A DNA stretch of 64,000 nucleotides, taken from Parvibaculaceae bacterium (lineage in GTDB: Bacteria; Pseudomonadota; Alphaproteobacteria; Parvibaculales; Parvibaculaceae). Under the pieces are notes generated by a model that was given only the letters and a program-made list of their open reading frames with translations, was not told where the DNA came from and did not search any database. Within the stretch, counting starts at the first letter, position 1, and every line of letters begins with the position of its first letter. The stretch covers positions 620,001 to 684,000 of the forward strand of contig JAPWJY010000008.1 in the NCBI GenBank assembly GCA_028283765.1, in the 5' to 3' direction. Made by a program: the position numbers and the translations under genes. Shown piece after piece: positions 1-64,000 of this stretch.

Positions 1-230
1 CCCTCGACGAAGCCGAGGTCAAAACGCTGGTGGTGCAAGACAAATGGCTGGCCCGCCTGCAAGCCGACGTGCAGCAGGAACTGGAACGCATCTCGCAAAC
101 CCTCGCCCAGCGCATCCGCGAACTGGCCGAACGTTACGACATCCCGCTGCCGAAGTTAGAAGATGATTTGGCAACCCTCAGCGCCAAGGTGGAAGCACAC
201 CTGAAGAAGATGGGGGCGGTGTGGAAGTGA
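1..230 (+). CDS. hsdM: Type I restriction-modification DNA methyltransferase subunit M, C-terminal end (partial)
   Basis: Only the last ~75 codons are present; the reading frame is open from the window edge (codons start at position 3) to the stop at 228-230. The visible part is a charged helical tail (repeated Glu/Lys/Arg, ending KKMGAVWK) of the kind that ends HsdM proteins and packs against HsdS. The catalytic NPPF and SAM-binding motifs would lie upstream and cannot be checked. It overlaps the start of hsdS (GTG at 221), which suggests translational coupling. The assignment rests mainly on gene order. Confidence 0.75.
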   Translation, partial: LDEAEVKTLVVQDKWLARLQADVQQELERISQTLAQRIRELAERYDIPLPKLEDDLATLSAKVEAHLKKMGAVWK

Positions 231-2089
231 AGCTGAGGTACAAGCAGACGGAAGTGGGGCTGATTCCAGAAGATTGGGAGATAACCCGCTTGGGAGAAGC
301 CTCAGATGTTCTAACGGGGTTTCCATTTCCAAGCTATGAATTCTCTTCTCTCGGCGTTCGCTTGCTGCGAGGCTCCAACGTAAAGCGCAATGCGATCGAT
401 TGGGATGAAGCAATTACCAGGAATTGGCCAGCGATATCTCCGGATCTCAATAAGTACGAGCTTCGTGAAGGGGATATAGTAATAGCAATGGATGGGGCTC
501 TCGTAGGCCGTAGCTTTGCGATGGTTTCCAAAGAAGACTTACCCGCACTATTAGTACAGCGGGTGGCTCGCCTCCGATCAAGAAAAACAGAGCAAAAGCT
601 AATAGGATCATGGATCAATAGCGATCATTTTATAAGGCACGTTGATCTCGTTAAAACCCATACTGCCATCCCTCACATCAGCCCGAAGGATATACGCGAA
701 TTTACGCTGGCAGTTCCAAGTGAGGGAACTGAACAACGCGCCATCGCCACCACCCTCAGTGACATGGACGCGCTGCTGGACGGACTGGATCGCCTGATCG
801 CCAAAAAGCGCGCCATCAAACAGGCCACCATGCAGCAACTCCTCACCGCCCAAACCCGCCTGCCGGGGTTTAGTGGTGAGTGGGAGGTGAAGCGGCTGGG
901 GGATTTGGCTGACATTCGCAGTGGTGGCACCCCTAGCACTGGAGACGCAGGAGCCTGGGATGGCACGATTCCATGGTGTACTCCTACGGACATTACTGCG
1001 TTGGAAGGCAGAAAGTATCTGACTACGACGAATAGAGCTATTACCGAGCACGGACTGATCACCAGTTCGGCGGAACTGATTCCTGCCCGCTCGATCGTGA
1101 TGACATCGCGTGCAACGATAGGCGAGTGTGCAATCAATGCCGTTCCCGTGACGACCAATCAGGGCTTCAAGAATCTTGTTCCGCATGATTCCGTAGATGT
1201 TGAATTTCTGTATTACTTACTCTCCACCCAAACGCAAGGGCTGATCGGGCTTTCCGCAGGAAGCACCTTTCTGGAGATTGGCAAGACGCAGCTACGACAA
1301 TATGAAGTCAAGCTTCCAGCGGAGAAGGACGAACAAACAGCCATCGCCACAGTTCTCAGCGACATGGATGCTGAAATCACCGTCCTCGAAACCCGCCGCG
1401 CCAAGACCCGCGCCTTCAAGCGAGCCATGATGCAGGAGCTGCTGACTGGCAGGACGCGGTTGGTAATGCCTTATGCCAAACCGGTTGGCGAGGAGGCGGC
1501 GCAAACAGAAGGACGCAAGGCGAACGTCCATTTCCTGAGAAGCGTGCTGGCAGCCGAAATCATCGACCAGTTGCACGATCAGCCGACCTTTGGTCACGTC
1601 AAGTTCGAGAAGATGATGTTCCTTGCCGAACACCTGTGTCAGGTAGATACCGGCTCTACATACCACCGCAAGGCCGCTGGCCCATATGACAACCGTGCAC
1701 TTCGCTCGATAGACAGTCAGTTGCAGAAGCAACAATGGTTCGAGGCGCGAAAGCAAGAAGGCCGTTACCAATACGTGCCACTGGCGAAGCGTGGCGGTCA
1801 CAAACCGTACTTCGAGCGGCATTTCTCCGGAATTGGCGAAACTTTTGAGAAGATTCTGAGCGCCTTCAAAACTGCGAAAACGGAGCAGTGCGAAATCGTC
1901 GCCACCTTGCTGGCGGCGTGGAGCGATTTGCTGCGTGAGAAAGGAATCGTCTCCGATGAAATGATCGTGCACGAGGTGCTGCACAATTGGCACGAAGCAA
2001 AGCAGCGGATACCTGAGGATCGCTGGCTGGTGGCTCTTGGCTGGATGCGAGAGAAAGGTTTTGTGCCGAAGGGAGCGACATTGCCATGA
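221..2089 (+). CDS. hsdS: Type I restriction-modification specificity subunit S with an extra C-terminal domain
   Basis: The 622-residue product has two target-recognition domains, each opening with a W-E-(I/V)-x-R-L-G motif (about residues 20-30 and 220-230) and each closed by a conserved helix that contains AIAT-x-LSDMDA (about 170-205 and 370-405). That is the classic HsdS layout and sets the DNA site bound by the M2S complex. HsdS is normally 400-450 residues. Here about 180 more follow (430-622), with a KFEKMMFLAEH segment and a later AAGPYDNRALRSID segment that resemble Panacea/SocA-like (DUF4065) folds. The recognition domains are visibly more AT-rich than the spacer helices, as expected for exchanged modules. 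The start is GTG 221, with GTG 227 as the alternative. The gene overlaps the next by ATGA. Confidence 0.9.
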   Translation: MEVKLRYKQTEVGLIPEDWEITRLGEASDVLTGFPFPSYEFSSLGVRLLRGSNVKRNAIDWDEAITRNWPAISPDLNKYELREGDIVIAMDGALVGRSFAMVSKEDLPALLVQRVARLRSRKTEQKLIGSWINSDHFIRHVDLVKTHTAIPHISPKDIREFTLAVPSEGTEQRAIATTLSDMDALLDGLDRLIAKKRAIKQATMQQLLTAQTRLPGFSGEWEVKRLGDLADIRSGGTPSTGDAGAWDGTIPWCTPTDITALEGRKYLTTTNRAITEHGLITSSAELIPARSIVMTSRATIGECAINAVPVTTNQGFKNLVPHDSVDVEFLYYLLSTQTQGLIGLSAGSTFLEIGKTQLRQYEVKLPAEKDEQTAIATVLSDMDAEITVLETRRAKTRAFKRAMMQELLTGRTRLVMPYAKPVGEEAAQTEGRKANVHFLRSVLAAEIIDQLHDQPTFGHVKFEKMMFLAEHLCQVDTGSTYHRKAAGPYDNRALRSIDSQLQKQQWFEARKQEGRYQYVPLAKRGGHKPYFERHFSGIGETFEKILSAFKTAKTEQCEIVATLLAAWSDLLREKGIVSDEMIVHEVLHNWHEAKQRIPEDRWLVALGWMREKGFVPKGATLP

Positions 2090-3141
2090 CTGACAAGCCC
2101 GCCTCACTAATTCCAGCCCCACAAGGCTACGCCGACTGGCTGTCCGACCTGAAGGGTCGCATCCACACCGCGCAGCAACGTGCGGCGCTGGCGGTCAACC
2201 GGGAACTGGTGAGCCTGTACTGGCAAATCGGCCGCGACATTCTGGCGCGGCAGGCCGAACAGGGTTGGGGTGCCAAGGTGATCGATCGGTTGGCGCATGA
2301 TCTGCGTACGGCGTTCCCGGAGATGAAAGGTTTTTCGCCGCGCAACCTCAAGTGCATGCGTGCGTTTGCCGAGGCCTGGCCGGACGCCGAAATTGTGCAG
2401 CAGGCTGCTGCACAATTGCCCTGGGGTCACAACTTGGTATTGCTGGATCGCCTGAAAGCGTCAACGGAGCGCCTGGCCTATGCCCGCGCCGCCATCGAAC
2501 ATGGCTGGTCGCGGAATGTGTTGAACATCCATATCGAAACCCGCCTGCTGGAGCGCACGGGCAAAGCCGTTACCAACTTTGATCAGCGCCTGCCCGCACC
2601 GCAGTCCGATCTGGCCATTGAGTCGCTGAAAGACCCGTACCGCTTCGATTTCCTCGGCCTGGGCGATGAAGCACAGGAACGCGAGATCGAAAGCGCGCTG
2701 GTGCAGCACGTCACCGATTTCCTGCTGGAGCTGGATGCGGGCTTCGCGTTCGTTGGCCGGCAGGTGTTGCTGGACGTGGGTGGCGAGGAGTTCTTCATCG
2801 ACCTGTTGTTCTACCACCTCAAGCTGCGCTGCTACGTGGTGATCGAACTGAAGGCAGGCAAGTTCAAGCCGGAGCACCTGGGACAACTGGGCTTTTACCT
2901 GACGGCGGTGGATCGGCAGGTGAAGCACGCGCAGGACAATCCGAGCATTGGCCTGCTGCTGTGCAAGAGCAAGAACAAGGTGGTGGCCGAGTACGCCCTG
3001 GGCGACAAGTCGCAGCCGATGGGCATTGCCGAATACAAACTGGTGGAATCCCTGCCGCAAGAGCTGCAAACCGGCCTGCCGACGATCGAACAGATCGAGC
3101 GGGAGCTGGGCAAGCCTATGGATGATGGCGCCGAGGAATGA
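2086..3141 (+). CDS. DUF1016 (YhcG-type) PDDEXK nuclease family protein
   Basis: The 351-residue product matches the DUF1016/YhcG family. An N-terminal helical domain (about 15-190, with LYWQIGRDI and a W-G-x-N segment near PWGHN) is followed by a PD-(D/E)XK-type core: FFIDLLFYH around 240 supplies the Asp and CYVVIELKAGKF around 255 supplies the E-x-K. These proteins often sit next to type I R-M genes, but their role there is not established. The start ATG overlaps the hsdS stop by four bases, and the stop lies just before hsdR, so it is co-translated with the R-M genes. It could act as an accessory nuclease or modulator; that is inference. Confidence 0.85.
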   Translation: MTDKPASLIPAPQGYADWLSDLKGRIHTAQQRAALAVNRELVSLYWQIGRDILARQAEQGWGAKVIDRLAHDLRTAFPEMKGFSPRNLKCMRAFAEAWPDAEIVQQAAAQLPWGHNLVLLDRLKASTERLAYARAAIEHGWSRNVLNIHIETRLLERTGKAVTNFDQRLPAPQSDLAIESLKDPYRFDFLGLGDEAQEREIESALVQHVTDFLLELDAGFAFVGRQVLLDVGGEEFFIDLLFYHLKLRCYVVIELKAGKFKPEHLGQLGFYLTAVDRQVKHAQDNPSIGLLLCKSKNKVVAEYALGDKSQPMGIAEYKLVESLPQELQTGLPTIEQIERELGKPMDDGAEE

Positions 3142-3145
3142 TGCG

Positions 3146-6100
3146 ATGACCCAACCCATGCCGCGCTCCGAGCGCAACAGCCAAAACCGCGTGGCGCGGC
3201 TGTTCACCACCCTACTGGCCGATGGCGGCCTGGGCTACGAACATCTGGGCAACTGGAGCAAGCGCGATCACAACCGCGCCATCGAAGTCGATCTGCTGCG
3301 CGCCAACCTGGCCGCTCGCGGGTACTCGCCTGCCCACATCAGCGCAGCCTTGCAGAAGCTGGAAGTCGCGGTGGATGTCACCGGCATCACGCCCTATCAG
3401 GCCAATCTGCGCACCTACCAGTTACTTCGCTATGGCGTGCCGGTGCAGATCGCGGCGGGCCAATCGCATGAGACAGTGCAGTTGATCGACTGGGCGCAGC
3501 CCGCGCGCAATCACTTCGCGCTGGCCGAGGAGGTCACGCTGAAAGGCGCAAACATCCGGCGGCCGGATATCGTGCTGTACATCAACGGGCTGGCGGTGGC
3601 GGTGATCGAACTCAAGCGCAGTTCGGTGGATGTGGGCGACGGCATTCGCCAGCTCATCAGCAATCAGGCGGAAACCTTCAACCGGGGCTTCTTCAGCACG
3701 GTGCAGTTGTTGCTGGCGGGCAGTGATGCGCAAGGCTTGCGCTATGGCACCACCGGTACACCGGAACAATTCTTCGTGCAGTGGAAGGATGAACAACCGT
3801 CAGCCATGGCAACAGCAGGCGCGTTTCTGGACCGCCCGTTGGTTCAGATGTGCGAGAAGGTGCGATTGCTGGATTTGATCCGCAACTTCGTGATCTTCGA
3901 TGCGGGCCTCAAGAAGGTGCCCCGGCAGCACCAGTACCAGGGCATCAAGGCTGCGCAGGAACGCATCGCCAAACGCGAGGGTGGCGTGATCTGGCACACC
4001 CAGGGCAGCGGCAAGAGCATCCTGATGGTGTTGTTGGCCAAGTGGTTGCTGGAGCATGATCCGCAGGCGCGGGTGCTGGTGGTGACCGACCGCGACGAGT
4101 TGGACAAGCAGATCGAAGGCGTGATGCGCAACGCCAGGGTGATCGGCGAAGGATCGGCTCCCCCGCGCATCACTTCGCGGGCGGACTTCGTGCAAAAACT
4201 CGGAGCTACTACACCACGCTTGTTGTGTGCGCTGATCCACAAGTTCGATGCGGCCGATCTCAAGGGCGAGCCGCCAATCGTCCACGGTCGTTTCTATGTG
4301 TTCGTGGACGAGTGCCACCGCACCCAGGGCGGCAACATGCACAAGCAGATGAAGCGCTGGCTGGCCGACGCCATCTTCATCGGCTTCACCGGCACACCGT
4401 TGTTGCGTAAGGACCGGCAGACCACCCGTGAAGTATTCGGCACGTATATCCACACCTATAAGTTCCACGAAGCGGTGGCCGACAAGGTGGTACTGGACCT
4501 GAAGTACGAGGCGCGGGATGTGCCGCAGCGGCTGACTTCAAGCAAGGCCATCGATGCCTGGTTCGAGAAGAAAACGCGCGGACTAAACAACTTCCAGAAA
4601 TCCATCCTGCGCAGGCGCTGGGCAACGATGGAGGAGTTGATGAGCGCCAAGGAACGCAAGGATCGCATCGTTGCCAATATCATCGAGGATTTCAGCCTCA
4701 AGCCTCGTCTGGATAACGACCGTGGTACGGCGATTCTGGTTGCGGCTTCGATCTACGATGCCTGCCATTACTTCCGGTTGTTCCAGAACACGCATTTCGG
4801 CCCCTATGTGGGCATCATCACCTCGTACGAACCCAACCCGGTCGCCATCTCAAAAGAATCGGCCGGCAGCGACGAGCGTTACAAGTTCGACACCTACAAG
4901 CAGCATGTGTTGCGTACTGGCCAGACCACCAAGCAGTACGAAGACGAAACCAAGCGCCGCTTCATCGAAGAGCCTGCCCGCATGAAGCTGCTGATCGTGG
5001 TTAGCAAGCTGCTTACCGGTTTCGATGCCCCTAGTTGCTCCTACATCTACCTAGACAATGAACTGCATGACCATAACCTGTTCCAGGCCATCTGCCGTAC
5101 CAATCGACTGGATGGTGACGACAAGGACTATGGGTATATCGTCGATTACAAGGAGCTGTTCGGTGACGTGCAGCAGGCCATAGCGGTATACAGCTCCGAC
5201 GAACTGGACATCGACGCGGGCAATGGCGGCGACAACAACGTTCATCTGAAGAACTGGCTGGAAGAAGGCCGCAAGCAACTGGACGAAACCCGTGAAGCAC
5301 TGCACTACCTGTGCGAGCCGGTACCGCAGCCGCGTGAACTGGAGCAATTCATCCACTACTTCTGCGGCCATGCAGGTGATCCGGAGGCACTGCTGGAAAG
5401 CGAGGCGCTGCGTATTGCCTTCTACAAGGCGGTGGCGACCTATCTGCGTGCCTTCGCGGACATCGTCCAGAACCTGACCGAGGCGGGTTACTCAGACAGC
5501 GAAGCCGACACCTTGCGGCGGGAGTCCGAGTTCTATGCCGAAGTGCGTTCGGCCATCAAGCATTACAGCGGCGAAGAGCTGGACATCAAGCCCTACGAGG
5601 CCGACATGCGCCACCTCATCAATACCTATATCCAGGCCGAGCCAGCGCAGGCATTGGGAGACTTGGCCGAACTGTCGCTGACCGAGCTGATCATCGAGAC
5701 CGGCATCCACGATGCCATCGCCAAGAAGCTCAATGAGAAGGGCAAGCTGTCGAAGAACGCCATTGCGGAAACCATCATCAACAACGTCCGCAAGACCATC
5801 ATCCGAGACCGCCTGACCGATCCGCGCTTTTATGAACAGATGTCCAAGCTGCTCGATGACCTGATCCAGCAAAGCCGTGAAGGCACCGAGGCCTACGAAT
5901 CATTCCTGAGCAAGGCGGAAGACATCCTGAAGAAGCACCGCGCGAAACAACACGACATCGACGAACCTGCCATGTTGCGCGGCAATGCAGGTGCGCTGGT
6001 GATTTATCGCAATTTGCCTGACATCATTTCCAGCGATGTGCTGCCCGATACGGATGGTGTAGTCAAAGAGCCACAAGCCGAATACGGAGACCCGTTGGCC

Positions 6101-6271
6101 TTGCTGGCGCTAAAGATCGATCGTGTGATGCGTGACGAAGCCCCGGCAGGATGGCGTGGCGACGAAGCCAAGGAGCGCATCGTGCAGAATTTCCTGCACC
6201 CGTTGACCGGACGCAACCGTGAGGCCACGCTCAAACTATTCGATTTGCTGAGAAATCAGCCGGGCTACTGA
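3146..6271 (+). CDS. hsdR: Type I restriction endonuclease subunit R (ATP-dependent translocase/nuclease)
   Basis: The product is 1,041 residues from ATG 3146, the first start just after the preceding gene; an upstream ATG at 3122 is possible. Domains in order: an N-terminal nuclease with D141 and E155-x-K157 (RRPDIVLY, AVIELKRSS); a helicase motor with Walker A GSGKS (K290), DECH box (388-391) and FTGTP; then a C-terminal helical region that docks on the M2S methyltransferase. HsdR cuts unmodified DNA after ATP-driven translocation when HsdM and HsdS recognise an unmethylated site. All key residues are intact, so the motor and nuclease look functional. The stop overlaps the next start (6269-6273). 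Confidence 0.95.
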   Translation: MTQPMPRSERNSQNRVARLFTTLLADGGLGYEHLGNWSKRDHNRAIEVDLLRANLAARGYSPAHISAALQKLEVAVDVTGITPYQANLRTYQLLRYGVPVQIAAGQSHETVQLIDWAQPARNHFALAEEVTLKGANIRRPDIVLYINGLAVAVIELKRSSVDVGDGIRQLISNQAETFNRGFFSTVQLLLAGSDAQGLRYGTTGTPEQFFVQWKDEQPSAMATAGAFLDRPLVQMCEKVRLLDLIRNFVIFDAGLKKVPRQHQYQGIKAAQERIAKREGGVIWHTQGSGKSILMVLLAKWLLEHDPQARVLVVTDRDELDKQIEGVMRNARVIGEGSAPPRITSRADFVQKLGATTPRLLCALIHKFDAADLKGEPPIVHGRFYVFVDECHRTQGGNMHKQMKRWLADAIFIGFTGTPLLRKDRQTTREVFGTYIHTYKFHEAVADKVVLDLKYEARDVPQRLTSSKAIDAWFEKKTRGLNNFQKSILRRRWATMEELMSAKERKDRIVANIIEDFSLKPRLDNDRGTAILVAASIYDACHYFRLFQNTHFGPYVGIITSYEPNPVAISKESAGSDERYKFDTYKQHVLRTGQTTKQYEDETKRRFIEEPARMKLLIVVSKLLTGFDAPSCSYIYLDNELHDHNLFQAICRTNRLDGDDKDYGYIVDYKELFGDVQQAIAVYSSDELDIDAGNGGDNNVHLKNWLEEGRKQLDETREALHYLCEPVPQPRELEQFIHYFCGHAGDPEALLESEALRIAFYKAVATYLRAFADIVQNLTEAGYSDSEADTLRRESEFYAEVRSAIKHYSGEELDIKPYEADMRHLINTYIQAEPAQALGDLAELSLTELIIETGIHDAIAKKLNEKGKLSKNAIAETIINNVRKTIIRDRLTDPRFYEQMSKLLDDLIQQSREGTEAYESFLSKAEDILKKHRAKQHDIDEPAMLRGNAGALVIYRNLPDIISSDVLPDTDGVVKEPQAEYGDPLALLALKIDRVMRDEAPAGWRGDEAKERIVQNFLHPLTGRNREATLKLFDLLRNQPGY

Positions 6272-6981
6272 TGGTGCAGACGCACATACGTCTGGGGGAA
6301 CTGGACATCGCCGTCACGTTCAAGGCCGTGAAGAATGTCCATCTTTCCGTGCATCCGCCCAAGGGTGCGGTGACGCTGGTGGCCCCGATAGGCACGCGGC
6401 TAGAAGTTGCTCGTGCCTATGCTGTTTCCAAGCTGCGTTGGATTCGCCAGCAACAGGCGCAATTGCAGGCACAGTCCCGCGAAACTCCTCGCCAGTTCGT
6501 TACCAGGGAAAGCCATTACGTTTGGGGACGTCGCTATCTGCTCTCGGTGCTGGAGCGAGATGCCCCGCCCACGGTGAAGATGGATCACCGTCGCATCACC
6601 TTGTCTGTGCGCCCCGGCTCCGATGCCGCCAAGCGCGAAGCCATCTATCAACGCTGGCAACGCAGTTTGCTACACCAGGCCATTACACCCCTGATCGAAT
6701 ACTGGGAGCCACGTATCGGCGTAAAGGTCAATGGCTACTTCCTGCAACGGATGAAGACCAAATGGGGTAGTTGCAATCATCGCCAGGCCCACATTCGGCT
6801 CAACACGGAACTGGCCAAGAAGCCTCGTGACTTGCTTGAATATGTGATCGTGCATGAAATGATCCATTTGATCGAGCCGACGCACAGTGAGCGGTTCATA
6901 TCGTTGCTCACTCGACACTATCCTGCCTGGCGGGATGCTCGTGCGGAACTGAATGCGCTACCGCTGGGACAGACTGTTTGA
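6271..6981 (+). CDS. YgjP-like (WLM/DUF45) metallopeptidase linked to the R-M operon
   Basis: This is a 236-residue protein of the M48-like DUF45/YgjP group. The zinc site is seen as HEMIH (H195, E196, H199) followed by a third His in THSERF (H205), and the family signature KTKWGSC lies about 30 residues before the HEMIH. There is no signal peptide or membrane segment, so it should be cytoplasmic. Its ATG overlaps the hsdR stop, making it the last gene of the operon. Such genes are common next to hsdR, but the substrate is unknown. The stop codon is only six bases from the end of the convergent integrase remnant. Confidence 0.85.
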   Translation: MVQTHIRLGELDIAVTFKAVKNVHLSVHPPKGAVTLVAPIGTRLEVARAYAVSKLRWIRQQQAQLQAQSRETPRQFVTRESHYVWGRRYLLSVLERDAPPTVKMDHRRITLSVRPGSDAAKREAIYQRWQRSLLHQAITPLIEYWEPRIGVKVNGYFLQRMKTKWGSCNHRQAHIRLNTELAKKPRDLLEYVIVHEMIHLIEPTHSERFISLLTRHYPAWRDARAELNALPLGQTV

Positions 6982-6987
6982 ATATTG

Positions 6988-7968
6988 CTACCGGCCAAGA
7001 TAAATCGAGACTACACCGACTCGCCCATGTCCTAGTTCAAGACTGATATGTAGTCGGACCTGGTGGTCTTATAGGTGTTGTTCAGCAGACATGGCCGAAT
7101 AATGAATTCCCCCGGCCACAGGCGCCTTCCACCCCATCAGCATCTCATACCGCATCTGCGCATACCGATGCCGCAGTCCGTGCATGTTGCTCAACCCCGC
7201 CGCCTTGCACTGGCCATCGTAAACATGCCGCTGCTGGATGTAGGTCTTGTGCGCCGGGATCAGCGAGCCCGACCCTGCCAGCCGATGAGCTTCGTCCAGC
7301 GCCGCACGCTGCTCTGGCGTCGTGATCGGCACTGTCCGGTCGCGTCCGCCCTTGGCCCATGAACCCTTGATGGCGATGTGGTCGCCACCGTCAGCGTGAC
7401 GGGGCTGGAACTTGATGGATTCTTCCCGCCGTAGACCGAAGGCGGCTTGCATGCGTAGGCTTACACGGACGTGGGGATCAGTGATCCTGGCCAGCCTGTC
7501 ATCCGGTTCGCGAGCCTTGCTGATATTGGTCACATAGCGACGCTCGGGCACACCAAGCTGTGTGTTGTCCGAGGGCAGGATGCCGGCCTTGCCGATCTTC
7601 TCCGCCCACCAGCGCAGGTGGGAGAGCCGATTTTTGATAGTGCCAGACGACAAACCTTCGCCTTGCCAGCGGTCCAGCAACGCCTGGACGTGCTTGCCCT
7701 TGAGCGACGAAGCCTTCATCTGCCGGAAACCGGCCTCGCGTAGTTGTCGCGCAGCCAGCGCGAAAGAACGCATCCGGTCGGCCTGTGTGTTGTAGCTGCC
7801 GTCACGGTTGCGCTGGCAAAGCTGCCGCAGGGTGTAGGTCAAGTTGTCCACTTCCGGCCTCCACGCAAAGCGCCGTACTGCGTTGTCCTGAAATTCAGTG
7901 GTTAGTGTTGGTGCCAACTCGCCAGGGCGAGATCCCGTGAGGGCAAGGGCATGGTGTTCAGGAGACAC
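6988..7968 (-). pseudogene. Tyrosine-recombinase integrase with an in-frame nonsense codon
   Basis: The reading frame starts at GTG 7968 and is interrupted by TAA at 7069-7071 after 299 codons. The same frame then continues for 26 more sense codons to TAG at 6988-6990, and that tail reads like an intact integrase end: LELGHGRVGVVSIYLGR, with the Y of SIYLG in the position of the nucleophilic tyrosine. Upstream of the stop, an N-terminal core-binding domain and catalytic segments can be seen (AFGLRREE with Arg, HGLRHRYAQ with His and Arg). The ORF as it stands lacks the tyrosine and should be inactive. It is a phage/ICE-type integrase; the relatives I recall are in proteobacterial integrative elements. 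No frameshift is needed, only one base change. Confidence 0.85.
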
Positions 7969-8452
7969 CAGAGCCTCGAATGAGGCGTCCGTCTTGCTCC
8001 CCTGCTGGAAGCCCGGACGGAGGTACTACAAGAAGAAAGTGATGCGAATGTGGACGAGTCCTCCTATGCAGTGAGTGGGATGAGAAAGGCAGCGGGAGCC
8101 CTGTGCGTTGCACACAGGTAATTGCCGCAAAGGACAGTGCGCCAGGCGGCGCGGTAGGGATGAGTTCAAACAGACAAAGAAGGCTCCGCCCTGGGTGGGG
8201 CCGGTATGCGGTCGGAGCCTGGGCATACCCGGGGTGGCTCCACCCTGTCGGGCCAGCGCTTGCAGGAACCTGCGCTGTTGGGGGTGCCGATGTACGAAGC
8301 CCATCGGTCTTGGCAACTGTCCGGTCAGTGTAGGGCGGGCATCATCATGTATGCCGCACGCAATAGGAACTGGTTTTTGCCCGCATTGTTGCTGGCGTGG
8401 GCGGGGTCGTCACTGCGGCGTGCAGTGACGACCCGTTTCGCGGCAGCATTTG
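7969..8452. other. Island spacer with strong inverted repeats and no convincing gene
   Basis: About 480 bases lie between the integrase start and the replication gene's probable true end. Three clear inverted repeats are seen: 8181-8188 with 8213-8220 (8 bp), 8232-8237 with 8240-8245 (GGGTGG/CCACCC), and 8404-8416 with 8422-8434 (13 bp, 5-base loop). The last could end transcription of the minus-strand replication gene, though no T-tract follows it. The open frames here have no recognisable motif. Confidence 0.5.
8404..8434 (-). terminator. Stem-loop after the replication-initiator gene
   Basis: A perfect 13-bp stem (8404-8416 with 8422-8434) encloses a five-base loop. On the minus strand it lies about 20 bases past the stop at 8453 of the frame that looks like the gene's true C-terminus. 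No run of T follows, so it may be a 3'-end stabiliser or a protein site and not an intrinsic terminator. Confidence 0.35.
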
Positions 8453-8694
8453 CTACGCAGGATGCGGCTGCCATCCCCTGGCCTGCATTGCCTGCGCTGC
8501 GATGTCCCCAGCGTTCGTCGAGGCGTTCAGCATCTTGCGGATGTTGGCGATGTGCGCCAGGGCGGTTTCACGCGATGCCGGTTGCGCAGTCGGTTCAGAG
8601 CGGTTTTCGGTACGCGGCGGAGTTGCAGGCCGATTCGGCAGCCCGTGGGCTGGCAGACGTCTCCTTACGTCCTGCCCACAGACGGAACTCGCCC
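8453..8694 (-). other. Displaced C-terminal reading frame of the replication-initiator-like gene
   Basis: In another minus-strand frame, overlapping the last ~100 bases of the preceding ORF, an open stretch encodes an acidic/proline linker and then a helix containing ALAHIANIRKML before a stop at 8453. This looks like the natural end of a replication protein, while the end of the upstream frame (…NSAAYRKPL) looks like out-of-frame noise. I infer a frameshift between about 8600 and 8690; a separate small overlapping gene is less likely. Confidence 0.4.
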
Positions 8695-9608
8695 GCAAAA
8701 ACGCGCTTCACCAAGGCGAAGAAGTAGGCCACGACATTGCGCACGGTGCCGCTCTGGCTGCGAGCCTGCAACTCGTCGAGCACTTCCTGGCGATGCTGGG
8801 GCGGCAGCCGCCGCAAGGCGGCCTGCACGTCCTTTTGCTGATCTGCCCGGGCATTGCTCAGGCAAGGCGGCAAGCTCACCGACGGCGATGCCGGATCGCC
8901 GTCGCCTTCGCGCGCGCGGTACGTACGTTCTTTTTTATACATATACGTCTTATACGTACCGTCCTGCTCAGCCGTCATGTGGGGAGCGTGTCCGGTCTGT
9001 TGCGGAACAAGCGTGCTGCCAGCGGAATCGCCAGACAATGGCAGTGGGTCGGCTACCTCGCTCGCCTGCGACGGCCGCGTAGGGGGCAAATCATCGTCAT
9101 CGTGGCGCTGATCGTGGGTCGCAATGGAGGCGGTTTCAGGTGCCTGCGCCAGCGTTGCCTGAATGTGGGCAGCCACCCGATCCACCTGGTTGTTTTCGTG
9201 GCCGATGGAAGATTGCAGAAGCGCTGGCAGGCTGGCATCGAGCGTGCAGGCCTTTTGGAAGCTGAGGGCGCTTTTGTGAACCTGATACAGCTCGCTGAGC
9301 ACATGCCCCGTCAGAGGATCGCGCTGCTGGCCCACCAGACTGATCCACCCCGTCAGCCGAAGCACGACGAGAACGCGCCGGGCCGTCTCGTACCCGGCCC
9401 GCAGCCCCAGCGGGGTAGAGGTGAGATAGCGGCGCAACTGTCCCAAGTTTGCCAGCGGGCTGATGCCCTCGGCAGAGCGCAGCATGCGCAGAACTTGCCA
9501 GCCATTGCGCTCCAGCGGCGTGAGGCGAGCATCGAGCATGAGCGAGGCGGGCGTGGTGAACAGGGCGTCTTGCTCCAGCGGGTTGTGGCGGGTGTGATGG
9601 TCTGCCAT
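8595..9608 (-). CDS. Integrative-element replication-initiator-like protein (STY4528-like), probably frameshifted at the C-terminus
   Basis: ATG 9608 is preceded by GGAGA at a good distance, so I prefer it to the longer frame that begins at 9845. The 337-residue product starts MADHHTRHN, has a winged-helix-like N-terminal half (about 20-130, LTPLERNGWQVLRMLRSAEG), a disordered middle rich in Pro/Asp/Gln, and a C-terminal block LPPQHRQEVLDELQARS followed by a VRNVVAYFFALVKR segment typical of replication proteins of SPI-7/PFGI-like islands. The family name is from recall. The last ~30 residues look out of frame (see the displaced tail to 8453). The gene contains an AT-rich segment bounded by an inverted repeat at 8918-8960. 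Confidence 0.6.
   Translation of the reverse strand: MADHHTRHNPLEQDALFTTPASLMLDARLTPLERNGWQVLRMLRSAEGISPLANLGQLRRYLTSTPLGLRAGYETARRVLVVLRLTGWISLVGQQRDPLTGHVLSELYQVHKSALSFQKACTLDASLPALLQSSIGHENNQVDRVAAHIQATLAQAPETASIATHDQRHDDDDLPPTRPSQASEVADPLPLSGDSAGSTLVPQQTGHAPHMTAEQDGTYKTYMYKKERTYRAREGDGDPASPSVSLPPCLSNARADQQKDVQAALRRLPPQHRQEVLDELQARSQSGTVRNVVAYFFALVKRVFAGEFRLWAGRKETSASPRAAESACNSAAYRKPL
8918..8960. repeat. AT-rich segment framed by an 8-bp inverted repeat inside the replication gene
   Basis: GGTACGTA (8918-8925) and TACGTACC (8953-8960) bracket 27 bases that are mostly A and T, a sharp contrast with the surrounding GC-rich coding DNA. It is translated as part of the protein's disordered middle. 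A role as an origin or binding site is conceivable but unsupported. Confidence 0.4.
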
Positions 9609-9895
9609 GAGAGTTCTCCAAGGTCTGGGCCACAGCGGCCCGTTCCCCTGCATCTCATCGCGTACCGTTCCAGGCGTCAGCCAACAATGCGGTCTGCGCC
9701 ATAACCGTTTTATCCGGCAGGCGCAGCGCTGGCACCCGCACCCAGACTGATCTATCATCCCGATACCCCCTTGGGGGTACAACTGGGGGTACTTCCAGCG
9801 ATTCCCGCAAAGCCCGTGACGCGATTTCCCCGCGAAACCTAGCATTCACGGCCCTTTGCCGACCGATCAACGTTTAAAAAAACAAGGGAGGCGCG
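9609..9895. other. Island/chromosome junction region without a gene
   Basis: No convincing coding frame lies between the replication-gene start and the first chromosomal gene. The stretch contains a cluster of GGGGGTAC-type repeats (9764-9792), which may be recombinase-related, and a ribosome-binding site AAGGGAG (about 9884-9890) for the MaoC gene. The right end of the island should fall here, but no duplicated target is visible in the window. Confidence 0.45.
9764..9792. repeat. GGGGGTAC direct and inverted repeats at the island edge
   Basis: TACCCCC (9764-9770) and GGGGGTA (9773-9779) form a 7-bp inverted repeat with a two-base gap. TGGGGGTAC occurs twice as a direct repeat (9772-9780 and 9784-9792), 12 bases apart. 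Similar G5TA motifs occur beside insertion sites of P4-type integrases, from memory. They could be integrase arm sites. Confidence 0.4.
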
Positions 9896-10363
9896 ATGCC
9901 ACGGCCCGTCTGGTACTGGGAGGATTTCAAGGCCGGAGAGGTGATCGAGTTCGGGGAGAAACATGTCTCCCGCGACGAGATCATCGAGTTCGCGAGTGAG
10001 TTCGATCCCCAGCCTTTCCATCTGAGCGAGGAGGCGGGCAAGGCCTCCATCCTTGGCGGGCTTTGCGCCTCGGGCTGGCACTCCTGCGCCATGCTGATGC
10101 GCATGATGTGCGACGAATATATGCTCGACAGCAGTTCCATGGGGGCTCCCGGCACGGACGAGGTGCGCTGGCAGAAGCCCGTCTATGTCGATGACATATT
10201 GCGGGTGCGGCGCACGGTGCTGGAATCGCGCCCCTCGAACAGCCGTCCGCAGGTGGGCCTGACCAGGCTGCGCCATGAACTCATCAACCGGAAGGGCGAG
10301 GTCGTTCTCGTTATGACCGGCTGGATTCTGTTCGGCCGCCGCATCTCCGGGGAGGCCGCCTGA
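9896..10363 (+). CDS. MaoC-family (hotdog-fold) dehydratase/hydratase, first of a pair
   Basis: The 155-residue protein has the MaoC/R-hydratase signature FDPQPFH, with D37 and H42 as the expected catalytic pair, followed by GGLCASGWHS around 54-63. Family members add or remove water across the double bond of acyl-CoA thioesters. The start is clear: AAGGGAG lies six bases upstream of ATG 9896. The stop overlaps the start of a second MaoC gene, so the two may form a heteromer or a duplicated pair. With a dienelactone hydrolase and an FAD monooxygenase downstream, the operon looks catabolic. The substrate is unknown. Confidence 0.9.
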   Translation: MPRPVWYWEDFKAGEVIEFGEKHVSRDEIIEFASEFDPQPFHLSEEAGKASILGGLCASGWHSCAMLMRMMCDEYMLDSSSMGAPGTDEVRWQKPVYVDDILRVRRTVLESRPSNSRPQVGLTRLRHELINRKGEVVLVMTGWILFGRRISGEAA

Positions 10364-10863
10364 TGCCCTGGTTTGAGGATATTCCCCTTGGCGTGACGTC
10401 GGAGCTTGGCGCTTACACCTTCACGCAGGACGCGATCATCGCCTTTGCGCGCAAATATGATCCCCAGCCGTTCCATATCGATCCCGTCGCGGCGGTGGCC
10501 AGCCATTTCGGCGGCATCGTCGCCAGCGGCTGGCACACCTCGGCGGTCTGGATGAAGCTGATGGTGCGCTCGCGCACCGGGGTGGCCGAGACGCCGGACG
10601 CCGATGGCAGGGTGCCCCCTGCGGGCGGGCCGTCGCCGGGATTTCTGGACATGCGCTGGCCCGCGCCGGTCAGGGCGGGCGATACAATCCGCTATACGAC
10701 AACGACGCTCGAAAAGGTCGATCTCAAATCGCGGCCCACTATCGGCCTCATCCGCAGCCGGAACGAGGCTTACAACCAGCATGGTGAAACAGTCATGCAT
10801 TTCATCGGGCAGGGGCTCATCCAGCGGCGCGAGCCGCTTGTACTGCATACGGAGGATAAATGA
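10363..10863 (+). CDS. MaoC-family dehydratase, second of a pair
   Basis: The 166-residue hotdog-fold protein again shows YDPQPFH with D33 and H38, then GGIVASGWHTSA. It differs from its neighbour by a proline/glycine-rich insert at about 85-105. Both copies keep the catalytic residues, so neither is an obvious dead subunit. The start overlaps the previous stop (TGATG) and its end overlaps the next gene by four bases, so translation is coupled. An acyl-CoA hydratase role is expected from the family, not shown here. Confidence 0.9.
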   Translation: MPWFEDIPLGVTSELGAYTFTQDAIIAFARKYDPQPFHIDPVAAVASHFGGIVASGWHTSAVWMKLMVRSRTGVAETPDADGRVPPAGGPSPGFLDMRWPAPVRAGDTIRYTTTTLEKVDLKSRPTIGLIRSRNEAYNQHGETVMHFIGQGLIQRREPLVLHTEDK

Positions 10864-11540
10864 TGGCGCATAAAGGCAGCATGATCGCGCTGACAAGCGG
10901 CGATGGCGCGGAGATCGACACCTATCACGTGCTGGCGGAAGGAAAGCGCAAGGGCGGCCTTGTGCTGATCATGGAAATCTTCGGCGTCACCGATCACATC
11001 AAGGATTTGTGCGACGGCTTTGCCGAGCGTGGCTATGACGTGCTTTCGCCCCAGCTTTACGACCGGCAGGTGAAGGGTTTCGAGGCGACCTACAGCAGCG
11101 AGGATATTGCCAAATCCCTCGAATATCGCGCCAAAAACACCTATGAGAACACCATTCTCGATACCCAGATGTGCATCGACAAGCTGCGCGCCGACGGGGC
11201 GGAAAAGGTGTTCATGACCGGTTATTGCTATGGCGGCACGGTCACCTGGCTGGCGGCCTGCCGGACCCATGGGCTCACGGCGGCGGCGGCCTATTATGGC
11301 GGCGCGATCAAGGACTTCATCGGTGAAACGCCGAAGGTGCCGCTCATCTGCCATTTCGGCGCGAAGGATCATTCGATCCCGCCCGAAGTCGTCGAGGCCG
11401 TCAAGGCGGCCCATCCCGATGTGCCGGTCTATGTCTATGACGCCGATCATGGCTTCAACTCGGACCGCCGCAACAATTATGATCGTCCGGCGGCGGAACT
11501 CGCCGTCAAACGCACGCTGGAGCTGTTCGCTCAGGCCTGA
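10860..11540 (+). CDS. Dienelactone hydrolase family protein
   Basis: This is a 226-residue alpha/beta hydrolase. The nucleophile motif is GYCYGG (C123, the Cys typical of dienelactone hydrolases), with Asp in GAKDHSIP and His in DADHGFN completing the triad. Family members open lactone rings such as dienelactone in chloroaromatic breakdown, but many act on other esters. It overlaps the MaoC gene upstream and is followed 23 bases later by an FAD monooxygenase. The start could be ATG 10860 or the adjacent ATG 10863. Confidence 0.9.
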   Translation: MMAHKGSMIALTSGDGAEIDTYHVLAEGKRKGGLVLIMEIFGVTDHIKDLCDGFAERGYDVLSPQLYDRQVKGFEATYSSEDIAKSLEYRAKNTYENTILDTQMCIDKLRADGAEKVFMTGYCYGGTVTWLAACRTHGLTAAAAYYGGAIKDFIGETPKVPLICHFGAKDHSIPPEVVEAVKAAHPDVPVYVYDADHGFNSDRRNNYDRPAAELAVKRTLELFAQA

Positions 11541-11563
11541 TCGGGAAAGAGCGGGAGGGGAGC

Positions 11564-13096
11564 ATGGAAGGGTTGGCGCTTGTTGTGGGGGCGGGCCCGG
11601 TCGGGCTCACCATGGCGGGGGAACTTGCGCGCTATGGCGTCCATGTCCGCCTGATCGACAAGGCTGAAGCGCCAGGCGACAAATCGAAGGCGCTGGTCGT
11701 CTGGTCCCGCACGCTTGAACTGCTGAACCGGACCCGCTGGTCACAGGATCTTCTTGCGGCGGGTCTGGAGGCGCATGGGGGCGGGCTCTATGCGGGCGGG
11801 CGCAGGCTCGCCCGTTTGCCGCTCGACAACGTGGACAGCCCCCATCCCTATGCCCTGATGGTGCCCCAGGACGAAACCGAGCGGGTGCTCGCCGGTTATG
11901 CAAGGGCGGGCGGCGTCGAGGTTGAGCGTGGCGTGACGCTTGAAAGTTTCGCGCAGGACGAGGCGGGTGTCAGCGCCCGGCTTGTCCACCCGGATGGCCG
12001 CGCCGAGACGGTGCGCGCGCAATGGCTGATCGGGTGCGACGGGGCGCACAGCACCGTGCGTCACGGGCTTGGTCTGGCGTTTGAGGGCAAGACCGAGCCC
12101 GATGACTGGATGCTGGCCGACGTGATGCTGGACAGCGCGACACTGGTGCGCGGCGAGCCGTCCATCTTTCTGCATCAGGATGGTGTGCTGGCCCTTTTCC
12201 CCATCGGGCGGCTGGGCAGGTTCCGCATTATCGCCGACATGGGGGCGGCTTCCCCGAATGAACGGCGCGCCGATCCCACGCTTGAGGACGTTCAGGCGCT
12301 GGTCCACCGGCGCGGTCTTCCCGACGCCCGGGCGCATGATCCCTTCTGGCTCTCCACCTTTCGCATCAACGAGCGCAAGGTCCATGAATATGGGGCGGGC
12401 CGGGTGCTGCTGGCGGGCGACGCAGCCCATATCCACAGCCCGGCGGGCGGGCAGGGCATGAATACCGGCATGCAGGACGCTTTCAATCTGGCGTGGAAGC
12501 TGGCGCTGGTCTGCCGGAGCGGCGCAGGGCCGTCCTCGCCCCTGATCGCCAGCTACAGCGAGGAGCGCAGCGCCATCGGCGATCAGGTGCTGAAAATGGC
12601 CACGGGCTTCACCCGGGTCGCCACGCTCCGCAACCCGGTGCTGCAGGCGCTCCGCAACAAGGGCATCGTGCTGGCGGATCGTTTGTTCCATGCCACCAGA
12701 ATCATTGCCCGGAATTTTTCCGAAACGGACCTGAACTATTCCAGAAGCCGGCTCAACAGGTCTGGCGAAGGGGTTTCTTCCCGAGGTCTTGCCCCCGGCA
12801 TGCGGGTGCCGGGCCTGTGGCGGGGCGAGGGCGATCAGGTGACGGCGCTCTTCGGCACCGGTGCGGTTCCCCGTTTCCTGCTCATCCATGTGAAGGATGG
12901 ACGCCTTGCCACCGATCTGCCCCAGGCGCTTGCCGGTCTGGTTGAAACTGTCACTCTCGATGATGCCGAGCGCCGCCATGCTGTGGGTGAGGGCGATGGC
13001 CTCTGGCTCATCCGCCCCGATGGCTATCTGGTCCTCCATGCCCGGGCCGGCGACTGGGCGGTGCTCGAAAACTGGCTGGCGATGGTTCAGCGGTAA
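11564..13096 (+). CDS. FAD-dependent aromatic-ring monooxygenase (PheA/TfdB/MhpA-like)
   Basis: The 510-residue flavoprotein shows the three fingerprints of group A hydroxylases: the dinucleotide-binding GAGPVGLT at 9-16, the DG motif GCDGAHSTVR near 160, and the GD motif VLLAGDAAHIHSPAGGQGMN near 285. The C-terminal thioredoxin-like region of phenol hydroxylase relatives is present in short form. Such enzymes hydroxylate phenolic or other aromatic rings with NAD(P)H and oxygen. GGGAGGGG sits upstream of ATG 11564. As last gene of the MaoC-DLH operon it suggests ring attack or a lactone-forming oxidation, though the substrate cannot be read from the sequence. Confidence 0.9.
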   Translation: MEGLALVVGAGPVGLTMAGELARYGVHVRLIDKAEAPGDKSKALVVWSRTLELLNRTRWSQDLLAAGLEAHGGGLYAGGRRLARLPLDNVDSPHPYALMVPQDETERVLAGYARAGGVEVERGVTLESFAQDEAGVSARLVHPDGRAETVRAQWLIGCDGAHSTVRHGLGLAFEGKTEPDDWMLADVMLDSATLVRGEPSIFLHQDGVLALFPIGRLGRFRIIADMGAASPNERRADPTLEDVQALVHRRGLPDARAHDPFWLSTFRINERKVHEYGAGRVLLAGDAAHIHSPAGGQGMNTGMQDAFNLAWKLALVCRSGAGPSSPLIASYSEERSAIGDQVLKMATGFTRVATLRNPVLQALRNKGIVLADRLFHATRIIARNFSETDLNYSRSRLNRSGEGVSSRGLAPGMRVPGLWRGEGDQVTALFGTGAVPRFLLIHVKDGRLATDLPQALAGLVETVTLDDAERRHAVGEGDGLWLIRPDGYLVLHARAGDWAVLENWLAMVQR

Positions 13097-13207
13097 GACA
13101 TGGCTTGCCGGAATGGATCGTTCCATTGCCGGGCATGAAGGGCTGGGGTTTATAATCAGCGCCCGGATGCCCATATTGGGGAAACGTGAAACCAGAGGGA
13201 GGATGCC

Positions 13208-13861
13208 ATGTTCGGACGCAAGAAGGCCGAGATGCCGGCGCAGGCGGATGCGCTGCCGGGGCGCAGCCAGCCTCTGCCCACGGCGGAGCGTCATTTCGTT
13301 AACGGGGCGGCCCTCAAGGGGCCTTATCCTGAAGGCAGCGAGAAAGCCATTTTCGGGCTTGGTTGCTTCTGGGGCGCGGAACGCAAGTTCTGGCAACTGC
13401 CGAAGGGCGTCATTGTCACGGCGGTCGGCTATACCGGCGGCTTCACGCCCAACCCGACCTATGAGGAAGTCTGCTCGGGCCTGACCGGCCACAATGAGGT
13501 GGTGCTGGTCGTGTTCGACCCCAAAATCATTTCCTATGAGAGCCTGCTGAAGACCTTCTGGGAAAATCATGATCCGACGCAGGGCATGCGTCAGGGCAAT
13601 GATGTCGGCACCCAGTACCGCTCGGGCATCTATGTCACCTCGCCCGCCCAGCGCGCGGCGGCGGAGGCCTCCAAAGCCGTCTTCGGCGAGCCGCTGGCGA
13701 AGGCGGGCTATGGCCCCATCACCACGGAAATTCTGGACGCCCCGGCGTTTTATTTCGCGGAAGACTATCACCAGCAATATCTGGCCAAGGTTCCCCACGG
13801 CTATTGCGGGCTTGGCGGCACGGGCATCAGTTGCCCCATCGGCACGGGCGTCGCCGCCTGA
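13208..13861 (+). CDS. msrA: Peptide-methionine (S)-S-oxide reductase
   Basis: MsrA repairs oxidised methionine, using the Cys of GCFWG. Here that Cys is C53 ([13 protein letters not shown]). The C-terminal [10 protein letters not shown] supplies a resolving Cys. The protein is 217 residues, a normal size, with the 45 residues before the motif acting as the usual N-terminal extension. GAGGGAGG precedes ATG 13208. It stands alone between the monooxygenase operon and the aminotransferase. Confidence 0.95.
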
Positions 13862-13880
13862 ACCGCTGTGCGAATATAGC

Positions 13881-13916
13881 GGACCGGCAATAGGTTTTCC
13901 GCCTGATTGCCGGTCC
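13881..13916 (+). terminator. Stem-loop downstream of msrA
   Basis: GGACCGGCAAT (13881-13891) pairs perfectly with ATTGCCGGTCC (13906-13916) across a 14-base loop, 20 bases after the msrA stop. Only a weak T-rich stretch follows, so the terminator call is tentative. Confidence 0.5.
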
Positions 13917-14063
13917 CTGTTCGATGCAATTTTCACGCCGCCGCCCTTGGCGCGCCCCTCGGCTATCTGGTACGCTTTTGCCATGACAGCCAGCATCGCC
14001 ATCCATGAAACGCCGGAAAGAGGCAAGAAGCCGGATCTGATGATCCTGTGCGCGCGTATCGGC

Positions 14064-14069
14064 TATAAT
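14064..14069 (+). promoter_or_regulatory. Possible -10 element upstream of the aminotransferase gene
   Basis: A perfect TATAAT lies 88 bases before the aminotransferase start. No good -35 is seen at 17 bases. The rest of the gap between msrA and the aminotransferase holds no gene that I can support. Confidence 0.35.
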
Positions 14070-14156
14070 CCCTAGTCATCGGATTTCTTCTGAACATGGC
14101 GCCGCGCGACATGGTTTGCGCGCTCTCTTGCATTCTCAAAATCCGGGATTCCGATC

Positions 14157-15533
14157 ATGACCAGCACCCATTCCAACCAGACCAAACATTGGCAGTACAT
14201 CGATGCCCAGCATCATCTGCACCCCTTCAGCGCCCATGCGGAACTCGCCCAGGAAGGCGCGCGCGTCATCGTCAAGGCGGAAGGTGTCTATCTCTATGAT
14301 TCCGAAGGAAAACGTCTGCTCGACGGCATGGCGGGCCTGTGGTGCGTCAACGTCGGCTATGGCCGCGAGGAACTGGCTCTCGCGGGCTACAAGGCGCTGA
14401 AGGAGCTGCCCTACTACAACACCTTCTTCCAGACGACGCATCCCTATGTCGCCGAGCTTTCGCAGAAGCTGGCGGAGATAACTCCGGCCGGGATCGAGCG
14501 CTTCTTCTTCGCCAACTCCGGTTCGGAAGGCAATGACAGCGCGGTCAAGATCATCCGCTATTTCTGGAACCTTCAGGGCAAACCCAACAAGAAGACCATC
14601 ATCGCCCGCAAGAAGGCCTATCACGGCGTCACCATGATCGCGGCTTCGCTGTCGGGCCTCACCAGCATGCACCCGCAGGCGGACCTGCCGCTGCCGGGCT
14701 TCGTGCATATCGACTGTCCCTACTGGTATGGCGATGGCGGCAACGAAACCCCGGAGGATTTCGGCCTGCGCATCGCGCGCGCGCTGGAAACCAAAATTCT
14801 CGAACTGGGCGCGGATAATGTCGCGGCCTTCGTCGCGGAGCCGGTGCAGGGTGCAGGCGGGCTGATCATTCCCCCCTCGACCTATTGGCCGGAAATCCAG
14901 CGGATCTGCCGCAAATATGACGTGCTGCTGCATGTGGACGAGGTGATCTGCGGCTTCGGGCGCACAGGCCAGTGGTTTGGCTCGGATACCTATGGCATCG
15001 AGCCCGACATGATCAACATGGCCAAGGGCCTGTCCTCGGGCTACCAGCCCATCGCCGCCGTCGGCCTTGGCAGCCGGGTCGGCGACGCCGTGTTCAACTC
15101 GAAGGAAGAGTGGTCCCACGGCTTTACCTATTCGGGCCATCCCGTCGCCGCCGCTGTGGCGCTGGCCAATCTCGAAGTGCTCCAGAAAGAGCATCTGGTC
15201 GAAAAGGCGGGCGGCGCCACCGGCGCCTATTTCCAGAAGAAGCTCAGGGAGCTTGCCGATCACCCGCTGGTCGGGGAAACCCGCGGTGTGGGTCTTCTCG
15301 GCGCGATCGAACTGGTCAGGGACAAGGCGACCCGGGACCGGTTCGACCCGGCCCTTGAGGTCGGCTACCGCTGCCGCAAGCATTCCTTCGCCAGCGGGCT
15401 TGTCATGCGCGCCATCGGCGACACCATGGTGCTGAGCCCGCCGCTCAGCATCACCGAGGCTGAAACGGACGAGCTTTTCGATCTCGCCCGCCATGCCATC
15501 GATTTGATCGCAAGGGAACTGGGTTATCTCTGA
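14157..15533 (+). CDS. Class III (omega) aminotransferase, pyruvate-dependent type
   Basis: This 458-residue PLP enzyme belongs to aminotransferase class III. The PLP lysine is K290 in NMAKGLSSGYQP. HVDEVICGFGRTG gives the PLP-contacting Asp, and FFANSGSEGNDSA is the phosphate-binding loop. The overall pattern is like the omega-amino acid or putrescine:pyruvate aminotransferases (SpuC-like). It would move an amino group from a terminal amine to pyruvate or a similar keto acid. It is a monocistronic gene followed by a small-RNA candidate. The exact amine donor cannot be told from sequence. Confidence 0.9.
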   Translation: MTSTHSNQTKHWQYIDAQHHLHPFSAHAELAQEGARVIVKAEGVYLYDSEGKRLLDGMAGLWCVNVGYGREELALAGYKALKELPYYNTFFQTTHPYVAELSQKLAEITPAGIERFFFANSGSEGNDSAVKIIRYFWNLQGKPNKKTIIARKKAYHGVTMIAASLSGLTSMHPQADLPLPGFVHIDCPYWYGDGGNETPEDFGLRIARALETKILELGADNVAAFVAEPVQGAGGLIIPPSTYWPEIQRICRKYDVLLHVDEVICGFGRTGQWFGSDTYGIEPDMINMAKGLSSGYQPIAAVGLGSRVGDAVFNSKEEWSHGFTYSGHPVAAAVALANLEVLQKEHLVEKAGGATGAYFQKKLRELADHPLVGETRGVGLLGAIELVRDKATRDRFDPALEVGYRCRKHSFASGLVMRAIGDTMVLSPPLSITEAETDELFDLARHAIDLIARELGYL

Positions 15534-15645
15534 GGCGTTTGGCTTCTATCCGGGATTTTCCATGGAGATCCCGGCAGGAACTTACATTGTTTAAAATTCC
15601 GTGAACCTGGATTCATTGTTTTTTTGTCATGTTTGATTCCTGGTG

Positions 15646-15673
15646 TTGAAGATCCGCCGCGAGTACCTAAATA
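15646..15673 (+). promoter_or_regulatory. Promoter candidate for the small RNA at 15680
   Basis: TTGAAG (15646-15651) and TAAATA (15668-15673) are 16 bases apart, a reasonable sigma-70 pair, and would start transcription near 15680. Confidence 0.45.
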
Positions 15674-15679
15674 GTTCTG

Positions 15680-15834
15680 GGAAGGGACGAAGCATACAAG
15701 CCCCAAGGCAATCTGCCCCCCGTTTGCCAACCGGGTCTTCGTCCCAGACGCGCCGGATTCCCCTCCCGGCGTATCAGCGCAAGAGAGCGCGGTCGCGCCT
15801 CGTCTCCCCCCGACGAGGCGCGACTTTCTTTTTT
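15680..15834 (+). ncRNA. Candidate structured small RNA ending in an intrinsic terminator
   Basis: A stretch of about 155 bases between two genes is bounded by a plausible promoter and a strong terminator. It contains a long-range helix, GGGACGAAG (15684-15692) with CTTCGTCCC (15737-15745), an inner GGCAA/TTGCC pair (15707-15711 with 15724-15728), and a CGCCGG…CCGGCG hairpin (15751-15771). No open frame here looks like a protein. It fits no RNA family I can name; a 6S-like RNA was considered for its size but the fold does not match. Confidence 0.5.
15793..15834 (+). terminator. Strong Rho-independent terminator
   Basis: A perfect 12-bp GC-rich stem (15793-15804 with 15812-15823) with a C-rich seven-base loop is followed by a T-rich tract (15825-15834). 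It lies 260 bases after the aminotransferase stop and ends the candidate small RNA or a long 3' UTR. Confidence 0.85.
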
Positions 15835-15953
15835 GGCACGGGATGTCCGCCCTCCCTGATGCGTCCGCCCCCAAACCCTGCTAGATCAACGTCTTTGTAT
15901 GGCTGTCGCGTCAGGCTGCGATGTCCGCTGCTGCTTCAACCGGAAGATCGCCC

Positions 15954-16562
15954 ATGAGAGACGATGAGCCCTTCGACGATTCCAGCGGTATCGAGCTTGA
16001 ACATCTTGAAGCCGAGATTCCCGTGCTGGCGGGCATCGCCACCTTCACCCGCGAGGCCAGGGGCCTGAAATGGTTTTCCCGGCTGGGAGAACCGATCGAT
16101 CAGGTCTCGCAGGCGCTCGCCCGTTCCTATCTCGAAGGTCTGGGGTTTCCCGATGTCGAGGTTGCCCGCATCCGCACATGGGACGATGCGGCCGACGCCG
16201 CCGATCTGCCTGACTGGGATGCGGCAGGCTGGGAAGCGGAGGAGGGGATGCGCGCCAGCCTCACCGTCGATGCGCTGGAAATCCTGCGGGAAGAGGCGCT
16301 GACCATCGCTCTCCAGCACCTCGCCTCGGAACTGGGCCCCCGCATGCATCAGGCGGCGACCGATGCCGCCAATCGCCGGGGCATCGAGGATGAATCACTG
16401 ATCGGTGCCGCGGCAGGCTCGGCCCTGCGCGCCGCCCATGGCGCGGCGCTGGCGCTGGCGGCGGGCGCGGACCATGACCATCCGTTCCGGCGTCTCTTCG
16501 CGCTCTATGCGCGCGGGCGCTGGCCGATCGGCATCGCCGGGATGACCCTCAATCTTTTCTGA
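15954..16562 (+). CDS. Hypothetical protein, acidic, helical
   Basis: I do not recognise this protein. From ATG 15954 (GGAAG upstream; a longer frame starts at 15921) it is 202 residues. The N-terminal half is strongly acidic (LEHLEAEIP, DDAADAADLPDWDAA), followed by Ala-rich helices (LRAAHGAALALAAG) and a C-terminal segment with FALYARGRWPIGIAGMTLNLF. No signal peptide or catalytic motif is obvious. It sits 23 bases before the exonuclease III gene in the same direction, so the two may be co-transcribed. Confidence 0.7.
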   Translation: MRDDEPFDDSSGIELEHLEAEIPVLAGIATFTREARGLKWFSRLGEPIDQVSQALARSYLEGLGFPDVEVARIRTWDDAADAADLPDWDAAGWEAEEGMRASLTVDALEILREEALTIALQHLASELGPRMHQAATDAANRRGIEDESLIGAAAGSALRAAHGAALALAAGADHDHPFRRLFALYARGRWPIGIAGMTLNLF

Positions 16563-16585
16563 TCGACCCACTCAAAGGAACAGGC

Positions 16586-17404
16586 ATGTCCCGGACCCTC
16601 ACTGTCGCCACCTGGAACATCAATTCCGTGCGTCTGCGCATCGATCAGGTGGTCAGGTTTCTGGAGGAGCATCAGCCCGATGTGCTGTGCCTTCAGGAAA
16701 TCAAGTGCCAGGACGACCAGTTTCCATTCAAGCCGCTGAAAAAGCTGGGCTATGAGCATGTCGCAGTGCGCGGCCAGAAATCCTACCATGGCGTCGCCAT
16801 CGTCAGCCGCATTCCATTTCTCAACATCACCCACCGGCTGTTTTACGACAAGGACGACGCCCGCCATCTTGAGGTGGTCCTCGACGTCAAGGACGGGCTG
16901 ACGCTGCATAATTTCTACGTGCCGGCGGGCGGCGACGAGCCGGACCCCGAGATCAATGAAAAATTCGCCCACAAGCTCGGCTTCATGAACGAGATGGCCC
17001 AGTGGTATGAGGGCATGGCACTGGAAAAGAAAAAGCCCACGCGCATGGTGCTGGTGGGCGATCTCAATGTCGCGCCGCTGGTCCACGATGTCTGGTCGCA
17101 CAAGGATCTGATCCGTGTCGTCAGCCACACGCCCGTCGAGGTCGATCTGCTGGGCCGGGTCCAGTCTTCGCTCCACTGGGTCGATGCGATGCGCCGTTTC
17201 GTGCCGGAGAGCGAAAAGCTTTATTCGTGGTGGAGCTACCGCGCCAAGGATTGGGAGGCGTCGAACCGGGGGCGCAGGCTCGATCATGTCTGGGTGACGC
17301 CGGACCTTGAGGGCAATCTCCAGTCCATGAGCGTGGTGAAGGAAACGCGGAGCTGGGAGCGGGCGTCCGACCATGCGCCGGTGCTGGTGACGCTCGGCCT
17401 CTAG
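16586..17404 (+). CDS. xth: Exodeoxyribonuclease III (AP endonuclease)
   Basis: The 272-residue protein has the full exonuclease III signature: WNINSVRLR at the N-terminus, CLQEIKCQDDQFP with the metal-binding Glu, GDLNVAP for the active-site Asp/Asn, and SDHAPVLVTLGL at the end with the catalytic Asp-His. It cuts DNA at abasic sites and has 3'-5' exonuclease activity in base-excision repair. AAAGGAAC lies before ATG 16586. Confidence 0.95.
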   Translation: MSRTLTVATWNINSVRLRIDQVVRFLEEHQPDVLCLQEIKCQDDQFPFKPLKKLGYEHVAVRGQKSYHGVAIVSRIPFLNITHRLFYDKDDARHLEVVLDVKDGLTLHNFYVPAGGDEPDPEINEKFAHKLGFMNEMAQWYEGMALEKKKPTRMVLVGDLNVAPLVHDVWSHKDLIRVVSHTPVEVDLLGRVQSSLHWVDAMRRFVPESEKLYSWWSYRAKDWEASNRGRRLDHVWVTPDLEGNLQSMSVVKETRSWERASDHAPVLVTLGL

Positions 17405-17465
17405 CGGGATAAATTCCGGCAAGGCGCACGAGCCCCTCCCCATTTCCCGTAATTGCTGGACGCAG

Positions 17466-18089
17466 ATGGCTACCGATACCAAAGACCGCATCCTCAGCAC
17501 CAGCCTCCGGCTTTTCAATGAGAATGGCTATGACACGGTCACGACCGCGCGCATCGCCGCCGAGGTGGGCATCTCGGAAGGCAATCTCTGGTATCATTTC
17601 CGGGCGAAGAAGGATCTGGTCCGCGCGCATCAGGACAATCTGATCGAGCGGGTCGACCGGCGGCTCGCGATCACGAGCACGCCCGAAACCGTGCTGGACG
17701 CTTATGTCAGCTTCAACCGCATGGTGTTTCAGGAGGTCTGGGACTATCAGTTCCTCTATCGCGATCAGGCGGAGTTCGGCCGGACCACGCCCGCTAGGGA
17801 AACGCGCGTCCACCGGATCTACGACATGACCCGCGACATCATCCTGCGGTTTTTCCAGCATATGGCGGAAGCGGGACATATCAGCCTGCCGGAGGAGGAA
17901 TTGCCCTATCTCGCCGACAATATCTGGATGGTGATCCGCTACTGGCCGAGCTTCCTGCGCGAAACGCGCCATGTCGTGCATCTCGACAAGGAGATGCTGA
18001 ACCTTGGCATCCGGCATCATTTCGCCCTGTTCGAGACGCATCTGACGCCCGCCGCGCGCGCCTGTTTCGACGCCCACGCCTATAGCTGA
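17466..18089 (+). CDS. TetR/AcrR family transcriptional regulator
   Basis: The first ~50 residues are a TetR helix-turn-helix (ILSTSLRLFNENGYDTVTTARIAAEVGISEGNLWYHFRAKKDLV). The remaining 150 residues are a ligand-binding helical domain with DMTRDIILRFFQHMAEAGHI, without similarity I can place. Length (207) is normal. It lies between xth and two hotdog thioesterases, so it may control the latter, but no operator was identified. Confidence 0.9.
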   Translation: MATDTKDRILSTSLRLFNENGYDTVTTARIAAEVGISEGNLWYHFRAKKDLVRAHQDNLIERVDRRLAITSTPETVLDAYVSFNRMVFQEVWDYQFLYRDQAEFGRTTPARETRVHRIYDMTRDIILRFFQHMAEAGHISLPEEELPYLADNIWMVIRYWPSFLRETRHVVHLDKEMLNLGIRHHFALFETHLTPAARACFDAHAYS

Positions 18090-18102
18090 CGGATGGGCGG
18101 GG

Positions 18103-18567
18103 TCAGGCCGTTTTCTCTTTCTTCTTCAGCGTCACGAAAGTCGCCGTGGAACTGGCCGTGGCCAGCAAGGCGCCGCTCTCGTCCTTCAACTCGCCCTCGA
18201 TGAAGCCGACCGATGCGCCGCGCCTGATCACCCGGCCATAGCCCAGAATCCGACCCGGACGGGCGGGGGCCAGCATGGAAACCTTGAGTTCCAGCGTGGG
18301 GCTGATCTGGCCCCATTCGAGATCGAGGCCCACGGCGAGCGCCATCACGTCATCGAGCATGGCGGCCACCATGCCGCCCTGGATGCCGCCCCACATGTTG
18401 CAAAGATCGGGGCTGGCGTTGAAGGCAACCTCGACGGTACGGGCTTCCTTGTCGGCGGCGATGATTTCAAGTCCCAGATAGCGGCTGGCGGGGGCCATGC
18501 GCTTGAACACGGCCTGAATGTTCGGCGGCCAGCCCATGCCGCCGTTCGCCGTCTCCGCTTCACTCAT
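18103..18567 (-). CDS. PaaI-family hotdog thioesterase
   Basis: The 154-residue protein has the hotdog core with NMWGGIQGGMVAAMLDDVMA (about 57-75), typical of PaaI/HGG-type thioesterases where the Asn/Asp pair acts. These hydrolyse acyl-CoA thioesters. It lies tail to tail with the TetR gene and divergently from a second thioesterase gene. Which acyl-CoA is used is unknown. Confidence 0.85.
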   Translation of the reverse strand: MSEAETANGGMGWPPNIQAVFKRMAPASRYLGLEIIAADKEARTVEVAFNASPDLCNMWGGIQGGMVAAMLDDVMALAVGLDLEWGQISPTLELKVSMLAPARPGRILGYGRVIRRGASVGFIEGELKDESGALLATASSTATFVTLKKKEKTA

Positions 18568-18716
18568 CGCCCTTGCTCCCTGTCATATTGTCGCCGCACG
18601 CATGCATTCATGCTGCGCAGCATAAAAATATATTGCGCCGTCCGGGGTGCAGCAAAATGACCGAAATCATCATGAGCCCCTTACAGTTTTCCGGCTTGCG
18701 TTCTAGAACCATCTTC

Positions 18717-19184
18717 ATGATAGCAGACACAGAAAATCTCATCCGCTGGGATTTCCCCGCGCCCTTCATCCACGATGTGGTCGTCGAACCTCACCATATC
18801 GATGCCTTCCGGCATACCAATAATGTCGTCTATCTGCGCTGGATGGCCGATACCGCCTGGGAGCACTCCAGGGCTCTCGGGCTCGATCTTGATGTCTACC
18901 GGGCGCTCAACCGGGGCATGGTGGTGCGCCGCCATGAGCTTGAATATCTGGTGGCCTGCCATGAGGGGGACAAGGTCTCGATCGGCACCTGGATCACGGC
19001 GAACGATGGCAGGTTGCGCCTGCGCCGCCGCTTCCAGATGGTCAATGCGGCAACCGGCGCAACCTTGCTGCGCGGCATGAGCGATTTCGTCTGCATCAAT
19101 ATGGAGCTGGGCAAGGCGACGCGGATGCCGCCTGAATTCGTCTCCGCCTACCGGCTGACCGTGAGTGTGCCTGAAAGTTTCTGA
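18717..19184 (+). CDS. Acyl-CoA thioesterase, 4-hydroxybenzoyl-CoA thioesterase-like
   Basis: The core motif VEPHHIDAFRHTNNVVYLRWMADTAWEHS is typical of the YbgC/4-hydroxybenzoyl-CoA thioesterase group, with Asp in the H-x-D-x-x-x-H-x-N-N pattern as the catalytic residue. From ATG 18717 it is 155 residues, the family's usual size. Longer frames from 18573 or 18657 would add residues with no family likeness, and no clear ribosome-binding site decides between them. It is divergent from the PaaI-like gene. Confidence 0.85.
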   Translation: MIADTENLIRWDFPAPFIHDVVVEPHHIDAFRHTNNVVYLRWMADTAWEHSRALGLDLDVYRALNRGMVVRRHELEYLVACHEGDKVSIGTWITANDGRLRLRRRFQMVNAATGATLLRGMSDFVCINMELGKATRMPPEFVSAYRLTVSVPESF

Positions 19185-19213
19185 CCTGCCCTCAAGGCTG
19201 GCAGGCCCGGCTT

Positions 19214-20377
19214 TCAGGGCATGCCGCTGTCATCTCCGTCCTGCGCCGGAACAGGGAGGTTTTCTCCCGACGGGGCGGGCGGCATTTCCGAGGCATGGAT
19301 GAGCTGGTCCATGGTCTGGGTCAGCTGGTCGCTCTTGTCCTGCGGAATCTCATAGGCCCATGGGCCAAGCCGGTCATTGATGGCCTTGGCGCTCGCCTCC
19401 GCGGGTTTGAGGTCTGCGCCCGCTGGCAGAAGCGAGGCGTCGGCCGATGCCGAGAAGCGGGCCCAGTAGGTTGTGCCCCGCCCGGTGATCTCGATCATGA
19501 ATTTGATGCCATTGGCGCCATCCACCTCGACCCGGGGCGAGCTGTCGGGAAAGTCGATTGCCTTTGCCGGGGCGACGTCTTCAGGGGCCAACCCGGCGGC
19601 GGCGCTGACGATGCCGTTCAGCACCGGCGCGCCGCGCCCGGTTTCCCCGGCGGGCAGGTTTTCGATGATGAAATCTTTCGCGTCCGGCGCGGTGCGTCCG
19701 ATCACGACCGGTTTTGCGCTGCCGGCCCACAAGGTCACCCGGGTGATGCCATCGGGGGCGATGCCGGAAAGCGTGGGATCGAGCCAGTCGCCTTCCTCCG
19801 CGATCAGCGGCAGGGAGCCGCGCGCGAGCCAGCTCTGTTTCTCCCCGTCGCGGCGGGCATAGATCATGCCCTCGCCCTTGACGTCGAAGGTCGCCTCCGG
19901 CACCCGGCCGGCCAGCAGCCCGGCCATGCGCTTGCCCGCCGCGTCGAAGAACTCGACGCGGGTCGCGCGGCCCAGATCCTCGGGCGCCGTCAGTCCGAGC
20001 GGTCCATACCATTGCGGGTCCGAGGTGCGCGGCTCATAGGCTTCAAGGCCGCTGAGCCCGAGAAGCGTCGCCCTGACCTTGTCGAGGCGTGCAGGGTAGC
20101 CGCTGCGCTCCTTCACCGACCAGCGGCCGTCTGTGCCGCGCTCCAGATTGATCTTCTTCACCCCGTCGAGGCCTTGACCGAAGGTGTAGGTGATGCGCGC
20201 CACCCGGTCGAGCTGGCCGTCCAGACCCGGAAACAATGGCTCGGGCGTGAATTTCGCCTGCACCGAGCTTTCCTGACGGAGCACGGCAACGCCCGCCGCG
20301 CCCACGGCAACGACGGTGACGATGCCCAGAATGGCGAGGCGGCGCAGGGCCGCGCGGTTCATGTCGCGGCCGCTCAT
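19214..20377 (-). CDS. DUF4340 domain protein, last gene of a GldFG-like ABC operon
   Basis: A 387-residue protein with one N-terminal membrane anchor (RLAILGIVTVVAVGAAGVAVL, about 12-32) and a large extracytoplasmic DUF4340 region with repeated short beta motifs (ITYTFGQGLDGVKKINLERG, RWSVKERSGYPARLDKVRATLLGL). DUF4340 proteins are found beside GldG-type ABC components and their biochemical role is unknown. The start overlaps the upstream gene's stop by four bases. Confidence 0.85.
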   Translation of the reverse strand: MSGRDMNRAALRRLAILGIVTVVAVGAAGVAVLRQESSVQAKFTPEPLFPGLDGQLDRVARITYTFGQGLDGVKKINLERGTDGRWSVKERSGYPARLDKVRATLLGLSGLEAYEPRTSDPQWYGPLGLTAPEDLGRATRVEFFDAAGKRMAGLLAGRVPEATFDVKGEGMIYARRDGEKQSWLARGSLPLIAEEGDWLDPTLSGIAPDGITRVTLWAGSAKPVVIGRTAPDAKDFIIENLPAGETGRGAPVLNGIVSAAAGLAPEDVAPAKAIDFPDSSPRVEVDGANGIKFMIEITGRGTTYWARFSASADASLLPAGADLKPAEASAKAINDRLGPWAYEIPQDKSDQLTQTMDQLIHASEMPPAPSGENLPVPAQDGDDSGMP

Positions 20378-22341
20378 TTCAGACCTCCCGCCGCACGCGC
20401 CTTGCGGCGGCGATGATGGATAAAGGCGAGGACAAGCGCCGCGGCGGCAAGGAGCAGCGGCACCAGCGCCACATTGACGAAGCGCACGCGGGTGCCCAGC
20501 CGGTCGATGTCGGCGCGCAGGCTGCGCTGCACCTCGCGCAGGGCGTGGCGGCTGGAAAGAAGCTCGGTCCTGACCCGCGCCGTTTCGGCCTTGATAGCGG
20601 CCTCATGGTCCCGGTCTTCACCGCCTGCATCCGACTGCGTCTGCAAATCCGCGATATGTTTCTCGGCAGCCGCGATCTGCCCCTGCAAACGTTGCTGCCC
20701 GGCAAGGAAGCGCGCATCGGCCTTGCGTTGCAGATCGTCGACCACGGTGAAAGGCCGGTCCCCCGGTGCGCGGGCGCGCAGCGAGATGAGATCGTCCGAG
20801 CCCATCAGATTGTCGATGGCCGACATGATGAAACGGGCATTGTCCGCGAAGGGATCGGCGGTGCGGTCCGGGCCCTGACCCTCGATATGGACCCAGAAGC
20901 GGTCATCGAAAATGTCGCTGTCGGCCACGAGGATGATGTTCGCGTCGCTTCTGGAGCTTGCGATGAAGTCCTTGGGCTCCTGCTTCAATGTCTGCTGCTG
21001 GGCCTTCGGTTTCTGGCTGTCCGATGCGGGCGGCAGGGGAGGGCCATCGGGGAAGGCCGATGAGAGCGGGCCCGAGATGCGGGCGGCCAGCACATAGCTC
21101 TTGCCCGTTGGCTTGAAGCTTTCCAGCAACTCGTCCGGCCGGGGCCCCTTGCGGATGGCGTCGACCGGAAGCGTCTCGGCATTGGTGGAGCTTGAGATCA
21201 GCGGCGTGAATCGCGTTTTCGCGCCCGCGAGCGGGGTGAAATAACCCGGTGTGCCGAGATTGATGGTGCCGATGTCGGCGGTCACGATGTCGCTGCGGTT
21301 CATGTTGGCGCCGGGCACGGCGAGCCAGAGCACATAGTCGCTGGTCGGGCGGCGCGGGTCCGCATTGGAGCGCACGCGCATGGCAAGGTCGCGGTCGGCG
21401 ACCACGCTGCCCGTGTCATAGCCGACGCCCCAGTCCTTGAGCAGGGGACCAAGGTCCGAACTCTGGCTGTAGCCGGAGACGGGCTTGCCGTCCGCCCCCG
21501 GCGTGAAGCTCACCTCCGACTGGGGATCGACGAAGGCGAGCACCCGGCCGCCGCGCATCACGAACTGGTCGATGGCGTAAAGCGTGCGCGCGTTGAGGTC
21601 GCGGGGATGCGCGATCATCAGCACATCCACGTCGGAAGGCACCCTGGAGAAATCCTGTTCGAGGAAATTGATCGCGAAGCGCTGGCGCAGTTCCTCATAG
21701 ACCATGAAGGGCTGGGACAGCCCCTTCATGGCGGCGAGGAGCCCGCCCGAGCCCGTGTCCATCGGCAGGTTGGTGACGATGCCGAGCACGGGCTTTTTGG
21801 GCCGCGCCAGATTCTGGATCAGCCGGGTCACGTCATATTCGAGATAGGGCGCGCGCGCGTCGCTGAAGTACGGGATGGCCTCGATGCCATCGACGAGATT
21901 GGTGCCGACAAGGCCGAAATAGATGACGTCGCCATCGCCTGTCGGCGCGCCCTTGAGACCCAGCGACATGGCGAGGTCTTCCTGCTCGGAGTAGGGCGCG
22001 GGGTCGATCACCTGCAGGATGATCTTGCCGTTCGAGCGGTCGCGGATTTCTTCCAGCATGTCGCGCGCCCGGTCGGCATAGGTCTTGATCTGGGGATAAT
22101 CGTTGGCGAGCTTTTCCGAATAGAAGAAGCGCAGCGTCACCGGCTCCTTGAGGTCGGCCAGCACATGGGCGGTGCCCTTGCTCAGCGTGAACAGCCGGTT
22201 CTGCGTGAGATCGATCTGGGCCGAGCGGAACGTCACCATCGAGAACAGGTTGACGGCGACAAAGAGCACGGCGAGCAGAACGAGGGCGGCGACGCCCATG
22301 GCGGAGGGGCTCGAAGCGAGGCGGTTGAAGGGGTTTTTCAT
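20374..22341 (-). CDS. GldG-like auxiliary subunit of an ABC-2 type transporter
   Basis: This 655-residue protein is anchored at both ends: one membrane helix near residues 16-38 and another near 622-645. The middle is the ABC-transporter auxiliary (IFT52/GldG-like) domain, with VTLRFFYSEKLANDYPQIKTYADRARDML and DVDVLMIAHPRDLNARTLYAIDQFVMRGGRVLAFVDP. A coiled coil is predicted around 550-600. In Bacteroidetes GldFG take part in gliding, but homologues are widespread in non-gliding bacteria. It follows the permease gene by four bases. Confidence 0.85.
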   Translation of the reverse strand: MKNPFNRLASSPSAMGVAALVLLAVLFVAVNLFSMVTFRSAQIDLTQNRLFTLSKGTAHVLADLKEPVTLRFFYSEKLANDYPQIKTYADRARDMLEEIRDRSNGKIILQVIDPAPYSEQEDLAMSLGLKGAPTGDGDVIYFGLVGTNLVDGIEAIPYFSDARAPYLEYDVTRLIQNLARPKKPVLGIVTNLPMDTGSGGLLAAMKGLSQPFMVYEELRQRFAINFLEQDFSRVPSDVDVLMIAHPRDLNARTLYAIDQFVMRGGRVLAFVDPQSEVSFTPGADGKPVSGYSQSSDLGPLLKDWGVGYDTGSVVADRDLAMRVRSNADPRRPTSDYVLWLAVPGANMNRSDIVTADIGTINLGTPGYFTPLAGAKTRFTPLISSSTNAETLPVDAIRKGPRPDELLESFKPTGKSYVLAARISGPLSSAFPDGPPLPPASDSQKPKAQQQTLKQEPKDFIASSRSDANIILVADSDIFDDRFWVHIEGQGPDRTADPFADNARFIMSAIDNLMGSDDLISLRARAPGDRPFTVVDDLQRKADARFLAGQQRLQGQIAAAEKHIADLQTQSDAGGEDRDHEAAIKAETARVRTELLSSRHALREVQRSLRADIDRLGTRVRFVNVALVPLLLAAAALVLAFIHHRRRKARAAGGLK

Positions 22342-22345
22342 CTTC

Positions 22346-23080
22346 TCATCCCGCCTTTTTCATATCGACGATGATGGCGCAGGCCGCGAGCCAGACGCCG
22401 ATCAGCGAGATGAAATAGATGAGGTCGCGCAGGTCGATCACGCCGTTCACGATGCTCTGGAACCTGTTGAGAAAGGAGAAGGAGGCGATGGTGTTGACCA
22501 GCGCCTGCGGTGCCCAGCCCGACACGAAATCGATGACGAGGGGCAGTCCGCTCACCGTGAACAGGAAGCAGACGACGACCGAAAGCACGAAGGCGATGAC
22601 CTGATTTTTCGTCGCCGCCGAAAGCGCCGCGCCGATGGCGAGATAGCCGCCCGCCATCAGGAAGCTGCCGGTATAACCCGCGAGGATCACGCCGTTGTCG
22701 GGCGAGCCCAGATAATTGACGGTGAGCCACATCGGGAAGGTCAGCGCCAGCGCCAGTCCCGCAAATACCCAGGCGGCCAGGAATTTGCCGAGCACGGCGG
22801 CCCAGAGCGGCACCGGCAGCGTCAGCAGCAGTTCGATCGAGCCGGTGCGCCGCTCCTCCGCCCACAGACGCATCGAGATCGCCGGGATCAGGAACAGATA
22901 GAGCCAGGGGTGGAAGTTGAAGAAGATGCTGAGGTCCGCGTTGCCGCTCTCGAAATAGCCGCCGAGATAGAAGGTGAAGCTGCCCATGGCGAACAGGAAG
23001 ATGACGATGAAGACGAACGCGAGCGGCGTCGCGAAATAGCCGCCGAGTTCGCGGCGGAAGACGGCGAGCATCTCGTTCAT
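22346..23080 (-). CDS. ABC-2 type permease (GldF-like)
   Basis: This is a 244-residue protein with six membrane segments (for example FVFIVIFLFAMGSFTFYLGGYF near 22 and ICVWLAACAIIVDM-type residues near the end). SMRLWAEERRTGSIELLLTLPV is the conserved coupling motif of ABC-2 permeases that contacts the ATPase. It is translated from a start overlapping the ATPase stop and is followed by the GldG-like gene, so it forms the membrane channel of the system. Confidence 0.9.
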   Translation of the reverse strand: MNEMLAVFRRELGGYFATPLAFVFIVIFLFAMGSFTFYLGGYFESGNADLSIFFNFHPWLYLFLIPAISMRLWAEERRTGSIELLLTLPVPLWAAVLGKFLAAWVFAGLALALTFPMWLTVNYLGSPDNGVILAGYTGSFLMAGGYLAIGAALSAATKNQVIAFVLSVVVCFLFTVSGLPLVIDFVSGWAPQALVNTIASFSFLNRFQSIVNGVIDLRDLIYFISLIGVWLAACAIIVDMKKAG

Positions 23081-24171
23081 GCGGCGGCTCCCGGCTTCGT
23101 TTGTTGACCGGACCGGTCGCCCCGGGTGAGGCGGCGGAACACCTCGTCCAGCCGGCCGGGCTCGCGATAAAGCGCGCGCACCTGCCAGCCCCGTTCGCGC
23201 ACGAGGCGCGAGACATGATCGACGAGTGTGGTGTCGGCCTCGCCTTGTACGGTCGTGAAAAGGGTGAAAATCGTTTCCGGGCCCCGCCGGATCTCCTCGA
23301 CGGCGGCGACGCCATGGACCGCGCGCAGCAGCAGGGCCGCCTGTTCGGCGAGCGACGTGTCGAGGGTGATCGACACCGCGTTGTGATAGCGCGAGCGGGC
23401 CAGAAGTTCGCCCGGCGTGCCGTCCGCGACGATCCGGCCCCGGTCGATGATCAGCGCCCGGGTGCAGATGGCGTCGACTTCTTCGAGAATATGGGTGGAG
23501 ATCACGATGGCCTTGTGCCGCGCCATCGCGCCGATCAGTTCGCGAACCTGATATTTCTGGTTGGGGTCGAGCCCGTCGGTCGGCTCGTCCATGATCAGCA
23601 CGGGCGGATTGTGCAGGATCGCCTGCGCCAGCCCGACCCTTCGGCGATAGCCTTTCGACAATGTGTCGATGGGTTGGTCCAGCACCTGCTCCAGTTCGGT
23701 CGCGTTGATGGCGCTGGTGATTGCCTGATCCGCGTCCTGCCCCGAAAGGCGGCGGATGCGGGCGATGAAGCGCAGGAAGCCGCGCGGCGTCATCTCGGGA
23801 TAGGCGGGCGCGCCTTCCGGCAGGTAGCCTATGGCGCGCTGCGCTGAAAGACGCCGGGACTGGACGTCGAAACCGCAGACGCGAATATCGCCTTCGCTGG
23901 GGGTGAGGAAGCCTGTCGCCATCTTCATGGTGGTGGATTTGCCCGCCCCGTTGGGGCCGAGGAAACCCAGCACCTCGCCGCGCGCGACGCTGAAGCTGAC
24001 CCGGTCAACCGCTGTGAAGGGACCAAACCGCTTTACAAGGTTGTGTATTTCGATGAGCGGCCCGGCAGGGCTGCTGTCACTCGTGTGAACCACCGTACTG
24101 GCTATGACGCCACTCCCCTCGTTCCCGGTCCCATCTCCCGCCGCCGGATATGCTCCCGGTTCGGCCCGCAT
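23077..24171 (-). CDS. ABC transporter ATP-binding protein (GldA-like)
   Basis: The 364-residue ATPase contains Walker A GPNGAGKST, the signature in LSKGYRRRVGLAQAI and Walker B VLIMDEPTDGLD. The first ~38 residues lie before the ABC domain (LIEIHNLVKRFG) and have no clear ribosome-binding site, so the true start may be internal, such as GTG 24093. A C-terminal ~80-residue domain follows the ATPase, as in transporters of the drug/gliding type. It heads the four-gene operon that ends at 19214. Confidence 0.9.
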   Translation of the reverse strand: MRAEPGAYPAAGDGTGNEGSGVIASTVVHTSDSSPAGPLIEIHNLVKRFGPFTAVDRVSFSVARGEVLGFLGPNGAGKSTTMKMATGFLTPSEGDIRVCGFDVQSRRLSAQRAIGYLPEGAPAYPEMTPRGFLRFIARIRRLSGQDADQAITSAINATELEQVLDQPIDTLSKGYRRRVGLAQAILHNPPVLIMDEPTDGLDPNQKYQVRELIGAMARHKAIVISTHILEEVDAICTRALIIDRGRIVADGTPGELLARSRYHNAVSITLDTSLAEQAALLLRAVHGVAAVEEIRRGPETIFTLFTTVQGEADTTLVDHVSRLVRERGWQVRALYREPGRLDEVFRRLTRGDRSGQQTKPGAAA

Positions 24172-24360
24172 GGCGGGTCTGACTGTTTAGGCCACGTCAC
24201 GCCTGTGCATCAAGTGAAGAATGAGTCACCCGCCGGGTCTAGCGAAGCAACCTTCCGGTTATCCTCCGGTAACTGGTCCGGGCGGACTTGCTGAATTTCG
24301 TAAGGCATGCAGGATTGGGACAGTATCTGTCAGACATTTGGGGATTCGGAAGGGGTAAGC

Positions 24361-25401
24361 ATGTCTTTGAGCCGGGAATTTCTGCGAAAAGCGCGGCAGG
24401 TGCTCGGTACGCAGCATTTGTTGGATCGGATCAATCTCGAAGCCGACCGCAATGAGAAGTTGAATCAGAAGCTGGACATGCTCCTCGGGCAAATCGGGCA
24501 CATGTCTGGAAGTAAGGCTGTGCAAGGTCTTGAGAAGACGATCTTCGACTATGAAGTTTTACCTGGAACGCCCTATTCCCGTTATGCCTTGCCGGTCGAG
24601 TATCTCCCGTCCCGGGATTTTCGGCCTCGTTATGGCTACTCAAAGGGCGTCATCGGGGAACTGGATCGCTGGTTCGAGGCGCATCAGGCCGATTATCGTG
24701 ATTTCGTCGCTTTTATGCGAACTCTTGATCTGCGTTCCATCCCGATTCAATTCGACCACGACAAGGCGACTATCCCTGGCTGGATAGGGGGTGCCATCTC
24801 CGCCTTCGACGCCCTCGCTCTCTATGCAATGCTGCGCAAGCATAGGCCAAAGGTCTATATGGAAATTGGGTCGGGGATGACCACGTTATTTGCCCGTCAG
24901 GCCGTGATTGACGGGGGACTGTCAACGAAGATCATTTCAATTGATCCCGAGCCCCGGCAATCCATTGATGAGGTCTGCGATTCCGTTATCCGGGTTGCTC
25001 TTGAAACCTGTGATCCTGAGATCTTCGACCAGCTGGAACCCGGTGATTTTCTGTTTCTGGACGGGTCTCACCGCAGCTTCATGAATTCCGACGTAACCGT
25101 CTTTTTCATCGACGTTCTTCCCCGGTTGAAGCCGGGTGTCATCGTCCATATCCATGACATCCTGCTCCCTTATGACTACCCGGACTCCTTCAAGTCCTGG
25201 TACTGGAACGAGCAATATATGCTGGCTGTCTACATGATGGCGGCGATGGATAAACTGAAGCCGCTCCTGCCGACAACCTGGATATGCTCGTCCCCCTTGT
25301 TGAGCGCCCAGCTTGATGGGCCCTTCGTGGATTTGGGAGGCGAGAATGAGAACCTGTCATGGAAAGGTGGTGGCTCTATGTGGTTCACCAAATTGATCTG
25401 A
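24361..25401 (+). CDS. Class I SAM-dependent methyltransferase-like protein
   Basis: From ATG 24361, which has GGAAGGGG just upstream (a longer frame begins at 24307), the protein is 346 residues. The N-terminal ~60 residues are a charged helix with no catalytic motif (LLDRINLEADRNEKLNQKLDMLLGQIG). The core has YMEIGSGMTTLFA as the SAM-binding glycine loop, IISIDPEP as the acidic second strand, LFLDGSH, and VIVHIHDILLPYDYP with a His/Asp pair as in metal-dependent methyltransferases of the Methyltransf_24 type. The substrate is unknown; a glycan or natural-product substrate would be typical. Confidence 0.8.
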   Translation: MSLSREFLRKARQVLGTQHLLDRINLEADRNEKLNQKLDMLLGQIGHMSGSKAVQGLEKTIFDYEVLPGTPYSRYALPVEYLPSRDFRPRYGYSKGVIGELDRWFEAHQADYRDFVAFMRTLDLRSIPIQFDHDKATIPGWIGGAISAFDALALYAMLRKHRPKVYMEIGSGMTTLFARQAVIDGGLSTKIISIDPEPRQSIDEVCDSVIRVALETCDPEIFDQLEPGDFLFLDGSHRSFMNSDVTVFFIDVLPRLKPGVIVHIHDILLPYDYPDSFKSWYWNEQYMLAVYMMAAMDKLKPLLPTTWICSSPLLSAQLDGPFVDLGGENENLSWKGGGSMWFTKLI

Positions 25402-25437
25402 TAACAGGCTGTCCTTCTTTCTGCTTTGGAAAAGCAA

Positions 25438-25469
25438 AAGGCCCGAAGCTGGGGGGAGCTTCGGGCCTT
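25438..25469 (-). terminator. Terminator facing the minus strand, away from rpoH
   Basis: A 13-bp stem AAGGCCCGAAGCT/AGCTTCGGGCCTT with a G6 loop (C6 on the minus strand) is followed on the minus strand by TTTTGCTTTT. On the plus strand there is no T-run, though it could still end the methyltransferase transcript. Confidence 0.65.
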
Positions 25470-25733
25470 GAGGATGTTGTCTCTTCCTTGGGGGAGAGTG
25501 GCCCGGTTCTTTCCCGAGCCGGTGGGGCTGGGGGGCTGATGAAAACCGGAACAGGTCAAAACCGGGCCTGAGGCAACGATCACAAGATGCCCCCGCAGTG
25601 TGTTCCGCAAAGGGCTGAATAAAGGCCATATTGTGAAACTGCGGGGCTGCCTGTTTTACGGCGAATCCACCGCTTTCGCCCTTCCGGCGAACCGTGCCGG
25701 GGCCTTGTCTGCCGATGGACCCGCTGCTCAAGA

Positions 25734-25763
25734 AAAAGCCCCGGTCTTGCGGCCGGGGCTTTT
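25734..25763 (-). terminator. rpoH terminator
   Basis: An 11-bp stem (25734-25744 with 25753-25763) with an eight-base loop is followed on the minus strand by TTTTTCTT, 37 bases after the rpoH stop. Because both arms carry A/T ends it could also act on the plus strand. Confidence 0.8.
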
Positions 25764-25800
25764 CCTGTGGAAATGCCGGATATGAGCGGGTTTCGCCGTT

Positions 25801-26718
25801 TCAGGCGCTGGCGCGGGCTTCCGCCCGGGCGTCGGCCTGCTCGCGCGCGGTCTGGCGCATGGCCTTCTGGAGCTTCTCGAAGGCACGCACCTCGATCTGG
25901 CGCACGCGCTCGCGGCTGATGCCATAGCGCTGGGAGAGGTCTTCCAGCGTGGCGGGCTCATCCTTCAGCCGGCGTTCGGTCAGAATGTCCAGCTCGCGCT
26001 CGTTCAGCGTGTGCATGGCCTGCTGGAGCATCTGGCGGCGCAGCTCCATTTCCTCGTTGTCGCCCAGCTCGCTTTCCTGATCCGGACTGTCATCGACCAG
26101 CCAGTCCTGCCATTCGCCGCCTTCGGCGTCGGCGCGCAGCGGCGCGTTGAGCGAGTTGTCGGGTCCGGCGAGGCGCCGGTTCATGCTGATGACCTCATCC
26201 TCGGTCACGCCCAGCTTGGTCGCGATCAGCGCCACCTGCTCGGGATGGAGGTCGCCTTCCTCGATCGCCTGAATCTGGCCCTTGACCTTGCGCAGGTTGA
26301 AGAAAAGCTTCTTCTGCGCCGCCGTGGTACCCATTTTCACGAGCGACCAGGAACGCAGGATATATTCCTGAATGGAGGCGCGGATCCACCACATGGCATA
26401 GGTCGCCAGCCGGAAGCCGCGCTCCGGCTCGAACCGTTTCACGGCCTGCATCAGGCCGACATTGCCTTCGGAGATCACTTCGGCGATGGGCAGGCCATAG
26501 CCGCGATAGCCCATGGCGATCTTCGCCACGAGGCGCAGATGGCTTGTCACGAGCTGATGGGCGGATTCCTTGTCGCCATGCTCGCGCCAGCTTTTGGCGA
26601 GCATGTATTCCTGCTGCGGCTCCAGCATGGGAAACTTGCGGATTTCCTGAAGGTAGCGCGACAGGCTGCCCTCGGGACTCGGGGCCGGCAAATTCTTCAC
26701 TGGTTTGTCGTCGGCCAT
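25801..26718 (-). CDS. rpoH: RNA polymerase heat-shock sigma factor RpoH (sigma-32)
   Basis: The 305-residue sigma factor shows region 2 (LVTSHLRLVAKIAMGYRGYGLPIAEVISEGNVGLMQAV, then the -10-binding AMWWIRASIQEYIL), the RpoH box QKKLFFNLRKVKGQ that marks it as sigma-32 and not sigma-70, and region 4 with LSQRYGISRERVRQIE near the C-terminus. It directs RNA polymerase to heat-shock promoters. ATG 26718 has GGGGGTG upstream. A -10-like TATATTA sits at 26784-26790 on the same strand. Confidence 0.97.
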   Translation of the reverse strand: MADDKPVKNLPAPSPEGSLSRYLQEIRKFPMLEPQQEYMLAKSWREHGDKESAHQLVTSHLRLVAKIAMGYRGYGLPIAEVISEGNVGLMQAVKRFEPERGFRLATYAMWWIRASIQEYILRSWSLVKMGTTAAQKKLFFNLRKVKGQIQAIEEGDLHPEQVALIATKLGVTEDEVISMNRRLAGPDNSLNAPLRADAEGGEWQDWLVDDSPDQESELGDNEEMELRRQMLQQAMHTLNERELDILTERRLKDEPATLEDLSQRYGISRERVRQIEVRAFEKLQKAMRQTAREQADARAEARASA

Positions 26719-26783
26719 GGGTCACCCCCTTGCGTTTGGCGCTTATGGGTCGAAGGTTGCCCCCGTCGAACGCATAGCTTGCC

Positions 26784-26790
26784 TAATATA
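26784..26790 (-). promoter_or_regulatory. Putative rpoH -10 element
   Basis: The minus strand reads CCTATATTAGG here, about 66 bases before the rpoH start codon. It resembles -10 elements of alphaproteobacterial promoters, but no clear -35 is seen. Confidence 0.4.
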
Positions 26791-26829
26791 GGAGGGAAAT
26801 GTAACTGAAAAAGGGCACGCTGCTGCGAA

Positions 26830-27882
26830 TCATAATAATTCCAGATTACGAATGAGTAAGGCCAGATCGGCGGGCAATTCATCCTCGAATTCCATGGCCT
26901 CGCCGGTCACCGGATGTTCAAAGCCCAGCCTGTAGGCGTGCAGCGCCTGCCGGTTAAGGCCGTCCAGCGCCGCCTGGGCGGCGGGAGGAAGCCTGTTGCG
27001 CCGGGTTTTCTGGCTGTTGCCGTAAAGCGCGTCGCCCAGCAGCGGGTGGCCGGTCGCGGTCAGGTGCACCCTGATCTGGTGCGTGCGGCCGGTTTCCAGC
27101 ACGCATTCCACCAGCGTCACCAGCGGTTCGGGTTTGCCGAAGGTCTGGAGCACCCGGTAGTGGGTGATGGCCTCGCGCCCGCCGGATTTGACGATGGCCA
27201 TCTTGAGCCGGTTGTTCGGGCTGCGCCCGATCGCCCCCTCGATCATGCCGCTGCGCAGATTGGGCGTGCCCCAGACGAGCGCCAGATAGGCTCGCGACAG
27301 GCGGCCGTCGCGCCCGTGGATGGCGAACTGCTCGGCGAGGTGGCGGTGGGCCCGGTCGGTCTTGGCGACCACCATCAGCCCGCTGGTTTCCTTGTCGAGG
27401 CGGTGGACGATGCCGGGGCGTCGCTCGCCGCCGATGCCCGAAAGCGTGTCGCCGCAATGGGCGATCAGGGCGTTCACCAGCGTCATGTCCGGATTGCCGG
27501 GGGCGGGGTGCACCACGAGGCCTGCGGGCTTCATCACCACGATCAGCTCATCGTCCTCATAGCGCACGTCGAGGGGGATGTGCTGGCCCTGTGGCCGGGC
27601 CGCCACCGGCGGCGGCACATGCACCCGGTAGGCCTCGCCCTCCTTCACCTTGTAGGAGGCGTCGGCCACGGGCTCCTCGCCCGCGGCAAGCTGGCGGAAC
27701 ACCTGTCCCTCGTCCATCAGCGCCTTGAGGCGCGCGCGCGACAGGGCCTCCACCTTGCCCGCGAGCGCATCGGTGAGGTATCTGTCAAGGCGGATGCCGG
27801 CCGCTTCGGCGGGCACCAGCGCCAGATGGCTTTCTGCTGTGTGGCTTTCCGCCATGCCGGCGGGACTGCTGATCGGGGACAT
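26830..27882 (-). CDS. rluD: Ribosomal large-subunit pseudouridine synthase, RluA/RluD family
   Basis: This protein has an N-terminal S4-like RNA-binding domain (RLDRYLTDALAGKVEALSRARLKALMDEGQVF, about 31-64) and the catalytic core with HRLDKETSGLMVVAKTD, whose Asp is the essential residue. It converts uridines of 23S rRNA to pseudouridine; assignment to RluD specifically, over RluC, is by length and context. The start could be ATG 27882 or ATG 27855 (MAESH). The former lets it overlap the start of the divergent DUF6476-like gene. Confidence 0.9.
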   Translation of the reverse strand: MSPISSPAGMAESHTAESHLALVPAEAAGIRLDRYLTDALAGKVEALSRARLKALMDEGQVFRQLAAGEEPVADASYKVKEGEAYRVHVPPPVAARPQGQHIPLDVRYEDDELIVVMKPAGLVVHPAPGNPDMTLVNALIAHCGDTLSGIGGERRPGIVHRLDKETSGLMVVAKTDRAHRHLAEQFAIHGRDGRLSRAYLALVWGTPNLRSGMIEGAIGRSPNNRLKMAIVKSGGREAITHYRVLQTFGKPEPLVTLVECVLETGRTHQIRVHLTATGHPLLGDALYGNSQKTRRNRLPPAAQAALDGLNRQALHAYRLGFEHPVTGEAMEFEDELPADLALLIRNLELL

Positions 27883-28279
27883 GATGCCTGAAGATAAAAG
27901 AGTGCCTGAAGCCTCGACGCCGGAAAGCGTGCCGGTCCGGCGCTCACGCTACACTGTGCTCGTGGGGTCCGTCATCTTTATGGCGGTGATCCTGCTGGTT
28001 GGCCTCGGCGTCGTCGTCTCCACCATCATTTTCCGCGCCCAGACGCACCGGGCCGGAGCCGATCAGGCCTTGCTGGCCAGCGGCGGAGGCTTCGGCATCG
28101 CCGAGCTTCCCATCGGCCACGGCGACAGACTGATGGACATGCAGCTCAATGGCGACCGCCTTGCGCTCCACATTGGCAATCCGCAGTTCGAGGAAGTGGT
28201 GCTGGTCGATGCCCGGACCGGCCGCGAGACCGGGCGGATACGCCTGCGCGTCCCGACGGACTTCGCCGGAAACAACTGA
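27881..28279 (+). CDS. DUF6476-like single-pass membrane protein
   Basis: From ATG 27881 the product is 132 residues: a short cytoplasmic tail, one membrane helix (YTVLVGSVIFMAVILLVGLGVVVSTIIF, about 22-49) and a soluble domain with DGDRL-like NGDRLALHIGNPQFEEVVLVDARTGRETGRIRL. It resembles the DUF6476 family that commonly lies next to rluD in alphaproteobacteria (from memory). Longer frames upstream would run through the start of rluD on the other strand. Function is unknown. Confidence 0.7.
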   Translation: MMPEDKRVPEASTPESVPVRRSRYTVLVGSVIFMAVILLVGLGVVVSTIIFRAQTHRAGADQALLASGGGFGIAELPIGHGDRLMDMQLNGDRLALHIGNPQFEEVVLVDARTGRETGRIRLRVPTDFAGNN

Positions 28280-28315
28280 GCGGACATCATCAAACGCTGG
28301 AAGAGGGGGAGATTA

Positions 28316-28405
28316 GGCCGCCTGTACCGGGGGGAGGAGGGGAGGTTGGTACAAGCGGCCGATCTTGAAAGTCATAGGTCGGGGAGGAGGTCGACCAAAT
28401 CTTTC
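28316..28405 (-). ncRNA. Candidate CCUCCUCCC-loop small RNA (cuckoo/CcsR-like)
   Basis: On the minus strand two stem-loops each display a C-rich anti-Shine-Dalgarno-like loop. One has stem GGTCG/CGACC (28377-28381 with 28392-28396) and loop ACCTCCTCCC, extended by GAAAG/CTTTC (28367-28371 with 28401-28405). The other has stems GGCCGC/GCGGCC (28316-28321 with 28355-28360) and GTACC/GGTAC (28324-28328 with 28348-28352) around AACCTCCCCTCCTCCCCCC. Paired CCUCCUCCC hairpins define the alphaproteobacterial cuckoo/CcsR RNAs. A TTGACA lies upstream (28441-28436). A plus-strand RNA with GGA-rich loops is the alternative, since six Ts follow at 28412. Confidence 0.55.
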
Positions 28406-28721
28406 GGAGGCTTTTTTGCCCTCAATCTGACAAACTGTCAACGCGATAAATGGTGCAACGCAAAATTTGATGTGCCTGGCACACCAGTTTTGCGGCCGGA
28501 CGAAATTTGAAAATCATTTATTTTCAATATGTTGTTAATTCTGGAATGATTCCGGTTCGCATCGGTGCGCCCGAATGCCGCAGTCCTGTTTGCACTGCAG
28601 TTTCAGGGCAGGGGATGGCTTTGTCTCAAGAGGGTATGCCGATTTCCGGCAAGCGCCGGATTCGCCCCGTTTCTTTGTCTTCCGGCACCCCTTGATCGAT
28701 CTTTGCAAGCCCTATATACCC
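28406..28721. other. Intergenic region before tRNA-Glu
   Basis: No protein-coding frame here is convincing. It contains a TTGACA on the minus strand (28436-28441), an AT-rich inverted repeat (28507-28527) and the tRNA promoter (28692-28718: TTGATC and TATATA). Confidence 0.5.
28507..28527. repeat. AT-rich inverted repeat, possible operator
   Basis: TTGAAAAT (28507-28514) and ATTTTCAA (28520-28527) are perfect inverted repeats with a five-base spacer in an otherwise GC-rich genome. No adjacent protein gene makes its target obvious. Confidence 0.4.
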
Positions 28722-28738
28722 CGCCGTACCGCCTTCAC

Positions 28739-28813
28739 GTCCCCATCGTCTAGCGGTCAGGACATCACCCTCTCACGGTGAAGACCGGGGTTCGATTCCC
28801 CGTGGGGATACCA
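28739..28813 (+). tRNA. tRNA-Glu (anticodon CTC)
   Basis: The sequence folds as a cloverleaf: acceptor GTCCCCA (28739-28745) with TGGGGAT, anticodon stem TCACC/GGTGA around loop CTCTCAC, and T-loop GTTCGATTC. The anticodon CTC is at 28772-28774. The discriminator is A28810 and CCA is encoded at 28811-28813. It reads GAG codons. Confidence 0.95.
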
Positions 28814-28932
28814 GTTTCAGGCGTTCGGCGTCGAGATCACGGCATGATCTCCGCTTTTGCTTCCGCCTCGTCTCGATGATTGCGTTGCTTCGGTGTTGCT
28901 CCGCCGTCCGCAGAAATGACTCGCCTTCTCCC

Positions 28933-28960
28933 TTGATGTTCTCTTAATGTTCCATATGGA
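28933..28960 (+). promoter_or_regulatory. SOS-controlled promoter of umuDC with alphaproteobacterial LexA box
   Basis: GTTC-TCTTAAT-GTTC at 28938-28952 is an exact match to the alphaproteobacterial LexA box (GTTC-N7-GTTC). It overlaps a promoter with TTGATG (28933-28938) and TATGGA (28955-28960), 16 bases apart, just upstream of umuD. LexA binding would block RNA polymerase until DNA damage. Confidence 0.8.
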
Positions 28961-28974
28961 AACGGAGCATGACG

Positions 28975-29367
28975 ATGGATGCAGGGGAATTGCCGCTCGC
29001 CTATACCGGTGGCGAAACCACGGGGTTTCAGTCGCCCGCGTCAGATTATATCGAGCAGGGGATCGACCTTTCGGATGTTCTGGATCTGGACAAGCCGGGC
29101 GTCTATCTCGTGCGGGCCTCCGGCCAGGCGCTGGCTGCCCGGGGCATTTTCGAGGGCGATGTTCTTGTCGCCGACACGGCGGCCCCTCCCCGGGCGGGCG
29201 GCGTCGCGATCGCCTTTGTCGATGGCGAATGCGTGCTCGCCACCCTGGCGTACCGGGAGGGCGCATGGCACCTCCTTTCAGCCGACGGCGGGCGCGCGCC
29301 GCGTCCTCTGGGCGAAGGGGCTGCGATCTGGGCCATGGCGGCGGCGCTGGTCCGCACCGAGGTGTAA
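28975..29367 (+). CDS. umuD: UmuD-like protein lacking the catalytic Ser and Lys
   Basis: The product aligns along its length with UmuD: GFQSPASDYIEQGIDLSDVL, YLVRASGQALAARGIFEGDVLVAD and VAIAFVDGECVLATLAY. In E. coli UmuD the nucleophile Ser60 sits in ASGDSM and Lys97 in TVKKL. Here the aligned residues are A52 and A89, so this protein should not self-cleave; the Cys-Gly cleavage site is also T16-G17. It overlaps no gene, sits three bases before umuC and has its own SOS box. The start ATG 28975 is chosen for its GGAG spacing; ATG 28969 is the alternative. Confidence 0.85.
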   Translation: MDAGELPLAYTGGETTGFQSPASDYIEQGIDLSDVLDLDKPGVYLVRASGQALAARGIFEGDVLVADTAAPPRAGGVAIAFVDGECVLATLAYREGAWHLLSADGGRAPRPLGEGAAIWAMAAALVRTEV

Positions 29368-29370
29368 CGG

Positions 29371-30633
29371 ATGCCCGCTTTCGCTCTGGTGGACGCCAAC
29401 AATTTCTACTGCTCGTGCGAACGCGCCTTCGATCCGGCCTTGCAGGGCCTGCCGGTGATCGTGCTGAGCAACAATGACGGCTGCGTCATCTCGCGGAGCG
29501 AGGAGGCCAAGGAACTGGGGGTCGCCATGGGCGCGCCCTGGTTCCAGATAGAGCAGGGCCCCGATGCCGCCTCCATCCGGCAGTTCAGCTCCAACTATGC
29601 CCTTTATGGCGACATGTCGCGCCGCATTCTGGAGGTGCTCCGGCGCTGGTCATGGAAGGTCGAGCCCTACAGCATCGATGAGATGTTTCTCGATCTGTCC
29701 GGCTTCGGTGGCGATCTGGTGGCGCGCGGCCATGCGATCCGGCGCGATGTGCTGCGGGAAACCAAAATTCCCACCTGCGTCGGCATCGGCCCCAGCAAGA
29801 CCATCGCGAAGCTCGCCAACCATCTGGCCAAGCAGCGGCCGGAATATGCCGGCGTCTGCGATCTGACGGACCCGGAGGCGCGGGCGGTTGTTTATCCTTC
29901 TCTTCCGGTTGGCGAGATATGGGGCGTGGCCGGGGCGACCGGCAGGAGGCTTGCCCGCATGGGCATTCAGACCGTCGATCAGCTTGCGGCGCTGGATATG
30001 CGGCAGGCGCGCGATGCCTTCACCGTGATCGGACAGCGCCTTGTCATGGAGCTGCGCGGCACCTCCTGCCTGCCGCTGAACATGCTCGCGCCACAGCGCA
30101 AGGGCGTGGCGGTGACGCGCAGCTTTTCGCACGCGGTGACGGACTGGCGCGAGATGAGCGAGGCGGTTGCCACCTATGCGACCCGCGCCACGGAGAAGCT
30201 GCGGCGGCATGGCCTTGTCGCGGCCGGCATGACCGTCTTCATGCGGACCAACCGGTACAATGGCGACCCCAGCTATCGCGGGCAGGTGAGTTACGAGATC
30301 GAGCCGACGCAGGATTGCCTCATCCTGATCGGCGAGGCGCTGCGTGGCGCGCGGTCGCTCTGGCGGCCCTCATACAGGTATTTCAAGGCCGGGGTGATGC
30401 TCCACGATCTGTCGCCGGTTGGCCGTATGCCCGCTTCGATGTTTCCGACGCGCGATCCCCGGGCGTCGGCAAGGATCATGACGGCGCTTGACGCCGTCAA
30501 TGCGCGGTTCGGACGCGACACGCTGCGGCCCGCCGTCACGGGCATTGCCAGGGAATGGGCGACGAAGGCCGAATACCGTTCGCCGCGCTACACCACGCGC
30601 ATCGATGAAATCATGAAGGCGGTCGCGATCTGA
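29371..30633 (+). CDS. umuC: Error-prone Y-family DNA polymerase V catalytic subunit UmuC
   Basis: The 420-residue protein has the UmuC palm motifs: ALVDANNFYCSCERAFDP with the first metal-binding Asp, VVLSNNDGCVISRS, and YSIDEMFLDLSG with the catalytic Asp-Glu. The thumb (PTCVGIGPSKTIAKLANHLAK) and little finger follow. It synthesises across DNA lesions. It would be induced with umuD by the SOS box upstream. No frameshift is seen, so the polymerase looks intact. Confidence 0.95.
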   Translation: MPAFALVDANNFYCSCERAFDPALQGLPVIVLSNNDGCVISRSEEAKELGVAMGAPWFQIEQGPDAASIRQFSSNYALYGDMSRRILEVLRRWSWKVEPYSIDEMFLDLSGFGGDLVARGHAIRRDVLRETKIPTCVGIGPSKTIAKLANHLAKQRPEYAGVCDLTDPEARAVVYPSLPVGEIWGVAGATGRRLARMGIQTVDQLAALDMRQARDAFTVIGQRLVMELRGTSCLPLNMLAPQRKGVAVTRSFSHAVTDWREMSEAVATYATRATEKLRRHGLVAAGMTVFMRTNRYNGDPSYRGQVSYEIEPTQDCLILIGEALRGARSLWRPSYRYFKAGVMLHDLSPVGRMPASMFPTRDPRASARIMTALDAVNARFGRDTLRPAVTGIAREWATKAEYRSPRYTTRIDEIMKAVAI

Positions 30634-30656
30634 CAAGCCTCCTTGCGGCAATCCCG

Positions 30657-31340
30657 TCAGGGACTCTCGATGTCGGACTCGATGTGCGTGACTTCGGGAA
30701 TCTTGCGAAGCTTCAGCACGATGTCCGCGAGCGTTTCGGGGGAGACGCGGCTGAAAGTGATGTTGATGTCATCGACATTGTCGGTGCCGCTCGGCTGGAC
30801 GACGAACTGTTTGAGCCGCGATATGTAGGCGCCTGCGGCCTGGCGGAGAATATCGACCGAAATGACGCCCCGCTCCGCCGTTACCCGGATATGGTGTGTC
30901 TGCGAGCGGGTCCGGAAGCGCTCCTCCAGCGGCTTTATGCCCGCGAGAATGACCAGAATGATGATGGTCGCGGCGAAGGCGGCGACATAGAGCCCGCCGC
31001 CCACCGCAAGCCCGATGGCGGCGACGCCCCACAGGCTCGCGGCGGTTGTCAGGCCACGAATGATCTCGCCACGCATCAATATCGTACCCGCGCCGAGAAA
31101 GCCGATGCCGGAAATCACCTGCGCCGCGATACGCGAGGGATCGAGAACGACATGATCCGTGCCGAGGATGTCGGAGAAGCCGAAGGCGGAAACAACCATG
31201 GCCAGGCACGATCCGACCGCCACAAGCATATGCGTCCGAAGGCCCGCCGCCCACAGCAGCCGCTCCCGCTCGAAGCCAATGAGACTGCCGAACAGGGCCG
31301 CGAGCAGGAGGCGCAGGATTGTTTCTTCATTCGTGAGCAT
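30657..31340 (-). CDS. MgtC/SapB family membrane protein
   Basis: From ATG 31340 (AGGGA upstream) the protein is 227 residues. The MgtC core has GSLIGFERE, AGLRTHMLVAVGSCLAM, and VISGIGFLGAGTILMRGEIIRGLTTAASLW, with about four to five membrane helices. A ~90-residue ACT-like C-terminal domain follows (residues ~145-227). MgtC proteins are linked to magnesium limitation and to inhibition of the F-type ATPase in pathogens; here the role is unknown. It is convergent with umuC. Confidence 0.9.
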   Translation of the reverse strand: MLTNEETILRLLLAALFGSLIGFERERLLWAAGLRTHMLVAVGSCLAMVVSAFGFSDILGTDHVVLDPSRIAAQVISGIGFLGAGTILMRGEIIRGLTTAASLWGVAAIGLAVGGGLYVAAFAATIIILVILAGIKPLEERFRTRSQTHHIRVTAERGVISVDILRQAAGAYISRLKQFVVQPSGTDNVDDINITFSRVSPETLADIVLKLRKIPEVTHIESDIESP

Positions 31341-31520
31341 GGCTGTCCCTGAGTGCGAGGCAATGGCTGGACTGCGGACTGTAACAGATAAGTGACGAAA
31401 ATGTTCCACGCCAGCCCGATGCGTTGCGGTGGATGGCCGGTCCGGGACGCCCTGCGGTGCGGCGAAGACAGTCTGGCGGCGGTGACCGCCGCCAGCTGCT
31501 GTCGCCCGGTGAGTGCCTTG

Positions 31521-32165
31521 TCAGGCCGCGGCCGCCTGCGCCTGATGGCGTGCGGCAATATCGGCCTCATCCTTCAGCGCCTTTTGCGCCGCCGGGCGGC
31601 CATCGATGCGGGCCACATAGGCCATCAGATTTTTCAGATGGTCGATCTGCACGCCGGAACGCTTGTGCCACATCGTCGCCCAGACATAGGCGTCGGCGAC
31701 CGTGAACGTATCGCCGGTGAGGTAGGGGCGGCCGTCGGCAAGGCGGTCGTCAAGGACGGCATAGGCGCTGGCCAGCTTGTTGCGCGTCCATTCCGCACCG
31801 GTTTCCGTCAGGAGCTTGCGCATCAGTGGAATGTGCTTCTGTGCGATCTCGGTCGCAATGAACGTCAGAAGCTGGTCGAATTTGACACGGTCAAGGGTAC
31901 CGCGGGCAGGGATCAGCCCGGCTTCGGGATGCTGGTCGGCGAGATATGAAGTGACGATGATTGTTTCGGTGATCCGGTCCTTCCGGTCATTGTCCAGCTC
32001 AAGGACCGGCACATAGCCGAGCGGGTTGATGTCGGCGAAGGATTCATTGCTCGATGTGGTCTTGTCGGCAACGTCGTAATGGATCAGTTCCGGCGACAGG
32101 CCCAGTTCGTTGGCGACGAGCTGGGCGGCGAGAGAGCAGGTTGCCGTGGCGATGTAGAGTTTCAT
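31521..32165 (-). CDS. Glutathione S-transferase, beta-like
   Basis: The 214-residue protein has the thioredoxin-like N-terminal domain with Cys10-Ser11 (ATCSLAAQLVANELGL) and NPLGYVPVLELD with the conserved cis-Pro, then the helical C-terminal domain with FTVADAYVW. It is of the beta/theta type and would conjugate glutathione to electrophiles. The gene stands alone, with no partner that points to a substrate. Confidence 0.9.
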   Translation of the reverse strand: MKLYIATATCSLAAQLVANELGLSPELIHYDVADKTTSSNESFADINPLGYVPVLELDNDRKDRITETIIVTSYLADQHPEAGLIPARGTLDRVKFDQLLTFIATEIAQKHIPLMRKLLTETGAEWTRNKLASAYAVLDDRLADGRPYLTGDTFTVADAYVWATMWHKRSGVQIDHLKNLMAYVARIDGRPAAQKALKDEADIAARHQAQAAAA

Positions 32166-32290
32166 GGGAGAGGTCCTTCCGGGTTCGGTGCGTTAACGAA
32201 CCCAGATTTAGGCGACCTGGTTCAGGCGATAAACTCGCGCCACAGCGCCAGAGTATATCGTTTAAAGATACAATGTGAGTGGGGGCCGAT

Positions 32291-32310
32291 CTGCCGCCGC
32301 AAGGCGGCAG
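32291..32310. terminator. GCAA-loop hairpin downstream of tRNA-Val
   Basis: CTGCCGCC (32291-32298) pairs with GGCGGCAG (32303-32310) around a GCAA tetraloop, 33 bases past the tRNA-Val end on the minus strand. No T-run follows it on either strand, so it may be a transcript-end stabiliser only. Confidence 0.35.
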
Positions 32311-32342
32311 ATATAATTAACTGATTTTATTCAATGAATTAA

Positions 32343-32418
32343 TGGTGGGCTGTACTGGACTCGAACCAGTGACCCCTGCGATGTGAACACAGTGCTCTAC
32401 CAACTGAGCTAACAGCCC
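32343..32418 (-). tRNA. tRNA-Val (anticodon CAC)
   Basis: On the minus strand the sequence folds as GGGCTGT (5' acceptor) … ACAGCCC-ACCA, with D arm GCTCAGTTGGTAGAGC, anticodon stem CTGTG/CGCAG and loop TTCACAT giving anticodon CAC (plus 32383-32385), and T-loop GTTCGAGTC. CCA is encoded at 32345-32343. It reads GUG codons. Confidence 0.95.
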
Positions 32419-32590
32419 GACCTTGGCCCCGTCTATAAGGGGACGGCCCGGAGGCGTCAAGCGGACTTGGCGAAAGGGGTGGAGTAACAGGCGCGACGCG
32501 CCTCATGCCGTCCCGCGCCCGGTTCGTGCTGGCAGGCAGCGGCAATAATTCCGCAAAAGATTCTCCATAGGAAAGATGAGGATAGTTCAG

Positions 32591-33907
32591 ATGCACTCTT
32601 TTATGGAGCGGCGGAAGGCGTATTCTTTCAAAAAAGCGGACACGGTTCTGAATTCCGATGTCCTGCGCGTCCGGGGGAAACGGGTAACTGTTCTGTGCAG
32701 GCATGGGCATGGCCTGAGGGGTAGGGAGGGGGGCTTGATAAAGCGGAAATCACCCGAAGGGAGGGCCCGCATATTGGCGCGGCTTGCGGGGCGTATGCTG
32801 TCGCGCAGGCTCGGCTGGCGGTTGACTGTTTCCGGTGCCGGCCCGTTTGAAAATGAGGTTTCAAGGCTCATCGCCGCATCGGGTGTTTCGCCCCGGCTCA
32901 AATCGGTGAATTTCGTCGAAATCGATGGCGCGGCGGTGGACTGGACCGCAAGCAACATCACGGTCGTGCCGGGCGAGGAGGTCAGCTTCATCATCAGCGG
33001 CTGGCTATCGGCCTCGAAACTGCTGGATCTGGGCTATGGTGGGCGCATGGGGGTCTGGTACCGGACCGGCAACGGCACGATCAGCAAGACGCCGACGGAT
33101 GTCTCGACGATATGTGTGCCGTTTGGCGGGACGCTCCAGTTCACGGTCAAGCCGCCCGGCGAGTGGCTGGATGAAAGCGGCCGGTTCGATCCCGAGGTGC
33201 CGCGAGGCGGCGTCAGCGGCGTGATCAGGGTTTGCGTCATCGTCTGGCGCAGTGAAGCTGTCGGGGGATTGCGCCAGATTGTTGCCTGTGGCGATTATGA
33301 AGGGCTTTTCGCCCGGGCGCTGGCGCGGGCGGAAGCGCCGGTGCCGGTGCCTGAGGGAGGCCACTATCTGTGGCGTCTGGGCGAGGGTGAGATCTATCGC
33401 GATGAGCACGGGCCTGCCGGGCGCTCGATCTGCTGTCATACGGATGGCGATGTCGGCATCCTCCAGTTCCCGGCCGATTTTCCGCTGACGGACGACACCT
33501 GGCTCAAATGGTACTGGAAAATGGATCGCCTCCCGGCCAGCCTGCCGGAAAACACGCCTCCCACCCATGATTATCTCTCGATTGCGGTCGAATATGACAA
33601 TGGACAGGATCTGACCTACATGTGGTCGTCAGGCCTGCCGGAGGGCACCATCTTCCGTTGCCCCCTGCCGGTCTGGGAGAAGGTGGAGACCCATTGGGTG
33701 CTGCGCTCCAACCGGCGCGAACTGGGTCTGTGGCTTTCCGAGGAGCGGCCCTTGCGGGCGGATTACCAGCGCGCCGTGGGCGCGCCGCCCGCGCGCATTG
33801 TCCGGGTCTGGCTGATTGCCGCCAGTGTGCTGTCGCGCGAGCAGGGCATCTGCGAATATGCCGAGATCGAACTCACGGGCGGCGGGCAGACGCTCAGAAT
33901 CGTGTGA
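32591..33907 (+). CDS. DUF3047 protein with an N-terminal lectin-like beta-sandwich
   Basis: From ATG 32591 (GAGG 10 bases before; ATG 32576 is the alternative) the protein is 438 residues. The first ~80 are basic and look poorly folded. Residues about 95-225 show a W-x-A-x-N-I-x-V-x-P-G-x-x-V-S-F-x-x-S-G-W pattern resembling PA-IL/LecA-type lectins. The C-terminal ~190 residues are DUF3047-like (WYWKMDRLP, DYLSIAVEY, YMWSSGLPEGT, REL-GLWLSEERPLRADY). I can name no function. It begins downstream of tRNA-Val. Confidence 0.7.
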   Translation: MHSFMERRKAYSFKKADTVLNSDVLRVRGKRVTVLCRHGHGLRGREGGLIKRKSPEGRARILARLAGRMLSRRLGWRLTVSGAGPFENEVSRLIAASGVSPRLKSVNFVEIDGAAVDWTASNITVVPGEEVSFIISGWLSASKLLDLGYGGRMGVWYRTGNGTISKTPTDVSTICVPFGGTLQFTVKPPGEWLDESGRFDPEVPRGGVSGVIRVCVIVWRSEAVGGLRQIVACGDYEGLFARALARAEAPVPVPEGGHYLWRLGEGEIYRDEHGPAGRSICCHTDGDVGILQFPADFPLTDDTWLKWYWKMDRLPASLPENTPPTHDYLSIAVEYDNGQDLTYMWSSGLPEGTIFRCPLPVWEKVETHWVLRSNRRELGLWLSEERPLRADYQRAVGAPPARIVRVWLIAASVLSREQGICEYAEIELTGGGQTLRIV

Positions 33908-34586
33908 GGACGGCCTCCAGTGCTTCGGGCAACTGGTCGTAATGATCGATGAAGGCCGTGGCCGCGATGTCGGCAAGGGGGCGGCCGGGATAGCCGAAGC
34001 GGACGCAGATCGAGGGCATGGCCGCCGCCGCCGCCGCATCCACGTCGGTTTCGCTGTCGCCGATCATGATGGCCCGCGTTGGCGCACCGCCCAGCCGCCG
34101 CACCGCTTCCAGCAGGGGTTCGGCATGGGGTTTTTTGACCGGCAGCGTGTCGCCCGCGATCACCACCGGGAAATAGGGTGCAAGCCCCAGCTCGTCGAGG
34201 GCGATGCGTGTCAGCCTTTCGATTTTGTTGGTGCAGACGGCCAGTTTCACGCCCGCCGTCCTGAACTGGTCAAGCTGGGCGGCGAGGCCGGGCCAGAGCG
34301 TGGAATGATCCGCGATATGGGCTTCATAATGGGCGAGGAAATGATCGTAGAGATGCTGCATCTCATGTTCCGGCACGGGGCCGCCGGTCAGCTTCAGTCC
34401 GCGTTCCAGCAGCACCAGCGCGCCGCCGCCGATGAGCCCGCGCACCTCGCTTTCGGGAACGCTCGCCCGGCCTGCCGACGCCAGCACCACATTGAGCGTG
34501 GCGCAGAGATCGGGGGCCGTGTCCGCCAGCGTGCCGTCGAGATCGAAGATGAGGGAAAGCGAGGAATCGAGAGGGCTGGCTGTCAT
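33894..34586 (-). CDS. gph: Phosphoglycolate phosphatase (HAD superfamily)
   Basis: The HAD motifs are in order: FDLDGTLADT (nucleophile Asp and acid-base Asp), AVCTNK, and MIGDSETDVDAA with the Lys in VKKPHAEP. At 230 residues it matches Gph, which removes phosphate from 2-phosphoglycolate formed during DNA repair. It overlaps the end of the DUF3047 gene by 14 bases, convergently. Related HAD enzymes share these motifs, so substrate specificity is inferred. Confidence 0.85.
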   Translation of the reverse strand: MTASPLDSSLSLIFDLDGTLADTAPDLCATLNVVLASAGRASVPESEVRGLIGGGALVLLERGLKLTGGPVPEHEMQHLYDHFLAHYEAHIADHSTLWPGLAAQLDQFRTAGVKLAVCTNKIERLTRIALDELGLAPYFPVVIAGDTLPVKKPHAEPLLEAVRRLGGAPTRAIMIGDSETDVDAAAAAAMPSICVRFGYPGRPLADIAATAFIDHYDQLPEALEAVLTRF

Positions 34587-34670
34587 GTTTTTATGTCATC
34601 TTGGGAAGTACCCCGGCAGGGGATGTAAATAGGGGCTGGCGTAGCGCGCCATTTATGGCAGGATTCTTCC

Positions 34671-35165
34671 ATGATTGTCTCGACCGCATATCGCTACCGC
34701 ATGGCGTTGCCTGGCCCCGACGAGGCCGTGATCGCGCCGCTCAAGATCGTCTGCTGGCGCGAAAGCTATCCGGGCCTCCTGCCGCATGAGATGCTCGACG
34801 GTCTTTCCCTTGATCGCGAAGTCCGGCAATGGCGCGCGTCGCTGTCGCAGGGCATCGCCTGGATCGCGGAAACGGCGGGGTTGCCGGTCGGTTTCGCCCA
34901 TATGCGCGGCGGCGAGGTCACCACGCTCTATGTGCTGCGCGACCATCAGGGCGCGGGCATCGGCAGGCGTCTGATGACGCATATGTTCGACGAGATTTCC
35001 TGCTTCGGCCACCGCCGGGCCCATCTGTGGGTGCTGGAAAAAAATGAGCTGGCGCGCGAATTCTATGTGCATCTGGGCGGTGCGCTTGTCGCCCGCCGTC
35101 CCTGCGGTTTCCGCGCCCACCCCGAGATCATGGAACTCTGCTACGAGTTCGACGTGGAAGACTAG
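34671..35165 (+). CDS. GNAT family N-acetyltransferase
   Basis: The 164-residue protein shows the acetyl-CoA-binding core VTTLYVLRDHQGAGIGRRLM (Q/R-x-x-G-x-G/A), with a following LWVLEKNELAREFYVHLGG. It acetylates an unknown amine. It lies head to head with gph and tail to tail with a DUF882 gene. Upstream spacing provides no clear ribosome-binding site. Confidence 0.85.
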   Translation: MIVSTAYRYRMALPGPDEAVIAPLKIVCWRESYPGLLPHEMLDGLSLDREVRQWRASLSQGIAWIAETAGLPVGFAHMRGGEVTTLYVLRDHQGAGIGRRLMTHMFDEISCFGHRRAHLWVLEKNELAREFYVHLGGALVARRPCGFRAHPEIMELCYEFDVED

Positions 35166-35189
35166 GCTCCGGCCTCGGGCGGTTCCGCC

Positions 35190-35732
35190 TCAGGCCGTTT
35201 TCCAGGTCCGTACAGGGCCGACATCGACATGGACGAAGTCGGAGGCCGGGTAATAGCCGACGCCGCCGCGTTGCAGGCTGAGCGCGAGTTTCTGGATCGA
35301 AGAGGTTCTGCGCCCCGCGACCCGTATGTCGATCGCCATGCCGCGCATGTGATAGCTGTGGGTGGCGACGCCTGAGCCCTTCTCCTGCAACATGGCGTTG
35401 CTCTTGGGCGAGCGGTAGCCGGAAATGACCTGGAAGGGTTCGCCGGTGTCGAGGCGGCGGTGCATCATTGTCAGCAGGTCGAGCAGTTTTGTGTCGATCA
35501 CATGCTCGTCGCCGGTCCGGAAGTCGCGCAGCACCTTTCGGATTTCGATCAGGGAATCGGGCACATATTGCCCGTTCTCCCAATAGGCTCCCTTGAAGCT
35601 TTCCCCGGTATGCAGATTGTGGAAGCTCAGCGCCCGAGGGGCAGCCGCCAGAGCAAACGCGGGATTTGTGACTGTGAGGGCGGCGGCGCCCGCTCCGAAA
35701 GCAAGAAGACTGCGACGTGTCAGATCGGTCAA
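35190..35732 (-). CDS. DUF882 (YcbK-like, M15-type) peptidoglycan peptidase family protein with a Tat signal
   Basis: The N-terminus MTDLTRRSLLAFGAGAAALTVTNPAFALAA carries a twin-arginine signal (TRRSLLAFG) and a likely AxA cleavage site near 30. The domain has HSYHMRGMAID and HVDVGPV, the zinc-binding His/Asp set of DUF882/M15-like peptidases. It would act on cell-wall peptides in the periplasm. It follows a frameshifted L,D-transpeptidase on the same strand. Confidence 0.85.
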   Translation of the reverse strand: MTDLTRRSLLAFGAGAAALTVTNPAFALAAAPRALSFHNLHTGESFKGAYWENGQYVPDSLIEIRKVLRDFRTGDEHVIDTKLLDLLTMMHRRLDTGEPFQVISGYRSPKSNAMLQEKGSGVATHSYHMRGMAIDIRVAGRRTSSIQKLALSLQRGGVGYYPASDFVHVDVGPVRTWKTA

Positions 35733-35867
35733 ACCCTCGTTCCCCCCTGGATAGTCGGTCCGTTTTCCCCCGGCGTCAGCGGCAGGAGATCATCGCGCTG
35801 GAAAGCAGGCAACCGGTAAAATCAGGCTTAGTCTTGCGGATAGAAGTCAAAGATTTAACTGATTTGC

Positions 35868-37464
35868 CTAGCAGTTGCGACAAACTTCTGTGTCCAGATG
35901 GGCGGATTTCTGGCCTGCGCTCCCACTTCCATACAGAGCCAGCCTGAGGCGCTGGTCGCGGCCATAGAGGTCGTCGCGAAATTCCGTGGTGCCGTCCACG
36001 TCCACGAAGGCTGTCCAGTAGGCCAGGAACACCGGCATGGGGTTCACGAGCCTGACGCGGCTGGTGTCGCGGCTGTCGATCAGCGCATCGAGGCGTGTCC
36101 GGTTCCAGGCGGGGTCCGGCGCAAGCAATGTGGCGGCAAGGTTGATGGGATCGCCCAGCCTGACGCAGCCATGGCTGCGCGCCCGGTCTGCGGCGTTGAA
36201 TGCCCCGCGGGAAGGGGTGTCGTGCAGGTAGACCTGATACTGGTTTGGGAAATCGAACTTGATGCGTCCAAGCGAGCTTTTCGGCCCCGCCCGCTGCACC
36301 AGACGGCCGTCCGTCCAGTACATGTCGTTTTTGGCCAGATAGGAAGGATCGGCGGCGATCTTGGACAGCATTTCGCGCTGGGTGATCGAGGCTGGCACGT
36401 TCCAGGGCGGGTTGATGACGAGGCTGGTGATCCGGCTGATGAGGATGGGAGTCGGGGTCGTTTTCGAGCCGACCACGGCGGCCCATCGTCATTTCCGGTG
36501 CGCCGTCGCGGATCAGGGTGGCGGTCGCGGCGGCGGCGTTCACCTCGATGCGGGTCGGCGGCAGCAGATGGCCGACAACTCGCCAGCGAGCCAGATTAAG
36601 GTCGATCTGTTCGATCCGGGTCTGCACGGGAACCGCGAGGGCTGCCCGGGTCCGGGGGCCCAGATGGCCGTCGACCGTAAGCCCGTGGCGCTGCTGAAAG
36701 CGTTTGACGGCGGCAACTGTCGCCTCGTCATAGCGGGCTACGTCGCTCGCCGGGGACCGGGGCCCTGCATAATCGCCTTCGGCGATCAGGCGTGTCTGGA
36801 TGACCGGCAGCTCCGGCGCGGGATCGCCCGGCTTCAGCGTGGCGCCCGCCGGGATAATGGGCCAGCCGCCATGACTGGCGATGTCGCGATAATGTGCGAG
36901 ACCCGCTTTCAGGCGGACATATTCAGGGTCGGCGGGGGCGAGGCCCGCAAGCCAGGACTCCAGCCGGTCGCCTTCCAGCGCCTGCTTGAGCGGCAAGGTC
37001 AGGTTGACGGCGGGACGCGGCAGGTCGACGTCGCTTTCGATCCGGGTCAGGTCAACCTGGCCTTTCGTCATTACCGAGCCATAGTTGAGGGCTACGGCCG
37101 TCAGGGTGAAATCCGCCTCGGCCCCGCCGGCGGGCAGGGTGCGCAGCAGGCCGATATGAAAGAGCGTCGGATTCAGCCCTTCATCAGGGGTTTTTTCGAT
37201 GGCGGCAAGGAGCAACTCGCGGTTCCGGGGCGACCAGACGCAGCCTTGCGGTCCCTGGGCATAGAAGGCGCGCGCGGCGGCGCTCTCCTCCATGCCGAGG
37301 CCGGGCGCGGGAAAGCTGACGCCGGGCATATCGAGACGCGCGCAATCGGCGGCCTGCGCCTGCACACCCAAGCCGCCAAGAAAGCCGCCCAGCAGGGCCA
37401 GGGCGAAAAGCCGTGGCCGGGCTCCTGAAAGCGGGCTGAAACGCCGTTCAGGAAGCTTGATCAT
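35868..37464 (-). pseudogene. L,D-transpeptidase (YcbB-like) gene with a frameshift
   Basis: The first frame, from ATG 37464, encodes a signal/anchor (PRLFALALLGGFLGGLGVQAQAA), a ~270-residue N-terminal scaffold and a peptidoglycan-binding repeat (YDEATVAAVKRFQQRHGLTVDGHLGPRTRAAL). It then loses the family pattern near 36484. The matching YkuD catalytic domain, with SHGCVRL bearing the active Cys, is in another frame from about 36482 to 35868. One extra G in GGG near 36482-36484 would explain it: with ATGGCC the frame reads …EMTMAAVVGSKTTPTPI. The normal enzyme makes 3-3 peptidoglycan cross-links. Confidence 0.85.
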
Positions 37465-37661
37465 CGCCGTTGAAAACAAATTTTGTCGCCTTGCCCCGAA
37501 TTTCACCAACCGATGGTTCGCCCGCCTTTCAGCTTTCGCGCCCATCATGCGGGATCGGGAAAATGAATGCCATGGGTTACCGGCTGGTACGGAAGCATAG
37601 CCGCCCGGACAAGCCCCCCGGGGGATTCATAAGGTGCTTGCAGATTCATCCGGGGCAATGT

Positions 37662-37678
37662 ACTTTAATATTCAAAGT
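37662..37678. promoter_or_regulatory. Palindromic operator candidate before the membrane-protein/regulator operon
   Basis: ACTTT-AATATTC-AAAGT lies 27 bases upstream of the first gene of a three-gene operon that includes a winged-helix regulator. It is a likely site for that regulator's autocontrol, which is inference. Confidence 0.5.
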
Positions 37679-37704
37679 TCATTGCTCCCGGAGTCAGGCA
37701 GGCC

Positions 37705-38301
37705 ATGACGCAGGATTTGACACCGTCAAAAGACACTGTCCGCGATGAGATCGCCTTCATCCGGCGGGCCATCGAGGAGGGCCGCTCCTATGCCCATCTT
37801 CATGGCGTGGACATGGTCGTCTGGGGCGTGCTGATGGGGTTTGGCTATCTCGGCAACTATGCCCGCGGGGCCGGTTTTTCCCCGGTCAATCCGAACTGGA
37901 TCTGGCTCGTCTGCGTTCTGGCCGGATGGCTCTTTTCCATCCGGGACCGTTTGCTCGGGCAATCATGTTCCGGCCCTGTCGCGCCCATGGTTCGCGCCTT
38001 GCAGATGCTGTGGCTTGCCTGCGGCGTCACCCTTACAGGCATGGCGCTGGCCATGGCTTTCAGCGCTGAAATACAGGCGGACCAGCTCAAGGCGATCAGC
38101 GCGGGCGTTCTGGGCATCGGCTTCTTTGTCAGCGCTTTCCTGACCAATGTGCGCTGGCTGCGTTATGTCGCCATCGGCTGGTGGGCGGGCGAGGTCGTCT
38201 TCTGTTTCTTTCAGTCCGGGCTTTATCCCCAGTTGCTGGGAGCCGCGCTGATGTTCGGCCTGCTGGCTTTGCCGGGCTATCTGCTTTCGCGCAAGCCATG
38301 A
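37705..38301 (+). CDS. Hypothetical polytopic membrane protein
   Basis: The 198-residue product begins with a 40-residue soluble stretch (RDEIAFIRRAIEEGRSYAHLHG) and then about five membrane helices (for example VVWGVLMGFGYLGNYA, MLWLACGVTLTGMALAMAF, ISAGVLGIGFFVSAFL). No family is recognised. It is translated in an operon with a winged-helix regulator (overlap at ATGA) and an IspZ-like gene, with a possible operator upstream. It might be the regulated partner of the regulator. Confidence 0.8.
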   Translation: MTQDLTPSKDTVRDEIAFIRRAIEEGRSYAHLHGVDMVVWGVLMGFGYLGNYARGAGFSPVNPNWIWLVCVLAGWLFSIRDRLLGQSCSGPVAPMVRALQMLWLACGVTLTGMALAMAFSAEIQADQLKAISAGVLGIGFFVSAFLTNVRWLRYVAIGWWAGEVVFCFFQSGLYPQLLGAALMFGLLALPGYLLSRKP

Positions 38302-38627
38302 GCACGTTCGACCATACCGCCATTGACGAAATGCTTCAGAGCCGCGTCAGGCTGGCGATCATCGCTTATCTCGCAGGCGCGCAGACAGCGGAATTTTCCG
38401 CCATCCGCGATGCGACGAAAACCACCGACGGCAATGCCAGCGTGCATCTGCGCAAGCTGGAGGAGGCCGGTTACGTCTCGATGAGAAAGCATTTTCTCAA
38501 CCGCAAGCCGCAGACCCTCTACACCCTGACCGATACCGGCCATCAGGCGCTGCTCGCCTATGTCGCCCATCTTGAAAAACTGCTGCCCCCTGAAAAGGAC
38601 GGCGGCCGGAATGGACAAATCCCATGA
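38298..38627 (+). CDS. Winged-helix transcriptional regulator (HTH_34-like)
   Basis: The true start is taken at ATG 38298, where the ATGA overlap with the upstream gene occurs; a longer frame from 38181 would overlap it out of frame. The 109-residue product has a winged-helix pattern (MLQSRVRLAIIAYLAGAQTAEFSAIRDATKTTDGNASVHLRKLEEAGYVSMRKHFLNRKPQTLYTLTDTGHQALL) of the short MarR/PadR-like group. Its target may be the palindrome at 37662-37678. Confidence 0.85.
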   Translation: MSTFDHTAIDEMLQSRVRLAIIAYLAGAQTAEFSAIRDATKTTDGNASVHLRKLEEAGYVSMRKHFLNRKPQTLYTLTDTGHQALLAYVAHLEKLLPPEKDGGRNGQIP

Positions 38628-39178
38628 GAGAGCTTTTCGACGATCTGCTCGCGACCATCGTCTTTTTCATCATTTTCGCCCTCATCGGCAATATCTTCAT
38701 CGCCACGGGCGTCGGCATGGCGGTGGGCGTGGCGCAGCTTTTCTGGACCCGGTACAAGGGCAAGAGAATCGAACCGCTGCAATGGATGGGGGTCGGTCTC
38801 GTCATCGTCTTCGGCGGCCTGACGCTGTTCACCCATGACAGCCGTTTCATCATGGTGAAGCCCAGCATCATTCACTTCGCCATCGGCTTCATCATGCTGC
38901 GCCGGGGCTGGCTGGAACGCTACCTGCCCCCAATCGCCGCTGAAAACCTGCCTGTTTCCATGGTCGTGGGCTGGGGCTATGGCTGGGCCGGGCTCATGTT
39001 CGTTCTGGGGATCAGCAATATCGTGGTGGCGCTGACATGCAGCCCCGTGGTCTGGGGCTGGTTTCTGTCCGTGGGCGCCATCGGGGCGAAGCTGGTTTTC
39101 TTCGGGATTCAGTACGTCATCTTCCGCACGACGGTGGTGCGCCGGATACGCGCCAGCCAGCCCGTTGTTTCCGGATGA
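38624..39178 (+). CDS. Intracellular septation protein A (IspZ/YciB)
   Basis: The 184-residue membrane protein contains the family motif DSRFIMVKPSIIHFAIG, preceded by FWTRYKGKRIEPLQWM, with five or six membrane helices. IspZ/YciB has been linked to cell division and envelope integrity. It overlaps the regulator stop by four bases, so it is part of the same operon. Confidence 0.85.
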   Translation: MRELFDDLLATIVFFIIFALIGNIFIATGVGMAVGVAQLFWTRYKGKRIEPLQWMGVGLVIVFGGLTLFTHDSRFIMVKPSIIHFAIGFIMLRRGWLERYLPPIAAENLPVSMVVGWGYGWAGLMFVLGISNIVVALTCSPVVWGWFLSVGAIGAKLVFFGIQYVIFRTTVVRRIRASQPVVSG

Positions 39179-39291
39179 TATTAATTATGGTTAATTCTTT
39201 AATGTGTGGCCCGTTTCGGTTCAGGCCGCTCTTGTTCGCGCGACCCCGACCCCTCATAACTTGGCTTCATCTCTGCTGACGGAGTGGCCTT

Positions 39292-39927
39292 GTGTCCGAC
39301 ACCATCCCCCCGGTTATTCCCGTATCCGTGAAACCGAATGCCGGTGGCTGGCTCCGCCGGGTCTATGACAGGATGCTGGTGCTGGCCGAGGGCCGCCACG
39401 CCATGTGGGTGCTGGGGCTGGTTTCGTTCGCCGAGGCGTCCTTCTTTCCGGTCCCGCCCGATCCGATCCTTGTCGCGATCATCATTTCCAAGCCCCGGAA
39501 GGCGTGGCTCGCGGCTTTCGTCTGCGCTCTCACCTCCGTGCTGGGCGCGCTTCTGGGCTATGCCATCGGCGTGGGGCTTTATGACCTTATCGGCAGGCCG
39601 ATCGTCGAGTTCTATCATGTGGAGTCGGCGTTTCAGGCCTTCGAGACCAATATTCAGGCCTGGGGCGGCTGGATCATCGTCGCCAAGGGGCTGACGCCGA
39701 TTCCGTTCAAGATCGTGACCATCGCCAGCGGCGTGGCCCACCTCAATATCTGGACCTTCATCGCCGCCTGCGCCTTCACCCGGTTCCTGCGTTTCTTCAT
39801 CGTCGCCGCCCTTTTCCTCAAATTCGGCCCGGCGGCGCGCAAGCTGATCGACGATCATTTCAACAAGGTCGTCGCGGCGGCGGGGCTTATCCTCGTTTTC
39901 GGCTTTGTGCTTCTGCTCTTCATCTGA
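39292..39927 (+). CDS. DedA/YqaA family membrane protein
   Basis: The 211-residue protein has the DedA-type sequence VSFAEASFFPVPPDPILVAIIISKPRKAWLAAF and the re-entrant-loop-like G-x-x-x-x-P motif TPIPFKIVTIASGVAHLNIWTF, then ACAFTRFLRFFIVAALF. DedA proteins move lipids or keep membrane potential. The start is GTG 39292, with GGAG seven bases upstream. It is monocistronic. Confidence 0.9.
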   Translation: MSDTIPPVIPVSVKPNAGGWLRRVYDRMLVLAEGRHAMWVLGLVSFAEASFFPVPPDPILVAIIISKPRKAWLAAFVCALTSVLGALLGYAIGVGLYDLIGRPIVEFYHVESAFQAFETNIQAWGGWIIVAKGLTPIPFKIVTIASGVAHLNIWTFIAACAFTRFLRFFIVAALFLKFGPAARKLIDDHFNKVVAAAGLILVFGFVLLLFI

Positions 39928-40009
39928 GCGTTTGAACGTTGCCCCCCGACGCCCTATCCGATAGATAGAGCGTCAAATCCCCGTAGATGATGAAAGAGAG
40001 AGCCTTCTT

Positions 40010-41665
40010 ATGGCGGCTTACCAGTACGTATTCGTGATGGACAAGCTGTCCAAGACCTATCCCGGCGGCAAGCAGGTGCTCAAGGAACTGCGCCTGTCGT
40101 TCCTGCCGGGGGTCAAGATCGGCGTTGTCGGCCTCAACGGCGCGGGCAAGTCGACCCTGCTGAAGATCATGGCGGGGATTGACAAGGACTATACCGGCGA
40201 GGCCTGGGCTGCCGAGGGCGCCAAGGTCGGCTATCTCGCGCAGGAGCCCCAGCTCGATCCCGACAAGGACGTGCTCGGCAACGTCAATGAGGCGGTGGCC
40301 GACAAGCGCGCCCTGCTTGAGCGCTATAACGAACTGGCGATGAACTATTCCGACGAGACCGCCGACGAGATGGCGCGTCTTCAGGACATCATCGACGCCC
40401 AGAACCTGTGGGACCTCGACAACCAGATCGAGATGGCGATGGATGCGCTGCGCTGCCCCGCGCCGGATGCCGACGTCACCATGCTTTCGGGCGGCGAGCG
40501 CCGCCGCGTCGCGCTCTGCCGCCTGCTGCTCGAAGCGCCGGACCTGCTGTTGCTCGACGAGCCAACCAACCATCTCGACGCCGAGTCCGTGGCCTGGCTC
40601 CAGAACTATCTGGTCGACTACAAGGGCACCGTGGTGCTGGTCACCCATGACCGCTATTTCCTCGACAATGTGACGGGCTGGATTCTGGAGCTGGAACGCG
40701 GCCACGGCATTCCCTATGAGGGCAATTATTCGGTCTGGCTTGAAAGCAAGCAGAAGCGTCTCGCGCTCGAGAGCAAGCAGGACGAGGCCCTGCAGCGCAC
40801 GCTGGCCCGCGAGCTGGACTGGATCCGCCAGAGCCCCAAGGCGCGCCAGTCCAAGAGCAAGGCCCGTATCAACGCCTATGAGGATCTGCTCGACAAGGCG
40901 GACAGCCGCACCGACGGCAAGGCCCAGATCATCATTCCGGCAGGCCCCCGCCTCGGCGGCGTGGTGCTGGAGGCCAACCATCTGACCAAGGCGTTCGGCG
41001 ACCGTCTGCTGATCGACGATCTGTCGTTCCAGTTGCCGCCGGGCGGCATTGTCGGCGTCATCGGCCCCAATGGTGCTGGCAAGACCACGCTGTTCCGCAT
41101 GCTGACCGGTCAGGAAACGCCTGACAGCGGCACGCTCAAGCTCGGTGAAACGGTCGTGCTCGGCTATGTGGACCAGAGCCGCGATACGCTCGATCCGGCC
41201 AAGAATGTGTGGGAGGAAATCTCCGGCGGCACGGATATTGTCGAACTTGGCAAGATCACCATGCCGAGCCGGGCCTATGTCGGCGCGTTCAATTTCAAGG
41301 GTTCCGACCAGCAGAAGAAGGTCGGCCTGCTCTCGGGCGGTGAGCGCAACCGCGTCCATCTGGCCAAGATGCTGAAGTCGGGCGCGAACCTGCTGCTGCT
41401 CGACGAACCGACCAACGACCTCGACGTGGAGACGCTGCGCGCGCTTGAAGACGCGCTGGTCGAGTTTGCCGGTTGCGCCGTGGTCATCAGCCATGATCGC
41501 TGGTTCCTCGACCGTATCGCCACCCATATCCTCGCCTTCGAGGGCGACAGTCATGTGGAGTGGTTCGAGGGCAATTACGCGGACTATGAGGAAGACAAGA
41601 AGCGCCGCCTCGGCGTCTCGGCGGACGTGCCGCACCGCCTCAAATACAAGCGCTTCAGCCGGTAA
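40010..41665 (+). CDS. ettA: Energy-dependent translational throttle protein EttA (ABC-F)
   Basis: The 551-residue protein has two ABC domains, Walker [10 protein letters not shown] (K47) and GPNGAGKTT (K358), with [17 protein letters not shown] and [15 protein letters not shown] signatures and [20 protein letters not shown] Walker B motifs. EttA binds the ribosomal E site and gates translation by energy state. A strong terminator follows 29 bases later. No membrane segment is present, as expected. Confidence 0.95.
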
Positions 41666-41693
41666 GGCACAGCATCCTTCCGGGGACCAAAAC

Positions 41694-41728
41694 AAAAGGC
41701 GCCACGATCATCGTGGCGCCTTTTTAAT
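41694..41728 (+). terminator. Bidirectional terminator between ettA and mlaC
   Basis: AGGCGCCACGA and TCGTGGCGCCT (41698-41708 with 41712-41722, give or take a base) form a near-perfect stem with a three-base loop and then TTTTTAATT. On the minus strand a T-rich TTTTGTTTT follows too, so it can end both ettA and the mla operon. Confidence 0.85.
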
Positions 41729-41757
41729 TGGAGTGCCGATAGCCAGCGGCTTTCGGC

Positions 41758-42441
41758 CTAGTTGGCGGGCACCGCGGCTTCGGTGGGGGGCAGCTTGCCC
41801 TGTTCCGCATCGGCGATCTGCTTGTTGAGTGTGTCGAGCAGGGGCTGGAACTGGCCGCGATTGTTGCTGATGACCGAGGCGAACGAGGCGCGTTGTTCCT
41901 GGGCGAGCCAGACGCCGACGACATTGACGTCGAAGATCTTGTAGCCGTCAGGCTTCTTCAGCAGCCACCATGTCACCTTCACCGGCGGACGCCCGTCCGT
42001 GAAATTGATCTGGCTCATGACGAGCACGTTTTTGCCCTTGAGCTGGGACCCGGTAACGGTGATCGTCTGGTCGGTATAGCCCGACAGGCGGGTGACGTAG
42101 ATCTTCACCACGAAGTCGGTGAAGAGCTTGAGGTATTGCTGCTTCTGCTGGTCGTCCGGCAGGCGGACATACTGGCCGAGGCAGAACGCCGCGATCTTGG
42201 GGACGTCGGCATTTTGCGTGAACAGGGTGTAGAAACCCTGTTCTTTCTGGGCCTTGGAGTTGGTTTTGTCGCTGATGATCTTGATGGCGTCGAGCGACAG
42301 TTTGGTCACGAATTGCTCGGCGGCGGGATCATCGCCCGCGCGGGCGGGGGTGGCGTTGAGCGTGAGCGCGATCAGCAGGGCCGAAAAGGCCATTGCAAGG
42401 ACGCTGAGGACCGATCTCGCTCGGGCGGAACGGCTGTTCAT
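41758..42441 (-). CDS. mlaC: MlaC-like periplasmic phospholipid-binding protein
   Basis: From ATG 42441 the 227-residue protein has a signal peptide (RSARARSVLSVLAMAFSALLIALTLNATPARA) and the MlaC/Ttg2 domain with TQNADVPKIAAFCLGQYVR and VRLPDDQQKQQYLKLFTDFVVKIYVTRLSGY. It carries phospholipids between the outer-membrane MlaA and the inner-membrane Mla complex. The gene follows mlaA directly, with an ettA terminator at its end. A longer frame to 42489 is less likely. Confidence 0.9.
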   Translation of the reverse strand: MNSRSARARSVLSVLAMAFSALLIALTLNATPARAGDDPAAEQFVTKLSLDAIKIISDKTNSKAQKEQGFYTLFTQNADVPKIAAFCLGQYVRLPDDQQKQQYLKLFTDFVVKIYVTRLSGYTDQTITVTGSQLKGKNVLVMSQINFTDGRPPVKVTWWLLKKPDGYKIFDVNVVGVWLAQEQRASFASVISNNRGQFQPLLDTLNKQIADAEQGKLPPTEAAVPAN

Positions 42442-42507
42442 TCTTTCGATACTCCTGCCATGGATGGCGGTGGGGACAAATCGGCGCATGGCTTCGGTCC
42501 AGAGACG

Positions 42508-43326
42508 CTATTGCGGTGCGGCCGGGGTTTGTTCAGGGGCGTCCAGATCAAGATTGTCGATATCAGGCAGCGTATTCACGTCGGCCGGCTTGTCGCCTTC
42601 CACGGCGGAGCGGCGGTTCTGGCGATAGAGGCTGCGAATGGACGCATAATAATCGACGGAGGTCGCCTCGATGGAATCGATGGTCGCCGCATTGGTGGCG
42701 CGATAGGAAACGGCTCCGAGCGCCATGCGAATAACGGGGACGGTGTAGGGTCCGTTCCAGTAGATATAGGTCAGCGGATCGAAAGCGAAATCGACGCCGG
42801 TGCCGACAAGATCACGCGGCGGCTTGGGACCAAGGACAGGCAGGTAGAGGTAGGGGCCCTCGGAAACGCCGTATTTGCCCAGCGTGATGCCGAAATCATT
42901 ATCGTGGCGCGGATAGCCCCAGCCGGTCGCCGGATCGCCGAGGCCGAGCACGCCGGCTGTGGTGTTGGCGCCGAAGCGGGTCAGCGTGGTGCCCGCGCCG
43001 TCCCAGTCGTCCTGCAGCATGTCGTTTGCGAGAACGACGGGCGTTTTCAGGTTGTTGAGGAAGTTGCGGACGCCGGTCTGGGCAAAGTCGGGCAGCACGC
43101 CTGCGTACCAGGTCGCGAGCGGCTTCAGGACGATCATGTCGAGGAAATTGTTGAGTTCGAAGAAGTACCGGTTCAGCGGCTCTATGGGGTCGTTGGCTTC
43201 CTCATAGCTGTGCACGGCGGCGACATTGGTCGGGTCGGGCCGGGTGGCACAGGCCGCCGTCAGCAGGGCCAGTGCGGCGACCATACAGTTACTCAAGCCT
43301 TTGCTCCAGGCACCCTGTCTCGGCAT
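42508..43326 (-). CDS. mlaA: MlaA/VacJ family outer-membrane lipoprotein
   Basis: From ATG 43326 (GGAG nine bases upstream) the protein has a lipoprotein signal with lipobox LTAAC (residues ~18-22), then the VacJ domain with YEEANDPIEPLNRYFFELNNFLD and GATL-region GVLGLGDPATGWGYPRHDNDFGITLGKYGV. MlaA extracts misplaced phospholipid from the outer leaflet. mlaC follows. The longer frame to 43434 would hide the lipobox. Confidence 0.9.
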   Translation of the reverse strand: MPRQGAWSKGLSNCMVAALALLTAACATRPDPTNVAAVHSYEEANDPIEPLNRYFFELNNFLDMIVLKPLATWYAGVLPDFAQTGVRNFLNNLKTPVVLANDMLQDDWDGAGTTLTRFGANTTAGVLGLGDPATGWGYPRHDNDFGITLGKYGVSEGPYLYLPVLGPKPPRDLVGTGVDFAFDPLTYIYWNGPYTVPVIRMALGAVSYRATNAATIDSIEATSVDYYASIRSLYRQNRRSAVEGDKPADVNTLPDIDNLDLDAPEQTPAAPQ

Positions 43327-43659
43327 TCTTACAGAACTCCCGTCAGCCGGTTTAACAAAACCGGCGTTTTCAATCGTCATAAAGGCGACGATTACAACAT
43401 TTCCCTGATTGGGGAAGGACTTATTTGAGGACACGCCATACAGAATACCAGAGGACCGGCGGATTTATCTGATGTTGGACCCCCCAACAGGATCCATAAA
43501 GTCCTGTAACATAATATGACATGTAAGCCCGTTCAGCGAGTCCCCTTGACAAAGGCGAGGCGCGCCACATTTTAGATTCATCTGGATGCAGGCATAAAGA
43601 TATGTTTATATGCCGTTCATTCTTGTGGCTAATGACGGATCGGGACCGGGAACACGTTC
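43327..43659. promoter_or_regulatory. Divergent promoter region between mlaA and the methionine genes
   Basis: On the plus strand TTGACA (43546-43551) and a weak AT-rich -10 (about 43569-43575) precede an inverted repeat ATAAA-GATATG-TTTAT (43594-43609, inside 43591-43614). That palindrome lies between promoter and the ArsR-methyltransferase start and is a candidate operator for it. No protein frame is convincing here. Confidence 0.45.
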
Positions 43660-44673
43660 ATGGATCAACTTCTGGCAGGTTTGAAGGCCTCTGGCGAGCC
43701 GACCCGGCTGCGGCTGCTGGCCCTGCTTGCCCGGAGCGAACTGACGGTGACGGAACTGACCCAGATCCTGCGCCAGAGCCAGCCCCGGGTCAGCCGGCAC
43801 CTGAAACTGATGTGCGAAGGCGGGCTGCTCGACCGGTTCCCGGAAGGGAGCTGGGTTTTCTATCGCCTGTGCCGGGATGGCGCCGGGGCGCGGCTGGTGG
43901 AGCGGCTGATCGAGCTTCTGCCGGTGGACGACGAAACGCTGACCCGCGATCTGGAGCGGCTTGAGTCGGTCCGGCAGGCGAGGGTGGACCGGGCCAGCGC
44001 CTATTTCAGCGCCAATGCAGAGCAATGGGACAAGGTCCGCTCGCTCTATATCCCCGAGCGCGAGGTCGAGGCGGCCCTGCTCGATCTGGCGGGACTTGAT
44101 CGGGCGGGACAGGAGCCTATTGGCTCTTTTCTGGATCTCGGCACGGGCACGGGGCGGATGCTGGAAATTTTCGGCCCGCGGGTCGAGCGCGGCCTCGGCA
44201 TCGATTTCAGCGCCGAGATGCTGGCGCTGGCGCGGGCCGGTCTGGAGCGCGCCGGGCTTGCCAACTGTTCCGTCCGGCAGGGCGACCTGCTCAACCTGCC
44301 GCTGCCGGGCGCGAGCGCAGATCTCGTGACCATGCATCAGGTGCTTCATTATCTTGACGAGCCGGGGCTGGCGCTGATGGAGGCGGCCCGGGTGCTCAAG
44401 CCCGGCGGCCGCCTGCTGGTGGCCGATTTCGCACCCCACGAGCTGGATTTTCTGCGCGAGCAGCATGCCCATCTGCGCCTCGGCTTCGACCGGCAGGAAG
44501 TGGAAGGCTGGCTGCGCGCCGCGGGGCTTGAGACGCTGGATGTGCGCGCCTTGCCGCCAGCCGGTACGGACGGGGGCGGGTTGACGGTGCAGATCTGGGC
44601 GTCCCGCAAGCCCGGCGCCATGGCCTCGCCTGAGGCGCGCGTGAACGAACAAAAAGAAGAGGCAAACGCATGA
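43660..44673 (+). CDS. ArsR-type regulator fused to a SAM-dependent methyltransferase
   Basis: Residues 1-95 are an ArsR/SmtB winged helix (LKASGEPTRLRLLALLARSELTVTELTQILRQSQPRVSRHLKLMCEGGLL). Residues ~150-330 are a methyltransferase with SFLDLGTGTGRMLEIFG, ERGLGIDFSAEML and VRQGDLLNLPLPGASADLVTMHQVLHYL. It overlaps metF by four bases. In alphaproteobacteria such fusions lie upstream of methionine genes and may sense SAM or SAH; regulatory function is inferred. The 337 residues show both domains complete. Confidence 0.9.
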   Translation: MDQLLAGLKASGEPTRLRLLALLARSELTVTELTQILRQSQPRVSRHLKLMCEGGLLDRFPEGSWVFYRLCRDGAGARLVERLIELLPVDDETLTRDLERLESVRQARVDRASAYFSANAEQWDKVRSLYIPEREVEAALLDLAGLDRAGQEPIGSFLDLGTGTGRMLEIFGPRVERGLGIDFSAEMLALARAGLERAGLANCSVRQGDLLNLPLPGASADLVTMHQVLHYLDEPGLALMEAARVLKPGGRLLVADFAPHELDFLREQHAHLRLGFDRQEVEGWLRAAGLETLDVRALPPAGTDGGGLTVQIWASRKPGAMASPEARVNEQKEEANA

Positions 44674-45557
44674 CCCATAACCCTGATCTGGCAAGACCCC
44701 GGGTCTCCTTCGAGTTCTTTCCGCCAAAAAACGCGGAGATGGAGGAGGCATTGTGGCGCTCGATCAAGCGGCTGGAGCCGCTCAATCCCGATTTCGTCTC
44801 GGTCACCTATGGCGCGGGCGGCTCGACCCGTGACCGCACCCATGCGACGGTCAAGCGCATCGTCGATGAAACCTCGCTGACGCCCGCCGCCCACCTCACC
44901 TGCGTGGGCGCGAGCCGGGGCGAGGTCGATGACGTCATCCGCCAGTACTGGGATGCGGGCGTGCGCCACATCGTGGGGCTGCGTGGCGACATGCCGGACC
45001 CCGCGACCCCTTACCGCCCGGAGCCCGACGGCTACCAGAGCACGGCGGAACTGGTCGCCGCGATCCGGCGCATCGGCGATTTCGAGGTGACGGTCAGCGC
45101 CTATCCGGAGAAGCACCCCGATTCCGCCTCGTTCGCCGCCGATCTCGATATTCTCCGGCGCAAGGTCGATGCCGGGGCGACCCGCGCCATCACCCAGTTC
45201 GCCTTCGATACGGATTGCCATGTCCGCTTCGTCGAGGCCGTGCGCCGGGCGGGCCTCGATATTCCGGTCATTCCGGGCATCATGCCGACGACGAACTTCC
45301 GGGGCATCGCGCGCATGGCGGCCCGCTGCGGGGCCTCGGTGCCGGCATGGCTCGCGGACTATTACGAAGGGCTTGAGGACGAGCCCGAGACCCGCAAGCT
45401 GATTGCGGCCTCGGTCGCGGCCGAGCAGGTCCGCTGCCTGCGCGAGCAGGGCTTCGACCGTTTTCATTTCTATACGCTTAATCAGGCCGATCTGACGTTT
45501 GCCATCTGCCAGCTTCTGGGCATCAAGCCCGAGCAGGCGGCGCAGGCGGCGGCCTGA
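44670..45557 (+). CDS. metF: Methylenetetrahydrofolate reductase
   Basis: The 295-residue flavoprotein has FEFFPPKN at the N-terminus, [15 protein letters not shown] and [18 protein letters not shown], all hallmarks of MetF, and [19 protein letters not shown] in the C-terminal half. It reduces 5,10-methylene-THF to 5-methyl-THF, the methyl donor for MetH encoded downstream. It overlaps the regulator upstream by ATGA. Confidence 0.95.
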
Positions 45558-45574
45558 AACAGGGAGGTCTCACC

Positions 45575-46639
45575 ATGACCCGTGACGAACGCATTGCCCA
45601 TCTGCTGAAAGACAAGGGAGAGCGCATTCTCGTGCTCGATGGGGCCATGGGCACCATGATCCAGGGCTACAAGCTCCAGGAGGCGGATTATCGCGGCGAG
45701 CGCTTCAAGGATTATCCGATGGACATCAAGGGCAACAATGAGCTGATCTCGCTCACCCAGCCCCAGATCATCCGGGAAATCCACCTGACCTATTTCCGCG
45801 CCGGGGCCGACATCGCCGAAACCAACACGTTCGGCGCGACGCGCGTGGCGCAGGCCGACTATCACATGCAGGATCTCGCCTACGAGATGAACGTGGCGAG
45901 CGCGAAGCTGGCACGCGAGGCGGCGGAAATTGCGGAAAGCGAGACGCCGGGGCGCGTCTGCTATGTCGCGGGTGTGCTTGGGCCGACCAACCGCACGGCC
46001 TCGATTTCGCCCAAGGTCAATGATCCGGGCTTCCGCAACATCACGTTCGACGAGCTTGTTGTTGCCTACAAGGAAGCGACCCACGGGCTGATCGAGGGCG
46101 GTGTCGATCTCATTCTGGTGGAGACCATCTTCGACACGCTGAACGCCAAGGCCGCGCTCTTCGCGGTGGAGGAGGTGTTCGACGAGCTGGGATTCAAGCT
46201 GCCGATCATGATTTCGGGCACCATCACCGACATGTCGGGCCGCCTGCTCTCGGGCCAGACGCCAGAGGCGTTCTGGAATTCGGTCGCCCATGTCCATCCC
46301 TTCTCCATCGGGCTCAACTGCGCGCTGGGCGCCAAGGAGATGCGGCCCCATATCGCGACCCTGTCGCGCATCGCCGACACGCTGATCAGCTCGCATCCCA
46401 ACGCGGGCCTGCCCAACGAAATGGGTGAATATGACGAAACCCCGGCGCAGACTGCGGCGCTGGTCGGCGAATTTGCGACCTCGGGGCTCGTCAATATCGT
46501 GGGCGGCTGCTGCGGCACCACGCCCGGCCATATCCATGCCATCGCGGAGGCTGTAAAAGGGCTCCACCCCCGGGATGTGCCCGAGATCGAACGCCGCCTG
46601 CGGCTTTCCGGTCTTGAATCCTTCACCGCCGCCGACTGA
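45575..46639 (+). CDS. metH: Methionine synthase, homocysteine-binding part of a split MetH
   Basis: The 354-residue protein is the first domain of cobalamin-dependent MetH encoded alone: [28 protein letters not shown] at the start and the zinc ligands C249, C312 and C313 (GLNCALG and [11 protein letters not shown]). It binds and activates homocysteine. The rest of MetH is the next gene 14 bases downstream. Such a split occurs in several alphaproteobacteria. GGGAGG precedes the start. Confidence 0.93.
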
Positions 46640-46653
46640 GTATCGAGAACATC

Positions 46654-49341
<2,688 letters not shown>

Positions 49342-50088
49342 ACCCGGCTTTGCGCCTCAATCAACTTTTTCAGCGTCATCACGGTTGAAAGGTCGGCGAT
49401 GCCGTCGACCCTTTCCGGCCGGAAATGGCGCTGGAAGGCCGCGATCACGGCCCGGGTCTGCTCATCGAACCGGCCGAGCACCTCAAGGCCATAGCCATAG
49501 CTTGCGAGTCCGTATTGCAGCTCCGCCACCGGGTCGCCCCGGTCGTGGAGGCTGAGCGCAGGGCCGTCCTCAAGGATCGGCTCGGGCTCAGCCCAGAGGC
49601 CGACGCCGCGCGCATGGAGAAAGCGCCAGTCGAACCATTCGCCCGGATCCTGCTTGCGGGTGGGGGCGATGTCGGAATGCGCCACCACATTGTCCGCCCG
49701 GATCGGGTGCCGGGCCATGATCTCGCGCGAGAGCGCCGCGACCGCCTCCATCTGGACGGCGGGATAGGCCGGGCAGCCGAAATCATGGCCGCCGTTCACG
49801 ATCTCGATGCCGATGGAGCGCCCGTTCAGATTATCCCGGCCCTTCCAGTTTGAGACGCCCGCGTGCCAGGCGCGCGCCTGTTCTGGCGCCAGCCGGAAGA
49901 TCGCGCCTGTCTCCTCCACCATGTAATGGGCGCTGACCTTGGCCTGCGGGTCGCGCAGCCGGTCGAGCGCGGCCTTGCTGCTTGCCATGCCGGTGTAATG
50001 CAGCACCAGCATGTCGATAGGCGTCGCGGCGGGGCGCTCGTCGGTATTGGGAGAGAGAAGCTCGATGATCGGCAGAAGGCTCATATGG

Positions 50089-50955
50089 TCAGGGTCCGGT
50101 ATCGACGATCTGTTTCTGGCGCAGCGAGACGATGAATACGCCGGTGAGCGCGATCGCGCCGCCGATCAGCATCCGCGGCGTCAGCGGCTCGCCCAGCAGG
50201 CTTACCGCGAAGATGACGGTGAAAATCGGAGAGAGCAATGTCAGTGGTGCGGTCTGCGTCACCTCGTAGCGTTGCAGCAGATAATAGATGCCCGCGTGGC
50301 CGACGAGGCTGGAGGCGAAGGCCGTATAGGCGACGCCCGACCATTGCAGCACAGAGGCCGTTTTGAGCAGGGACCACTGGTCATGCTCGAACATGAGGGA
50401 GCCCATGATCATGACCGGAGCGGCGGCGAGCGCGACCCAGGCCTGCATCTCGAACACGCCGACATTGCGGATCTGGCGCTGGAAGACGGTGCTGACCGAG
50501 CCGGTCAGCGCGGAGCAGAGGATCAGCAATATGCCCACCACATAGGTGAACACGCCGGGGTCGAAGCTGATCACCATGACGCCGGCAAAGGCCAGCAGGA
50601 TGCCGGCCCAGCGTTTCCAGAAGACGACCTCTCCCAGAAATATAATCGACATGATGGTGGCGAACGGCACGCCGAGCTGGCTGATGATGGCGACGACCGA
50701 GGCGTTGGAAACTGAAAGCCCCGCGAAGAAGAAACCGAAACCGAGCGGCCCCGCGCAGATCGCGATGACGGCAACCTGCCGCATCCGCCCCCTGTGGAGC
50801 CTCAGGAACGGAAACAGAACGATCAGGATCAGGCTGAAGCGGATCGCCGTGAACATCAGCGGCGGAAAATGGCCCAGGCTCACCTTCGCGGCCACCAGCG
50901 CAAAGCCCCAGACCAGATTGATCAGCATCATGAAGGCGAGGTGGGGCGGGGTCAT
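50089..50955 (-). CDS. DMT-family (EamA) permease
   Basis: From ATG 50955 the 288-residue protein has ten membrane segments typical of EamA transporters (two repeats): MLINLVWGFALVAAKVSLGHFP at the start, FAGVMVISFDPGVFTYVVGILLILCSAL near the middle and VFAVSLLGEPLTPRMLIGGAIALTGVFIV at the end. Substrate is unknown. A longer frame from 51249 is antisense-like noise over the djlA gene and is rejected. It may be transcribed with the amidase gene, whose start lies five bases past its stop. Confidence 0.88.
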   Translation of the reverse strand: MTPPHLAFMMLINLVWGFALVAAKVSLGHFPPLMFTAIRFSLILIVLFPFLRLHRGRMRQVAVIAICAGPLGFGFFFAGLSVSNASVVAIISQLGVPFATIMSIIFLGEVVFWKRWAGILLAFAGVMVISFDPGVFTYVVGILLILCSALTGSVSTVFQRQIRNVGVFEMQAWVALAAAPVMIMGSLMFEHDQWSLLKTASVLQWSGVAYTAFASSLVGHAGIYYLLQRYEVTQTAPLTLLSPIFTVIFAVSLLGEPLTPRMLIGGAIALTGVFIVSLRQKQIVDTGP

Positions 50956-51064
50956 GGAAGGGGGCCTCATGGACCGCAGGCGGGCGGTCCTGCCCTCTGC
51001 GCGGGCCACTGTTAACCTAACCCGCAGCGCCCCGCCAGAGGCATTTGAAGGGCATTTGCTCCGA

Positions 51065-51793
51065 TCAGGGAGCGGTTGCGAGGTCCTGAACCAGCCCGCG
51101 CTCCAGCCGGATCCGGTCATAGGCCACATTGATCGCGGAAAGCTTGGCGTTGGCGATGTCGACCAGTTCCTTCGGCACGCCGCGCGAAAGCATCTGGTCG
51201 GGATGGTTTTCACGCACCAGCCGCAGATAGGCCTTGCGCAGGTCGGCATCGGTGATTTCGGGCGTCACGCCCAGAATGAGATAGGGGCATTCCTTGTCCG
51301 GCCCCAGATGGCTGGCCTTGAGGCGCGAGAACTCAAGCTCGGTGAAGCCGAAAATATCGGCCACCGTTTCCAGATAGGTGATCTCGTTGGGCGTCACCTT
51401 GCCGTCGGCGGCGGCGATATAGAACAGGGCGTCGAGCACGTCCTCAAGGATCGCGGGCCGGTCGCGGTAGATCCGGGCGACCTGTCTGGCATAGATCTCG
51501 TAGCCCGCCACGTCCTGCTGGGCGATGGTGTAGACTCGCTGCACGTTGCGGGCTTCCTCGGGCGGGATACGCATCACGCGCTCGAAAGCCTCGACCTCCT
51601 CCATGGTCACCTCGCCATCGGCCTTGGCCATCTTGGCGGAGAGCGCGATCAGCGCCATGGTGAAGATGAATTCATTGTCCTGAAGCGCACGGTCCACCAC
51701 GAGGTGGCCAGCGACCGCCCCGATCAGGGCGCCGAGCGGACCGCCTACGGCGAGGCCCACCCCGGCGCCGGCTATCTTGCCCCAGATCGACAT
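51065..51793 (-). CDS. TerB-DnaJ domain protein (DjlA-like)
   Basis: The N-terminus has a glycine-rich, possibly membrane-inserting stretch (IAGAGVGLAVGGPLGALIGAVAGHLV), followed by a TerB-like helical domain with MAKADGEVTMEEVEAFE, and a C-terminal J domain with YLILGVTPEITDADLRKAYLRLVRENHPDQ (HPD). The 242-residue layout matches DjlA-type co-chaperones of DnaK. It is divergent from the oxoprolinase-type gene. Confidence 0.9.
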   Translation of the reverse strand: MSIWGKIAGAGVGLAVGGPLGALIGAVAGHLVVDRALQDNEFIFTMALIALSAKMAKADGEVTMEEVEAFERVMRIPPEEARNVQRVYTIAQQDVAGYEIYARQVARIYRDRPAILEDVLDALFYIAAADGKVTPNEITYLETVADIFGFTELEFSRLKASHLGPDKECPYLILGVTPEITDADLRKAYLRLVRENHPDQMLSRGVPKELVDIANAKLSAINVAYDRIRLERGLVQDLATAP

Positions 51794-51901
51794 GGAACAA
51801 GTTTAGCGGTTTACCGGGTCTTGTGCACCGCGAAAAAAGGCACAACGCCCTGCGAATTTGTGCCACTTTCGCGCGTGGCGGCGATATGGCACGGTCCGGG
51901 C

Positions 51902-54900
51902 ATGAGTGAAAATACAGGCGAACAGTGGGATTTCTGGATCGACCGGGGCGGCACCTTCACGGACATCGTGGCCCGCGACCCTGAGGGCCGCCTCCATACC
52001 CACAAGCTCCTGTCGGAGAATCCGGAGCGCTATGAGGACGCAGCGCTTCAGGGCATCCGCGATCTGCTGGGCGTCGCCCCCGGCGCGGATTTGCCCGGCG
52101 GGCGTATCGGCGCGGTCAAGATGGGCACCACGGTTGCGACCAACGCGCTGCTGGAGCGGCAGGGCGCGCCGGTCCTGCTGCTGACCTCGGAAGGGTTCGC
52201 TGACGCGCTCGCGATCGGCTACCAGAACCGCCCGCATCTGTTCCGCCTCAAGCTTGAAAAACCGGGCCTCCTTTACGCGCGCGCCACCGGGGTGCCGGAG
52301 CGCGTCACGGCGGAGGGGGAGGTTCTTCAGCCGCTGGATGAGGAGCTGACGCGCCGTGTGCTGGCGGAAGCCTATGGCGAGGGCATCCGCGCCGTCGCCA
52401 TCCTCTTCATGCACGGCTACCGCTATCCGGCGCACGAAGCCGCCGCCGCGCGGATCGCGGCGGAGATCGGCTTCACCCAGATTTCCACCAGCCATGGCAC
52501 CAGCCCGCTGATGAAGTTCGTGGCGCGCGGCGACACCACGGTGGTCGACGCCTATCTTTCGCCGATCCTGCGCCGCTATGTGGACAGGGTGGCGGGCGCG
52601 CTGGGTGAAACTGGCGCGGCGGAAGGAGATGGGCCCCGGCTCTATTTCATGCAGTCGTCGGGCGGCCTTACCGATGCCCGCCTGTTTCAGGGCAAGGATG
52701 CGATCCTGTCGGGTCCGGCAGGCGGCGTGGTCGGCGCGGTCGAGACGGCGCGGCTGGCGGGCTTCGGGCGCATCATCGGCTTCGACATGGGCGGCACCTC
52801 GACCGACGTCTGCCATTATGACGGCGAGCTTGAGCGCACGCTGGACGCCGAGGTGGCGGGGGTCAGGGTGCGCGCGCCCATGATGCTGATCCACACGGTG
52901 GCGGCGGGCGGCGGCTCCATCCTGCACTGGGACGGCGCGCGGATGCGCGTCGGGCCGCAATCGGCGGGGGCCGATCCCGGACCCGCCTGCTACCGGCGCG
53001 GCGGACCCTTGACCGTGACCGACGCCAATCTGATGGCGGGCAAGCTTATCCCCGCATTTTTCCCCGCCGTGTTCGGGCCGGGGGGCGACCAGCCGCTCGA
53101 TCCCGCGCCGGTTCATGAGGGGTTTGCGCGGCTTGCCGCCGAAATCGGCCGTTCGCCGGAAGAAGTCGCGGATGGCTATCTGCGCATCGCGGTCGAGAAC
53201 ATGGCGCAGGCGATCAAGAAAATCTCGGTCCAGCGCGGCTATGACGTCAGCCGCTATGCGCTGGTCTCGTTCGGCGGCGCGGGCGGGCAGCACGCCTGTC
53301 TGGTCGCCGACGCGCTGGGGATGCGCAAGGTCTTCCTGCATCCGCTCTCGGGCGTGCTTTCGGCCTATGGCATGGGGCTCGCGCAGGTGCGCGCGGCCCG
53401 CGAGCGCGCCGTCGAGGCAGCCCTTGAGGGGGCGAGCCTTGCAGGGCTTGCCGGAACCATCGAGGCGCTGAAGCAGGAAACGCAGGAAGAGCTTCTGGCG
53501 CAGGGGATTGCGCCGGACCGGATCGGCCATGAGATCCGCCTACACATCCGCTATGCGGGCACGGACACGGCGCTGGCCGTCGCCCATGGCGGCCTCGGTG
53601 AGGTCAGGACGGCGTTCGAGCAGGCCCACCGGCAGCGTTTCGGCTTCATCGCGGAGGCCCGGTCCATGGTGGTCGAGGCGCTTTCCGTCGAGGCCATCGG
53701 CGAGGACGCCCGCGCCGGGGAAACGCCCGTCGAAATATCCGGTGAGTTGCCGCCGCCTGAGCCTGATACCATTGTCCGCCTGTTCAGCGAGGGCACAGGC
53801 CACAGCGCGCCCGTGCTGAGACGCGAGAAGCTCCGCCCCGGCCATATCGTGCCGGGTCCGGCCATCATCATCGAGCCGCACCAGACCATCGTGGTGGAGG
53901 AGGGCTGGCGCGCCGAGGTGACCGCGCTCGATCACATCGTGCTGGAGCGGCTGGCGGAAAAGCAGCGGGCGCACGCCATCGGCACGAAGGCCGATCCGGT
54001 GTTGCTGGAGATATTCAACAATCTCTTCATGTCCATCGCCGAGCAGATGGGCGTGACGCTGGAAAAGACCGCCTTTTCCGTCAACATCAAGGAGCGGCTG
54101 GATTTTTCCTGCGCCGTCTTCGACGCCCATGGCGGGCTGGTCGCCAACGCGCCGCACATGCCGGTTCATCTGGGCTCGATGGGGGCGAGCGTGCAGGCCA
54201 TCATCGATCAGAACGACGCGATCGCCCCCGGCGACGTTTTCGTGCTCAACGCGCCCTATAATGGCGGCACCCACCTGCCGGACGTGACCGTCATCGCGCC
54301 GGTGTTCGGCGAGGGGGATGCCGGCGCGCCGCTGTTCTATGTCGCGGCGCGCGGCCACCATGCCGACATTGGCGGCATCACGCCGGGTTCCATGCCCGCC
54401 CATTCCCGCACCGTCGCCGAGGAGGGGGTGCTGATCGACAATTTCAGGCTGGTGGACAAGGGCCGCTTCCGCGAGGCGGAGCTGCGCGCGCTGCTGGCCT
54501 CAGGCCCCTGGCCGGTGCGCAATGTGGAGCAGAATCTGGCCGACATCCGCGCCCAGATCGCCGCCTGCGAAAAGGGCATTCAGGAGCTTCACCGGATGAC
54601 CGGCCAGTTCGGCCTCGAAACCGTCCGGGCCTATATGGCCCATGTGCAGGACAATGCCGAGGAAAGCGTGCGCCGGGTCATCGGCATCCTCAGGGATGCC
54701 CGCTTCGAGAGCGTGATGGACGATGGCGCGCGCATTTGCGTAGAGGTCCGGGTGGACCGCGAGGCGCGCTCGGCGGTGATCGATTTCACCGGCACCTCGC
54801 CGACGCTTGCCACCAACCTCAATGCGCCCTCGGCGGTCTGCCGGGCGGCGGTGCTCTATGTGTTCCGCTGTCTGGTCGGCGACGAGATTCCGCTCAATGA

Positions 54901-55522
54901 AGGCTGTCTCAAGCCGATTACCATCGTCATCCCGGAAGGCTCGATGCTGGCGCCTCGCTATCCCGCCGCCGTGGTCGGCGGCAATGTCGAGACCAGCCAG
55001 TGGGTCACCGATGCGCTGTTCGGCGCGCTCGGCGTCATGGCCTCCGCGCAGGGCACCATGAACAACCTCACCTTCGGCAATGCGCGCTACCAGTATTACG
55101 AAACGATCTGCGGCGGCGCGGGCGCGGGGCCGGATTTCGACGGGGCCGACGCCATTCACACCCACATGACCAATTCGCGTCTGACCGACCCGGAGGTGCT
55201 GGAATGGCGCTTCCCGGTGCTGCTGGAGCGCTTCGCCATCCGCCATGGTTCGGGCGGCAAGGGCCGGCACCGGGGCGGCGAGGGCGTGGAGCGCATTATC
55301 AGGTTCCGCGAGCCGATGACGGCGGCGATCCTGTCCACCCACCGCTCGGTCGCGCCCTTCGGTCTTGAAGGGGGAGAACCCGGCGCGGTGGGCGAAAACT
55401 GGCTGCGCCACAGGGATGGAATCCTGCAACGGCTCGACGCCGCCGATCAGGCAGAGCTTGAGGCGGGCGACGCCCTCATCATCCGGACGCCGGGCGGGGG
55501 AGGATTCGGCCCCTCGGGCTAA
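51902..55522 (+). CDS. 5-oxoprolinase/hydantoinase-type fusion protein (HyuA-HyuB)
   Basis: From ATG 51902 the product is 1,206 residues, the usual size for 5-oxoprolinase. The first ~690 residues are HyuA-like, with [18 protein letters not shown], an ATP-binding [21 protein letters not shown] and [17 protein letters not shown]. The rest is HyuB-like ([45 protein letters not shown] … GGYG-less tail). It opens 5-oxoproline or a related cyclic amide with ATP. A longer frame from 50546 runs antisense through two genes and is rejected. Confidence 0.9.
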
Positions 55523-55541
55523 ATCCCCCACCCTTTCAGGG

Positions 55542-56504
55542 TCACGGGATCAGGAGCACCCGGCCCACGGCCTGACGGCTTTCGATGAAGGCGTGGGCGG
55601 CGGCGGCCTCCGAGAGCGGGAACTCCCGGTCGATGACGACCGTAAGCTCGCCCCTGGCCACGTCCTCGATCAGCCGGGCGATATTGTCGTGCACCCGGTC
55701 GGTGAGGATTTCCGCGCCCAGAAACACGCCTGACAGCGTGCGGTTGCCGGGCATCAGGCTGCTGACGTCGATCTTCGTGGGCTCGCGGCCCGCCTGTCCC
55801 ACCAGCGAGACCCGGCCCCGGTAGGCCAGCGACAGGATGCTGCCCTGCAAGGTCTGCCCGCCGACCGGGTCGACCACGAGGTTCACCCCGGCCTTGCTGG
55901 TCAGTTTCATCACCTCGGTGACCACGTCATGGGTCTTGTAGTTGATGCCATGGTCGAGGCCGAAGGGCTTCAGCCGCTCAAGGCGCTCGTCGCTGGAGGC
56001 GGTGGCGATCACGGTCGCGCCCGCGCGTTTGGCGATCTGGATGGCGGCAAGGCCGACGGCGCCCGCGCCCGCCTGCACCAGCACGGTTTCGCCCGCCTTG
56101 AGGTGGCCGAACTCGAACAGGCAGTCGTGCGCCGTGCCGAAAGGCACGGGAATGGCGGCGGCAAGGCGCAGGTCGAGATTGTCGGGCACCGGCCAGGCGT
56201 TGCGCGCCAGCACGGCCCTCAGTTCCGCATGGGAGCCGTAGCCGTCGACGGTCGCCACCCGCTGGCCCACCTTGAGATGGGTGACTTCGGAGCCGACCTC
56301 GATGATCGTGCCCGCCGCCTGATAGCCGACGATATGAGGTCTGGTGACCAGTGGGCCACCCAGCCGGTTCAGCGTGTCGCCGCCCTCGATGCTGACGGCT
56401 TCCACCCTGATGAGCACGCCCTTGGGGTGGCAGACCGGGTCCGGTACATCCTCGTAGCGCAGCACCTCGGGCGCTCCATTTTCGTAATAGACGGCGGCTT
56501 TCAT
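55542..56504 (-). CDS. Quinone oxidoreductase-like zinc-free MDR alcohol dehydrogenase
   Basis: The 320-residue protein starts MKAAVYYENGAPEVLRYEDVPDP and has the NADPH-binding GAGAVGLAAIQIAKRAGATVIATASSDERLE typical of the quinone oxidoreductase/zeta-crystallin branch of the MDR family. The zinc-binding Cys residues of alcohol dehydrogenases are absent, as expected for quinone reductases. The physiological substrate is not known. rnpB lies divergently upstream. Confidence 0.88.
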   Translation of the reverse strand: MKAAVYYENGAPEVLRYEDVPDPVCHPKGVLIRVEAVSIEGGDTLNRLGGPLVTRPHIVGYQAAGTIIEVGSEVTHLKVGQRVATVDGYGSHAELRAVLARNAWPVPDNLDLRLAAAIPVPFGTAHDCLFEFGHLKAGETVLVQAGAGAVGLAAIQIAKRAGATVIATASSDERLERLKPFGLDHGINYKTHDVVTEVMKLTSKAGVNLVVDPVGGQTLQGSILSLAYRGRVSLVGQAGREPTKIDVSSLMPGNRTLSGVFLGAEILTDRVHDNIARLIEDVARGELTVVIDREFPLSEAAAAHAFIESRQAVGRVLLIP

Positions 56505-56569
56505 GATTTTCTCCCTGTGAATGTCGTTGGCGGCACTGTCGTCCGTGACAGAGATGATGACAAGCCCGC

Positions 56570-56598
56570 TTGACCCGGCGTCGCGGCAGTGCCATTGC
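56570..56598 (+). promoter_or_regulatory. rnpB promoter candidate
   Basis: TTGACC (56570-56575), a 17-base spacer and CATTGC (56593-56598) sit seven bases before the mapped 5' end of the RNase P RNA. The -10 is weak but the spacing is right. Confidence 0.5.
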
Positions 56599-56604
56599 AG
56601 GGCC

Positions 56605-57019
<415 letters not shown>

Positions 57020-57021
<2 letters not shown>

Positions 57022-57062
57022 CTGCTCTCCCCGCCGGCTGGAAGTCGAGATGCAGGTTTTAT
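57020..57062 (+). terminator. Weak terminator after rnpB
   Basis: CCTGCTCTC and GAGATGCAGG can pair with one bulge around a GC-rich loop, followed by TTTTATCC. This would end rnpB before the mra promoter. Confidence 0.4.
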
Positions 57063-57370
57063 CCAGCCTTGATTGCCATCATTTCCAGATGTTCATGTTT
57101 TGGTCCATAATTTGAAAATATTCGAAGCAATTTTAGCGTCTTGTGAGCGGCTGAAACGCAAGCAAGCCCAAGTAAATAGAGGGTAATTCCGTTGACGCCC
57201 ATACTATCCCATGGTATCCCATGAAATCCCAAAGTGTGTGGGTTCCTGCCCATGTTTGTCCGGTTTTGGTGCAGAGGGTCGGAGGCGTGTGGAAACGAAA
57301 GCATCCATGCGGGTCGTAACAACGAATTCAGCAGGGGCATCCGTGCCCTGTGTCGGGGGATCAGCGGACC
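57063..57370. other. Leader region between rnpB and mraZ
   Basis: No protein gene is seen. The region holds the mra promoter and its MraZ boxes (57192-57231) and a ~140-base 5' untranslated leader before mraZ. Confidence 0.6.
57192..57231 (+). promoter_or_regulatory. mra promoter overlapped by four MraZ boxes
   Basis: TTGACG (57192-57197), 17 bases, then TATCCC (57215-57220) form a promoter. Four CCCA units at 57198, 57208, 57218 and 57228 repeat exactly every 10 bases; on the minus strand they read TGGGN-type repeats, the known MraZ binding motif. MraZ would repress its own operon here. Confidence 0.85.
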
Positions 57371-57850
57371 ATGGAGTCGTTCCGGGGCCGGTTCACCAAT
57401 AAAATTGATGCGAAAGGGCGGGTCTCCGTGCCGGCGAAATTTCGCGCGGTTGCGGTGGCGCAGGGCCTGAACGGCATCATCTGCTTTCCCTCGTTTCAGG
57501 GCCCCTTCGTCGAAGGCGGCGGACCCGCGCTTGCCAGCACCATCGACGAGATGCTGGACCGTCTCGATCCCTTTTCCCCGGAGCGCGATGCGCTGGCCGC
57601 CGTGCTGATCGGCGACAGCGCCGAACTGCTGTTCGACAGCGACGGCCGGATCATGCTGCGCGACGATCTGCGCGAGCATGCGGGCATCACCGACCAGATC
57701 AGCTTTGTCGGCCTCGGGCGCAAGTTCCAGATCTGGGAGCCGGGCGCTTATGAGGCTTTCCGCCTGGATGCGCTGGAACGCGCCCGCGCCCATGGCGACC
57801 TGCTGAAATCCCCCCATATCTCCCGGGTGACGGCGGGAGGCGCTTCATGA
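57371..57850 (+). CDS. mraZ: Division/cell-wall cluster transcriptional repressor MraZ
   Basis: From ATG 57371 the 159-residue protein has the AbrB-like pattern FRGRFTNKIDAKGRVSVPAKFRAVA and a second repeat with LLFDSDGRIMLRDDLREHAGI. MraZ binds TGGGN repeats in the promoter of this cluster and controls it. A GTG start at 57350 would add seven residues. The four boxes upstream fit autoregulation. rsmH overlaps its end by ATGA. Confidence 0.95.
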   Translation: MESFRGRFTNKIDAKGRVSVPAKFRAVAVAQGLNGIICFPSFQGPFVEGGGPALASTIDEMLDRLDPFSPERDALAAVLIGDSAELLFDSDGRIMLRDDLREHAGITDQISFVGLGRKFQIWEPGAYEAFRLDALERARAHGDLLKSPHISRVTAGGAS

Positions 57851-58890
57851 ATGCTTCCGGCGTTGAAGCGGAAATCTCGTCCGCGCTCCATATTCCGGTG
57901 ATGCTGCCCGAAGTGCTGGCGGCGCTCCAGCCGAAGGACAAGGGCGTCTATGTCGATGGCACCTTTGGCGCGGGGGGCTACAGCCGGGCCATTCTGGGTG
58001 CGGCCGACTGCGCCGTGCTCGCCATAGATCGCGACCCGAGCGCGATCCTGCGCGGCCGCGAGATGGAGCTTGAATTCGCCGGACGCCTGACCCTCATCGA
58101 GGGCTGCTTCGGCGACATGGCCGAACTGGTGCGCGCGCTCGGCCATGAGGCCGTCGATGGCGTGGTGCTCGATCTCGGCGTTTCCTCCATGCAGATCGAC
58201 GAGGCCGAGCGGGGGTTCTCCTTCCAGAAGGACGGGCCGCTCGACATGCGCATGGGCGCGACCGGGCTCAGCGCCGCCGATGTCGTCAACCGCTTCGATG
58301 AAAGCGATCTGGCCCGCATTTTTGCCGTCTATGGCGAGGAGAAGCGGGCGCGCGCCGTCGCCCGCGCCATCGTCGCAGCGCGCGCCGAGGCCGATTTCGA
58401 GCGCACCCTGCCGCTGGCCGACATCGTGGCCCGCGCCGTGGGCGGACGCCGCCACGAACAGCGCATCCATCCGGCCACCCGTACCTTTCAGGCCCTGCGC
58501 ATCTATGTGAATGACGAACTGGGTGAACTGGCCCGGGGGCTCGGCGGCGCGGAAGAACTGCTGCGCCCCGGCGGGCGGCTGGCCGTCGTCGCCTTCCATT
58601 CGCTTGAAGACCGTATCGTCAAGCGCTTCCTGACCGAACGCACGGGCCGCACCGCCAGGCCCTCGCGCCACATGCCCATGGGCGGCGGCGGGCCGCTGCC
58701 TTCCTTCATGGACATCGGCCGCGGCGCGCAGGCGGCGAACGACGGCGAGGCCTGGCAGAATCCCCGCGCGCGCTCCGCGAAGCTGAGGGCGGCTGAACGC
58801 ACGGAGGCGCCCCTGCTGCCTCTCGACACCGATGTGCTGGGCCTGCCCGTCATCACCCGCAACCGCACGACCAGGCGGAGGCGCGCATGA
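57847..58890 (+). CDS. rsmH: 16S rRNA (cytosine(1402)-N(4))-methyltransferase
   Basis: The 347-residue protein shows HIPVMLPEVLAALQPKDKGVYVDGTFGAGGYSRAIL, the SAM-binding loop, and LDLGVSSMQIDEAERGFSFQKDGPLDMRMG, all typical of RsmH (MraW). It methylates C1402 in 16S rRNA at the P site. It is coupled to mraZ upstream and ftsL downstream by four-base overlaps. Confidence 0.95.
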   Translation: MNASGVEAEISSALHIPVMLPEVLAALQPKDKGVYVDGTFGAGGYSRAILGAADCAVLAIDRDPSAILRGREMELEFAGRLTLIEGCFGDMAELVRALGHEAVDGVVLDLGVSSMQIDEAERGFSFQKDGPLDMRMGATGLSAADVVNRFDESDLARIFAVYGEEKRARAVARAIVAARAEADFERTLPLADIVARAVGGRRHEQRIHPATRTFQALRIYVNDELGELARGLGGAEELLRPGGRLAVVAFHSLEDRIVKRFLTERTGRTARPSRHMPMGGGGPLPSFMDIGRGAQAANDGEAWQNPRARSAKLRAAERTEAPLLPLDTDVLGLPVITRNRTTRRRRA

Positions 58891-59273
58891 TCCGCACCAT
58901 CAATGTGATCCTCGTTCTCGCCATGGTCGGGCTTTCCGTGCTGCTCTACGCCATCAACTATCAGGCGGATTCGGCCGAGCGGGCCGGTGAGGCGCTGAAG
59001 CAGCAGATTGCGCATGAGCAGGAAACCATCCGTGTACTGCGCGCAGAGTGGAGCTACCTCAACCAGCCTGACCGTCTTCAGGAGCTTTCGGAGAAATATC
59101 TCGACCTGCAACCGGCTACAGCCAGGCAGATCGGCACCTTCGAGAGCATTCCGCTGAAACCCGTGCCCGATCTCTCCGCTTCTCCCGCGTCCGCATCGCC
59201 GTCGCAGCCGGATGTTCGCGGCGCGGCCATGCAGGATGGCGCGCCGGTTCAAGTTGCAAAGGCGGTGCGCTGA
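58887..59273 (+). CDS. ftsL: Cell division protein FtsL
   Basis: The 128-residue protein has one membrane helix near the N-terminus (INVILVLAMVGLSVLLYAINY) and a periplasmic coiled coil (AERAGEALKQQIAHEQETIRVLRAEWSYLNQPDRLQELSEKYLDLQP), the FtsL design. It links FtsB/FtsQ to FtsI in the divisome. Its C-terminal ~35 residues are Pro/Ala/Ser-rich. Confidence 0.9.
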   Translation: MIRTINVILVLAMVGLSVLLYAINYQADSAERAGEALKQQIAHEQETIRVLRAEWSYLNQPDRLQELSEKYLDLQPATARQIGTFESIPLKPVPDLSASPASASPSQPDVRGAAMQDGAPVQVAKAVR

Positions 59274-61084
59274 TGGCCAGAAAACCCAAAGCCCATGCTG
59301 CGTCGCATACGCCTCTCGTGCTTGGTCATGACATCATCAGCAAGCCGCAGACGATACGCGTGGATGGCGTGCGCGCCGCGGGGCTGGAAGCCAGCCGCCG
59401 CCGCATCAACTTCACCACCATTGTCGTGGCGGGTCTTTTTTTCATCGTCGGCGTCCGCCTGATCGAGCTTGCCGTGCGCGGCAGCGGCGATGACAGCAGG
59501 ATCGCGGCCGCCAGCATCAATCAGGCGATCCACCGTCCCGACATTGTCGACCGCAACGGCGAGGTGATGGCGACCGACATCGTCACCGCTTCGCTCTTCG
59601 TCGATGCGCGCTATGTCATTGACCCGCAGGAGGCGGCGCATGAGCTTGTCGGCGTGCTGCCCGATCTCAACGAGGCGGATGTCGAGAAGAAATTCGCCTC
59701 CGGCCGTCCATTCATCTGGCTGAAGCGCGATCTCACGCCGCGCCAGCAATATGCGGTGCATAATCTGGGCATTCCGGGCCTTGAGTTCCAGCGCGAGCAG
59801 AAGCGCGTCTATCCCAACGGGGCGGCGGCCTCGATGATCCTTGGCATGGTCGATATCGACAACAAGGGCACTGCCGGCATGGAGCGCTATATCGACCGGA
59901 CGGGCGACCTGCTGAACAAGCCCGGCGATCTGACGGCGACTCCCGTCTCGATGGAAGGTGAAAGCGGCAATGCCTCGTCCGGCATCCGCGACAGCGGCGC
60001 GGTGATGCTCTCCATCGACGTGCGCGTGCAATATGTACTGCGCGATGAGCTGGAGAAGGGGGTCGAGGAGTTCCACGCCAAGGCGGCGGGCGGCATGGTG
60101 ATGGACATGTATACGGGCGAGGTGCTCGGCATGGTCTCGCTGCCGGACTTCGATCCCAACAATCCCAATCTTTCCGACGATAATGCTCATTTCAACCGCA
60201 TGACGCTCGGCGTCTATGAAATGGGCTCGGTGATGAAGACCTTCACCTTCGCCGCCGCGCTCGATTCAGGCGCGGTCAAGATCAACAACAGTTTCGACGC
60301 GACCCACGCGCTGAAGGTTTCGCGCTTCACCATTTCCGATTTCCATGCCGAGCGGCGCTGGCTGACGGTGCCTGAAATCTACATGTATTCCTCGAACATC
60401 GGCAGCGCGCGGATGGCGCTGGCGATGGGCCGTCAGGAGCATCAGCTTTATCTGCGCAAGATGGGCCTGCTGTCGCGGCCCCGGAGCGAATTGCCGGAAG
60501 AGGGCGATCCGCTGGTGCCGGCCAACTGGACCGATCTTTCGACCATGACCATCGCCTTTGGCCATGGTCTTTCGGTGGCTCCGATCCAGGTGGTGCAGGC
60601 CACCTGCGCGGTGCTGAACGGCGGTTTCCGCATCCAGCCGACTTTCCTGCGCCGTTCGGGCCCCGCCCTTGGCGAGCGCATTCTCTCGGCCCAGACCAGC
60701 AATGAGATGCGCGAGCTGATGCGCCTCGTCGTCACCAACGGCACCGGCAAGAAGGCCGATGTGCCGGGCTATCCCGTGATGGGCAAGACCGGAACGGCGG
60801 AAAAGGCGGGCAAGGGCGGTTACGCCAAGAAAAAGCTGCTGACCTCGTTCCTGAGCGCTTTCCCCGCCAACGATCCGCGCTATGTGCTGCTGGTCATGTT
60901 CGATGAGCCGAACCCGACGCCCACGACCTATGGCTATGCCACGGCGGGCTGGAATGCGGCCCCGGTGACTTCGAAGGTCGTGCAGCGCATTGCGCCGCTG
61001 CTGGGCGTGCGGCCGGTGGACCAGATGATGGAGAATCCGCTGATCGAGGCGAAGCTCGTGACCAATGGCGGCGCCGGCGACTGA
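59273..61084 (+). CDS. ftsI: Peptidoglycan DD-transpeptidase FtsI (PBP3)
   Basis: The 603-residue protein has an N-terminal membrane segment (INFTTIVVAGLFFIVGVRLIELAV), the PBP dimerisation domain and the transpeptidase domain with catalytic S319 in EMGSVMK, SSN at 373-375 and KTG (K505). It makes septal peptidoglycan cross-links and is the target of beta-lactams. The start overlaps the ftsL stop by one base. Confidence 0.95.
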   Translation: MARKPKAHAASHTPLVLGHDIISKPQTIRVDGVRAAGLEASRRRINFTTIVVAGLFFIVGVRLIELAVRGSGDDSRIAAASINQAIHRPDIVDRNGEVMATDIVTASLFVDARYVIDPQEAAHELVGVLPDLNEADVEKKFASGRPFIWLKRDLTPRQQYAVHNLGIPGLEFQREQKRVYPNGAAASMILGMVDIDNKGTAGMERYIDRTGDLLNKPGDLTATPVSMEGESGNASSGIRDSGAVMLSIDVRVQYVLRDELEKGVEEFHAKAAGGMVMDMYTGEVLGMVSLPDFDPNNPNLSDDNAHFNRMTLGVYEMGSVMKTFTFAAALDSGAVKINNSFDATHALKVSRFTISDFHAERRWLTVPEIYMYSSNIGSARMALAMGRQEHQLYLRKMGLLSRPRSELPEEGDPLVPANWTDLSTMTIAFGHGLSVAPIQVVQATCAVLNGGFRIQPTFLRRSGPALGERILSAQTSNEMRELMRLVVTNGTGKKADVPGYPVMGKTGTAEKAGKGGYAKKKLLTSFLSAFPANDPRYVLLVMFDEPNPTPTTYGYATAGWNAAPVTSKVVQRIAPLLGVRPVDQMMENPLIEAKLVTNGGAGD

Positions 61085-61091
61085 AGAAAAT

Positions 61092-62615
61092 ATGGAGATT
61101 GTTTGCGGTATCGATGAGTCGAATGAAGAGATGGCTGTAAAGGCGGCAGAGTTGCAGATGGAACTCGCGGAACTGATGGATGGAGAGGCTGTATCCCCTG
61201 CTGCTGCGCGGACGGAGATTCTTGGCCTGACCGCCGACAGCCGCGAGGTGCGCCCCGGCTATCTGTTCGCCGCCCTGCCGGGGGTGAAGGCCGATGGCGC
61301 GCGCTTCGTGCCGCAGGCGCTGAAGCAGGGCGCGTCCGCGCTGCTGACCGCCCTTGGCGTGACGGTTTCCGATAGCGACGTACCCGTCATCGCCGACGCC
61401 AATCCGCGCCGCCGTCTTGCGCTGATGGCTGCGCGCTTTTTCGGCCGCCAGCCGGAAATCGTCGCCGCCGTCACCGGCACCAACGGCAAAACCTCGGTCG
61501 CCACGTTCGTGCGCCAGATTTTCAGCGCGCTGGGCGAAAGCGCCGCAAGCCTCGGCACGGTCGGCGTCACCTCCGATGCGGGCACGGTTTCGCTCGGCCA
61601 CACCACGCCCGATCCGGTCACGCTTCATCGCGCGCTGGCGGCGCTTGCCGATGAGGGCGTCACGCGGCTCGGCATGGAGGCGTCCAGCCACGGGCTTGAG
61701 CAGCACCGCCTCGATGGCGTCCATGTCACGGCGGCGGGCTTCACCAACCTGACCCGCGATCACCTCGATTATCACCTCACCTTCGACGATTACGCCTATG
61801 CCAAGCTCAGGCTTTTCGTCGATGTGCTCGCACCGGGCGGCACCGCCGTCATCAATGCGGATGCGGACTATGCGGAGGATTTCGAGGATCTGTCCTGGGC
61901 GACGGGCCATCCCATCGTCACCGTCGGCGCGCGCGGCGAAACCATCCGCCTGCTCTCGGCGGTGCCGGATGCGCGCGGGCAGAAGCTCGACATTCTCTAT
62001 CAGGGCGAGCCCTTCACCATCGAGCTGCCGCTCGCGGGAGCCTTTCAGGCCTCGAACGCGCTGGTCGCGGCGGGCCTTGTCATCGCGTGTGGCGGAGAGC
62101 CCGCGAAAGTGTTCGCCGCGCTCGAACATCTGACCGGCGCGAGCGGGCGTCTGGAAGAGGTGGCGCATCTCGACAACGGCGCGACCATCTATGTCGATTA
62201 CGCCCATACGCCCGATGCGCTTGAAACCGTGCTGAAGGCGCTGCGCCCGCACACGAAGGGAAAACTTTACGTGGTCTTCGGCTGTGGGGGCGACCGCGAC
62301 CCGGGCAAGCGTCCGCAGATGGGCGCCATCGCCGAGGCGCTGGCCGATGGCGTGATCGTGACCGACGACAATCCCCGCAGCGAGGATGCGGCCGCCATCC
62401 GCAAGGCCATTCTGGCGGCGGCGCCCCACGCGCGTGAAATCGGCGACCGCGCCGCGGCGATTGCGGCGGCGGTGGCCGGTCTTCAGGCGGGCGATGTTCT
62501 GGTCGTCGCGGGCAAGGGTCATGAGAGCGGCCAGATCGTTGGCGACCGGATCATTCCGTTCAGCGACCATGAGGCCGTGCTTGCCGCCGTTGCCGGACAG
62601 GGAGGGGCCCGATGA
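61092..62615 (+). CDS. murE: UDP-MurNAc-tripeptide synthetase MurE (meso-DAP type)
   Basis: Motifs include LTADSREVRPGYLFAALPG, the ATP-binding VTGTNGKTS, and the DNPRSED motif that marks selectivity for meso-diaminopimelate. The start is uncertain: ATG 61065 lies inside ftsI, ATG 61092 is just after its stop, and ATG 61131 or 61158 (MELAEL) fit relatives as well. The enzyme adds the third residue to the UDP-MurNAc peptide. murF overlaps its end. Confidence 0.92.
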   Translation: MEIVCGIDESNEEMAVKAAELQMELAELMDGEAVSPAAARTEILGLTADSREVRPGYLFAALPGVKADGARFVPQALKQGASALLTALGVTVSDSDVPVIADANPRRRLALMAARFFGRQPEIVAAVTGTNGKTSVATFVRQIFSALGESAASLGTVGVTSDAGTVSLGHTTPDPVTLHRALAALADEGVTRLGMEASSHGLEQHRLDGVHVTAAGFTNLTRDHLDYHLTFDDYAYAKLRLFVDVLAPGGTAVINADADYAEDFEDLSWATGHPIVTVGARGETIRLLSAVPDARGQKLDILYQGEPFTIELPLAGAFQASNALVAAGLVIACGGEPAKVFAALEHLTGASGRLEEVAHLDNGATIYVDYAHTPDALETVLKALRPHTKGKLYVVFGCGGDRDPGKRPQMGAIAEALADGVIVTDDNPRSEDAAAIRKAILAAAPHAREIGDRAAAIAAAVAGLQAGDVLVVAGKGHESGQIVGDRIIPFSDHEAVLAAVAGQGGAR

Positions 62616-64000
62616 GCATTTTGTGGACGGCGAACACCGTATTGGCCGCCGTGGGCGGCGAGGCGACCGGACGGGGATGGACCGTGTCGGGCATTTCCAT
62701 CGACAGCCGCACGCTGGAGAAGGGCGATCTTTTCGTCGCGCTGGACGGCGAGAACGCCGATGGCCATGTCTATGTCGCCAGGGCCTTCGCCAATGGCGCG
62801 ACGGCGGCGCTCGTTTCGCGCCCGACCGATGAGATGCGCGCCCTCGGTCCCCTCGTCATCGTGCCCGATGTGCTTGAGGCGCTCAACGCGCTGGGCCGGG
62901 CCGCGCGCGCGCGCAGCCTCGCGAAGGTCGTTGCCGTCACCGGCAGTGTCGGCAAGACCAGCACCAAGGAAGCGCTGCGTCTGGTTTTCGAGGCGCAGGG
63001 GCGCACCCACGCTTCGGTCGCCTCCTACAACAATCACTGGGGCGTGCCGCTTTCTCTCGCGCGCATGCCTGCCTCCACGGAATATGCCGTGTTTGAAATC
63101 GGCATGAATCATGAAGGCGAGATCACGCCGCTCACCCAGCTTGTCCGTCCGCATGTGGCGATCGTCACCACGGTCGAGGCGGTTCATCTGGCGCATTTCA
63201 GCTCGATAGACGCCATCGCGCGCGCCAAGGCGGAAATCTTCACCGGCATCGAGCCCGATGGCACCGCCATCCTCAATGCCGATAATCCCCATCTCGATCT
63301 GCTGACCCGCGAGGCGCGCGCGGCGGGCGTCGAGCACATTCTCACCTTCGGCGAGGAAACGGGCGCGGACGTCCGGCTTGAAAAAGTCGCGCTGCTGGAA
63401 AACTGCTCGTGCGTGACCGCCAATATCGATGGCGTGCCGGTGGTCTACAAGGTCGGTGTGCCGGGCCGCCATCTGGTGATGAATTCGCTGGCGGTGCTGG
63501 CCGCCGTCAAGGCGGTCGGCGGCGATCTGGCGCTGGCCGCCATGGCGCTGGCACAGTTCGCCGCGCCCAAGGGCCGGGGCGAGCGCCATGCCATCGTCAC
63601 CGAGGGCAAGCGCATTCTGCTGATCGATGAAAGCTATAACGCCAACCCCGCCTCGATGAAGGCGGCCATCGCCGCGCTGGGGCAGGCCATACCCAAGGGC
63701 CGGGGACGGCGCATCGCGGTGCTGGGCGACATGCTGGAACTGGGGCCGCAGGCCGAACTCCACCATGCGCGCCTCGCGCAGGCGTTGCTCGATGCCCGGG
63801 TGGACCGGCTGTTCGCGGCGGGTCCGCTCACGCGCCATCTCTATGAAGCGGTGCCGGAACATATGCGGGCCCATGCCGCGGCTGCCTCTTCCACGCTGGT
63901 GCCGCTCCTTGCCGAAAGCCTGCGCGATGGCGACGTGGTGATGGTCAAGGGGTCGCTCGGCTCGCGCATGGGGCAGATCGTCGAGGCGCTGCTTGAGGCG
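62612..64000 (+). CDS. murF: UDP-MurNAc-tripeptide-D-Ala-D-Ala ligase MurF (partial)
   Basis: The reading frame is open from ATG 62612 (ATGA overlap with the murE stop) to the window end, 463 codons. It has SIDSRTLEKGDLFVALDG, Walker A VTGSVGKTSTKEAL, and FEIGMNHEGEI with the metal-binding Glu, then DESYNANPASMKAA. MurF adds D-Ala-D-Ala to complete the pentapeptide. Only a few residues are likely missing at the C-terminus. Confidence 0.95.
   Translation, partial: MSILWTANTVLAAVGGEATGRGWTVSGISIDSRTLEKGDLFVALDGENADGHVYVARAFANGATAALVSRPTDEMRALGPLVIVPDVLEALNALGRAARARSLAKVVAVTGSVGKTSTKEALRLVFEAQGRTHASVASYNNHWGVPLSLARMPASTEYAVFEIGMNHEGEITPLTQLVRPHVAIVTTVEAVHLAHFSSIDAIARAKAEIFTGIEPDGTAILNADNPHLDLLTREARAAGVEHILTFGEETGADVRLEKVALLENCSCVTANIDGVPVVYKVGVPGRHLVMNSLAVLAAVKAVGGDLALAAMALAQFAAPKGRGERHAIVTEGKRILLIDESYNANPASMKAAIAALGQAIPKGRGRRIAVLGDMLELGPQAELHHARLAQALLDARVDRLFAAGPLTRHLYEAVPEHMRAHAAAASSTLVPLLAESLRDGDVVMVKGSLGSRMGQIVEALLEA

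Follow-up and report, generated by a model that had tools for sequence, protein, structure and literature searches.

Small RNAs with anti-Shine-Dalgarno (anti-SD) loops are widespread in Alphaproteobacteria, and the signals that control them are mostly unclear. Among the closest described systems is NfeR1, the founder of the ar14 family (Rfam RF02344; Sinorhizobium and relatives), which is Hfq-independent and has an NtrC site of the form TGC-N11-GCA (PMC10746234), and for which anti-SD silencing has been shown (PMC10746234, PMC7143759). The CcsR1–4 RNAs of Rhodobacter (RSs0680a; RF02791) are cut by RNase E from a ccaF1 (DUF1127)–CcsR transcript that is made from an RpoHI/RpoHII promoter (PMC10253847). 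MmgR and SisA–D (alpha-r8) have one single-stranded UUUCCUCCCU core beside a weak hairpin and lack paired loop motifs (PMC12559287); the MmgR promoter carries a PhaR site, and PhaR represses MmgR in Sinorhizobium (PMC12542648). AbcR1/2 (alpha-r15, suhB) form three stem-loops, occur as tandem copies by lsrB and bind Hfq (PMC7143759).

A two-hairpin RNA compared with known families

The locus described here lies in a 64-kb stretch of Parvibaculaceae DNA, hereafter the window. A preliminary description of this DNA had pointed to two minus-strand stem-loops with C-rich loops, and both the sequence and the predicted fold bear it out:

28311..28411, minus strand: body of the two-hairpin anti-SD sRNA, from the extent of the covariance-model match, with the 5' end placed near 28406
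28367..28405, minus strand: hairpin 1, loop ACCUCCUCCC, from the fold and structure-pair counts (helices 1 and 2)
28316..28360, minus strand: hairpin 2, 13-bp stem, loop AACCUCCCCUCCUCCCCCC, from the fold (z −5.2) and pair counts

Hairpin 1 comprises an outer stem, GAAAG/CTTTC (28405–28401/28371–28367, minus), and an inner stem, GGTCG/CGACC (28396–28392/28381–28377, minus), with the loop ACCTCCTCCC; the stem of hairpin 2 pairs 28360–28348 with 28328–28316 (minus) around the loop AACCTCCCCTCCTCCCCCC. The motif CCTCCTCCC occurs just twice in the window, at 28332 and 28382, once per loop, a count that is unremarkable by itself (at least two copies in 23 of 100 shuffles). Folding of the minus strand gives −43.5 kcal/mol (z −4.5), and none of 200 shuffles folded equally well. 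A covariance model, R1, built from 28 sequences with the window's own among them, matches the locus at 78.3 bits (E 4e-14), the second-best match in the window scoring 16 bits. Across the 28 aligned loci, CTCCTCCC is conserved.

Conserved loops and covarying stems in relatives, proposed earlier as a check, are both present. In the 28-sequence alignment 16 of the 22 stem pairs change on both sides (7 of 10 in hairpin 1 and 9 of the 12 aligned pairs in hairpin 2), and 93% of paired cells are complementary, whereas shuffles give 82% and sliding the partner strand leaves no more than 45%; pairing is kept in 85–87% of cells in hairpin 1 and in 99% in hairpin 2. The covariation score is 0.427, against 0.194 for shuffled alignments and at most 0.103 with the partner slid. 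The RNA thus shares the defining traits of the cuckoo RNAs, namely at least two hairpins that each carry a CCUCCUCCC anti-SD loop, and stems of variable sequence in which pairing is maintained.

The preliminary description had assigned the locus to the cuckoo/CcsR RNAs. This appears to hold for the functional kind and for the novelty of the locus, and fails for Rfam ar14 and CcsR1 with respect to score, DUF1127 context and promoter. The Rfam covariance search that it had suggested does return both families at the right place and on the right strand, at 18.8 bits for ar14 (gathering score 58.8) and 15.3 bits for CcsR1 (gathering score 65.3), both below gathering. The best CcsR1 score of an orthologue in relatives is 33.5 bits, and the ar14 gathering score is reached in 0 of 61 genomes. 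Sub-threshold matches to the two families in relatives have E values down to 2.4e-4 and, lying on the same strand, support a kinship of kind. In one genome outside the family, G060, a DUF1127-like gene is followed by a canonical tandem CcsR cluster (G060:C1:244800-246500, minus), which scores 56.9 bits with ar14 and 52 bits with CcsR1; since it falls below both gathering cut-offs, these cut-offs miss likely true members.

Set beside the individual families, the RNA resembles ar14/NfeR1 in the unpaired CCUCCUCCC of each loop, the hypervariable stems, and a sigma-70 promoter that is preceded by a conserved element and by a TGC-N11-GCA dyad. It differs in having two hairpins rather than three, in being a single syntenic copy beside rluD–rpoH that lacks a U-run in this genome, and in carrying PhaR-type and TetR-type sites where NfeR1 has the LsrB motif TGCA-N6-GCAT. 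With CcsR it shares two hairpins and an anti-SD loop in each, but it is a lone gene with its own sigma-70-like promoter and no RpoH-type promoter, and its neighbours are rluD, rpoH and tRNA-Glu, with no DUF1127 gene. MmgR is likewise a short sRNA with a CU-rich anti-SD core, yet it belongs to a different RNA family. AbcR1/2 also present CU-rich anti-SD single strands; Rfam gave no match to them here.

It is possible, and in our judgement unlikely, that the RNA is a plain orthologue of the stress-induced cuckoo, CcsR and ar14 RNAs under their usual stress regulation. The shared loop motif and hairpin plan, the sub-threshold Rfam matches on the right strand and the ability of R1 to find the CcsR cluster of G060 all speak for such orthology. 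Against it stand scores under the gathering level in every genome searched, the lack of an adjacent DUF1127 gene, PhaR-type and TetR-type sites in place of an RpoH or CTTAGAC-N17-CTATAT promoter, and one syntenic copy instead of several dispersed ones.

Anti-SD pairing is the most likely mode of action of the RNA, given its C-rich loops and by analogy with NfeR1 and CcsR. The loops could instead serve mainly as a decoy or sponge for a G-rich sRNA or an RNA-binding protein, for which Caulobacter offers a precedent in CrfA, an sRNA sponge that captures anti-SD sRNAs by base pairing to their UUUCCUCCCU core (PMC12559287); we regard this as quite improbable, the demonstrated mode of NfeR1 being anti-SD silencing of mRNAs. 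Neither stress induction nor Hfq binding should be taken for granted for the present sRNA; NfeR1 itself is independent of Hfq.

Other C-rich hairpins were encountered in these searches. Many further ar14-like matches in relatives proved to be C-rich terminator or 3'-UTR hairpins. Five loci of the family (L042, L043, L045, L050 and L051) have intergenic or 3'-UTR hairpins with C-rich loops of the CCUCCCC type before U-runs and weak ar14 matches, and they may belong to a broader class of anti-SD terminator loops. A second ar14-like match in the window (25434–25554, minus) was rejected, as it lacks CCUCCUCCC loops and scores higher as BjrC174, below the cut-off of that family. The corresponding C-rich RNA candidate, at 25436–25637 (minus) directly 3' of rpoH, matches BjrC174 at 35.1 bits (gathering score 45, E 8e-5), and no BjrC174 match was found in the seven loci searched in relatives.

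Distribution, synteny and strand

The following neighbouring features are relevant to the position and the 3' end of the gene:

25801..26718, minus strand: rpoH (TIGR02392), conserved neighbour by synteny
26830..27882, minus strand: rluD-type pseudouridine synthase gene (PF00849, TIGR00005), conserved neighbour by synteny
28297..28315, minus strand: CU-rich tail after hairpin 2, lacking a U-run, by comparison with genera g2, g3 and g4
28739..28813, plus strand: tRNA-Glu(CTC), upstream neighbour, confirmed as a tRNA

A DNA search located the locus in 22 Parvibaculaceae relatives (E at most 0.01), and the R1 search found it in 36 of 40 family genomes, including all 27 complete ones. Each genome has one locus, with two exceptions: G012 contains two, and G016 has a second, weak one. 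Parvibaculaceae represents the whole order among the genomes compared. Outside the family, the sole R1 match among 385 sampled genomes of the class was the known-type CcsR cluster of G060; the filters of this class-wide search were strict, so absence outside the family is provisional.

The sRNA adjoins rluD in the genera examined, and rpoH is also adjacent at nearly all loci. The tRNA-Glu gene that the preliminary description had placed beside the locus is indeed there; it lies upstream of the sRNA only here and in Parvibaculum and is not beside it in g2–g4. The DUF6476-like neighbour was not recovered: the 132-aa open reading frame at 27881–28279 has no Pfam match even at E up to 10, apart from noise. 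The small open reading frame separating the sRNA from rluD varies between genera, and in several genomes an antisense open reading frame of about 400–500 nt lies between the two. Judged by sequence conservation and gene order, the sRNA is an order-wide single-copy orthologue, syntenic with rluD–rpoH.

In g2, g3 and g4 a U-run directly follows hairpin 2, forming an intrinsic terminator. Parvibaculum (L002–L017) has a C-rich, G-poor tract, CCCTCCCCCTCCC, in place of the U-run, and the window has its CU-rich tail there; such replacements might serve in Rho utilisation or act as an additional, third anti-SD segment. On the 3' side of the sRNA, some Parvibaculum genomes (L009, L010 and L011) have repeats of CTGTCAT/TGTGACAG that look like PhoB boxes. 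The shared orientation with rluD–rpoH and the synteny kept in the genera examined would suit a cis-acting 5' leader or attenuator of that downstream operon, a reading that we consider very unlikely, since the terminator in g2–g4 stands immediately 3' of hairpin 2 and the antisense open reading frame intervenes in several genomes.

Wobble pairs were counted in hairpin 2, the part with a secure alignment register. Seven cells are G-U and none is A-C, as expected for a minus-strand RNA. A plus-strand T6 run noted earlier is present at 28412–28417. Being complementary to the −10 region of the minus strand, which reads GATATT or GATAAA in nearly all relatives, it is not a conserved plus-strand terminator. 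A plus-strand RNA with GGA loops binding CsrA or RsmA, the alternative raised in the preliminary description, appears largely refuted and deserves scant credence: the stems do form on the plus strand and the T6 is there at 28412, but that strand folds with a z of −1.2, all seven wobble cells of hairpin 2 would turn into A-C mismatches, the T6 is unconserved, and promoter and terminators indicate the minus strand.

Four observations support a genuine sRNA gene on the minus strand, with paired CCUCCUCCC loops and away from the known loci: its conservation across the family, the covarying stems, the wobbles that fit one strand only, and the sub-threshold matches to ar14 and CcsR1, which have the right place and strand. 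The best explanation of the data is that its product would be a single trans-acting minus-strand RNA of about 100–110 nt, with CCUCCUCCC-type sequences held open in both loops.

Promoter elements and candidate regulators

Upstream of the sRNA, beyond the −35 and −10 elements, three further elements are conserved, namely a PhaR-type palindrome, a TGAC-N5-GTCA motif and a distal dyad:

28413..28418, minus strand: −10 element CAAAAA after a 17-nt spacer (GATATT or GATAAA in most relatives)
28428..28441, minus strand: −35 TTGACA inside the palindrome TTGACAGTTTGTCA, a putative TetR-family operator (TGAC-N5-GTCA in relatives)
28448..28468, minus strand: PhaR-type palindrome AAATTTTGCGTTGCACCATTT, found with the phasin-promoter weight matrix and matching the published TGCRNYGCASMA
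28566..28582, minus strand: distal dyad TGCGGCATTCGGGCGCA, TGC-N11-GCA, of NtrC-like form, conserved in relatives

The minus-strand TTGACA seen in the preliminary description was confirmed at 28441–28436. All loci combine TTGACA with a 17-nt spacer, and in most the −10 is GATATT, GATAAA or close to these; that of the window (CAAAAA) is weak.

The PhaR-type palindrome has the family-wide form TTTTGCRNYGCAMMA, the core of which is the PhaR consensus TGCRNYGCASMA described in Bradyrhizobium (PMC6201568); the Sinorhizobium PhaR motif (PMC12542648) equals the same core. To avoid circularity, the weight matrix was built from 31 PhaR-type sites in phasin-gene promoters of these genomes only, where the sites are mostly TTGTGCRNYGCACAA and often paired about 52 nt apart, and it was run over the 200 nt preceding each sRNA. 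At 34 of 34 loci the top-scoring site falls 15–17 nt before the −35, and each locus thus has the TGCRNYGCASMA palindrome characteristic of the PhaR regulon; at three loci (L005, L022 and L070) the site in this position is weak. The window site scores 20.9, a value reached by none of 200 shuffles, and the strict motif occurs once in the window, at the sRNA promoter, beside the sole TGAC-N5-GTCA. The phaR gene (for example G000:C4:23489-23671) is present in 37 of the 40 family genomes, and the regulator of this palindrome is probably the carbon-storage sensor PhaR. No published case of a cuckoo-type RNA controlled by PhaR emerged from a literature search, which did not extend to Reinkensmeier and Giegerich (2015), where Parvibaculum may be among the listed members.

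The palindrome that spans the −35 reads TTGACANNYTGTCA, and its TGTCA half is foreign to a sigma-70 promoter. TGAC-N5-GTCA overlies the −35 in all 34 family sRNA loci tabulated and occurs in a single copy in the window, at the sRNA promoter. Genome-wide, most genomes have one other copy, which directly precedes a TetR-family gene or, in g2, an acyl-CoA dehydrogenase gene or, in g4, a flavin-monooxygenase-like gene. The TetR-family regulator is encoded by a single-copy gene in 39 of 40 family genomes (for example G000:C3:1697670-1698350, L250), and the motif precedes it in 30 of 30 loci examined, against a background of 0.02 per kb in other loci. The putative operator is thus common to the tetR and sRNA promoters, from which we infer that tetR is autoregulated through it. 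In most loci measured it lies 34 nt before the tetR start codon, so that the tetR mRNA is probably nearly leaderless. The closest profiles to the TetR protein, ScbR, FasR and FadR, all score below cut-off.

As for the distal dyad, 27 of 29 loci carry TGC-N11-GCA at 143–148 nt upstream of the −35. Given the NtrC site of like form at NfeR1, a nitrogen input to the sRNA is possible. Other genomic copies of TGC-N11-GCA are associated with no consistent gene class, bar an aminotransferase gene in two Parvibaculum genomes. Between the distal dyad and the promoter, 23 of 34 loci have an IHF-like WATCAANNNNTTR that deviates at no more than one position; in the window this element is degenerate.

Proposed control and biological meaning

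What is new relative to the preliminary description is the presence of PhaR-type and TetR-type operators, as recognised by motif, in the sRNA promoter. The placement of these operators over and next to the −35 suggests that PhaR and TetR would act as repressors. We propose that the sRNA promoter would be occupied by PhaR and the TetR repressor in cells poor in polyhydroxybutyrate (PHB) and acyl-type metabolites. Transcription of the sRNA would set in once PhaR is titrated by PHB granules and the ligand of TetR builds up. Its C-rich loops could then pair with the G-rich Shine-Dalgarno regions of chosen mRNAs, which would block translation and favour mRNA decay. Carbon-storage and fatty-acid status would thereby be coupled to post-transcriptional silencing, as for PhaR-controlled MmgR, a different RNA, in Sinorhizobium. 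MmgR is the nearest precedent for this wiring, being an anti-SD sRNA of another family that PhaR represses (PMC12542648). Phasin mRNAs found no clear support as special targets, their ribosome-binding sites pairing unremarkably with the loops.

Taken as a whole, we think it likely that the locus encodes a single-copy anti-SD sRNA, conserved across the order and controlled by PhaR and an autoregulated TetR. Cells with ample carbon would produce it, and it would silence mRNAs at their ribosome-binding sites. A fuller version, to which we give about even chances, is that this order-wide core RNA, distinct from ar14, CcsR and MmgR, answers directly to two regulators, PhaR and an autoregulated TetR connected with acyl-CoA metabolism. 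The promoter would then integrate carbon-storage and lipid signals as a logic gate and pass them on to the silencing of translation on a global scale, and the NtrC-like dyad and the IHF-like bend site would add a nitrogen input.

The sRNA would represent an RNA family so far absent from Rfam models. Its gene belongs to the core of an entire order, in which it is syntenic and present in single copy, and the conservation of the promoter is high enough for its probable regulators to be recognised in the sequence. The resulting prediction is that the PHB sensor PhaR and one named TetR gene control the sRNA. MmgR of Sinorhizobium and the present sRNA together suggest that anti-SD silencing became linked to carbon storage on more than one occasion, through different RNAs.

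Follow-up and report, generated by a model that had tools for sequence, protein, structure and literature searches.

In E. coli, UmuD has to cleave itself before the error-prone polymerase can be switched on, and textbooks present this self-cleavage as a safety catch on the SOS polymerase that is most mutagenic. The umuDC locus considered here raises the question of how such a polymerase might be controlled when its UmuD lacks the catalytic residues for cleavage and lies next to an umuC that is intact. It was found on a stretch of 64,000 nucleotides from a Parvibaculaceae bacterium, the whole of which is called the window below, and consists of the following parts (window positions):

28938 to 28952, plus strand: LexA-type box GTTC-N7-GTTC, seen in the sequence with the letters GTTCTCTTAATGTTC
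28964 to 28967, plus strand: GGAG, by eye a probable ribosome-binding site
28969 to 29367, plus strand: UmuD homologue without the catalytic dyad, 132 aa (130 aa with the start at 28975), recognised by PF00717, phmmer and Foldseek
29002 to 29025, plus strand: clade-specific N-terminal arm motif Y-x-G-x-x-T-T-G, from the clade alignment
29128 to 29130, plus strand: codon of Ala54, at the position of catalytic Ser60 in the alignment
29239 to 29241, plus strand: codon of Ala91, at the position of catalytic Lys97 in the alignment
29371 to 30633, plus strand: umuC, Y-family polymerase, 420 aa, with the Pfam domains IMS, IMS_C and DUF4113

The upstream gene umuD is separated from umuC by a gap of 3 bases; the end given in the initial annotation, 29370, had to be corrected to 29367, as it lies 3 bases beyond the stop codon. 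Two in-frame starts are available, 28969 and an ATG at 28975, of which the latter appears to have the better spacing from the GGAG at 28964-28967. Residues are numbered here from 28969 (A54 and A91); counted from the ATG, they are A52 and A89.

The initial annotation had placed Ala at the positions of both Ser60 and Lys97 and Thr-Gly at the cleavage site of a UmuD whose fold is retained, and all of this was borne out. The best PDB match of the window UmuD is E. coli UmuD (phmmer, 3.4e-15), and in the ungapped phmmer alignments to E. coli UmuD and UmuD’ A54 falls on Ser60 and A91 on Lys97, while Thr18-Gly19 is aligned to the E. coli Cys24-Gly25 cleavage bond. Peptidase_S24 (PF00717) is matched with 36.8 bits at a cut-off of 23.3; the score for the NCBIfam UmuD family NF007621 (65.3 bits) is below its cut-off of 110. 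An AlphaFold model with a mean pLDDT of 83.4 gave UmuD’ (1umu, 1.9e-7) as the top Foldseek match, and in a structural alignment (VIA-align) residues 42-132 were placed on residues 48-139 of UmuD’ 1ay9 with a Z of 14.0, a value tied with those for the C-domains of lambda repressor and LexA. This alignment begins at an offset of 6, in agreement with the offset of the sequence alignment. The arm was modelled with low pLDDT in the window protein and also in a dyad-bearing control, and AlphaFold is therefore uninformative on arm docking. Among the hallmarks of the UmuD class the window protein thus has the S24/LexA-type C-terminal fold and the pairing with umuC, under LexA control to judge from the box, and lacks both the Ser-Lys dyad and the Ala/Cys-Gly bond after a 24-residue arm, with Thr-Gly in its place and a median arm length of 12 in the clade described below. 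A dyad at some other position was ruled out, since the protein contains a single lysine, K42, and the structural alignment revealed none either. Self-cleavage of the window UmuD does not seem plausible.

A tblastn search against plasmids yielded homologues with 46-57% identity in Roseomonas, Acidiphilium, Acetobacter, Lichenicola and Acidithiobacillus, most of them annotated as S24 family peptidase (11 viewed); this annotation is misleading, as the clade proteins are predicted pseudoproteases. When a single genome of each species was scanned with profiles, using patterns that contained TTGF or the xxxIDL stretch and not the dyad, 72 clade loci were obtained, mainly from Acetobacterales, and in addition from Brevundimonas, Hyphomonadaceae and single others. 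Judged by its sequence, the window UmuD is a member of this clade and no lone mutant. Four members come from MAGs labelled Opitutaceae, Bordetella, Acidobacteriia and Marinimicrobia (L053, L059, L078 and L110), labels which possibly reflect binning errors or mobile DNA.

For comparison we assembled 152 distinct cores, comprising the clade and dyad-bearing UmuDs of the class and phylum. Fragments and broken copies (L094, L103, L104, L039, L109, L042, L110, L111, L115 and L116) were dropped before residues were counted, as were L179 (search motif absent, its genome matches the UmuD family), the LexA of the window’s own genome and a second match in L112; L105, a fused broken copy with Ser kept and Arg in the Lys column, is among the 152 and excluded from the 68 distinct clade sequences. 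The earlier suggestion to examine by alphaproteobacterial alignment whether the Ser/Lys loss is fixed in a clade could be answered for Lys97: it is kept in 0 of 68 clade sequences versus 81 of 81 other proteobacterial UmuDs, and the trees concur. Ser60 is kept in 6 of 68 versus 79 of 81, the clade column consisting of 41 A, 11 T, 9 G, 6 S and 1 N. The remaining 2 of the 81 have Cys; these are alphaproteobacterial UmuDs with Lys97 retained (L132 and L190). Thr precedes Gly at the bond in 68/68 clade sequences versus 4/81 of the dyad-bearing others. The arm motif is strongly conserved in 67 clade sequences (Y12 97%, G14 99%, T17 and T18 100%), while position 18 of the 81 non-clade UmuDs is A in 80%, C in 15% and T in 5%. 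In length the clade arm ranges from 6 to 22 residues preceding the Gly (median 12), compared to 24 in E. coli UmuD and 18 ahead of the core Gly in the window protein. Lys97 is absent as well from 24 clade loci found in IMG/VR (23 distinct sequences, partly from the same contigs). A search of open-licence PubMed Central papers returned no description of a dyad-less UmuD clade; what appears to be new relative to known UmuD is a natural clade, dyad-less and predicted to be uncleavable, beside an intact UmuC.

Broken dyad-less umuDC copies were noted on plasmids and chromosomes (L039, L042, L100, L103, L104, L105, L109, L111 and L115), those on plasmids being L039 and L042. Two Spirosoma UmuD homologues (L113:3911-4357 and L114:3911-4357) carry Ala at Ser60, Arg at Lys97 and TTGF, and both sit outside the alphaproteobacterial clade; in L114 umuC is broken into two frames.

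That another intact UmuD might serve the UmuC of the window was raised by the initial annotation and is rejected. In the 3.24 Mb of its own genome PF00717 matched three proteins, namely LexA with intact Ser and Lys motifs, the window UmuD and a signal-peptidase-like protein of 110 residues, and this profile search found no other recognisable UmuD. This last protein lies at L002:970-1812 next to a gene that seems to encode a nickel superoxide dismutase, which it follows as the apparent maturation protease. A second UmuD was likewise missing from 40 genomes picked from the 72 clade loci, mostly named isolates: in 40/40 no other recognisable UmuD was found and LexA only, in a check that covered matches better than E 2e-10. 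Matches above LexA look by score and place like clade copies, part of them having been read, and some of these genomes carry two such copies. The next-best match, fetched once per genome, is LexA-like, with an HTH motif in 40/40 and a Gly-x-Ser-Met motif in 39/40.

In the UmuD tree, computed with the dyad columns removed and L100 additionally excluded, the 67 dyad-less rows form one side of a branch with SH-aLRT 100. The UmuC tree likewise separates 59 clade rows (support 99), with the window sequence the first to branch within them (support 98). Both trees are compatible with a single loss in the clade. Over all rows K versus not-K requires 2 changes, the second being Spirosoma, and the Ser60 column at least 11; it therefore seems that Lys was lost in one event and that Ser eroded on several occasions.

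The partner umuC had been described as intact, and so it is. In the window UmuC the motifs LVDxNxFY and YSIDE are both intact and a RecA-NT-like segment lies at residues ~366-385, so that the protein combines the catalytic carboxylates, RecA-NT segment and DUF4113 tail of the UmuC class; its score of 387.2 bits is below the NF002955 cut-off of 431. The role of the RecA-NT segment is treated in PMC6511836 and PMC11791011. All 59 clade UmuCs in the alignment keep the catalytic Asp, Asp and Glu as well as the Tyr gate, and in the RecA-NT-like segment Asp, Asn and Gly are each present in 98%; at most clade loci umuD and umuC are tightly paired. Several UmuC residues are found in the clade only, M105 (95% in the clade, 0% outside), C14 (86%, 0%), P99 (93%, 0%), W71 (85%, 0%) and K132 (97%, 0%), partly at the active site, with C14 beside the Tyr gate and P99 and M105 around YSIDE. 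Models presented in PMC11791011 place the UmuD’ arm near the UmuC active site, and the clade-specific residues suggest that the UmuD arm and the active-site region of UmuC may have co-evolved.

The LexA box GTTC-N7-GTTC reported upstream of umuD is indeed present at 28938-28952. We rejected it as stand-alone evidence, with 3 GTTC/GAAC-N7 boxes observed in the 64 kb window and ~1.5 expected from base composition. It is the recurrence of the box upstream of clade umuD genes that is significant, because in 57 of 69 loci one lies no more than 250 bases ahead of the GF codon, against a background of 0.04 per 250 bases over these loci. The 12 loci without a box, largely from Roseomonas and kin, count against the reading preferred below. 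The lexA gene of the window’s own genome has an upstream box of like type, GAACCAAACTAGAAC.

Two functions had been proposed for this protein, a constitutively UmuD’-like partner or one that holds UmuC inactive. The first fits better, since the arm is short, UmuC is intact in 59/59 cases, and UmuD-delta18 is UmuD’-like though uncleavable. According to PMC5342242, this E. coli variant with a 6-residue arm adopts a UmuD’-like conformation while uncleaved, with low but detectable mutagenesis, and mutagenesis is severely impaired in UmuD8 (S60A), which is also uncleavable. Loss of cleavage is thus costly in E. coli. The clade protein would not simply be UmuD’ either, because an arm of 6-22 residues remains, with high conservation around the bond. 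We regard it as likely that the protein is an uncleaved, UmuD’-like accessory subunit of Pol V which partners UmuC without proteolysis, controlled by LexA and RecA binding. In this lineage an ancestral UmuD would first have lost Lys97, its general base, in one event; the nucleophile Ser60 would then have drifted and the cleavage bond have become Thr-Gly. What remained would be a UmuD’-like beta fold with a shortened, clade-specific arm that pairs with UmuC as made. In published models of Pol V this arm extends towards the active site of UmuC, and left uncut it would still fit. Pol V activity would depend on LexA derepression together with RecA binding at the retained RecA-NT segment, the delay step of RecA-stimulated UmuD processing being absent. 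The polymerase of the clade is probably switched on more simply than in the textbook scheme, with RecA binding probably controlling Pol V alongside LexA. A further point counted against this reading is that the window UmuC has MPASMF in place of the QxxLF-type clamp motif seen in many clade members. If the reading is true, a large natural clade without the catch would imply that transcription control and RecA binding can suffice, and the clade would offer natural material on the role of the arm and of its removal.

The second proposed function, a lock or checkpoint resembling full-length UmuD that holds UmuC inactive or slows replication and leaves Pol V active seldom if at all, we consider unlikely. 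It could draw on the retained and conserved arm of the clade, and on UmuD8 S60A, which according to PMC5342242 greatly cuts mutagenesis and sensitises cells to UV at high copy. However, the arm is half as long as that of E. coli and all catalytic residues are kept in every clade UmuC; a lock would leave the intact polymerase unexplained. It is quite improbable, too, that the arm is trimmed to a UmuD’-like form by another protease or by LexA in trans. A LexA that carries the Ser and Lys motifs is present, but the bond in all 68 clade sequences is Thr-Gly and not Ala/Cys-Gly, and to our knowledge there is no known case of LexA cutting UmuD in trans. In E. coli, the active site of one UmuD can cut the arm of another in trans (PMC5342242). 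Still less probable is that the protein has left Pol V for another partner such as DinB, the clamp or an SRAP-type protein, and that umuC persists on other grounds. E. coli UmuD manages several polymerases (PMC3901139) and SRAP genes occur near 15 clade loci, yet the tight umuD-umuC pairs and the matching clades of the two trees speak for a continued association.

Despite the clearly broken copies (L100, L103, L104, L105, L109, L111 and L115, and on plasmids L039 and L042), a decaying relic without function is hardly credible and was rejected for the clade as a whole, which extends over several orders with recurring LexA-type boxes and shows a dN/dS below 0.5 in 64/64 close pairs with usable divergence (median 0.082; the pairs share branches, so that they are not independent, and include none with the window copy). 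These values indicate that clade umuD is under purifying selection.

With E. coli UmuD and UmuD’, the window protein and its relatives share the beta fold, the core start GFxSPAxDxxE, the order umuD-umuC and the LexA-type box; they differ from E. coli UmuD in that the clade has neither Lys97 nor an Ala/Cys-Gly bond, the window protein no Ser60, and the arm is half as long. HumD of phage P1 is naturally UmuD’-like. Its likeness to the window protein lies in a short product that needs no cleavage, although the score for HumD (NF051876) is 42.6 bits at a cut-off of 120. Short arm, uncleavability and UmuD’-like conformation are shared with UmuD-delta18, which is engineered (PMC5342242), retains an active site competent in trans and has an arm unrelated to YxGxxTT. 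YolD/YqjX, the Gram-positive partner of YqjW/UvrX, is a small analogue of UmuD, and its N-terminal arm has been proposed to enter the Y-family polymerase (PMC6511836 and PMC12926913); it is a separate family with the SH3-like core alone in common, whereas the window UmuD belongs to S24 by true homology. In Acinetobacter, UmuDAb is likewise a UmuD with a changed job, but it still cleaves and carries an extra N-terminal part that binds DNA (PMC8565304), neither of which is expected of the window UmuD, with its 18 residues before the core Gly and no added N-terminal DNA-binding domain.

The IMG/VR scan yielded 61 loci, the 24 of the clade and 37 from a distant lineage (L230-L266, matches at ~3001; L266 was too short and left out). 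The Lys97 column contains Arg in 19 of 20 distinct UmuD-like sequences of this lineage, one sequence being frame-shifted, and the Ser60 column, uncertain due to a two-residue gap, reads S 7, D 6, K 3, E 2, N 1 and T 1. The RecA-NT segment is absent in 14 of 17 distinct adjacent UmuCs and kept in 3. One neighbouring gene encodes a type IX sorting domain, which points to Bacteroidota. Tentatively, and with slightly more doubt than conviction, we suggest that Pol V was freed from RecA-stimulated proteolysis more than once: in the alphaproteobacterial clade by a single event, with a UmuC that has the RecA-NT segment and altered active-site residues and with the unprocessed arm as a working part, and in the distant lineage as a mini-Pol V that would need RecA at neither step.

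Some features of the gene neighbourhood may be added. In 15 clade loci (L035, L036, L037, L048, L053, L054, L055, L057, L058, L060, L064, L065, L068, L104 and L111) the stretch that was fetched includes a gene for an SRAP (SOS response-associated peptidase) protein, which is divergent from umuD in annotated plasmids. On a Lichenicola plasmid an ImuA-like gene, annotated as damage-inducible mutagenesis protein, is located directly 5’ of dyad-less umuD and umuC (L038:1657-2487); a search of the window’s own genome for ImuA, run without a positive control, gave no match. Among 38 genomes sampled from other genera of the family, none gave a UmuC-like match stronger than 1e-30, and in the nearest relative, the same-genus genome G001, an umuC with 93% identity is present on a contig that begins inside the gene. 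In the window, tRNA-Glu(CTC) at 28739-28813 lies directly 5’ of umuDC. In the relative G005 the tRNA is close to the contig end, too near for the insertion to be dated. G005 likewise has it near rluD and is without umuC, so that umuDC may have arrived beside this tRNA gene.
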